NCBI GenBank assembly: GCA_026461395.1
Contig: JAPJNA010000055.1
Span: 1-33,161, forward strand
From: Chthoniobacterales bacterium
GTDB lineage: Bacteria > Verrucomicrobiota > Verrucomicrobiia > Chthoniobacterales > UBA6821
Direction: 5' to 3'
Length of the DNA: 33,161 nt
Shown here: piece by piece, positions 1 through 33,161 of the stretch
Numbering within the stretch: position 1 is the stretch's first letter
Layout of the letters: each line of letters begins with the position of its first letter
Translations under genes and position numbers: made by a program
Notes under the pieces: model-generated
Databases searched by the model: none
What the model saw: only the letters and a program-made list of their open reading frames with translations
Told to the model about the DNA's origin: nothing

Positions 1-996
1 AGAGTAGTCTTCCCGATTTTCATTTTCGAGGCTGACCTGTCTCAAACCGGAAAGGGATTCCTGACCAAGCTAATTGGGCTGATTTACCATGAAATCTTCA
101 GCCTTGTCGCGCAGCCGAACAGGGGGGTAGGAAGCTTCGACGAGTCGCTTGGAAAAGCTCTGCTCCGTGGGCGTCCGTTGATATGCCTTGATAATCTGCG
201 AGGTAAACTGGACTCGCCAATTTTAGAAAGCTTTACCACCGCAAGTGGCAAAGTTCACGCTAGGGCTCTTCGGGCGGATGGGGAGGTCGACAGCCGCTAC
301 TATGTGCTGTACGCCACCAGTAACGGCATCGAGAGCACTCAGGATATAGCGAACAGGATGTGCGTGACGCGTCTCCTGCATCAACCCCGTGCTTACCAAT
401 GGCACCAGTGGCCTGAGGGGTCGCTGCTAAAGCATGTTGAAAAAAACCGCGGTCTCTACCTGGGCGCCATTTGCACTATCCTCCGCGAGTGGATTGATAG
501 GGGATCGCCATCCATTGAATGCCACCACGACCAGCGCGAGTGGGCAGGCGCGATGAACTGGATCGTGCAGGAAACACTTCATCTGCCGCCCCTCATGGAA
601 GGTCACGAGGAAATTCAAAAACGCGCAGTCACACCCGGTTATGGGTTCCTCAGGGAGATTGCACTTGTGATCAAGGATACGGAGAAGACTTTGACGGCAG
701 CCCAGATTGTTGATCTCGCACAAACCGAAGGCATCCCCTTACCAGGATGGAAGGTTGGCCGGATGGATGAAAACGGCGAACTCAAACACATGGGCACAAT
801 CCTCGGGAAATGTTTCGCCGAAGGCGATGTAATCGACATTGAGGGGACCATCATCACCCGAAGTGAAATCAGTGTGTCACGTGAAGACGGGCAGGGGAGT
901 TTCCAAAAGAAGACCTACACATTCCGCAAGGAGGGACACATCCACACCCCGATTGTTCGTGGATTCAAGAATCTTCCCGAAAAACGATCCCGCTAA
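1..996 (+). CDS. AAA+/SF3-type helicase, C-terminal part (5' end outside window)
   Basis: The reading frame is open from base 1, so only the last 331 residues are seen and an internal ATG at 178 is not the real start. An NTPase core is visible: a Walker A-like TGKG near residue 17, a Walker B-like stretch LICLDN near residues 59-64, a sensor-1-like strand ending in ATSN near residue 107, and an arginine-finger-like NRM/TRL segment just after. This order fits the helicase domain of phage or plasmid primase-helicases. The C-terminal third looks like winged-helix material. It probably unwinds DNA during replication of the mobile element. The gene stops inside the first unit of a 9-bp repeat array. 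ATPase assignment is fairly sure; the exact family is inferred because the N-terminus is missing. Confidence 0.65.
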   Translation, partial: RVVFPIFIFEADLSQTGKGFLTKLIGLIYHEIFSLVAQPNRGVGSFDESLGKALLRGRPLICLDNLRGKLDSPILESFTTASGKVHARALRADGEVDSRYYVLYATSNGIESTQDIANRMCVTRLLHQPRAYQWHQWPEGSLLKHVEKNRGLYLGAICTILREWIDRGSPSIECHHDQREWAGAMNWIVQETLHLPPLMEGHEEIQKRAVTPGYGFLREIALVIKDTEKTLTAAQIVDLAQTEGIPLPGWKVGRMDENGELKHMGTILGKCFAEGDVIDIEGTIITRSEISVSREDGQGSFQKKTYTFRKEGHIHTPIVRGFKNLPEKRSR

Positions 997-1138
997 CCAC
1001 ACCAACCACACCAACCACAGTAACCCCTCCTGCTTTTTCTCCGAGGGGGATATCAAAAGTGGGAACGATACAGCCGGTGCGCTAACTTTTCTAAAAGAAA
1101 GTTAGTTGCACTTGCTGTGGTTGCTGTGGCTACTGTGC
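995..1138. repeat. Inverted array of 9-bp iteron-like repeats around a hairpin
   Basis: Left arm: CCACACCAA at 997-1005 and 1006-1014, then CCACAGTAA at 1015-1023. Right arm, read on the minus strand: CCACAGCAA at 1112-1120 and 1121-1129, then GCACAGTAG at 1130-1138. So three 9-mers on each side face each other. Between them an 8-bp perfect stem (CTAACTTT 1082-1089 with AAAGTTAG 1098-1105) encloses an 8-base loop. The array directly follows a helicase gene, which suggests a replication origin, a transfer site or a protein-bound termination site. The repeats and stem are seen; the function is inferred. Confidence 0.6.
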
Positions 1139-1209
1139 TAATATTATTACTGCGGCATATTCTAAAAGAGTTTATAAAAATAGACGAGGGCTCTTTGGTA
1201 TGATATTAT

Positions 1210-1428
1210 ATGCTGGTATTTATGAGTTTATCAGACCTACTTTCAGGAAGAACCAGTGCGGAAGTTGCTTGGGAACGCAAGCAGGCTGAGGAGGCATTGC
1301 TCCGTGCAGAACACCACCAGCACGAGGCACTCCTCCGTGCCCTACGTTGCTTCGGCGCTGACCTCCCGACTGGTGATGAGCTGTTCAAACGCTGGGGGAT
1401 AGACAGGACGAGGGTAAAATCACGATGA
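1210..1428 (+). CDS. Small protein of unknown function, coupled to next gene
   Basis: This 72-residue protein has a charged, helix-forming middle rich in Glu, Ala, Gln and His (roughly residues 18-45) and could form a short coiled coil. I do not recognise a family. An in-frame ATG at 1222 is an alternative start. Its stop overlaps the start of the next gene in an ATGA arrangement (1425-1428), so the two are probably translated together. That overlap is the main reason to believe the gene is real. Its place between two replication-like genes suggests an accessory role in element replication, which is a guess. Confidence 0.5.
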   Translation: MLVFMSLSDLLSGRTSAEVAWERKQAEEALLRAEHHQHEALLRALRCFGADLPTGDELFKRWGIDRTRVKSR

Positions 1429-2102
1429 ATGCTTGGTGGCAACAGCACGCACCCCGGGCATTGGAGTTGTACGGGCCTCCACTGCTCTCCAACGGTTCCG
1501 TAAATCACGAAATTCTCGGTGCTGCATTGGGTGAACTGCCCATTGCCCTAGTCTATAGCCGAGATGATGGGTCGTTTTGGTACAACGACTATGCCCGGGG
1601 AGGCTTTTGCAGGACGAGTAGAGAGCGCGTGGAGATCCTGTTTAAAATCATCGTGGGCAAAGCCGCAGCAGAGGAGCCAGCATCAACACGCAACGTGATT
1701 TTCATGCTTAGGGATCACGCCAAAAAGGTGGTAGACGCTGCCAGAGCAATCCTGGAAGTTGATCCGGGGTATTGGGAAAAGAACAAGAGGGTTCAGGGAG
1801 GGTCTGTTGAAAAGATCACGCCAAAAGAAGGCATTGCCGGCTTTGTGAGTGAGGTGGCCCAGTCAACTGAAGATAAGGATCTGCCGGTGGCTTTGGTTTA
1901 CACGGCCTATTCAAGGTATTGCCATCAGAAAGGAGGCAAACCACTTCCGAAAATGAAGTTTATCAAGGAAGCAACGCAGGAGATCAGCACTCAGCATGGA
2001 TCAAAAATGCGAAACGATCTGCGTGATGATGGGGGGAAGCTCACCCGTGGTTGGAAGAGTCTCAGTCTCAGGATGGATTTGTCCGGGTTGTCCGAGCGTT
2101 AA
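1425..2102 (+). CDS. Primase/helicase C-terminus-like protein of the element
   Basis: This 225-residue protein begins in an ATGA overlap with the upstream small gene. Its C-terminal part (about residues 150-195), with ALVYTAYSRYC followed by GGKPLPKMKF, resembles the winged-helix C-terminal domain of phage P4-type or D5-type primase-helicases, where a segment like Y..YC...G.KPL.K..F is common. No ATPase motif is present. It may be a DNA-binding partner of the helicase encoded just upstream. Four 9-bp direct repeats begin inside its last codons. Function is inferred from a short motif and from context only. Confidence 0.5.
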   Translation: MNAWWQQHAPRALELYGPPLLSNGSVNHEILGAALGELPIALVYSRDDGSFWYNDYARGGFCRTSRERVEILFKIIVGKAAAEEPASTRNVIFMLRDHAKKVVDAARAILEVDPGYWEKNKRVQGGSVEKITPKEGIAGFVSEVAQSTEDKDLPVALVYTAYSRYCHQKGGKPLPKMKFIKEATQEISTQHGSKMRNDLRDDGGKLTRGWKSLSLRMDLSGLSER

Positions 2103-2122
2103 TCCTGTCCGGATTGTCCGAA
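2079..2122. repeat. Four 9-bp direct repeats (TTGTCCGRR)
   Basis: Units are TTGTCCGGG (2079-2087), TTGTCCGAG (2088-2096), CTGTCCGGA (2105-2113) and TTGTCCGAA (2114-2122): two head-to-tail pairs whose starts are 26 bp apart. They span the 3' end of the upstream gene and the gap before the convergent XRE gene. The period equals that of the array at 995-1138, but the sequence differs. Confidence 0.6.
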
Positions 2123-2125
2123 CAG

Positions 2126-2335
2126 CTACTCCGGGAATACATCCCTCAGTCGTACCTTGAGCTTCTTTAAAAGGGTTTCAAGACTTGTGAGGGTCAGGTT
2201 TTGCTCACCACGTTCCAAGCGCTGAAGACTGGAGTTACTGATACCTGTCTTGCGGGCAAACTGAGCAAAAGTCATCTCTCCCCTGGTAGCGCGGAGGTAG
2301 TGGCCGAGTTGTTGTTTGAGTGTTGCCCTTGGCAC
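2126..2335 (-). CDS. XRE-family helix-turn-helix repressor
   Basis: This 69-residue protein is almost entirely one XRE/Cro-C1 domain: MTFAQFARKTGISNSSLQRLERG contains helices 2 and 3 with the usual Leu-x-Arg-Leu-Glu-Arg-Gly recognition segment, followed by SLETLLKKLKV. The start is a GTG at 2335. It is transcribed away from the envelope-type cluster that begins at 2416, and a perfect 16-bp palindrome lies between the two starts. Small single-domain XRE proteins usually dimerise on such sites, so it probably represses itself and the divergent cluster. The family is sure; the regulatory targets are inferred. Confidence 0.85.
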   Translation of the reverse strand: MPRATLKQQLGHYLRATRGEMTFAQFARKTGISNSSLQRLERGEQNLTLTSLETLLKKLKVRLRDVFPE

Positions 2336-2358
2336 AGGGCGAGAGTGGATAATACTTT

Positions 2359-2374
2359 AAACCATATGTGGTTT
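2359..2374. promoter_or_regulatory. Candidate operator between divergent XRE gene and membrane-protein gene
   Basis: A perfect inverted repeat, AAACCA-TATG-TGGTTT. On the minus strand a -10-like TATTAT (about 2347-2352) lies just downstream, so a bound repressor would cover the likely XRE promoter. No convincing -35 box was found. Confidence 0.5.
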
Positions 2375-2415
2375 TTTGGGTTGTACAGTTTTTCGGGAGA
2401 TATACATTGCAGGGC

Positions 2416-2868
2416 ATGAGCTTAGTCTATGTAGATGCTTCAAAACTCAAATCCCAGGCCATCACCCGAAAGATTGACCGGGCAATCGAAGAAGGAGAGT
2501 CCATAATACTTGAATTCCGTTCAGGTAAGGAAGTGAGCCCGGAGCGTATTTTACGTATCCTCAAAGCCTCTGCGTTTCAGAAGCGCTTAAACCTTGTAAT
2601 ACGGGATGCCTCGCTTAAGGAATTCGTCAAGAACGGGATTACAGGGGCTCTGCTCGGAGGAGCTGCTGGATTGCTCGCAAAAGTACTCCCCAGGCTGCTC
2701 GGTTTGGTTGTCGCCACTGGACCAGTTTCTCTTCCAGCAGTATTGGTGGCTACTGGGATCGGTGCAGCTATAGGCGCACTTGTATCGGTCTGCTTGACCC
2801 CCGTCGCAGATTTAACGATCTACCGAACCAATGGGGTACAGCGGGTCAAGATTGAGTCCATGTGCTGA
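2416..2868 (+). CDS. Glycine-rich two-helix membrane protein, unknown function
   Basis: An in-frame ATG at 2368 exists, but the ATG at 2416 gives a more natural N-terminus (MSLVYVDASKLKSQ) and leaves the XRE operator outside the gene. The 150-residue product has a soluble N-terminal part of about 80 residues, then two hydrophobic stretches (roughly residues 86-107 and 109-134) rich in Gly and Ala with small-xxx-small spacing, as in glycine-zipper helices, and a short charged tail. It probably sits in the inner membrane with both ends on the same side. I do not recognise a family. As first gene of the cluster facing the XRE repressor it may be its main regulated target. Confidence 0.55.
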   Translation: MSLVYVDASKLKSQAITRKIDRAIEEGESIILEFRSGKEVSPERILRILKASAFQKRLNLVIRDASLKEFVKNGITGALLGGAAGLLAKVLPRLLGLVVATGPVSLPAVLVATGIGAAIGALVSVCLTPVADLTIYRTNGVQRVKIESMC

Positions 2869-2886
2869 TAGGATTTTTATCAGAAG

Positions 2887-3522
2887 ATGGTCATTACCCT
2901 CACCAAGCTCAACCAGGCTACAATGACTGCTCAAGGTGAGTTGGAGAGGCACGGCTTCTGGAGCGAGGGAACACGACTTCTTAGGACGGACGTATGCCTT
3001 ATCCCTATCCCTCCACCATCATGCTTCCTGGCCCTCGGTTTCTTTACCCATGGAGACGTTGGAACGCTGGGAAGGCTCGCTGGGTTTGATGTGGGAAAGA
3101 TCTACATCCCTGCCCATCTAGGAATCCTTTATAAACTGAAGGCGCTTGCCCATAAACGCATACTCTCGCTACTCGGCGGGTTGGTCCAAGGGCGATCAAG
3201 CCTGAGGGACGTGGTGCGCCACGAGTATGGTCACGCAGTTGCTCACTGGTACCCTCGATTGATCCAGCACTCAACTCGGTTCAAGGAAACCTTCGGCGGG
3301 AGCTACTGGAGAGAGGATCACAGGGATGCTGAGGATCCGAATGACTTTGTCTCCGACTACGCAATGACCATGCCCAAGGAAGATTTCGCTGAGACCTTCA
3401 TGCACTACCTCCGACATGGGGGAGAGCTCCCAAGAAAGTTCATGACTCCTGCCATCCGCAGGAAGTGGAGGTTTGTCCGGGATCTTGGCAAGGCGGTGCA
3501 CTCAGGAGAATTGAAATGGTGA
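2887..3522 (+). CDS. Putative zinc metallopeptidase (HExxH)
   Basis: This 211-residue protein carries HEYGH at residues 112-116, preceded by VVR, matching the HExxH zinc site. A downstream EDFAE at residues 165-169 supplies Glu169 as a likely third ligand, as in gluzincin-type enzymes. There is no signal peptide, so it probably acts in the cytoplasm unless exported by another route. The domain order suggests a minimal peptidase with little regulatory sequence. The stop lies just after the start of the next small gene, so translation is coupled. Substrate unknown; its neighbours (membrane protein, secreted CxxC protein, transpeptidase) suggest an envelope-related task. Confidence 0.6.
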   Translation: MVITLTKLNQATMTAQGELERHGFWSEGTRLLRTDVCLIPIPPPSCFLALGFFTHGDVGTLGRLAGFDVGKIYIPAHLGILYKLKALAHKRILSLLGGLVQGRSSLRDVVRHEYGHAVAHWYPRLIQHSTRFKETFGGSYWREDHRDAEDPNDFVSDYAMTMPKEDFAETFMHYLRHGGELPRKFMTPAIRRKWRFVRDLGKAVHSGELKW

Positions 3523-3695
3523 TGAAAACCACAATCATACTGCTACTTGCTCTAACCGCCGGCATGGCTTTGGCCGCTACCACCATCTATCGGTACCAGT
3601 GCCCCAGGTGTCATCTCATTCAGATGTACGGAGTGCCTGGTATCTACAAGTGTGCTTCAGATGGCTCAATTCTTATCCCGAAGCTCGGAAAATAA
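3516..3695 (+). CDS. Small secreted CxxC protein
   Basis: I chose the ATG at 3516 because AGGAGA at 3504-3509 lies six bases upstream; an ATG at 3522 is an alternative. The product is 59 residues: a clear signal peptide (Lys, then about 14 hydrophobic residues ending in ALA), then a short mature part with CPRC and a further Cys about 19 residues later. The cysteines could bind a metal or form a disulfide outside the cytoplasm. It overlaps the 3' end of the metallopeptidase gene, so they are probably made together. No family recognised. Confidence 0.55.
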   Translation: MVMKTTIILLLALTAGMALAATTIYRYQCPRCHLIQMYGVPGIYKCASDGSILIPKLGK

Positions 3696-3743
3696 TTCGG
3701 ACCTAGGACACTTGACGTCACCTCTGGCTGATAGTCTCCCGAT

Positions 3744-4766
3744 ATGAAACTCTACCCACTCCTCATTCTCCCCGTCGTTTTTGCCGGCTGCGCCTGCCCA
3801 TACATTCAGTCTCATACTCAGGCTTACCCAAAGCCTATCCAGCAGATCACAGATAATGCGGTAGCAGAGGCAAAGGTATCCCTTCATCCGAAGGGGATCA
3901 TCGTAATCGTTGCAGAACCCACCTCAGGCAAGATCCTGGCTATGACTGGTAATGGGGTTGGGCAGATGTACGAGCCTGGATCCACATTCAAGCCTGTGGT
4001 GGCAGTAGCAGCGTTGCAGGAAGGAAAGGTCACTCCCCAGACCAAGATCAACTGTGAGAACGGGGCTTTCACTGTTGCCGGTAAAGTCATCAAGGACCAC
4101 CACCCCTCCGGTGAGCTGACCTTCGATGAGATCCTGATGAGGAGTAGCAATATTGGTGCCGCGAAGATGGCTCTCATGCTGAAAGATCCCGTCTACTACG
4201 ACTACGTCCGTCGCTTTGGATTCGGGGACAAGACAGGCATTTCCACTCCGGGTGAAATCCAAGGCATCGTGAACCCGCCTGAGCGCTGGGATGCTCTCAC
4301 CAAAACGCGCATGGCCTTTGGTCAAAGTGTTGCCGTCACCCCGATCCAACTCACCATGGCATACTGCGCCCTTGCAAATGGTGGACTGCTCATGAAGCCG
4401 GTGGTTGGTGATGATAAGCCCATCGTGGTTCGCCGAGTTTGCTCCGCTAGTACGGCCAATATGGTGAAGAAGGCTCTCCAGAAGACCGTATCTGATAAAG
4501 GCACAGCTCCTCTTGCCCGAGTTGAGGGTGTGACTGTGGGAGGCAAAACAGGAACAGCTCAGGCAATAAGCTCCAAGGGTGGATATCTCGCCGACAAATT
4601 CATCACGAGCTTTGCGGGCTTCTTCCCTGTCAAGAATCCCAAGTACGTGATTGTCGTTGTTGTCGATCAGGCTGACCTACCACCCGAGAAAAACTACGGT
4701 GGACTGGTAGCAGCACCCATCTTCTCAGAAATTGCAGGGAAGATACTGAAGATCGGCAGCAAGTAG
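3744..4766 (+). CDS. Stand-alone penicillin-binding transpeptidase domain, predicted lipoprotein
   Basis: All three active-site motifs of penicillin-binding transpeptidases are present: STFK at residues 80-83 (nucleophile Ser80), SSN at 134-136 and KTGT at 268-271. The region around them (YEPGSTFKP, FGQSVAVTPIQL) is typical of class B enzymes of the FtsI/PBP2 type. The N-terminus has a signal peptide ending in a lipobox-like FAGC, so it is probably anchored to a membrane by lipid. At 340 residues it lacks the large N-terminal pedestal domain of class B proteins and is little more than the catalytic domain. It could crosslink peptidoglycan or, as an extra low-affinity copy, give beta-lactam tolerance. 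Its position on a mobile element is unusual. The biochemical family is very likely; its role is open. Confidence 0.85.
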   Translation: MKLYPLLILPVVFAGCACPYIQSHTQAYPKPIQQITDNAVAEAKVSLHPKGIIVIVAEPTSGKILAMTGNGVGQMYEPGSTFKPVVAVAALQEGKVTPQTKINCENGAFTVAGKVIKDHHPSGELTFDEILMRSSNIGAAKMALMLKDPVYYDYVRRFGFGDKTGISTPGEIQGIVNPPERWDALTKTRMAFGQSVAVTPIQLTMAYCALANGGLLMKPVVGDDKPIVVRRVCSASTANMVKKALQKTVSDKGTAPLARVEGVTVGGKTGTAQAISSKGGYLADKFITSFAGFFPVKNPKYVIVVVVDQADLPPEKNYGGLVAAPIFSEIAGKILKIGSK

Positions 4767-4769
4767 GCT

Positions 4770-5318
4770 ATGGAAACCGAGTTCACCTTCCCCTGGGCGG
4801 AAGCAGCTATTGACAGGATCTACAACAGCACCAATCTGCCTGAGGCAATCACAACCACCGCCGGCTACCTCACGGATATCGTCGACGAATTTTGGAGGTT
4901 AAATCGGGTTGTTGATGAGGATGCGGAATACCTGCCCTTTATCAATGAGAACATTGCTGGGCTTGATGACGAGACACCACAGATGAGTCGAGATTTATTG
5001 GAGGCTTCTCGTGAAATCCTCAAAATCTACGCCATGTTGCCAAGCATGGAGGAGTGGGAGGTAGAATTCGAAGCAACCCAGCGACTAGCTCCCTACCTGG
5101 ATCCCCAGATTGATCGCTTGGAAGGGGTGTGGGTAATCTTAGGCAACATGATTGCCCATCATCAGGGCTGGGTTGAGGGCGAAGCGAGCGAGCTGACCGA
5201 AGCACTCCACGAAGCACTCCATGAGGAGTTGATCATGGAAAAGGACTGGCCAATAGAATTCCCTGAAGAACGCCCTCCAGACGGCAGGGAAGAGTTCACC
5301 AACGTGGGGGGGGACTGA
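4770..5318 (+). CDS. Acidic helical protein of unknown function
   Basis: The 182-residue product starts three bases after the transpeptidase stop and is probably cotranscribed with it. It is rich in Asp and Glu, mostly helical in appearance, with no signal peptide or membrane segment. A C-terminal stretch repeats EALHEALHEE-like turns near residue 150. No family recognised. The acidic composition would fit a protein-binding partner or inhibitor, for example an immunity-like or DNA-mimic protein, but nothing in the sequence proves this. Its stop codon lies within the loop of a possible terminator hairpin. Confidence 0.55.
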   Translation: METEFTFPWAEAAIDRIYNSTNLPEAITTTAGYLTDIVDEFWRLNRVVDEDAEYLPFINENIAGLDDETPQMSRDLLEASREILKIYAMLPSMEEWEVEFEATQRLAPYLDPQIDRLEGVWVILGNMIAHHQGWVEGEASELTEALHEALHEELIMEKDWPIEFPEERPPDGREEFTNVGGD

Positions 5319-5335
5319 CCCCCTCCCATTTTTCC
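5305..5335 (+). terminator. Possible rho-independent terminator overlapping the stop codon
   Basis: A run of eight G is followed after the stop codon by CCCCC-TCCC and then five T. The G and C runs can pair as a stem with the stop codon in the loop, ending the 2416-5318 cluster. Confidence 0.5.
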
Positions 5336-5343
5336 GTATATTA

Positions 5344-5385
5344 CGTGGTATAACACCACGAGACGAGATCTTCAGCTATCTGAAG
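5344..5385 (+). promoter_or_regulatory. Two perfect hairpins in the leader of a 30-residue peptide gene
   Basis: Hairpin 1 is CGTGGT-ATAAC-ACCACG (5344-5360). Hairpin 2 is CTTCAG-CTAT-CTGAAG (5370-5385). They sit upstream of a very strong ribosome-binding site at 5403-5409. They may stabilise the messenger or serve as protein-binding palindromes. Confidence 0.45.
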
Positions 5386-5417
5386 GTCCATTAAGTCTCA
5401 AAAGGAGGTGAAAAGCC

Positions 5418-5510
5418 ATGAATACAGCCTGGCTGCGTGTCCTTGTCTCGGTCCTGGGTTCTGTTGCGTCATCAATCGCAACCGAAGTCTTGAATCGAAA
5501 GGGGAAGTAA
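5418..5510 (+). CDS. 30-residue hydrophobic peptide with near-perfect ribosome-binding site
   Basis: ATG at 5418 is preceded by AAGGAGGTGA (5402-5411), an almost full anti-SD match with good spacing, which is rare in this window. The peptide has a short polar start, a hydrophobic or amphipathic helix (AWLRVLVSVLGSVASSIA) and a basic tail ending in NRKGK. This shape is typical of small membrane peptides, including some toxins, phage-type peptides and membrane-protein regulators. No family recognised. It lies between a terminator-like hairpin upstream and a ribbon-helix-helix-like gene downstream. The ribosome-binding site is the main evidence that it is translated. Confidence 0.5.
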   Translation: MNTAWLRVLVSVLGSVASSIATEVLNRKGK

Positions 5511-5582
5511 CGCGCAAAGAATGAGTGGGCCCACTCAGGGCTGTCTACTCGGCACCTCCGGCAACCAACCAACCTCAACCCA

Positions 5583-5759
5583 ATGACCAAAACACGTCAT
5601 TACACACCGGAACTAAGCCGGGAACTGGTCAGGAAGCTCTACTTTGCCGCCAAGGCAGAGGGAATCCCCATGACAAGGTGGCTCAACCGTCTTGTAGATG
5701 GGGCTCTCAAGGAGCTTTCAGAGACCAGCAACAACCAGGGGGCCGTAGAAGCCGCCTAA
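5583..5759 (+). CDS. Small ribbon-helix-helix-like protein
   Basis: This 58-residue reading frame starts at ATG 5583 and ends just before a strong terminator. The central part (LVRKLYFAAKAEGIPMTRW followed by LNRLVDGALKEL) has the pattern of MetJ/Arc-type ribbon-helix-helix proteins: a short strand, a helix with alternating Ala and Lys, a turn at GIPMT, then a second amphipathic helix. Such proteins bind DNA as dimers and often regulate plasmid or element genes. A longer overlapping frame in another phase starting at 5525 has a low-complexity composition here and is less credible. Assignment is by pattern only. Confidence 0.5.
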   Translation: MTKTRHYTPELSRELVRKLYFAAKAEGIPMTRWLNRLVDGALKELSETSNNQGAVEAA

Positions 5760-5787
5760 AACAACAACACAGTCTAGTCATGAATCG

Positions 5788-5812
5788 GGCTCCTTTTATC
5801 GGGAGCCTTTTT
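5788..5812 (+). terminator. Rho-independent terminator
   Basis: GGCTCC (5788-5793) and GGAGCC (5802-5807) form a perfect 6-bp stem with an 8-base loop, followed by five T (5808-5812). It ends the transcript that includes the two small genes upstream. Confidence 0.8.
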
Positions 5813-5842
5813 CTGTGCCTTGGACGCATCAAAAACAACAAC

Positions 5843-6328
5843 ATGCCAGTTATCATAACAGCCTCGGTCAGCAAGAAAGTTGGCCAGGCAAATTACGGTT
5901 CAGCGGGATTCTCGCTGACAGTTCAATCAGAGGTTTCAAATCTCAATCAAGTCGCCGAGGCAAGTCATCAGCTCTACACCTTACTCAATGACTCCGTTAA
6001 CGCGGAACTCAATGGGGATAAGGAGCCAGAGAAGCGCGCTGAGTGGCCAAAGCTGGAGCGCAATACCTCAACGCATCAGAACTCATCCAACGGGGTATCA
6101 CCTATATGGCGCTGTTCGGATAAACAGAAGGCGCTAATCGGAAAGCTGATCGCGGATCACCACCTTGAGAGGGAGGACGTTGAGAAACTCAGCCTTGAAC
6201 TCTTCGGTACGGCTCACCTTCATACCCTACACAAAATGCAGGCCAGTGGGTTGATTGACCGCCTCATTGAAGAGCATGGAGGCAAGAACAAGCGCGGTAC
6301 AACCCCTGCAAATTGGAGGGGTAAATGA
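5843..6328 (+). CDS. Conserved-looking mobile-element protein of unknown function
   Basis: The frame is open from 5525, but a terminator at 5788-5812 and the sequence character argue for the ATG at 5843 (MPVIITASVSKKVG), giving 161 residues. The N-terminal segment ITASVSKKVGQANYGSAGF is strand-rich and resembles, as far as I remember, small proteins on elements of Planctomycetota and Verrucomicrobiota; I cannot name a function. The C-terminal half (about residues 90-150) is helical and charged, with a DKQKALIGKLI segment like those near recombination proteins. The stop overlaps the start of the nuclease gene (ATGA at 6325), so the two probably work together on DNA. Confidence 0.6.
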   Translation: MPVIITASVSKKVGQANYGSAGFSLTVQSEVSNLNQVAEASHQLYTLLNDSVNAELNGDKEPEKRAEWPKLERNTSTHQNSSNGVSPIWRCSDKQKALIGKLIADHHLEREDVEKLSLELFGTAHLHTLHKMQASGLIDRLIEEHGGKNKRGTTPANWRGK

Positions 6329-7146
6329 TCTCGCTCGCAGCACCACCCAAAGATGCTTTCACGAGCATCCTAGATGAGCCGGTTTCAGCTTCACGGCTGA
6401 ATACGTTTCATCAGTGCCGCAGGAAGTTCACCTTCACCTATCTGGAGAAGATCAAAAAGCCGGCAACGGCACCTCTCCATGTAGGCAGGATGGTTCATGC
6501 GGGACTCCAAGAATGGAATACAAGGCGATGGCTCAACCGCCCCTGCACCGCAGAGGACATTCGCCCATCCTTCGATGAAAACTGGCGATTATCCCAACTA
6601 GATGAACCGGTGATTTTCGACGAGGGTGAGGAGGAAGTCCAAAAGCAGAAAGCATGGGGATTGGTCGAGCATTACTTGGCCAATACTCCGCTGGCTCTCG
6701 ATGAAAAGCCCGAGGCCGTGGAAGTAATGGCCGAGGCTGACCTTTCAAAACACGGACTCCCCAAGATCCGTGGTGTGATTGATCTCATCCAGGACTCTAC
6801 CATTGTAGACTTCAAAACGAGTGCAGTCACACCGAGCAGCGATCCTGATCTTGTGTTTCAGAAACATGAAAATCAGCTGACCCTCTACTCCTTGCTTTAC
6901 CGCGATGCAGTAGGGAAAAAGGAGAAAGGGCAGCAACTGCACCATATCGTAAAATTGAAGTCCCCGAAGCTGGTTGTGACTTCCCACGAACCTGCAACGG
7001 AGAAACAAGTCACGCGTCTCTTCCGCGCTATCGAATCCTACATGGATGGGGTAGAGCGTGGAGACGATGTGCCTTCCGTTGGCCTCCATTGCTCAAGTTG
7101 CTCCTATCAACGGGAATGCTTGGCGTGGACGGGGGAGAGGTTATGA
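6325..7146 (+). CDS. Cas4/RecB-like PD-(D/E)XK nuclease with Fe-S cluster cysteines
   Basis: The 273-residue protein has the order expected of the Cas4/AddB-type nuclease family. After an N-terminal SASRLNTFHQC segment with Cys31 come His48 in HVGRMVHAGL, Asp153 in GVIDLI, Asp162-Phe-Lys164 as the D/ExK motif, a downstream QLTLYSLLY helix, and Cys256, Cys259 and Cys265 at the C-terminus. Four cysteines in this arrangement normally hold a 4Fe-4S cluster. It probably degrades or trims single-stranded DNA ends during element recombination or replication. No Cas genes or CRISPR array are near, so a CRISPR role is unlikely. It is coupled to genes on both sides by ATGA overlaps. Confidence 0.85.
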   Translation: MISLAAPPKDAFTSILDEPVSASRLNTFHQCRRKFTFTYLEKIKKPATAPLHVGRMVHAGLQEWNTRRWLNRPCTAEDIRPSFDENWRLSQLDEPVIFDEGEEEVQKQKAWGLVEHYLANTPLALDEKPEAVEVMAEADLSKHGLPKIRGVIDLIQDSTIVDFKTSAVTPSSDPDLVFQKHENQLTLYSLLYRDAVGKKEKGQQLHHIVKLKSPKLVVTSHEPATEKQVTRLFRAIESYMDGVERGDDVPSVGLHCSSCSYQRECLAWTGERL

Positions 7147-7325
7147 ACCTGATCAATAAAAGCGCCCTACGCCGGCATATCCTTCTGCGTGCCCAGGCCC
7201 TTCGCATACATAAATTCACTCGCGTAAGCGATGATGCCCTTGTGTTGATGGAAGTAAGCCTCAGGCGACAAGCTGATGAGTTAATCAGGTCGCACCCAGC
7301 AAAGGGCATGACCATCAAGCCGTAG
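7143..7325 (+). CDS. Small basic protein, unknown, coupled to the nuclease gene
   Basis: ATG at 7143 overlaps the nuclease stop (ATGA), giving 60 residues; a start at 7089 would run far into the nuclease gene and is unlikely. The product is basic and helical, with ALRRHILLRAQALR, FTRVSDDAL and RSHPAKGM segments. The spacing of helices is reminiscent of a single histone-fold-like or other DNA-binding unit, but that is a guess. The tight coupling to the nuclease suggests a nucleic-acid-binding partner. Confidence 0.55.
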   Translation: MNLINKSALRRHILLRAQALRIHKFTRVSDDALVLMEVSLRRQADELIRSHPAKGMTIKP

Positions 7326-7375
7326 TCGATCTGGATGAGCCTGGTTCGCCGGGCGAGTGCTTCGAAAGAGGTGCG

Positions 7376-7404
7376 GAGAAAAGGCCGTAGGGGCGGCTTT
7401 TTCT
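7376..7404. terminator. Terminator-like hairpin between convergent genes
   Basis: AAAAGGCCG and CGGCTTTTT form a stem with one bulged G around a short TAGGGG loop. T-rich flanks on both strands mean it could stop transcription from either side (genes ending at 7325 and 7417). Confidence 0.55.
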
Positions 7405-7416
7405 TTAGCTGTCGAC

Positions 7417-7587
7417 CTACTTCTTGGCCTTCCCCTTAGGAATCGGATTGGCCTCGATGAAGTCCCTCACCGCCCTGACCACCACATCACTCAGGGTGAC
7501 ATCGGCTTTGTCGGCAATGGCTTGAAGTACGTCTTTTTCGTCCGTGGGAATGCGGACCGTCATGATCCCGTCGCGTTTTTTTGGCAT
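7417..7587 (-). CDS. Ribbon-helix-helix DNA-binding protein
   Basis: I place the start at 7587 (MPKKRDGIMTVRIP), giving 56 residues; the frame continues to 7623 but the extra residues look unrelated. The strand MTVRIP followed by helix EKDVLQAIADKA, turn DVTLS and helix DVVVRAVRDFIE is the standard ribbon-helix-helix layout of CopG/Arc-type proteins. These act as dimeric repressors of plasmid copy number, toxin-antitoxin or transfer genes. It is transcribed away from the hsdM gene, with 160 bp between them, so it might also act on the defence operon promoter. No toxin partner is visible next to it. Confidence 0.75.
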   Translation of the reverse strand: MPKKRDGIMTVRIPTDEKDVLQAIADKADVTLSDVVVRAVRDFIEANPIPKGKAKK

Positions 7588-7750
7588 AGGAAGAAAGGGT
7601 AGAGGTGTGACATGAGGATGCAATTATTATTTTTGGGTAGGACGCTCTATGGGTTAGTTGGGCTGGTAGGCTTCGCGCGGATCAACCCACGATGATGAAT
7701 GCATTCCCTCCTCGTCACTTGTAGGGCATCCCGTTAATCATTGCTTCTCC

Positions 7751-10222
7751 ATGGCCCTAAAGAAATCCGAACTCTACTCCTCCCTCTGGGCGGGCTGTGA
7801 CGAACTACGAGGCGGCATGGATGCCAGCCAGTACAAGGACTACGTGCTGGTTCTGCTCTTTGTGAAATACATCAGCGACAAGTTTGCAGGCGATGCCTTT
7901 GCCCCGATTGTCATTCCGACAGGTGCGAGCTTCACCGACCTGGTGGCACTCAAGGGGAAGAGCGACATCGGCGACCAGATCAACAAGAAGATCCTCGGGC
8001 CCCTAGCTCAGGAGAACAACCTCTCCGACATGCCGGACTTCAATGATCCGAACAAGCTGGGCAGCGGCAAGGAGATGGTGGATCGCATCACCAATCTCAT
8101 CGCAATCTTTGAGAACCCTGCTCTGGATTTCTCCAAGAACCGCGCCGATGGGGACGACCTGCTTGGTGATGCCTACGAGTATCTCATGCGGCACTTCGCC
8201 ACGGAGAGCGGGAAGAGCAAGGGGCAATTCTACACCCCTTCGGAAGTCAGCCGCGTCATCGCCCAGATCTTGGGAATCCGTAACGCAGCCACCACGAATG
8301 ACACGACTGCCTACGACCCGACCTGTGGATCGGGATCCCTGCTCCTGAAGATCGGAACGGAGGCCAGTCATGGCAAGGAGGTGAAGATCACCCTCTACGG
8401 TCAGGAGAAGGATTCCTCCACTGCCGGTCTCGCCCGCATGAACATGATCCTGCACGACTATGCGACGGCAGAGATCAAGCAGGGCAACACCATTGCCAAT
8501 CCCCTCTTCACTGAGGGACAACATGGCGAAGGTGGACTCAAGACCTTTGACTATGTCGTGGCCAATCCGCCCTTCAGTGACAAACGCTGGAGCACCGGAC
8601 TCATACCCGATGCTGATAGTTACGGGAGGTTCTCAGGCTATGGTATCCCCCCAGCCAAGCAGGGCGACTACGCTTATCTGCTCCACATCCTCCGATCCAT
8701 CAAGAGCACCGGCAAAGGAGCCTGCATCCTTCCGCATGGTGTCCTCTTTCGTGGAAATGCCGAGGGAGTCATTCGTCGCAATCTCATCCAGCGTGGAGTC
8801 ATCAAGGCCATCATCGGACTCCCTGCCAATCTCTTCTATGGCACAGGCATTCCCGCCTGCATCATCGTCCTCGACAAGCACGATGCACAGGCCCGCAAAG
8901 GGATCTTCCTGATCGACGCCTCCAAGGGCTTCCGAAAGGATGGAAATAAGAACCGCCTTCGAGAGCAGGACATCCACCGCATCGTTGATACCTTCTCCCG
9001 AGAGGTGGAGATTCCAGGCTATTCCCGTCTGGCGCCGGTTGCTGAGATCAGTGATTCCAGGAATGACTACAATCTCAATCTCCCCCGCTACATCGACAGC
9101 ACGGAGGCCGAGGACATTCAGGACATCGCCGCCCATTTGAACGGTGGTATTCCTGATAAGGACATTGATGCCCTTGACCGCTACTGGAAGGTCATCCCGT
9201 CCGTCCGTGCCGCCCTCTTTGAGAAATCCGACCGCGACGATTACAGCCAGTTGCGCGTCTCTGCCGCTGAGATCAAGACCACCATTTTCAGCCACTCAGA
9301 GTTCACTTCCTTCAACGAAACGGCCACGCAGCTCTTCGAGAAGTGGAAAGCCACCACGACTCCGCGATTGAAAGCGCTCACAGAAGGGAGTCATCCCAAG
9401 GCCCTGATCGAGGAGATCTCCGAGGATTTGCTGACCACCTTTGAGAAGGCACCATTGCTCGATCCCTACGATATCTACCAGCACCTCATGGATTGCTGGG
9501 CAGAGACCATGCAGGATGACTGCTATCTCATTGCAGGTGATGGCTGGTACAAGGCAGCCCAGCCACGACTCATCGTTGAGGAGAATGGAAAGAAGTCCAA
9601 GGCAAAGCCCGATTTCACATTGTGTAGGAAGAAATACCAAGCGGAGTTGATCCCTCCTTCCCTGATTATCGCCCGCTACTTCGCCACGGAACAGTCAGTC
9701 ATCGAGTCCTGGGAGGCTCAGATTGCTACTCTTGCTCAGCAGATTGAAGAACTTGCCGAGGAACATGGGGGAGAAGGAGGGCTGCTTGAAGATGCCAAGA
9801 ACGACAAGGACAAGCTGACCAAAGTTTCTGTTGCGGCTCGTCTCAAGGAAATCAAAGGGGAGAAGGACGCAGACGAGGAGATCAAGGTGCTAAAGGAGTA
9901 TCTCGTCCTTGTTGAGAAGGAGAGCGAGACCAGCACGAAGCTCAAGGGCATGCAGGATTCTCTGACAGAGCTTGTTGCCGAAAAATACCCCAACCTTTCA
10001 GAAGCGGAGATTCAGGTTCTCGTCGTGGCGGACAAATGGCTCGCCACACTAGCATCGACTGTTCAAGGGGAGCTGGATCGCGTCTCCCAGACCCTGACTG
10101 GACGTATTCGACAGTTGGCGGAACGCTATGAATCTCCCTTGCAGCGGCTTACAGATGAAGTCTTCTCTCTTTCTACCCGTGTGGAGCAGCATCTCAAACG
10201 GATGGGAGCTTCTGTTATTTAA
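7751..10222 (+). CDS. hsdM: Type I restriction-modification methyltransferase subunit
   Basis: HsdM transfers methyl groups from S-adenosylmethionine to adenine within the site chosen by HsdS. The N-terminal helical domain (LWAGCDELRGG, then YVLVLLFVKYISD) is followed by GQFYTPSEV, the SAM-binding PTCGSG (residues 190-195) and the catalytic NPPF (272-275), all intact. At 823 residues it is about 300 longer than classic HsdM. The extra C-terminal part includes a charged coiled coil (about residues 650-760), which may contact HsdR or HsdS. It heads the defence operon. A 51-bp gap with a palindrome separates it from fic, so later genes may have a second promoter. No clear ribosome-binding site is visible. 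Confidence 0.95.
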   Translation: MALKKSELYSSLWAGCDELRGGMDASQYKDYVLVLLFVKYISDKFAGDAFAPIVIPTGASFTDLVALKGKSDIGDQINKKILGPLAQENNLSDMPDFNDPNKLGSGKEMVDRITNLIAIFENPALDFSKNRADGDDLLGDAYEYLMRHFATESGKSKGQFYTPSEVSRVIAQILGIRNAATTNDTTAYDPTCGSGSLLLKIGTEASHGKEVKITLYGQEKDSSTAGLARMNMILHDYATAEIKQGNTIANPLFTEGQHGEGGLKTFDYVVANPPFSDKRWSTGLIPDADSYGRFSGYGIPPAKQGDYAYLLHILRSIKSTGKGACILPHGVLFRGNAEGVIRRNLIQRGVIKAIIGLPANLFYGTGIPACIIVLDKHDAQARKGIFLIDASKGFRKDGNKNRLREQDIHRIVDTFSREVEIPGYSRLAPVAEISDSRNDYNLNLPRYIDSTEAEDIQDIAAHLNGGIPDKDIDALDRYWKVIPSVRAALFEKSDRDDYSQLRVSAAEIKTTIFSHSEFTSFNETATQLFEKWKATTTPRLKALTEGSHPKALIEEISEDLLTTFEKAPLLDPYDIYQHLMDCWAETMQDDCYLIAGDGWYKAAQPRLIVEENGKKSKAKPDFTLCRKKYQAELIPPSLIIARYFATEQSVIESWEAQIATLAQQIEELAEEHGGEGGLLEDAKNDKDKLTKVSVAARLKEIKGEKDADEEIKVLKEYLVLVEKESETSTKLKGMQDSLTELVAEKYPNLSEAEIQVLVVADKWLATLASTVQGELDRVSQTLTGRIRQLAERYESPLQRLTDEVFSLSTRVEQHLKRMGASVI

Positions 10223-10238
10223 TAAAATGGCATTAACC

Positions 10239-10263
10239 TTGAATAACACATCCCGTTATTCAA
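10239..10263. promoter_or_regulatory. Perfect 9-bp inverted repeat upstream of fic, candidate operator
   Basis: TTGAATAAC (10239-10247) and GTTATTCAA (10255-10263) are exact reverse complements around a 7-base spacer, ending 11 bp before the fic start. There is no T-run after it, so a terminator is less likely than a dimer-binding site. The Fic protein has a C-terminal winged-helix-like part and is a plausible ligand. Confidence 0.6.
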
Positions 10264-10273
10264 ACTTCGTCCC

Positions 10274-11437
10274 ATGAAGCGGATCGAAACTGGCATTTAC
10301 AGCACGACCACTGTTGGCGGAGAGAATGTGCGGGCCTATGTACCTCACCCGCTCCCTCCTGCTCCACCACTCGATCTAACCGGACACCGCCAGCGATTGT
10401 TGGAACGCGCCACGTTGGCCGTTGGTCGCCTGGATAGCGTCAGTGCCCTGCTGCCGGATCCCCATCTCTTCCTCTATGCCTATGTGAGACGGGAAGCGGT
10501 TCTCTCCTCGCAGATTGAGGGCACCCAGTCCTCCCTATCGGATCTCCTCCTCTTTGAGCTGGAGGAAGTTCCTGGAGCCCCCTTTGACGATGTTGTGGAG
10601 GTCTCCAACTACATTGCTGCCCTAGAGCATGGCATGGCCCGATTGAAGGAAGAATTTCCCCTGAGCAACCGGTTGCTCAGGGAAATGCATGCCCATCTCA
10701 TGTCGCGTGGGAGAGGCAGTGACAAGGCCCCTGGAGAATTTCGCCGCAGTCAGAACTGGATCGGCGGGACTCGACCAGGCAATGCCCGCTTCGTTCCACC
10801 GCCACCGCAGGAGGTGGAGCAGTGCATGGCCTCTCTGGAACAGTTTCTGCATGAGGATACCTCCGGCATGCCGATCCTTATCAAGGCGGCACTAGCCCAT
10901 GTTCAGTTTGAGACCATCCATCCTTTCCTTGATGGGAATGGCCGACTTGGCCGCCTGCTTATCGCCCTGCTCTTGTATCATGGTGGTTTGCTTTCTCAGC
11001 CCCTGCTCTACCTCAGTCTCTACCTGAAGCAGCACCGGAGCGTCTATTACGACCTCCTTGATACCGTGCGTGCTCAGGGGGATTGGGAAGCCTGGGTTGA
11101 TTTCTTTTTGGAAGGAGTGGAGGAGACTGCTCTTGGGGCCGTGCAGACAGCTCGCCGACTTGTGGCACTCTTTGAGACGGATACTCGCCGTACCCAGGAG
11201 GGAGGACGGGGAGCCGCCAATGCCCTGCGAGTCCTGACTGCACTGCGCCAGCGCCCCATGCTGAGTCTGAAGCAACTCTGCCAGAGCACAGCGATGAACT
11301 TCCAGACCGCCTCCAAGGCGATGCAGCTCCTGGTCACCTCTGGTATTGCCCGTGAACTCACCGGTCAGCGTCGCAACCGCATCTTTGTCTATGATGCCTA
11401 TCTGGCCATTTTGAACGAGGGGGGAGAACCGTTGTGA
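10274..11437 (+). CDS. fic: Fic-domain AMP-transferase-like protein with inhibitory helix and C-terminal winged helix
   Basis: The catalytic motif HPFLDGNGRLGR is complete at residues 216-227. Fic enzymes with this motif transfer AMP from ATP to a protein side chain. The N-terminal SSQIEG at residues 78-83 matches the S/T-x-x-x-E-G/N inhibitory motif, so it belongs to the self-inhibited class where this Glu blocks ATP. The C-terminal 80 or so residues (SLKQLCQSTAMNFQTASKAMQLL) look like a winged-helix DNA-binding domain. It lies between hsdM and hsdS, and its stop overlaps the hsdS start (GTGA). Fic genes inside type I systems are known, but their job there is unclear; it could regulate the operon or sense phage damage. 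Confidence 0.9.
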   Translation: MKRIETGIYSTTTVGGENVRAYVPHPLPPAPPLDLTGHRQRLLERATLAVGRLDSVSALLPDPHLFLYAYVRREAVLSSQIEGTQSSLSDLLLFELEEVPGAPFDDVVEVSNYIAALEHGMARLKEEFPLSNRLLREMHAHLMSRGRGSDKAPGEFRRSQNWIGGTRPGNARFVPPPPQEVEQCMASLEQFLHEDTSGMPILIKAALAHVQFETIHPFLDGNGRLGRLLIALLLYHGGLLSQPLLYLSLYLKQHRSVYYDLLDTVRAQGDWEAWVDFFLEGVEETALGAVQTARRLVALFETDTRRTQEGGRGAANALRVLTALRQRPMLSLKQLCQSTAMNFQTASKAMQLLVTSGIARELTGQRRNRIFVYDAYLAILNEGGEPL

Positions 11438-12687
11438 AACCCGTTTATAGAAAGACCGAGGCAGGCGTCATCCCGGAGGATTGGGAGATTTCGCGGCTTG
11501 GCGATTTTTCACTAACATCGTCAGGGACAACACCAGCAAGAGCGTTGAAGGACCGCTACTACAAGAACGGGAAAATCGGCTGGGTAAAAACTTTGGACCT
11601 TCGTAATACGGAACTTTTGGCCACTTCGGAATGTGTCACAGAACTCGCATTCAAGGAAACCAGTCTGACAATATACCCAGTCGGAACAGTGCTGGTCGCA
11701 ATGTATGGCGGGTTTCAGCAAATCGGCAGAACCGGTCTGCTCCGAATCCCGGCAGCAGTAAATCAAGCAATCACCGCAATTCAGCCCAAAGGCGATAAGC
11801 TCCATTCGGAATACCTCCTGGCAACGCTGAACTATCGTGTCGGATACTGGAAGAACGTAGCAAGTAGCAGTCGCAAAGACCCGAACATCTCCAGCCAGGA
11901 CATCAGGAACTTTCCAATCGCTTACCCGAAGCCGCCCGAACAACGCGCCATCGCGAAGGCATTGCGTGATGTAGGTGCATTGCTGTCATCACTCGACCGG
12001 CTGATTTCCAAGAAGCGCGACCTCAAAACTGCCGCCATGCAGCAACTCCTCACTGGCAAAACCCGCCTGCCAGGATTCAGTGGTGAATGGGATCAGGTCA
12101 CCCTTGGTTCACTGTTCAGTTTTAAGAATGGACTGAACAAAGCTAAGGAGTTTTTCGGTTACGGCACACCTATCGTGAATTATATGGATGTGTTTCGGTG
12201 CTCCAAAATCCGGACAGCGCAGCTCACTGGGCGGGTTATGCTCACTACTCAAGAAATTCAAAACTTCGACGTCAAGAGAGGAGATGTCTTTTTCACCCGA
12301 ACTTCCGAGACCCCGGAAGAAATTGGAATTGCTTCAGTCATGATTGATGAGCCACGGCTCACAGTATTCAGTGGTTTTTTGCTTAGGGGGCGCCGAAAGA
12401 ATGATCGGCTGTGTGACGTCTTCAAAGCGTACTGCTTCACATCCGAGTTGGTGAGAAAGCAAATTATCTCAAAAGCATCCTACACCACTCGCGCTCTGAC
12501 AAGCGGCACAATTTTGTCTGCCGTGATTTTACCTATTCCACCTCTCCCTGAACAAATCGCCATCGCCGAAGTCCTCTCCGAGATGGACGCAGAGCTGGCA
12601 GCCCTCGAAAAACGCCGCGACAAAACCCGCGACCTCAAGCAGGGCATGATGCAGGAGCTTCTCACTGGCAGGATCCGCTTAATCTGA
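11434..12687 (+). CDS. hsdS: Type I restriction-modification specificity subunit
   Basis: HsdS recognises the two halves of the target site. The 417-residue protein shows the usual duplicated layout: target-recognition domain 1 (about residues 10-165), a conserved coiled-coil spacer ending in KRDLKTAAMQQLLTGKTRLP (about 195-215), recognition domain 2 (about 220-370) and a second spacer repeat ending in RDLKQGMMQELLTGRIRL at the C-terminus. Both recognition domains are preceded by a W-x-x-x-x-LG/LGS-type segment. The start is GTG at 11434, overlapping the fic stop, with a purine-rich GGGGGGAG upstream. The target sequence cannot be read from the protein by eye. Confidence 0.95.
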   Translation: MKPVYRKTEAGVIPEDWEISRLGDFSLTSSGTTPARALKDRYYKNGKIGWVKTLDLRNTELLATSECVTELAFKETSLTIYPVGTVLVAMYGGFQQIGRTGLLRIPAAVNQAITAIQPKGDKLHSEYLLATLNYRVGYWKNVASSSRKDPNISSQDIRNFPIAYPKPPEQRAIAKALRDVGALLSSLDRLISKKRDLKTAAMQQLLTGKTRLPGFSGEWDQVTLGSLFSFKNGLNKAKEFFGYGTPIVNYMDVFRCSKIRTAQLTGRVMLTTQEIQNFDVKRGDVFFTRTSETPEEIGIASVMIDEPRLTVFSGFLLRGRRKNDRLCDVFKAYCFTSELVRKQIISKASYTTRALTSGTILSAVILPIPPLPEQIAIAEVLSEMDAELAALEKRRDKTRDLKQGMMQELLTGRIRLI

Positions 12688-12693
12688 AATTCC

Positions 12694-14709
12694 ATGAACA
12701 AGATCGCAATCAAAGCCCAAAAGGATTTTTTGGAGAATCTCTCACACGCCTCACCCATCAGGGCTATCTCGGAATTGATCTGGAACGGTCTTGACGCGGG
12801 GGCAAATCATGTCGCAGTCCGCCTTGAAACTGATCATTTGGAGGGAATCGAGAAAATCCGCGTGAAAGATTCTGGCTCTGGAATAAATCATTCTGAAATT
12901 CAACCGTTTTTCGGAAATTTGGGGGACTCCTGGAAAAAGAAAAAAGGGCGTAACAATGGACGAGCCCTGCATGGCAAGAACGGGCAAGGACGTTTCAAGG
13001 CGTTTTCACTTGGTACGCGAGTAGAGTGGAACACGATCTATGATACGAAAGGGACCCGGATGCGATATCAGATTGTCGGTCGGGCTGATGCGCTCACAGA
13101 TCTTCTGTTTTCGGATCCGGTAGAGGCGAACGGTGATGCGTGCGGAACCGAGGTTATTGTTTCAGATACGAAAGACGGTCTTGGTGCTTTGATGACCGAT
13201 AATGCCCGTAATGAGTTGGCGAAATTGTTCGCGGCATATCTCAGTCAATATCCCGACATCACCATCGAATATAACGGAGTTCGTGTAGACCCCTTAAAAC
13301 TACAGAGAGATAGGCGTGACATCTTCATTGAAGAAATCCCCCTGGTAGGGGGGGAGACCGCCACCGCCACTGTGACGGTTGTTGAATGGCTAATGCCCGC
13401 CAAGCGTGTTGTCCATCTTTGCGACGCATCTGGAATCTCGCTTCATGAGACCGATGCGGGGCAGCAAATCCGCGCACCCGGTTTCGATTTCACGGTCTAT
13501 GTAAAATGCGACCGCTTTCTAGAACTGAACAACGAAGGGCTTCTCAGCTTGGACGAGCTTCATCCGGATGTTGGTTATATCGTTCAGTCGGCCAAGAGAG
13601 CCGTAAAGGCGCATTTCCGCAGGAAACTTTTCGAGCAACAAAGTCATATCGTTGAGCGATGGAAGCAGGAGCAGATATATCCGTTCGAGGAAAAGGAGCA
13701 CTTGAATGCCGTAGAGGAGGCGGAACGTCAGGTCTTTGATATACTCGCGGTGAACGTGGAGTCTTACCTCCCCTCTTTTGAGGAGGCAGACACAAAGTCA
13801 AAGAAATTCATGTTCCGCTTGTTGGCTCAGGCATTGAAGGACAATCCAGATTCTGTCCAGAAGATCATCACTGAGATGCTCAGCCTTAAGAAGGAGGAGC
13901 AGGAAACATTGGCAGAACTATTAGAGTCCACAAGTCTCTCAAACATAATCAGTTGCTCAAAGACTGTTGCGAACAGGCTCGACTTTCTTGTTGCCCTAGA
14001 TGCCCTGATTTTTGGCGAGGACACGAAGAAAAAGCTTCTGGAACGAGATCAACTTCACAAGATTTTAGAGAGCGAAGCTTGGATTTTTGATGAGGAGTTT
14101 GCTCTGTCGGGAAGTGAGGAAAGGCTTGAAGACGTTTTGGAGAAACATGCTGGATTCCTTGGAGAGCGAGTTAATGGAGGAACGGACGTTGTTGTTGGTG
14201 AGGGCAAAACGGGCAGGATTGATTTGAGGCTCAGCCGTGGCAACTTACTCCGGAGTGGAGAGTTGGACTACCTGATCGTCGAATTGAAACGCCCTTCAAA
14301 AAAAATCGACGACAGTGTCATTTCCCAAGTCAAAAAATATGCGATGGCTGTAGCGGGAGATGAACGTTTTAACGGGATACCTGCAAGGTGGAAATTTATT
14401 GCAGTTTCCAATGAGATGGATCAGTACGCAAAAAACGATGCTAATCAACCGGACCGTCCAAGCGGTCAGGTGTGGATTAGTCCTGATAGAAAAATCACGG
14501 TCTGGGTAAGAGAGTGGGCGGAGGTCATCAACACCGCCCGTGCAAGACTGAACTTTATCAACAAAACTCTGAGCTACGAGGCGAGTAGAGAGTCATCAAG
14601 GGCCTATCTCGTAAAGACACATGCCAAGTTTATCCCAGAAACGGAGCTTTCCGAAGAACAGGAAGGAATGGATTCAACCGAACAACGCCAACCCCAAGAG
14701 GAACAGTAA
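12694..14709 (+). CDS. GHKL-type ATPase fused to a PD-(D/E)XK-like nuclease domain
   Basis: The N-terminal domain is a Bergerat-fold ATPase as in Hsp90, MutL and MORC proteins: Glu27 and Asn31 in ELIWNGLDAGA (N box), DSGSG at residues 59-63 (G1 box) and HGKNGQGRFKAF near 93-104 (G2 box). A transducer-like middle and a long helical region follow. The C-terminal part carries Asp510 in GRIDLRLS, Asp525, and Glu530-Leu-Lys532 in LIVELKRP, a typical PD-(D/E)XK nuclease core. It lies between hsdS and hsdR with gaps of 6 and 13 bp, so it is almost certainly cotranscribed. It could be an ATP-gated nuclease that adds a second layer to the restriction system. The domains are well supported; the biological role is inferred. 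Confidence 0.8.
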   Translation: MNKIAIKAQKDFLENLSHASPIRAISELIWNGLDAGANHVAVRLETDHLEGIEKIRVKDSGSGINHSEIQPFFGNLGDSWKKKKGRNNGRALHGKNGQGRFKAFSLGTRVEWNTIYDTKGTRMRYQIVGRADALTDLLFSDPVEANGDACGTEVIVSDTKDGLGALMTDNARNELAKLFAAYLSQYPDITIEYNGVRVDPLKLQRDRRDIFIEEIPLVGGETATATVTVVEWLMPAKRVVHLCDASGISLHETDAGQQIRAPGFDFTVYVKCDRFLELNNEGLLSLDELHPDVGYIVQSAKRAVKAHFRRKLFEQQSHIVERWKQEQIYPFEEKEHLNAVEEAERQVFDILAVNVESYLPSFEEADTKSKKFMFRLLAQALKDNPDSVQKIITEMLSLKKEEQETLAELLESTSLSNIISCSKTVANRLDFLVALDALIFGEDTKKKLLERDQLHKILESEAWIFDEEFALSGSEERLEDVLEKHAGFLGERVNGGTDVVVGEGKTGRIDLRLSRGNLLRSGELDYLIVELKRPSKKIDDSVISQVKKYAMAVAGDERFNGIPARWKFIAVSNEMDQYAKNDANQPDRPSGQVWISPDRKITVWVREWAEVINTARARLNFINKTLSYEASRESSRAYLVKTHAKFIPETELSEEQEGMDSTEQRQPQEEQ

Positions 14710-14722
14710 ATCCTCCTAAACC

Positions 14723-17700
14723 ATGTCTGAACAACCGGGATCAGAAAGAGCCACCCAGAACAGGGTCATCACCCTATTCGTGGATGAGCTTGGATACCGG
14801 TATCTGGGAGATTGGAGCGATCGCCCTGACAACAGCAATATCAAGGAGGATCTCCTGAGTGGCTACCTGATGAAGGCTGGCTACACGATGGAGCAGATCA
14901 GCCGTGCGATCTATCTGCTCAAGACGGAGTCGGAAAATCCAAGCCGCAGCCTCTACGACAACAACAAGGCGGTCTATAGCCTCCTTCGTTATGGAGTGCC
15001 GGTGAAGACTGAGGCAGGGAAGGTCACGGAATTAGTTAAGGTCATCGACTGGGACTTGGAGAATCCAGGTAAGAATGACTTCGGTATCGCGGAGGAGGTG
15101 ACACTCACTGGGAATCTGGAACGCCGTCCCGATCTGGTGATCTATGTAAATGGCATCGCCGTTACCGTGATCGAGCTAAAGGCGGGTCATGTCTTTGTCA
15201 GTGATGGAATCAGGCAACTCCTCTCCAATCAGCAAAAGGAATTCAACGAGTGGTTTTTCTCCACGGTGCAGCTGGTCATTGCGGGCAATGATTCTGAAGG
15301 ACTGCGGTATGGAACCATCGGTACTGGCGAAAAATACTTCCTGAAATGGAAAGAGGATGAGGAAGACAATGCTCGCTTCAAGCTCGACAAGTATCTCCTG
15401 AAATTGTGCCGCAAGGGTCGGCTCATCGAGTTGATGCATGATTTCGTGCTCTTCGACGGAGGGGTGAAGAAGCTTCCCCGAGTCCATCAATATTTCGGGA
15501 TCAAGGCGGCTCAGGAGCATGTCAAAGCCTCGAAGGGAGGGATCATCTGGCACACCCAGGGGAGTGGCAAAAGCATCGTCATGGTGCTACTAGCGAAATG
15601 GATCCTTGAGAATAAGCCCAATGCCCGTGTCTTGATCGTCACAGATCGGGACGAACTGGATAAACAGATCGAGGGAGTCTTTGCCGGTAGTGGAGAGCCC
15701 ATTTATCGCACCAGCAGCGGACGCGATCTGATGGCTCAACTAGGTCAGACCAAGCCGCGATTGCTCTGCTCATTGGTTCACAAGTTCGGACGGCGGGGAG
15801 TTGAGGATTTTGACTCATTCATTGACGAGCTGAAGGCCCAGCCGAGTCCTGCGGTCGGGGAACTCTTTATTTTTGTGGATGAGTGTCACCGCACCCAGAC
15901 CGGCAAGCTGCACAAGACGATGAAGGCACTACTCCCGAGTGCCGTATTCATCGGCTTCACGGGAACTCCTCTACTCAAGAAGGATCAGGCCACGAGCTTC
16001 GAGATATTCGGCAGTTACATCCACACCTACAAATTCGGTGAGGCCGTCCTGGATGAAGTCGTGCTCGATCTGGTCTATGAGGCTCGCGACATCGCTCAGA
16101 GTCTCGGATCACAGGAAAAGATCGATGCCTGGTTTGAAGCGAAGACAAAGGGCCTGAACGACTGGCAGAAGGCAGCACTACGGGAACAGTGGGGGACAAT
16201 GCAGAAGGTGCTCAGCTCCCGCAGTCGGATGGATCAGGTCGTGGAGGACATCGTGCTCGATTTCGGAGTGAAACCACGACTCAGCAGTGAGCGAGGCAAT
16301 GCCATGCTGGTGGCCAGTAGCATCTACGAAGCGACTCGGTACTTTGAGCTTTTTTCGAAGAGTCCTCTCAGAGGGAAGTGCGCCCTCATCACCTCGTACA
16401 ACCCAACAGCTGCAGATGTCACTTTGGAGGAAACCGGAGCGGGAACCGAAACCGAGAAGCAGTTTCTCCGCAATACCTATAACGCCCTGCTGGAGGGAGT
16501 TTCACCAAAGCCAGGGAAGAGTAAAACGGAAACCTACGAGGATAATGCCAAGGAGCTCTTCCGGTCACAGCCGGCCAAAATGAAGTTGCTGATCGTCGTG
16601 GATAAGCTGCTCACTGGATTCGATGCACCCCCTTGCACTTATCTCTACATCGACAAATCGATGCAGGATCATGGTCTCTTCCAGGCTATCTGCCGGACGA
16701 ACAGACTCGACGGAGAGGATAAAACCTACGGCTACATCATCGATTACAAGGATCTCTTCCAGAAACTGGTAAATGAAAAGGGTACAGGCGCCCTCCAGGT
16801 TTATACCTCAGAGATTGATCACAGTGCTGGTGGTGCGACTCCTGATGTGCTGATGCAGGATCGCCTGAAGAAAGGGAAAGAGCGGCTAGATCGGGCACTG
16901 GAAGTTATTTCCCTGCTCTGTGAACCTGTGAAGCCACCCAAGGACGATCTGGCGCATATCCATTATTTCTGCGGAAACACGGAGATAGCGACCGATCTCA
17001 AGGAGCATGAACCCCAACGAGTCTCCCTGTATCGATCCGCTGCGGTACTGGTACGATCCTATGCGGAAATTGCCGACGAATTGTCAAAGGCTGGCTACAC
17101 AAACGCACGGATTGCCCAGATCAAGCAGGAGTTGGATCGTGCGATCAAGCTCAGGGATATTATCCGTAAAGCAAGCGGCGAGACCATTGACCTGAAAGCC
17201 TACGAGGCCGATATGCGGCACCTGATCGATACCTATATCAAGGCCGAGGGACCCAGGAAGATTTCCGATTTTGACGACATGGGGCTTCTGGAAGTGATTG
17301 CAAAAAGCGGCCTGGAAGAGGCTGTTAGTAAACTCCCTCCAGGAATCAGAAACAGCAAGGAGGCGGTGGCGGAAACCATCGCCAACAATGTCCGCCGGAA
17401 AATCATCAAGGAGCACCTCAATGATCCCTCCTTTTACAACAAGATGTCAGTCTTGCTAAAAGAGATCCTTGATGACCTCAGCGCCAAGCGGATTGATTAC
17501 GAGAAGTTTCTGAAGAAGATCGCGGAGATTGCCAAGCAGGTCCAGGGTGGCGCTGCCGACGATACCCCTGAGCCGTTGAAGAAAAGCCCTGGACTAAGAG
17601 CCCTCTACAACCAGCTGAGAGAGGAACTCACGGAGTCGTCTAATAATCTAGGCGAGTCCCAAGGAGCCTATGCTGGAGCGACATCCGAATCGGCACTCCA

Positions 17701-17866
17701 AGTGGCCATGCGGCTCGATATTGCCATCAAATCAAAACGCCATGATGGCTGGCGTGGCGTTCAGACCAAGGAAAGGGAAATAAAGCGGATCATCCATGAT
17801 GTTGTGCTTACTCCTGAGCGGGTGGAGAGGCTGTACGGGATCGTTTTTGCGCAGAGGGAATACTGA
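14723..17866 (+). CDS. hsdR: Type I restriction endonuclease and translocase subunit
   Basis: HsdR cuts DNA far from the recognition site after ATP-driven translocation. The N-terminal nuclease core has Asp137 and Glu151-Leu-Lys153 (RPDLVIY, then VIELKAG). The SF2 helicase motor follows with Walker A GSGKS (280-284), DECH at 386-389 in place of DEAH, FTGTPL soon after, and later helicase motifs around LLTGFDAPP and AICRTNRLDG. The C-terminal part is helical and should dock onto HsdM. At 1047 residues it has the expected size and all catalytic residues, so the system is probably active. Its stop overlaps the next start by one base. Confidence 0.95.
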   Translation: MSEQPGSERATQNRVITLFVDELGYRYLGDWSDRPDNSNIKEDLLSGYLMKAGYTMEQISRAIYLLKTESENPSRSLYDNNKAVYSLLRYGVPVKTEAGKVTELVKVIDWDLENPGKNDFGIAEEVTLTGNLERRPDLVIYVNGIAVTVIELKAGHVFVSDGIRQLLSNQQKEFNEWFFSTVQLVIAGNDSEGLRYGTIGTGEKYFLKWKEDEEDNARFKLDKYLLKLCRKGRLIELMHDFVLFDGGVKKLPRVHQYFGIKAAQEHVKASKGGIIWHTQGSGKSIVMVLLAKWILENKPNARVLIVTDRDELDKQIEGVFAGSGEPIYRTSSGRDLMAQLGQTKPRLLCSLVHKFGRRGVEDFDSFIDELKAQPSPAVGELFIFVDECHRTQTGKLHKTMKALLPSAVFIGFTGTPLLKKDQATSFEIFGSYIHTYKFGEAVLDEVVLDLVYEARDIAQSLGSQEKIDAWFEAKTKGLNDWQKAALREQWGTMQKVLSSRSRMDQVVEDIVLDFGVKPRLSSERGNAMLVASSIYEATRYFELFSKSPLRGKCALITSYNPTAADVTLEETGAGTETEKQFLRNTYNALLEGVSPKPGKSKTETYEDNAKELFRSQPAKMKLLIVVDKLLTGFDAPPCTYLYIDKSMQDHGLFQAICRTNRLDGEDKTYGYIIDYKDLFQKLVNEKGTGALQVYTSEIDHSAGGATPDVLMQDRLKKGKERLDRALEVISLLCEPVKPPKDDLAHIHYFCGNTEIATDLKEHEPQRVSLYRSAAVLVRSYAEIADELSKAGYTNARIAQIKQELDRAIKLRDIIRKASGETIDLKAYEADMRHLIDTYIKAEGPRKISDFDDMGLLEVIAKSGLEEAVSKLPPGIRNSKEAVAETIANNVRRKIIKEHLNDPSFYNKMSVLLKEILDDLSAKRIDYEKFLKKIAEIAKQVQGGAADDTPEPLKKSPGLRALYNQLREELTESSNNLGESQGAYAGATSESALQVAMRLDIAIKSKRHDGWRGVQTKEREIKRIIHDVVLTPERVERLYGIVFAQREY

Positions 17867-18585
17867 TGGTCTCCGAGGTACTGCGATTGGGGGACCTCTC
17901 CGTGGAGGTGGTACGCAAGGAGATCAAAAATATCCACCTCAGCGTCTATCCTCCCAAGGGGAGAGTTAAGATTGCCGCTCCGGCTCGGATGACTCTCGAT
18001 ACGATACGAGTCTTCGCAATTTCCAAGATGGCATGGATCCGTCAGCAGCAGGAAAAGTTGCTGGCGCAGGAGAGGGAACCAGCTCGCGAGTATCTGGAAA
18101 AGGAAAGCCACTATTTCTGGGGGAAGCGGTATCTCCTCAAGGTAATTGCGAAGGATGCTCCCCAAAGGGTCGAACTTAAACATCGCACGCTGAATCTCCA
18201 CGTCCGTCCAGGGACAGGTGTGGCTGCAAAACGTGAACTGTTAGAGGAGTGGTATCGTGTCCAACTCAGGACCGCACTCGAACCACTGATTACCAAGTGG
18301 GAGTCGATTCTAAGAGTTAAGGCAGGGAAGATCTTTGTTCAGCGGATGAAGACCAAATGGGGAAGCTGCCAACCGGCATCAAGAAATCTGCGCTTCAACA
18401 CCGATCTGGCAAAAAAGCCCAGCGAGTGCCTGGAATACCTTGTCGTCCACGAAATGCTTCACCTGCTGGAGCCCACACACAACGCCAGATTCGTTGCCCT
18501 CATGGATCAGTTCCTCCCCAAATGGCAGCATCGGAGGCAACAACTTAATAGACTACCCATACGGCATGAGGACTGGGGTTATTAA
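17866..18585 (+). CDS. YgjP/SprT-like zinc metallopeptidase linked to type I restriction
   Basis: The 239-residue protein has the zinc site HEMLH (195-199) followed by LLEPTHNARF, and the signature MKTKWGSC about 30 residues earlier, as in the YgjP-like (DUF45, COG1451) family. It starts on the last base of the hsdR stop, so expression is coupled. Genes of this family are often found right after hsdR, and a role in disposing of HsdR or another restriction component is a reasonable inference, but the substrate is not known. No signal peptide; cytoplasmic. Confidence 0.9.
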   Translation: MVSEVLRLGDLSVEVVRKEIKNIHLSVYPPKGRVKIAAPARMTLDTIRVFAISKMAWIRQQQEKLLAQEREPAREYLEKESHYFWGKRYLLKVIAKDAPQRVELKHRTLNLHVRPGTGVAAKRELLEEWYRVQLRTALEPLITKWESILRVKAGKIFVQRMKTKWGSCQPASRNLRFNTDLAKKPSECLEYLVVHEMLHLLEPTHNARFVALMDQFLPKWQHRRQQLNRLPIRHEDWGY

Positions 18586-18600
18586 AGCAAACGATTTTAC

Positions 18601-19030
18601 ATGGCACTCTCCACACCCATCCCCTTTGCGAAGCGCTTGAGTTTGAAGCTCCCGCTAGTTTCAGCCTCTGTAGAAGCAGGTTTTCCCTCTCCAGCCGATG
18701 ACCACATGGAGCGAGGCATTGATCTCAACGAGGAGCTGATCCGCAATCCTGCGGCAACCTTCCTCATCAGGGTTCAGGGCGAGTCGATGCGGGATGCAGG
18801 GATTCACTCCGGGGATACCCTCATCGTGGATAAGTCAGTCACCCCGTATGACCGGCAGATCGTAGTTGCAATGATCGACGGGGAGTTCACGGTGAAGAGG
18901 TTAAGAAAAAAACAATGGCCGGATCTTCCTGGAGGCGGCCAACTCTTCCTTTGCCACGATCGAGGTTGGGGAAGGGCAAGAGCTCACGATCTGGGGAGCT
19001 GTCACCTACATCATCCACCAGGCGAGGTAA
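18601..19030 (+). pseudogene. umuD: umuD-like SOS mutagenesis gene with a one-base frameshift
   Basis: The protein matches UmuD closely: a cleavage site Ala26-Gly27, the catalytic Ser62 in GESM and Lys99 in GEFTVKRL, spaced as Ser60 and Lys97 in E. coli. After Lys99 the frame is lost at a run of seven A (18906-18912). The open frame runs on to 19059 with an unrelated tail. With six A the correct frame continues through FATIEVGEGQELTIWGAV to a stop at 19028-19030 and gives 142 residues, the usual length. So there is one extra base in a homopolymer: a true inactivation, a sequencing error, or a site of slippage. No umuC is present in the window, so this umuD would need a partner elsewhere. Confidence 0.8.
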
Positions 19031-19042
19031 CAACCAGAGTGT

Positions 19043-19339
19043 ATGGATCCACTTTCTGAATCTCTCAAACAGGTCGTTAAAGAGGCTGTGAGGGAGGCAA
19101 TCAGCGAAACCCTACGCGAGTTTCAACTACCTAAGCCGACCCAAGTAGTTCAGCAAAACACCGCAAAGCCAGTTGAGAGAAAAAAGCTCGCCGTGAAGAT
19201 TGATGAGGCAGCGGAAATGCTGAGCGTCAGCACCCAGACGATCAGGCGATTGGTTGCCAACGGCACCTTGAAAGCCTCACGAAAAACGCGCCACTTCTTG
19301 ATTCCCGTCGAAGAGATCAAGCGAATGATGGATGTTTGA
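19043..19339 (+). CDS. Excisionase-like helix-turn-helix protein
   Basis: The 98-residue protein has an N-terminal amphipathic helix (residues 1-30), a linker, then KIDEAAEMLSVSTQTIRRLV, NGTLKASRKTRHFLIPVEEI, the MerR-like helix-turn-helix plus wing of the HTH_17/excisionase family. Proteins of this type bend DNA at attachment sites to direct the integrase toward excision, or act as small regulators. It lies 13 bp after the corrected umuD stop and about 1 kb from the integrase gene, facing it. The fold is well supported; the excisionase role is inferred. Confidence 0.75.
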   Translation: MDPLSESLKQVVKEAVREAISETLREFQLPKPTQVVQQNTAKPVERKKLAVKIDEAAEMLSVSTQTIRRLVANGTLKASRKTRHFLIPVEEIKRMMDV

Positions 19340-19399
19340 GCCAAGCCTGCATCGCCCTGGATGACAAGGATCTGAGGGGGATTTGGTAATACGCAGCAG

Positions 19400-20236
19400 T
19401 TAACACGCCTCACGCGCATATCTTGCTAGGATGCCCTTAACGATCACATCAAGCTGACCGCCTTGGCTGTAATTGGCCGGCGCTACGTAGTTGGCGCGAT
19501 CTTCAGCGATCAGGTGATAGAGCTTTTCCTGAGTTTGGGGGTTGTCCCAGATATCGGAATTAAACACAGCGATGGCATGACCTCCTTGGTGGCGGACCAT
19601 CTTCATGGAGGGGATATCGGTGTCTCCATCCCCAATGAAGATCATGCGATGGAAGGGAATAGAGCGTTCATCGAGGGGGATCCACCGGTTCACAGCCTGA
19701 TTGTCCCAGGAGTTATCGATACCCTTGTTGATGCGGAAGAGGTACTGCGTTTTGGTTGTGTAGTTGATCGCAAGCCCAGGCCATTCCGCCATGCCATTAG
19801 TGTCATAGATGAACCGGGAAGCGAAGATCTGCTTGAACCGATCATGAATCTGACAGCCTCGAATGAGTTCCTCATTTCCTGAGGAAATCACATAGTGCTC
19901 AAGATCGAGATTGCAATTGGCGGCATACTCATTGAGGCGGGTAAACCAAGATTCCACTCCAGGATAGAGCTTGATATCGGATCCATGCTGACGAAGGACG
20001 TCTCGGGTGATGGGAATCCCCTTATGCCGTGCCAGCTTGAGCATCTCGTGCATGTAAACCAGGATTTCATCACAATCATGCGTCTTGGCTAACTCACGCA
20101 CCTGCATCCAGAAATCGTTTTTGTCGACGTAATGCTTCGGCAAAAAGCTGTGCTCTTGGATATTCCCGGGAGCCAGTGTGCCATCGAAGTCGTAGACAAT
20201 GGCCGTCTTGAAGGTCTTTTGGTTACTGGATTGCAT
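19400..20236 (-). CDS. HAD-family phosphatase
   Basis: Motif I is DFDGT at residues 16-20, with Asp16 as nucleophile and Asp18 as acid/base. Motif II is the Ser of VISSGN near residue 117, and motif IV is GDGDTDIPSM near residue 200. The insert between motifs I and II is helical (about residues 30-95), as in phosphoserine-phosphatase-like C1-cap enzymes. At 278 residues it is complete. It hydrolyses a small phosphate ester or phosphoprotein; the substrate cannot be read from sequence. It is transcribed in the same direction as the integrase, 150 bp after its end, and is cargo of the element. Confidence 0.8.
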   Translation of the reverse strand: MQSSNQKTFKTAIVYDFDGTLAPGNIQEHSFLPKHYVDKNDFWMQVRELAKTHDCDEILVYMHEMLKLARHKGIPITRDVLRQHGSDIKLYPGVESWFTRLNEYAANCNLDLEHYVISSGNEELIRGCQIHDRFKQIFASRFIYDTNGMAEWPGLAINYTTKTQYLFRINKGIDNSWDNQAVNRWIPLDERSIPFHRMIFIGDGDTDIPSMKMVRHQGGHAIAVFNSDIWDNPQTQEKLYHLIAEDRANYVAPANYSQGGQLDVIVKGILARYAREAC

Positions 20237-20386
20237 GCAGGTAGAATATTGGACGTTTCAGCCCACTACGGGAAGGCCTCTTCACTGATACCCTCAGAAC
20301 AATTCAGGAGTGAACCAATCCTCAGTGCCGAAGAACTCGGCAACCTTCTTGGGCTCACCTTTCAGGACATAACGGGTGCACATGGT

Positions 20387-21706
20387 TTATGGGTGGGGCT
20401 TCTTGGATGCCGGTGCTTTTGACGATTCCTTTCCTGTTTTTGATTTGCTGGCCTTTTTTGCTGCCCTGACCCTGGATGGGGTGACATTGAACCAATCGAT
20501 TGCTTTGGGCTTAGTTACGAGTTCCCGGTAGTTAGAAATCAGCTTCTTCGGAGAATTTCCCATTTCTAGGGCGACCTTATCGACCGATTCCTCTGTGGCA
20601 ATTCGATAGCTGGCAAAACTGTGGCGAAATCCATTCCTTTGTGGTTTGACGCCGGCCTTGGCGCAGATTGCAGCGTACTTCCTCGTTAGGTTGTCGAGAT
20701 TCGAGAGTTCGGGGGTAACTCGACCAGCGTTCTTCTGCCTCGATTTTAGCCACAGCTGTAAACAGGGCAGAATGGGAACAAGCCGCCGTAATCCTGTCTT
20801 GGCTTTCTCCGCCTTCAACTCGATGTGGCCCTGATCATCCTTGATATCTGACCAGTCCAACCTAAAAAGTTCAGCGCTTCTCAGGCCGGCAAATGCCGCT
20901 ATAGCAATGGAGGGGAGAAGTTCCTCGGGCGTGTGCGTCAGAATCTTTGCCAACTCCTCAGGGGTGTAGATTCCAATGGGGGAAGGTTTTGCCTTCACTT
21001 TTGTCACCAACTCGGCAGCGTGCTTCTCGTTTGCCGGAAGGTGATCCATCTCTCTGGCGTAGGAAAAAAAGCTGGATACAGAGGTATGGAGATTCTGGGC
21101 ATTTCGCCCGCTACCCTGCTTCGTAATCCACTTTTTGATATCTCCCGACTTTATGGAGGAAATACTGCACGGGAACGATGGGGCGAATCTGTTGAGCTTT
21201 CGACGTAGATCCTTAAGGTAGTAGGGTGACAGGTGCTCCTCTTCCTTCGCGGCCAGATATTCGTCCAAGAGTACCGAGACCTTGATTTCGGAGGGGGCGC
21301 TTTTCTTCTTCTGTGCCAAATGCGTAAGGACGGCATCCATGATGGTAGATCCGTGAGCCTCTAACCGGTCCATAGCCTCGGCATACTGCTGGCAGACACT
21401 GGCCAACGGCACACTGGGGAATTTGCGGAGAATCTTCAGTGCTGCCGTATAATCGGCAACATTTTCGGGAGTAAGGGCCACGACATGGGCAGTACCCTCG
21501 GAAAGCTGTTCTGCTATCTTTTTTGCTGTCTCAAGGGCCTTCTTCTGATTCGCAATGGACTTCCGTATCGTAGCGCCGGCTCGAGTATAGATTAGGGTGT
21601 ACGAATCGTAGAGTTTCCCGTTTTTCTTGGATGGAGTATGGTAAACGTTGACGGTACTCCCCTTATGCGTCACCGACTTGAAAGGCCCTTTTTGATTCTC
21701 ATCCAT
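20387..21706 (-). CDS. Tyrosine recombinase (integrase) of the element
   Basis: The 439-residue protein has an N-terminal arm-binding part, a core-binding SAM-like domain (about residues 140-235, LLDEYLAAKEEEHLSPYYLK) and a C-terminal catalytic domain. Arg276 (FAGLRSAEL), Lys303, Arg361 (NGFRHSFAS) and nucleophile Tyr393 (SNYREL) are in place. The usual His of the HxxR box is Asn358, and the GHS-type box reads MGNSPKK; both variants occur in a family I associate with Verrucomicrobiota and Planctomycetota. The start lies about 80 bp from the tRNA-derived attachment repeat, as expected for an integrase next to its att site. It catalyses integration and excision of the element. Confidence 0.9.
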   Translation of the reverse strand: MDENQKGPFKSVTHKGSTVNVYHTPSKKNGKLYDSYTLIYTRAGATIRKSIANQKKALETAKKIAEQLSEGTAHVVALTPENVADYTAALKILRKFPSVPLASVCQQYAEAMDRLEAHGSTIMDAVLTHLAQKKKSAPSEIKVSVLLDEYLAAKEEEHLSPYYLKDLRRKLNRFAPSFPCSISSIKSGDIKKWITKQGSGRNAQNLHTSVSSFFSYAREMDHLPANEKHAAELVTKVKAKPSPIGIYTPEELAKILTHTPEELLPSIAIAAFAGLRSAELFRLDWSDIKDDQGHIELKAEKAKTGLRRLVPILPCLQLWLKSRQKNAGRVTPELSNLDNLTRKYAAICAKAGVKPQRNGFRHSFASYRIATEESVDKVALEMGNSPKKLISNYRELVTKPKAIDWFNVTPSRVRAAKKASKSKTGKESSKAPASKKPHP

Positions 21707-21782
21707 GCCAGATTTTCAGGAATCTTTCAGGAAAAGTCAACTATGGCCGCAGAGGCTCATAAACACTGGGCTAGTTGAAAGA

Positions 21783-21806
21783 TTCGATTCCCTTCACCCG
21801 CTCCAA
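21783..21806 (+). other. Attachment-site repeat: 3' end of a tRNA (probably tRNA-Gly), inner copy
   Basis: TTCGATT-CCCTT-CACCCGC-T-CCA reads as the T loop, T-stem 3' half, acceptor 3' half, discriminator U and CCA of a tRNA. The acceptor half and U73 fit tRNA-Gly. The 5' side (GAAAGA) does not pair with CCCTT, so this is only a tRNA tail, as left at the far end of an integrated element. Its orientation puts the intact tRNA to the left, outside the window. Confidence 0.75.
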
Positions 21807-21861
21807 AAAAACCCACCTTTTGCTTAGTTAAGCTTAGCAGGTATCGACGTGGGGTTCGATT

Positions 21862-22028
21862 GATTGACTGCACTTGCCTCCCGGCAAGCCGTGCAGCCCT
21901 TTCAGGGTCCTGCGGTCGCCGGATCTACCGCACCACTTCCCAGTGGTTTGGTTCGGTTGTTCCCACGACCCTCGCCCTAAAGGGTTGACCTTCAGTCAAT
22001 CTACACCGTGCCTCCCGGCACTCGGTGT
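21862..22028 (-). ncRNA. Candidate structured RNA or folded att-bounded segment
   Basis: A perfect 9-bp stem (21862-21870 with 21993-22001) closes a multibranched region. Inside are hairpins 21869-21895 (CTTGCC/GGCAAG plus TGCA/TGCA), 21897-21907, 21911-21932 (TGCGGT/ACCGCA), 21932-21947 (ACCACT/AGTGGT) and 21955-21970. Outside is 22003-22028 (ACACCG-TGCC with GGCA-CT-CGGTGT). Four loops read TCCC on the plus strand, which is GGGA, a GNRA tetraloop, on the minus strand; this favours a minus-strand RNA. One arm pairs slightly better on the plus strand. I do not recognise tmRNA, RNase P, SRP RNA or a group I intron core. No open reading frame here looks real. Confidence 0.5.
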
Positions 22029-22046
22029 TCCCTTCACCCGCTCCAA
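22028..22046 (+). repeat. Second copy of the attachment-site repeat (19 bp)
   Basis: TTCCCTTCACCCGCTCCAA is identical to 21788-21806 and lies exactly 240 bp further on. The T-loop part is absent. The pair of repeats brackets the folded segment and suggests a second insertion event or a tandem remnant at the same tRNA site. The remaining bases to 22078 hold no gene. Confidence 0.75.
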
Positions 22047-22078
22047 GTCGTGCGTTTTTTGCGCGGGACTGTGGTTGA

Positions 22079-22381
22079 TCAGTTTTTTAACGGAATCTCT
22101 GCCGCTTTTTCCTTTGCCTCCATCATTTTTATCCCCTGCTTGGAATACATAGCCACATACATCTGCCGGAGGTCCGCGTTGCTGGTTTGGAGGATTTCTT
22201 TGGCCGTCAGATGGGGATAGGAAGGATGGAGGTCACTGAGGATCCGCTGAACGATCGGGTCCTTTGCGGGGTCGGGAGTCGGTTTTGAACTTGGACTGGA
22301 CGCCTTGGATTTCGACTTGGCATGGGCAGGTGTCGTGGCAATAAAAACCACGGCTAAACATACCAGGAGTCGGTTCATCAA
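22079..22381 (-). CDS. Small secreted protein of unknown function
   Basis: The 100-residue product starts with a clear signal peptide (LLVCLAVVFIATTPAHA, cleavage after AHA near residue 21). A low-complexity Lys/Ser/Pro linker and a helical C-terminal part follow, with RILSDLHPSYPHLTAKEIL and a Met/Lys-rich tail. No family recognised. It lies seven bases downstream of mscL on the same strand and is probably cotranscribed. This is the first chromosomal gene beyond the element and its attachment repeats. Confidence 0.65.
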   Translation of the reverse strand: MMNRLLVCLAVVFIATTPAHAKSKSKASSPSSKPTPDPAKDPIVQRILSDLHPSYPHLTAKEILQTSNADLRQMYVAMYSKQGIKMMEAKEKAAEIPLKN

Positions 22382-22388
22382 GCTGGGG

Positions 22389-22832
22389 CTACTTTTTCAA
22401 GGAATCGCGGATCTCGGTGAGCAGTTCTTCGGTTTTCGTCGGTGTGACCTCAGCAGCCTCGCTTCTTTTGAGAGTATTGATCGCCTTCACAAGTGCGAAG
22501 ACACAGGCACTGATAATCACGAACTCGATGACAGTGTTGATGAAACTACCGTAGGCAAGGATGGCGGCACCGTCTTTCTGGGCATCCGCAAATGTGGCGT
22601 AGTGCTTTCCGTTGAGGGGAAGGTAGAGGTCCTTGAAGTCAATGCCCTTCAGGACCAGTCCTATTGGAGGCATCATGATGTCACTGACCAGGGCGGTGAC
22701 GATTTTGCCAAAGGCGGCTCCCATAATGACACCGATCGCCAGATCGACGACATTCCCGCGACTGATGAATTCTTTAAACTCTCCGAAAAATCTTGTGGAG
22801 CTCTCGACGACTTTTTTTGGTTCTTGGATCAT
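22389..22832 (-). CDS. mscL: Large-conductance mechanosensitive channel
   Basis: MscL opens under membrane tension to release solutes during osmotic downshock. The 147-residue protein shows the family pattern: an N-terminal amphipathic helix with FKEFISRGNVVDLAIGVIMG leading into the first membrane helix, the pore-lining GAAFGKIVTALV stretch, DIMMPPIG at the end of helix 1, a periplasmic loop of about 30 residues, helix 2 (FINTVIEFVIISACVFALVK) and a C-terminal helix rich in Glu and Lys. Length and all segments are normal. It forms a pentamer in the inner membrane. Confidence 0.95.
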   Translation of the reverse strand: MIQEPKKVVESSTRFFGEFKEFISRGNVVDLAIGVIMGAAFGKIVTALVSDIMMPPIGLVLKGIDFKDLYLPLNGKHYATFADAQKDGAAILAYGSFINTVIEFVIISACVFALVKAINTLKRSEAAEVTPTKTEELLTEIRDSLKK

Positions 22833-22954
22833 GGCAGGACTAATAAGTTAAAGAGTAGAAATATTAAAGTACGAAAGAGAAGAGGCGGGTAAAGTGCCTC
22901 TCTAGTGCCTCCCTAAGCAGGATAAGATGCTCAACGTCCCTTTGTAACCCTTCA

Positions 22955-23341
22955 CTACCCCACAGGCGCATGCTGGATCAGCTCCACTTCGTAACCCTCG
23001 GGGGCGTCAATGAAGGCGATGATCGAGCCCGAGGAGGTTTGATGAGGTCCGTCGCTGAGCGGGTAGCCCTTCGATGCGGCCTCCTTGGCAAACGCTTCCA
23101 GATCTGTGACCTCGAAGGCGAGATGCGTGAGGTCCGGTCCTACCACCACGGGGCCGCTGGCGTTATACTCGCAGATCTCGATTTCCTCGGTGCTCCCGGG
23201 GGCCTTCAGAAAGACCAGCTTGGAACCGCGTCCACTCTCGCTCCGGCGGACTTCCTGGAGGCCCAGCACATCGCGGTAAAAGGAAACGGTCTTCTCGAGG
23301 TCCTGAACGCGATAGCGAGTGTGGAGGAGTCTGGTGATCAT
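22955..23341 (-). CDS. gloA: Glyoxalase I-like (lactoylglutathione lyase family) protein
   Basis: I set the start at ATG 23341 (MITRLLHTRYRVQDL), the normal N-terminus; the frame continues upstream with unrelated residues. The 128-residue protein has the two beta-alpha-beta-beta-beta modules of the vicinal-oxygen-chelate fold. Likely metal ligands are His7 near the N-terminus, a Glu in EIEICEY, His in LTHLAFEV and Glu in GYEVELIQ, matching the H-E-H-E set of glyoxalase I. It should convert the methylglyoxal-glutathione hemithioacetal to lactoylglutathione, or act on a related thiol. No partner gene lies next to it. Confidence 0.85.
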   Translation of the reverse strand: MITRLLHTRYRVQDLEKTVSFYRDVLGLQEVRRSESGRGSKLVFLKAPGSTEEIEICEYNASGPVVVGPDLTHLAFEVTDLEAFAKEAASKGYPLSDGPHQTSSGSIIAFIDAPEGYEVELIQHAPVG

Positions 23342-23502
23342 GTATTGAAGAATGAGACCTAAAACTTGAAAGCTGAAAGAAAATAAGGCACGGACACGGG
23401 GGCACGGGTCAGGACATAGATAACGCATGCATTGGGTGAAGATACGCAAATCCCTTACGCCTTAACCCGATCTTCCTGACCAGCAGTGTCGTAGCGTAGG
23501 TC

Positions 23503-23931
23503 ATGAAGATCATACTTTCCCTTCTGACAGGCGGTATAGCAGGCACGGCCGTGATGACGGGATTTCTGCTTCTTCCACGCTGGATGGACTGGGGGAAGAT
23601 TGATGTGGTTCGAGCAGTTGGGTCTCTGATGACGGGTCGCCGGGAGAGGATCTTTCGTTTGGGACTATCGCTCCATGTCGCGATGGGTATTCTCTTCGCA
23701 TTTCTCTATGCGGGGTTTTTGAACCTCTCACGCATACCGTTTAATGCGATGACAGGTCTGCTGCTCGGCAGTTTGCACGGAGTGATCATCATGTTGCTCG
23801 TTAGCATCATGGTCATGGAGCATCACCCGGTTGCCGGGTACCATGAGAAGGGCTTGGGCACCGGGTTGGCTCAGCTTGTGGCCCACATGCTCTATGGTGC
23901 GACAGTCGGATGGATCGTCTCGATAACGTAG
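23503..23931 (+). CDS. Four-helix membrane protein of unknown function
   Basis: The 142-residue product has about four predicted membrane helices: residues 3-25 (LSLLTGGIAGTAVMTGFLLL), 53-75, 80-105 and 120-141. Loops are short and contain a conserved-looking MEHHPV and a His in LVAHMLYG. It resembles small YagU/DUF1440-like or uncharacterised inner-membrane proteins, but I cannot name the family. It stands alone, divergent from the glyoxalase gene with about 160 bp between starts. Confidence 0.65.
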   Translation: MKIILSLLTGGIAGTAVMTGFLLLPRWMDWGKIDVVRAVGSLMTGRRERIFRLGLSLHVAMGILFAFLYAGFLNLSRIPFNAMTGLLLGSLHGVIIMLLVSIMVMEHHPVAGYHEKGLGTGLAQLVAHMLYGATVGWIVSIT

Positions 23932-24023
23932 TGAACATACCACCCGTAGTGGTCCAAATCTTAAAAATGACAAAACCGCTACAATTTTAAGGTTGTATTA
24001 CGATACCCGTACTGAAATACAGA

Positions 24024-24110
24024 GGACGAGTTGAGCAACTCCTGCCACCAGATTGATTCGGTGAGGTTTAAGCATCTCCGGTTGGAGATCGCACAGAGGC
24101 AAGCTCGTCC
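24024..24110 (+). promoter_or_regulatory. Folded leader upstream of PIN-phoH
   Basis: Two perfect hairpins, GAGTTG-AG-CAACTC (24028-24041) and ATCTCC-GGTT-GGAGAT (24074-24089), lie inside a 7-bp long-range pairing GGACGAG (24024-24030) with CTCGTCC (24104-24110). ACAGAGG occurs twice. The first hairpin and the outer stem share bases, so two alternative folds are possible. It ends about 77 bp before the phoH start. Confidence 0.4.
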
Positions 24111-24186
24111 CCCCATGGTTTCGCCATCCTTTTTTACGTCCACTTTCCGTTAATAAACTAACTCCACCATTATAAATAAACCCACC

Positions 24187-25743
24187 ATGCACCGCACTGC
24201 CCCGCTGGAAACCTCCGAAGAACAGAGCGTCCTCCTTCCAGTAGTTCCGCCTAGTGCGGCCACCGGCAAAACCAAACGCAAGAAAACCACGAGTGTTGTG
24301 AAAAACTTCGTCCTCGATACGAATGTTCTGCTCCATGACCCTTATTGCCTGAACCGTTTTGAAAACAACCATATCTTCATTCCGGTCGAGGTTCTCGGTG
24401 AGATGGACAAGTTCAAGAACGAGCAGACCGAGCGCGGAGCCAATGCCCGGACCGTGCATCGCTTCCTGACACAGACCTTTGATCATCAGACCAACAAAGT
24501 GATCAGCGGCGTCGCGACCGCTGGGGGTGGCACCGTACGCATCTTCATCAATGACGCGTTGAACACGGATCATCCTTCCGCTGCGATCCGGCGGTTCATC
24601 GAGATCTTCCCGGACAAGAGTCAGGTCGATCACAAGATCATGGCAGCCTGCCTTGCCCTCCAGGAACAAGAGAAGACCCCTGCCGTCCTCATCACCAAGG
24701 ATCTGAACATGCAGCTGAAGGCGATGGCCCTCGGGATCACCTGCCAGGATTATCTTAATGATAAGGTCTCCGCTGAGGACGCCGAAGAGGGGGAGCTTCG
24801 GAAGATCAAGGTCCAGGCCCATGAACTCCAGCGCTTTGGGAGCGCCCAGAGCATCGATCTTGAGGAGAGCCGCACCGGCAAACTCGAGATCAATGAGTAC
24901 GTCCTCCTCGAAGCCTCCGAGCAGAAACTCATGCCTGCACGCCATATCGGAAATGGCCACTTCCAGCGGCTCAAGGTTCCCCAGAGTCTCCAGATGCCGC
25001 GCGGTATCGAGTTGCGTCCGGCGAATCTCGGCCAGCTCTGCTTCCTTGACGCCCTGCTCGACCCCTCCATCTCACTGATCACCTGCTATGGCCAGGCCGG
25101 AACTGGCAAGACACTCATGGCCGTCGCCGCAGGTCTCTACCTCACAGGTCAGCGCGAGTACAACGGCATGACGGTCAGCCGTCCCGTGGTCGCCATGGGC
25201 GATACACTCGGCTTCCTGCCCGGCACCCTGAACGAAAAACTCCACCCCTGGCTCCAGTCGATCTATGACGCCTTCGAGGTGCTCCTTCCCATCCATCCTC
25301 AGCGGAATGAAGGGCCTGGCGCGCCCCATGCCTCGGAGCGGAAGAAGCAGAAGAAACAGTCCGTCCAGCAACCCGATAATAACGGGGGCGCACAGACTAC
25401 CCCGCTCAAGCCTTACGAGCAGCTCATCCAGCGCGGACTCCTCGAGATCGAGGCCCTCTGCTACATCCGCGGTCGCTCCATTCCGAACCGCTTCTTTGTC
25501 CTAGATGAGGCCCAGCAGTTGACCCCGCTCGAGGCCAAGACCGTCGTCACCCGTATGTCCAAGGGCTCCAAGCTCGTCATGGTCGGAGACCCTGCCCAGA
25601 TCGATAACCCCTATGTCGACCGCCGCTCGAACGGACTGGTCCATACTCGCAACAAACTGCGCGGACATAAACTCACCGCCCACATTTCTCTCACCAAGGG
25701 CGAACGCTCACCGCTGGCCGAAATGGGTGCAACCTTGATGTAG
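24187..25743 (+). CDS. phoH: PIN-domain/PhoH ATPase fusion protein
   Basis: The N-terminal part is a PIN ribonuclease domain: FVLDTNVLLHD with Asp44, PVEVLGEMDKFK with Glu71, and further acidic residues near KDLNMQLKAMA. The C-terminal part is a PhoH-type P-loop ATPase/helicase with Walker A GQAGTGKT (302-309) and Walker B VLDEAQQ (438-444), then SKLVMVGDPAQID. At 518 residues it is the length expected of the PhoH2/YlaK group, which couples RNA unwinding with cleavage. A linker rich in Lys and Gln (about residues 375-400) is inserted before Walker B. It stands alone and may be controlled through the folded leader. Confidence 0.9.
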   Translation: MHRTAPLETSEEQSVLLPVVPPSAATGKTKRKKTTSVVKNFVLDTNVLLHDPYCLNRFENNHIFIPVEVLGEMDKFKNEQTERGANARTVHRFLTQTFDHQTNKVISGVATAGGGTVRIFINDALNTDHPSAAIRRFIEIFPDKSQVDHKIMAACLALQEQEKTPAVLITKDLNMQLKAMALGITCQDYLNDKVSAEDAEEGELRKIKVQAHELQRFGSAQSIDLEESRTGKLEINEYVLLEASEQKLMPARHIGNGHFQRLKVPQSLQMPRGIELRPANLGQLCFLDALLDPSISLITCYGQAGTGKTLMAVAAGLYLTGQREYNGMTVSRPVVAMGDTLGFLPGTLNEKLHPWLQSIYDAFEVLLPIHPQRNEGPGAPHASERKKQKKQSVQQPDNNGGAQTTPLKPYEQLIQRGLLEIEALCYIRGRSIPNRFFVLDEAQQLTPLEAKTVVTRMSKGSKLVMVGDPAQIDNPYVDRRSNGLVHTRNKLRGHKLTAHISLTKGERSPLAEMGATLM

Positions 25744-25803
25744 GAAGAGAGGCTGTTAGCGGTTTAGGCTGTAGGCTATTAGGAAATGACTGAAAGATCT
25801 CCC

Positions 25804-25950
25804 GCTGAGGCGCGGAGAACGCAGAGATAAAAGACAAAGGGTTAATTCGGGAAAGATTATTCAGATGGTCGCCTCAAATCAGAAAGTGAATTAAGGATTT
25901 AAGAGCTACCATCAACCTAAAAACTCTGCGCCTCTGCGTCTCTGCGCGAG
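25804..25950. repeat. Inverted G/C-rich intergenic repeat (GAGGCGCRGAG type)
   Basis: GAGGCGCGGAG at 25807-25817 matches the reverse complement of CTCTGCGCCTC at 25924-25934 in 10 of 11 bases, with more CGCAGAG units next to each. I recall repeats of this CGCAGAGGCGCAGAG kind as scattered intergenic elements in many bacteria. The whole 25744-25967 gap contains no credible gene. Confidence 0.55.
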
Positions 25951-25967
25951 ATTTTGTTTGTTCTGCT

Positions 25968-28706
25968 TTAGGAATTTAAAACACCGGGCATACACACACC
26001 CACCAACTCCGCATCGGGATCATACTGGAGATACGGCCCCAGCCATTTCTCGACTTCGGCGACAGGCATTCCCTTGCGCTTGGCATAATCCTCGATCTGG
26101 TCGCGGCCTAACTTGCCGACTGCAAAGTAGCGTGACTCGGGAGCGGCGAAGTAGAGGCCTGAAACGGAGCTGGCGGGATTCATCGCAAGGCTCTCGGTGA
26201 GGGTGATCCCGGTGTGCTTGGTTGCATCGAGAAGGCGGAAGAGCTCCCACTTCTCGGTATGATCGGGCCCGGCTGGATAGCCTGCGGCGGGACGAATGCC
26301 ACGGTACTTCTCCCGGATAAATTCCTCTTTAGTCAGGTTCTCTGTCTTGCCGAATCCCCAGAGGTCTCGGCACTGCTTATGGAGCCACTCAGCAGCGGCC
26401 TCGGCGAAGCGATCGCCGATCGCCTTCACTAGTAGGGAAGTATAATCATCATGATTATTCTGGAAGGAATCGGCGTACTCTCCAACCTCGGGACCCGCCG
26501 TGACGGCAAAGCCTCCAATGGTATCGATCCGGCCGGAATCCCGGGGCGCAATGAAGTCGGCCAGGGAGTAGTTCGGCTGGCCGGCCGGCTTCTTGTTCTG
26601 CTGGCGGAGCATGTGAAATTTCCCGATCACGGAGGAGCGCTGCGTGTCAGCGTAGAGCTCGACATCATCTCCTACTCTGTTTGCGGGCCACAGGGCACAG
26701 ACTCCGCGGACGCGGAACCTTTTCTCTTTCACGATCGTTTCAAGAACCTTGAGGGCATCCTGATGGAGCTCTGTTGCGTGAGCACCGATCTCAGGATCAG
26801 AGAGAAGGCCGGGATAACGGCCCCTCATTTCCCATGCCGCAAAGAAGGGAGACCAGTCGAAGTACTCCACCAACTCGGCCAGCGGTATCTCATCAAAGGT
26901 CAGCACACCCGTCTTTTCAGGCACGGCAAGATCTGCCTTAGCCCAGTCGATCGGAGTGATATTCTCCCGAGCGACGTCGAGGGGTAGAAGCTCTCCCTTG
27001 GCACGCTTACCGGCATGCTCCTCGCGGAGTCGCTTGTGATTCGCTTCAACCTGAAGGTGATAAGCATCCTTCCTATCCTCTGAGAGAAGCTCCGCCGCAA
27101 CTCCGACCACTCGGGAGGCATCGAGCACATGGATAACGGGATGCTGGTATTCCCCTGCGATCTTCACCGCGGTGTGGGCCGGGCTCGTGGTGGCTCCACC
27201 GATCAGCAGAGGAAGATCGAAATTGGCACGCTTCATCTCGCGGGCGACATGGACCATCTCGTCGAGGGAGGGGGTAATAAGGCCGCTCAGACCGACGATG
27301 TCGACCTTGTGCTCCTTGGCCGCGGCCAGGATTTTATCGCACGGCACCATGACGCCAAGATCGACCACTTCGTAGCCGTTGCAGGCAAGGACGACGCCGA
27401 CGATGTTCTTGCCGATGTCGTGAACATCCCCCTTGACCGTGGCCATAAGAATCTTTTTTGCGGAACTGGTATCAGATGCGGCTGCTTTCTCGGCCTCCAT
27501 GAAGGGGGTGAGGAAGGCGACCGCCTTCTTCATGACTCGGGCACTCTTCACCACCTGAGGCAGGAACATTTTGCCCACCCCGAAGAGATCACCGACAATC
27601 CGCATGCCGTCCATGAGAGGGCCCTCGATGACCAGCAGGGGACGCCCCAGCTTCACGCGTGCCTCCTCGGTATCCTCGTCGATGTAATCAACGATCCCCT
27701 TGATCAGGGCGTGCTGAAGACGTTCCTCGACGGTGCCTGAGCGCCAAGCCTGCTCTGCCTTCTGTTCCTTGGGATCTCCACCAACGGCTTTTAGCCCCTC
27801 AGCATAATCCACCAGACGCTCCGTGGCGTCGGGCCTACGGTTCAAGAGCACATCCTCCACCATGATGAGGAGCTCCGGCTTGATCTCCTCATAGACCTCG
27901 AGCATGCCTGCATTCACGATCGCCATGTCGAGTCCCGCACTGATGGCGTGATAGAGGAAGGCGGAGTGCATCGCCTCACGCACCGGGTTATTACCGCGGA
28001 AGGAGAAGGAGATGTTGCTGAGTCCCCCGCTAGTCTTGGCGCCGGGGAGGGTAGCCTTGATCTCTCGGACTGCCTCGATGAAGTCGACGGCGTAGTTGTT
28101 GTGCTCCTCGATTCCGGTGGCGACCGTCAGGATATTCGGGTCGAAGATGATGTCCTCGGGGTCGAATCCGATCTTGTCCACGAGCAGGCGGTAGGCGCGG
28201 GTGCAGATGCGCACCTTGTCCTCCTTGGTAGCGGCCTGACCCTCCTCGTCGAAGGCCATGACAATCACTGCGGCGCCGTAGCGCTGGGCGAGCCGCGCGC
28301 GCTTCAGGAAGGTTTCTTCTCCATCCTTGAGGCTGATGGAGTTGAGGATGGATTTACCCTGGAGGCATTTGACTCCCTTTTCGAGGACCGACCACTTGGA
28401 ACTGTCGATCATGATCGGCACACGACTGATCTCCGGATCTGCGGCAAGCAGGTTCAGAAAGGTCTCCATAACCGCTTCGCTATCGAGCATCCCCTCGTCG
28501 ACGTTCACATCGAGGATATTGGCACCGCTCTCGACCTGCTGGCGCGCCACCGAGAGGGCCGTCTCGTAATCGCCAGCGATGATGAGCTTCGAGAACTTCG
28601 GCGAACCGGTGACGTTAGTCCTTTCACCGACCATCATGAAGGAGCTTCCTTTCCCAATGATGAGGGGCTCAAGTCCGCTGAGGCGTAAGGCTGAGGTGCG
28701 TGTCAT
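25968..28706 (-). CDS. metH: Methionine synthase, cobalamin-dependent: folate, B12 and reactivation domains
   Basis: This 912-residue protein lacks the homocysteine-binding domain, which is encoded by the gene just upstream. It has the pterin-binding domain ([13 protein letters not shown] near the N-terminus), the four-helix cap and B12 domain with the cobalamin-ligating DVHDIGKN, and the C-terminal reactivation domain ([15 protein letters not shown], binding S-adenosylmethionine). Together the pair moves a methyl group from methyltetrahydrofolate through cobalamin to homocysteine. I chose ATG 28706 because it overlaps the upstream stop by 4 bp and is the natural N-terminus; the frame upstream to 28799 lies inside the other gene. 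Confidence 0.95.
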
Positions 28707-29725
28707 GGTTTGCGGGGAGGATGGAGACGAACGGCCTCGGCTATGGCTGCAATATGCTCCGGAGTGGAACCACAGCATCCGCCAAGTAAATTGATCCATC
28801 CTTGGGCGGCAAAGTCACCCACCAGGGCGGCCATCTCTGCAGCCGTCTGATCGTAGCCGCCGAAGGCATTCGGCAGACCGGCGTTCGGATAGCAACTAAT
28901 AAAGCAGTCGGCGATGTTGGAAAGCTCCTCAATATAGGGACGCATCTCAGCTGCACCGAGGGCGCAGTTGATTCCCACAGCCAAGGGCTTGGAATGGCGC
29001 ACGGAGTTCCAAAAAGCCTCCACGGTCTGACCCGAGAGCGTACGGCCCGAGGCGTCAGTAATGGTTACCGACAGAATGATCGGCCAGCGCATCCCGCGTT
29101 TTTCAAAGACCTCCTCGCAGGCGAAGATCGCGGCCTTCAGATTCAGCGTGTCAAAGACCGTCTCCAGCAGGAGGAGATCGACTCCACCGTCGAGTAATGC
29201 TTCGATCTGCTCGGCGTAGGAAATCACGAGCCCATCGAAGTTGACGGCTCGGTAGCCCGGATTGTTCACATCTGGCGACATGGAGGCCGTGCGGTTAGTC
29301 GGCCCCACCGCCCCTGCCACAAAGACACGCCGTCCCGGATTAGCGGCCATGAACTCATCAGCGGCTTCGCGAGCCACCTTGGCCCCGGCAAGATTGATCT
29401 CCCTGACGGCATCTTCCAGCCCGTAGTCAGCCTGGGAGACCGTGGTGGTGCTGAAGGTGTTCGTCTCGACAATATCGCTCCCTGCATCGAAGTAGCCTCG
29501 ATGGATCCCCTTGATCACGTCGGGACGCGTGATGGAGAGAATATCGTTGTTGCCCTTCAGGTCATGCCCGTGATTCTTGAATCGCTCACCCCGGAAGTCC
29601 TCCTCGGTCAGCGGATGACGCTGGATCATCGTTCCCATCGCGCCGTCGAGCAGGGCGATCCTACGGGTGAAAAGCTCTCTTAAGAGAGCATCCGATTCGT
29701 GATTGGGAAGGGTGGTGGTCATCAA
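28703..29725 (-). CDS. metH: Methionine synthase, homocysteine-methylating domain as a separate protein
   Basis: The 340-residue protein is the N-terminal module of MetH: a TIM barrel starting [14 protein letters not shown], with zinc-binding cysteines in GINCALG and the GGCCGS pair near the C-terminus that activate homocysteine. It is complete and ends where MetH normally continues into the pterin domain; the second gene starts in an ATGA overlap. So MetH is made here as two subunits, not broken by mutation, since both halves have clean starts and stops. A second ATG lies three bases after the first. No riboswitch fits in the short gap upstream. Confidence 0.95.
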
Positions 29726-29777
29726 CCGGGCGGCATTACAGATTGGAGAGGGAGTCAGATAATGTTACAGGTTGCTC

Positions 29778-30437
29778 ATGCCGGAATCCATTGAAACAAT
29801 CACGGTAGCAGGAAAAGAAATCTCTGTTTTTCTGCCGACTTCCTACAATCAGACTCTTGGCAGGAAGTTTCCTATTCTGCTGATGCTGACCCCGGGACTG
29901 AAGGCCCAGAAAGAGATTACCGAACTTCATGTGCAAGGAGTGTTGCCGGAGATGATCGTGGCAGAAGTGCTCGTGTCTAATGTTCCCGCCGATTCGATTG
30001 CGATCATGGCCGGGCTTGCAGATCGCCTCCGATTGCTCGACTCCCCTTCGGCTCGTTGGATCGGAGGAACGGGGCACGCCGCAGTGGATGCCTTTCGTGC
30101 CCTGCTGGATCATCCCGGGACGTTCAGCGCCGCATGCTGTCTCTCGACCTCGTTCGAGGGTGTGGAAGGTGCTCCTCCGCCCCACTCTGCGATGCTGCTC
30201 CATCTGGAGGAAAGGGAGTCCCTCCCCGCGGGCAGTCGTATCTATTTCGACTATGGCACAATCGGTCTGGATGAGTGCTATGAGCCTTATCATCGTGATC
30301 TCGGAGCCAACCTCCGCTGCAGGGGATGGAAGGATGGGGAAGACTTCCAAATCCATCGTCACACCGGCGGATCCCAGGATATCACTTCCTGGCAGCAGAG
30401 AATCGGACCCGCGCTCCATTGGCTTGCGCGGAGATGA
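29778..30437 (+). CDS. Esterase D-like alpha/beta-hydrolase, probably catalytically inactive
   Basis: The start could be ATG 29778 or TTG 29772; I prefer the ATG. The 219-residue product follows the pattern of putative esterases (YbbA/IroE-like): KFPILLML strand, IGGTGHAAVDAF elbow, FDYGTIGLDECYEPYH and C-terminal GGSQDITSWQQRIGPALHWL. The elbow, normally G-x-S-x-G, has Thr in place of Ser, and the C-terminal histidine position is Gln (GGSQ instead of a His-containing loop). With both the nucleophile and the His changed it may be a non-enzymatic binding protein. It diverges from metH with about 50 bp between starts. Confidence 0.65.
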   Translation: MPESIETITVAGKEISVFLPTSYNQTLGRKFPILLMLTPGLKAQKEITELHVQGVLPEMIVAEVLVSNVPADSIAIMAGLADRLRLLDSPSARWIGGTGHAAVDAFRALLDHPGTFSAACCLSTSFEGVEGAPPPHSAMLLHLEERESLPAGSRIYFDYGTIGLDECYEPYHRDLGANLRCRGWKDGEDFQIHRHTGGSQDITSWQQRIGPALHWLARR

Positions 30438-30448
30438 CATCAGTCCGG

Positions 30449-30471
30449 AATGCATTTATACAGAATGCATT
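30449..30471. terminator. Hairpin between convergent genes
   Basis: AATGCATT (30449-30456) and an identical, self-complementary AATGCATT (30464-30471) can form an 8-bp stem with a 7-base loop. It lies where the hydrolase gene (ending 30437) and the membrane-protein gene (ending 30470) converge. There is no T-run, so terminator function is uncertain. Confidence 0.35.
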
Positions 30472-31066
30472 AGGCCGCAATGCTTCGGACGGATTCCGTA
30501 CGCATGGGGACAAGCACACGCTCCGCCGCTACAAAGAAAGCCGCGAAGAGCAGATCGCTCACGAGGCTATTGCGGAAGAAGACCCAGGTGGGAGGATAGC
30601 CGGGCAGACCGATTGTCAGTGACTGGATCCATCCGGTGAAGTTCTGGGGATAAGCCGCGAGTCCCAGCCAGCTTCCGGTATTGGTGATCAGATAAAAAAG
30701 GACGGAAGCAACCAAGGTTCCTCCAAGGATCGCCAGAAGACCGCCACGTCGTTCACGGAACATCCAGCCCAGACCAACGGCGATCAGATAACCAGGCAAG
30801 GTCCAGAGAAGCTGGGTGGAGACCACGGGCACTCCATAGTGGACATTGAGTAGGGCATCTGAAACCAACAGGGCCACAATAGGCACCACCAATCCCAGCC
30901 AACCCGGGATGAAAACAGCTCCGCAAAGGGCCGCGGCCATGAGGGGAGCAAAATTCGGCAAGCTCTCAGGGGCCAAATCAACTCGGATAAGCCGAAAGAA
31001 GATCCCGCTGAGAAGAAGGATCAACGTAAGAAGCATCGAAAATGGAGTAGTGTGAGGAATTTTCAT
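30470..31066 (-). CDS. ECF-S-component-like membrane protein (DUF6580-like)
   Basis: The 198-residue protein has about five or six membrane helices. The segment FAPLMAAALCGAVFIPGWLG followed by LVVPIVALLVSDALLNVHYG is typical of a Verrucomicrobiota- and Bacteroidota-rich family of uncharacterised membrane proteins related to ECF transporter substrate-binding S components. Loops contain conserved-looking Asn-Thr-Gly-Ser-Trp and a terminal FFVAAERVLV helix. If related to S components it may take up a vitamin or metal, but no ATPase genes are nearby. Its start is one base before the end of the pseudopilin gene on the same strand. Confidence 0.65.
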   Translation of the reverse strand: MKIPHTTPFSMLLTLILLLSGIFFRLIRVDLAPESLPNFAPLMAAALCGAVFIPGWLGLVVPIVALLVSDALLNVHYGVPVVSTQLLWTLPGYLIAVGLGWMFRERRGGLLAILGGTLVASVLFYLITNTGSWLGLAAYPQNFTGWIQSLTIGLPGYPPTWVFFRNSLVSDLLFAAFFVAAERVLVPMRTESVRSIAA

Positions 31067-31795
31067 TTACTGAGGCCTGATAAGGGAGGGGTCTAGCCTG
31101 CCAATATTGGCATCAGGCATCCGGGAATCAAGCGTTCCGGCCATCATCGGAAGATATCCCGCCGATCCGTCGGCATACCCCACCATCGCCTGCCCCCCCA
31201 CACGGAAGTGGACGGTTCTTTCGGTGGTATTAAAATAGTAAAATTCCTCCACCATGGGCTTACTTGCCGAGGCGGGTGCTTGGAACGTGTTCACCTGGGC
31301 GCAGGTGGCGAAAACAGGGATCTTCCTGGAGCGCACGAGTGCCAATTGGTTCCTTCCCTCAAGAAGAAGATTGTAGCCGTAGGCGAAATGAGTGGAGCCG
31401 TATTTCGGCTTGAAAGTGGTCCCTGCGCGTGCAAACGAAGGGTCTTTGGACATTCCCCCTGATGAGGCAATGTAAGGACCAAGAGGGCCTTGATTGAGAT
31501 CGAGCCAACGCCTCCCTTCCGGCGCTCTCATGCTAGCCGTTGACTCAAAACCGAACCACCACTGGGTGCCACCGTTTGTGCTGACCCTGTAAGGCCAGAA
31601 GGTCATGTTGTTTTCGGCTAGGTAGGACTGGGCGGCGGCATTAAGCTGAGCGATGCAATGAGCGCTCGTTGCCCCTGTCGAGGAGGCAAAAACGCTTTGA
31701 GCAGCGGGGATCAGGATGACTCCCAACACTGCCACAATCGACATCGTGACAAGCAACTCGGTCAGCGTGAAGGCCCTCTCCTTCAGTTGAATCAT
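31067..31795 (-). CDS. Type II pseudopilin-like protein with prepilin N-terminus
   Basis: I set the start at ATG 31795, which gives MIQLKERAFTLTELL, a normal prepilin leader with cleavage before Phe, Glu at position +5 of the mature part and a hydrophobic helix (LLVTMSIVAVLGVILIPAA). The frame upstream is unrelated sequence. The 242-residue product resembles the large DUF1559-type pseudopilin families of Verrucomicrobiota and Planctomycetota and ends with the typical VGYADGSAGYLP segment. It should be processed by a prepilin peptidase and sit in the envelope. Its start overlaps the stop of the PEP-CTERM gene by 4 bp (ATGA), so the two are made together. Confidence 0.8.
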   Translation of the reverse strand: MIQLKERAFTLTELLVTMSIVAVLGVILIPAAQSVFASSTGATSAHCIAQLNAAAQSYLAENNMTFWPYRVSTNGGTQWWFGFESTASMRAPEGRRWLDLNQGPLGPYIASSGGMSKDPSFARAGTTFKPKYGSTHFAYGYNLLLEGRNQLALVRSRKIPVFATCAQVNTFQAPASASKPMVEEFYYFNTTERTVHFRVGGQAMVGYADGSAGYLPMMAGTLDSRMPDANIGRLDPSLIRPQ

Positions 31796-32526
31796 GTGTC
31801 GTATCGGAGTTTCCACTCCCGAAGGATCGGGAGAAGCATTAGAGAAAGGGCAACGAGGGCAATGGAAGCAGGCTCCGGAATTCCCTGCGGATCCAATCCG
31901 GAATAGGTTCCGAAGGTTACCGTTTGGGAAAATCCCTCCAGATCGGTGTAGTATCCGACGGGGTTTGTGCCCGGGTACACGAACCCCGCAATGGTCCATC
32001 CATCATAAGAACCATTGGAAATCCAGCGCGTTGCGGCATAACTCGGGGAAATCATCCACTGACCCGCTGGCACCAGGAACGAAAAAGAGCCGGTATCACC
32101 ATACTCGACGAATTCGCTTCCACCCGAGATCCAATATGTCCATACAGATGAGGAATTGGGGTCAACAATTTCGGACTGCTTTCCGCCAATCGTGAAGTCC
32201 GTGAAGAGTCCAGACTCCGCCGTTTGGACTTTGAGAGCGTATTCGGTTTCCACAGAGGCTGAGAGGACCCCCTGAAAAAGATCCTCACCCGACCAGTTAG
32301 TCTGGGATACAGGATTGATAGCTCCATCATAATGCCACGCGTAACGAATCGGTGTGGTTGCCAATGTCGATTCATTGAACACTAGATAAGAGACATTGGC
32401 GCCGCTGCCCAAATTCACGGTGATCGGTTCCTGTCCGGTAATGACTGCAGCCGGGGCATTTATTGCCGCCAGCAAAATCAACACACAGAAACGGATCAGC
32501 CGCAGGATTGAAACTTGAATCAACAT
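31792..32526 (-). CDS. PEP-CTERM-sorted exported protein
   Basis: The 244-residue protein begins with a signal peptide (about residues 1-27) and ends with the three-part sorting signal: PEPAS, a hydrophobic helix (IALVALSLMLLPIL) and basic residues (REWKLR). Exosortase normally processes such proteins, and they are linked to extracellular polymer or surface structures. The middle is strand-rich with many Ser, Thr, Gly and Tyr and no clear enzyme motif. It is translationally coupled to the pseudopilin-like gene downstream. No exosortase gene is in the window, so the processing enzyme must be elsewhere. Confidence 0.85.
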   Translation of the reverse strand: MLIQVSILRLIRFCVLILLAAINAPAAVITGQEPITVNLGSGANVSYLVFNESTLATTPIRYAWHYDGAINPVSQTNWSGEDLFQGVLSASVETEYALKVQTAESGLFTDFTIGGKQSEIVDPNSSSVWTYWISGGSEFVEYGDTGSFSFLVPAGQWMISPSYAATRWISNGSYDGWTIAGFVYPGTNPVGYYTDLEGFSQTVTFGTYSGLDPQGIPEPASIALVALSLMLLPILREWKLRYDT

Positions 32527-32590
32527 ATCCTAATCTTATGATATGTCTTAATCCAAGTCAACACCTTTTCATCTTTTTGGAAGCACCCCC

Positions 32591-33052
32591 TTATCTCCCC
32601 TGATCCAAAACCCGATTTGGCTTCCGGATCACTTCGATCGGTTTGAGCACCTCAGCCCTAACTGGAACGATCCCATCGCTGACCATCTCGATTTTCCTAG
32701 CGGCAATCACACTGAGGTCGAGGATTCTCCCTTTGACGTAAGGACCGCGGTTATTGATCCGGACGATGACGCTCTTGTTATTCCTGAGGTTGGTAACTCG
32801 AACCCTGGTATTAAACGGGAGCTTCTTGTGGGCAGCAGTGCAGTCCTCCGCTCGATAATGCTCTCCATTGGCCGTCAGCCTCCCAATCCAACGTCCTCCG
32901 TAAAAGGAAGCCTTCCCAGTCTCTACGGAGATAGGTTTGGAATCATAAAGAGCCCCTACGCGAGAGGAAGATGAAACCCAGGAAGAACAACCCGTCACGA
33001 GTAACAAAACCGGGAGTAACAAAAGCCGGGCCGGCGCAGGAGTGAAGCGCAT
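32591..33052 (-). CDS. rlpA: RlpA-like septal lipoprotein
   Basis: The 153-residue protein has a lipoprotein signal peptide ending in LVTGC (lipidated Cys near residue 22) and a double-psi beta-barrel domain. Motifs are GKASFYGGRW, the TANGE segment, AAHKKLPFNTRVRVTNLRN and VRINNRGPYVKGRILDLS, where the Asp and the neighbouring His correspond to the lytic transglycosylase site of RlpA. There is no C-terminal SPOR domain, so it is the short form. It acts on peptidoglycan lacking stem peptides. The remaining bases to the window end hold a short CCCTT/AAGGG hairpin and no gene I can support. Confidence 0.9.
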   Translation of the reverse strand: MRFTPAPARLLLLPVLLLVTGCSSWVSSSSRVGALYDSKPISVETGKASFYGGRWIGRLTANGEHYRAEDCTAAHKKLPFNTRVRVTNLRNNKSVIVRINNRGPYVKGRILDLSVIAARKIEMVSDGIVPVRAEVLKPIEVIRKPNRVLDQGR

Positions 33053-33161
33053 CCGAGTATGTAGCCCTTACTAGCAAGGGTAAGCAAGCTCTGATGAGTA
33101 AGGGAAAGAGGGGATTGAGGGTTACTTCCCCTTGCCATGCAAGCAGCGTCACGTGTTACAC

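Follow-up and report, generated by a model that had tools for sequence, protein, structure and literature searches.

In a Chthoniobacterales bacterium, a gene whose product joins a GHKL-type ATPase to a nuclease is embedded in a type I restriction operon, which raises the question whether this protein, here called P0001, serves the restriction enzyme or is a defence in its own right that the operon carries. The stretch of DNA analysed (33,161 nucleotides of contig JAPJNA010000055.1, referred to as the window) stems from a genome assembly of 2.03 Mb. We consider it probable, at roughly 0.68, that P0001 is a self-sufficient, ATP-gated anti-phage DNA nuclease that is carried as exchangeable cargo in a slot of the type I operon. 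The genes of the operon are the following:

7751..10222, + strand: hsdM, 823 aa, NPPF motif present (TIGR00497 above cut-off; sequence)
10274..11437, + strand: Fic protein, 387 aa, cargo between hsdM and hsdS (Pfam Fic and Fic_N; PADLOC SoFic, 4e-121; sequence)
11434..12687, + strand: hsdS, 417 aa (Pfam Methylase_S)
12694..14709, + strand: GHKL ATPase - PD-(D/E)XK nuclease P0001, 671 aa, paraMORC3-like / GHKL-Shedu (ORF, Pfam, AF2 model, 72-sequence alignment)
14723..17866, + strand: hsdR, 1047 aa, with RPD...ELK nuclease core and GSGKS and DECH motor motifs (TIGR00348 above cut-off; sequence)
17866..18585, + strand: YgjP/SprT-like metallopeptidase with HEMLH motif (Pfam PF01863, 6.7e-60; sequence)

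In the resulting order hsdM-fic-hsdS-P0001-hsdR-ygjP, assigned with Pfam, PADLOC and NCBIfam, the P0001 gene is the fourth, separated by 6 bp from hsdS and by 13 bp from hsdR, and both this placement and the coordinates given for the gene by a first-pass annotation of the DNA are exact. The four neighbours that were read for catalytic motifs (HsdM, Fic, HsdR and YgjP) have all kept them, Fic carrying the HPFxDGNGRxGR motif (HPFLDGNGRLGR in the window) as well as an N-terminal SSQIEG of the inhibitory type. The type I operon around P0001 is intact, and co-transcription of P0001 with the hsd genes is likely. Chance juxtaposition is ruled out by the tight gaps together with the independent recurrence of the slot placement, and an assembly error is unlikely, since the same gene order was found again in unrelated genomes. 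Rfam and tRNA scans of the window returned no match, a scan of the window for promoters and terminators was uninformative, and PADLOC assigned no family to P0001. Downstream of the operon, 15 bp after ygjP, an ORF at 18601-19059 encodes a UmuD-like S24 peptidase; the match is limited to residues 14-105, and the C-terminal end appears unrelated, perhaps owing to a frameshift.

The N-terminal half of P0001 displays the features of a GHKL ATPase:

12694..13647, + strand: GHKL ATPase and S5/transducer module, residues 1-318 (VIA-align against MORC3 5ix2)
12772..12795, + strand: N box, E27..N31..D34 (conserved in 72/72 homologues)
12868..12882, + strand: G1 box, D59-x-G61-x-G63 (alignments of 72 homologues and of viral-contig homologues)
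12973..12990, + strand: G2 box, G94..G97..G99 (alignment of 72 homologues)

Pfam HATPase_c_3 matches residues 22-121 (E=1.5e-13), and in a search of the whole sequence against the PDB it was the ATPase region of MutL and MORC alone that was matched, apart from hits to chalcone synthase, which were set aside as implausible. An AF2 (AlphaFold2) model built on 72 homologues (pLDDT 83.7) aligns over residues 7-315 with MORC3 (5ix2; VIA-align Z 20.3, rmsd 3.7 A, 282 aligned), followed by MORC2, TRAP1/Hsp90 and MutL, the MORC and Hsp90 matches spanning residues 7-318. As the model aligns with both the ATPase and the transducer of these proteins, GHKL and S5 transducer domains are both predicted to be present. 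The GhXhhpXXRhl motif specific to MORC is absent (0/72 homologues). Some relatives in Verrucomicrobiota (L254-L256, L258-L267 and L010) are shorter, at about 400 aa, and match the ATPase half only (residues 1 to about 400); a match to the nuclease half was not found in the fetched flanks of these loci.

The C-terminal half was modelled separately, with the following features:

13936..14652, + strand: end of a helical linker and Shedu-like nuclease domain, residues 415-653, folded alone (AF2 pLDDT 84.8, pTM 0.82)
14221..14289, + strand: catalytic D510 ... E530-x-K532 (invariant in 72/72 homologues and in 31/31 viral homologues)

The best matches of this isolated model are E. coli SduA (8ps5, Z 9.7) and B. 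cereus Shedu (8ti9, Z 9.6), with 8ps4 likewise at 9.6-9.7; Nt.BspD6I (Z 9.2) comes next, then EndoMS, FokI and other PD-(D/E)XK enzymes, and because restriction nucleases at Z of 9.2 or below tie with Shedu within the margin of the tool, the Shedu fold match is not exclusive. Sequence profiles are weak for this half, the HSDR_N_2 match (E=0.0069) lying below its curated cut-off and the C-terminal profile finding no match among PDB sequences, so that the nuclease assignment rests on structure and conservation. E27, N31, D34, D59, G61, G94, G97, G99, E450, H455, D510, E530, K532, Q545 and Y549 are identical in 72 of 72 homologues, and this invariant set is also kept in 31 homologues from viral contigs, bar one gap. 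From its conservation (72/72), E450, upstream of D510, is a candidate for the first glutamate of an E-D-ExK set.

The relationship to Shedu was followed further by profile comparison. Pfam did not detect the SduA_C/DUF4263 signature of Shedu in P0001, and a direct comparison of the P0001 nuclease profile with classic Shedu is weak (29%). The same profile matches a GHKL family that itself has a sub-cut-off SduA_C match (hhalign 98.7%, E 3.6e-16), and one protein, from genome G134, matches both SduA_C, at its cut-off, and our profile. Fold and transitive profile links thus suggest a domain that is Shedu-like, not a proven Shedu, and since the direct comparison is weak we use the names paraMORC3-like and Shedu-like. 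Concerning the domains, the first-pass annotation has proved sound: the Hsp90/MutL/MORC-type ATPase with N, G1 and G2 boxes that it had read from the sequence is borne out by the Pfam match, the fold match and the invariant residues, its PD-(D/E)XK core with Asp510 and Glu530-x-Lys532 by the invariant residues and the Shedu/restriction-fold match of the model, and the fold search that it had proposed recovered both the ATPase fold (Z 20.3) and the nuclease fold (Z 9.7).

To place the gene in its operon context, we surveyed relatives of the window HsdR at roughly 43-75% identity, nearly all of them followed by ygjP, which is the usual companion 3' of hsdR in nearly every examined operon of this HsdR subfamily. 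The hsdS-hsdR interval of these operons holds RhuM, GmrSD types, SIR2, a zeta-toxin-like protein, AbiEii, a DUF4062 ATPase, PD-(D/E)XK or GIY-YIG nucleases, TIGR02391, TrlF with an RNA-binding protein, or a SMODS/AGS_C synthase with a SLATT protein (CBASS-like), or it is empty. On an HsdR tree of 35 operons the class of cargo changes at least 17 times; the HsdR of locus L268 is too divergent for this tree (branch length 10), and its position was discounted. The hsdS-hsdR interval in the HsdR/YgjP subfamily is an exchangeable cargo slot, and the possibility that P0001 is an integral type I subunit was rejected, most of the 35 same-subfamily operons holding other cargo or none. The CBASS-like pair occupies the slot on the Aeromonas veronii plasmid pAV1812-2 (L241, 5124-7008), with overlapping ends.

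The GHKL-nuclease itself occupies the slot in the window, in L038, in L246 (61% identical, together with GmrSD) and in L268. These four slot-resident proteins do not form one clade (p-AU 2.8e-45), and slot residence needs at least three state changes on the tree, so that the gene entered the slot at least three times, with the proviso that parsimony alone cannot separate gain from loss. The first-pass annotation had described the arrangement with Fic and YgjP as an unfamiliar one; the operon context stands as described, its unusualness does not, as the order hsdS-GHKL-(cargo)-hsdR recurs, YgjP follows nearly every HsdR of the subfamily and other defences in this slot have been published.

To assess how far the family is tied to type I restriction, a genome collection of 84,980 species was scanned, and out of 123 relatives recovered the 80 best were retained. 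Same-strand hsd genes adjoin 13 of these 80, and 67 are without adjacent hsd genes; when the count is limited to loci flanked by 2.5 kb or more on either side, again from the best 80 of 123, 11 of 54 are hsd-linked. The linked copies show several layouts: in the hsdS-hsdR interval beside a SIR2 gene (L038), downstream of hsdS (L045, L052), of hsdR (L054, L070, L090) or of ygjP (in Streptomyces), and ahead of hsdM (L092). Type I linkage changes 8 times by parsimony on the tree of the GHKL-nuclease protein. The nearest homologue in this tree (about 67-68% identical), from a genome labelled as belonging to the same order as the source of the window, lies 18 bp after HmaB-HmaC of an HMA system, in an operon that encodes a SNF2 motor. 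A Psychrobacter plasmid carries a homologue beside drt2 (Drt2) and a type II restriction system. In IMG/VR, clear homologues of roughly 31-50% identity are present on 34 viral contigs, and hsd genes were found in the fetched flanks of none of them (0/34). With regard to type I, homologues are therefore mostly unlinked to restriction (67/80 genomic among the best 80 of 123, 34/34 viral), the very distribution that the first-pass annotation had held to speak against its own reading.

Exchange of partners was seen in two Streptomyces loci, L070 and L075, whose GHKL-nucleases are 97% identical while HsdM and HsdR are only 24% identical; the DNA shared by the two (94% identity over 5.8 kb) begins just upstream of the GHKL-nuclease gene. 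Type I-linked and free copies have the same invariant catalytic residues. The distribution of homologues and the swap of partners favour an autonomous module over a dedicated partner of HsdR. About one-sixth of the surveyed loci are type I-linked, more than expected by chance, so that selection for co-location or simple clustering in defence islands is possible, and the excess could also be read as functional coupling.

Several loci deserve mention in their own right. On prophage-like contigs (IMG/VR L169-L201 and L203; OR544131.1) the GHKL-nuclease turns up repeatedly as single-gene cargo, and in Pasteurella phage Pmp14 a homologue lies within the tail module; the family corresponds to PHROG 6203, annotated as of unknown function. 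In a Planctomycetaceae MAG (L045, 1517-7302), hsdS and the GHKL gene are followed by genes for DUF4357 and HNH nuclease domains and not by hsdR. In L095 (1878-15574), the homologue is flanked by a type IIG-like methyltransferase gene cluster on one side and by an MkoA-like gene on the other, the gaps being 10 and 33 bp.

For the self-sufficient nuclease, the most likely course of action can be drawn by analogy with MORC/MutL and with VcSduA, the GHKL-Shedu protein of V. cholerae. ATP would make the GHKL/S5 dimer at the N-terminus clamp shut around DNA or a phage trigger, and closure would license the Shedu-like PD-(D/E)XK domain (D510, E530, K532) to cleave incoming DNA. Transcription and complementary protection would come from the operon, and neither HsdR nor HsdM nor HsdS would be required for the chemistry of P0001 or, we infer, for its action in vivo.

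A reading that we regard as doubtful takes P0001 for a coupled effector in the manner of PrrC: the assembled type I enzyme would keep it silent until a phage anti-restriction protein sets it free, whereupon the infected cell is killed or sterilised. PrrC, embedded in the EcoprrI type I operon, is activated in just this way, when restriction is disabled by a phage anti-restriction protein (PMC3874165, PMC2610378), and the tight gaps and recurring slot placement of the GHKL-nuclease agree with such coupling; yet PrrC orthologues are reported to be invariably type Ic-linked (PMC2610378), whereas the GHKL-nuclease family is mostly unlinked, tolerates unrelated type I partners and shares the same invariant catalytic residues in linked and free copies, and VcSduA acts without a type I partner, its host cells surviving (PMC12137116). 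Of the proposal in the first-pass annotation of an extra effector that fires when restriction fails, the extra effector thus remains the best reading, and the trigger, in a family mostly unlinked and found beside unrelated type I systems, has found no specific support. A narrower version, somewhat more doubtful still, would apply to lineages that keep the gene in the slot: there GHKL-Shedu would cooperate with the type I enzyme, its clamp sensing a stalled or phage-inhibited HsdR and firing the nuclease, as a DNA-cutting counterpart of PrrC.

It is improbable that P0001 is a modification-dependent, type IV-like enzyme that recognises modified phage DNA escaping type I, like GmrSD or TgvAB. GmrSD-type enzymes, which complement type I, often fill the same slot, and the L246 operon carries GHKL and GmrSD together, an arrangement that at the same time suggests different targets for the two; moreover, a modified-base-binding domain was not identified in P0001, VcSduA acted on T1-like Drexlerviridae (PMC12137116), and targeting of modified genomes is credited by its authors to the other system of that island. 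Least likely is the HsdR switch also suggested in the first-pass annotation, in which a MORC-like clamp would load beside the type I complex and control translocation or add a second cut: likely co-transcription, the SNF2 motor that the nearest relative has in its HMA operon and the MutL-UvrD and MORC-helicase associations discussed for related proteins in PMC2292703 would suit it, but the operons of the nearest HsdR relatives hold other cargo or none, the majority of surveyed copies are without linked hsd genes and the same gene stands beside unrelated type I systems, so that specific support is missing.

With P0001 read as carried cargo, nuclease family and cargo slot are each known, and what is new is that the operon combines them. 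A GHKL-gated Shedu-type nuclease joins the complete defences carried by type I operons between hsdS and hsdR, and the HsdR and YgjP subfamily is suggested as a general carrier of exchangeable cargo, the CBASS-like pair included; reading the hsdS-hsdR slot across genomes would be a cheap route to new defence genes. Since the family occurs widely on prophage-like contigs, as a lone gene that lacks annotation, naming it helps to annotate phage cargo.

Among known systems, a search of the open-licence literature found no report of this protein in a type I operon. BbrUII/HgiDII (NCBIfam NF050001) shares the GHKL-type N-terminal region (P0001 residues 25-199, E 1.3e-14), but membership was rejected, as the score of 53.7 bits falls short of the curated cut-off, 550 bits, and there is no full-length match. 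Older cases of extra ORFs inside type I loci are the Campylobacter rlo/mlo genes (PMC5183652), of which we infer the window fic between hsdM and hsdS to be an mlo-type counterpart, and prrC (PMC3874165). Like P0001, PrrC is an ATPase and nuclease effector encoded by an extra ORF, with the difference that it is an ABC-ATPase anticodon nuclease cutting tRNA and P0001 a GHKL protein with a PD-(D/E)XK DNase fold. Closer in placement are TgvAB and the DarTG2/RptR island, where defence genes are likewise embedded between hsdS and hsdR, their effectors being GmrSD-like restriction and DNA ADP-ribosylation, respectively. TgvAB protects without the hsd genes and with a nuclease-dead HsdR, although alone it gives 10-100-fold less protection than the whole operon against several phages, which its authors attribute to expression (PMC11411939). 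DarTG2 is followed by a metallopeptidase gene at the end of the operon, as in the window, and its authors suggest a potential defence recombination hotspot (PMC12255303).

In architecture, P0001 fits paraMORC3, described by Iyer, Abhiman and Aravind (2008; PMC2292703) as GHKL, S5 and a C-terminal restriction-fold nuclease with E-D-ExK, some members lying in restriction operons and others standing alone: P0001 appears to have a GHKL domain with intact N, G1 and G2 boxes, S5 and a restriction-endonuclease fold with E-D-ExK, and lacks the MORC-specific motif. The type I hsdS-hsdR slot is a difference, as that text, as far as consulted, does not describe it. Adams et al. (2025; PMC12137116) mention a proposal that places paraMORC3 proteins in the Shedu family, and their VcSduA (Shedu type I-D) has tested anti-phage activity: it protected at all MOIs tested, lost defence upon E27A or K557A exchange and is reported to form a system of its own on its island. 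The SduA_C Pfam model does not pick up P0001, and the likeness is drawn from descriptions rather than from a sequence alignment; within these bounds, both proteins fuse GHKL to a PD-(D/E)XK Shedu or Shedu-like domain, have a catalytic E27 and carry a catalytic lysine, K557 there and K532 here, and by this homology P0001 would be a defence gene.
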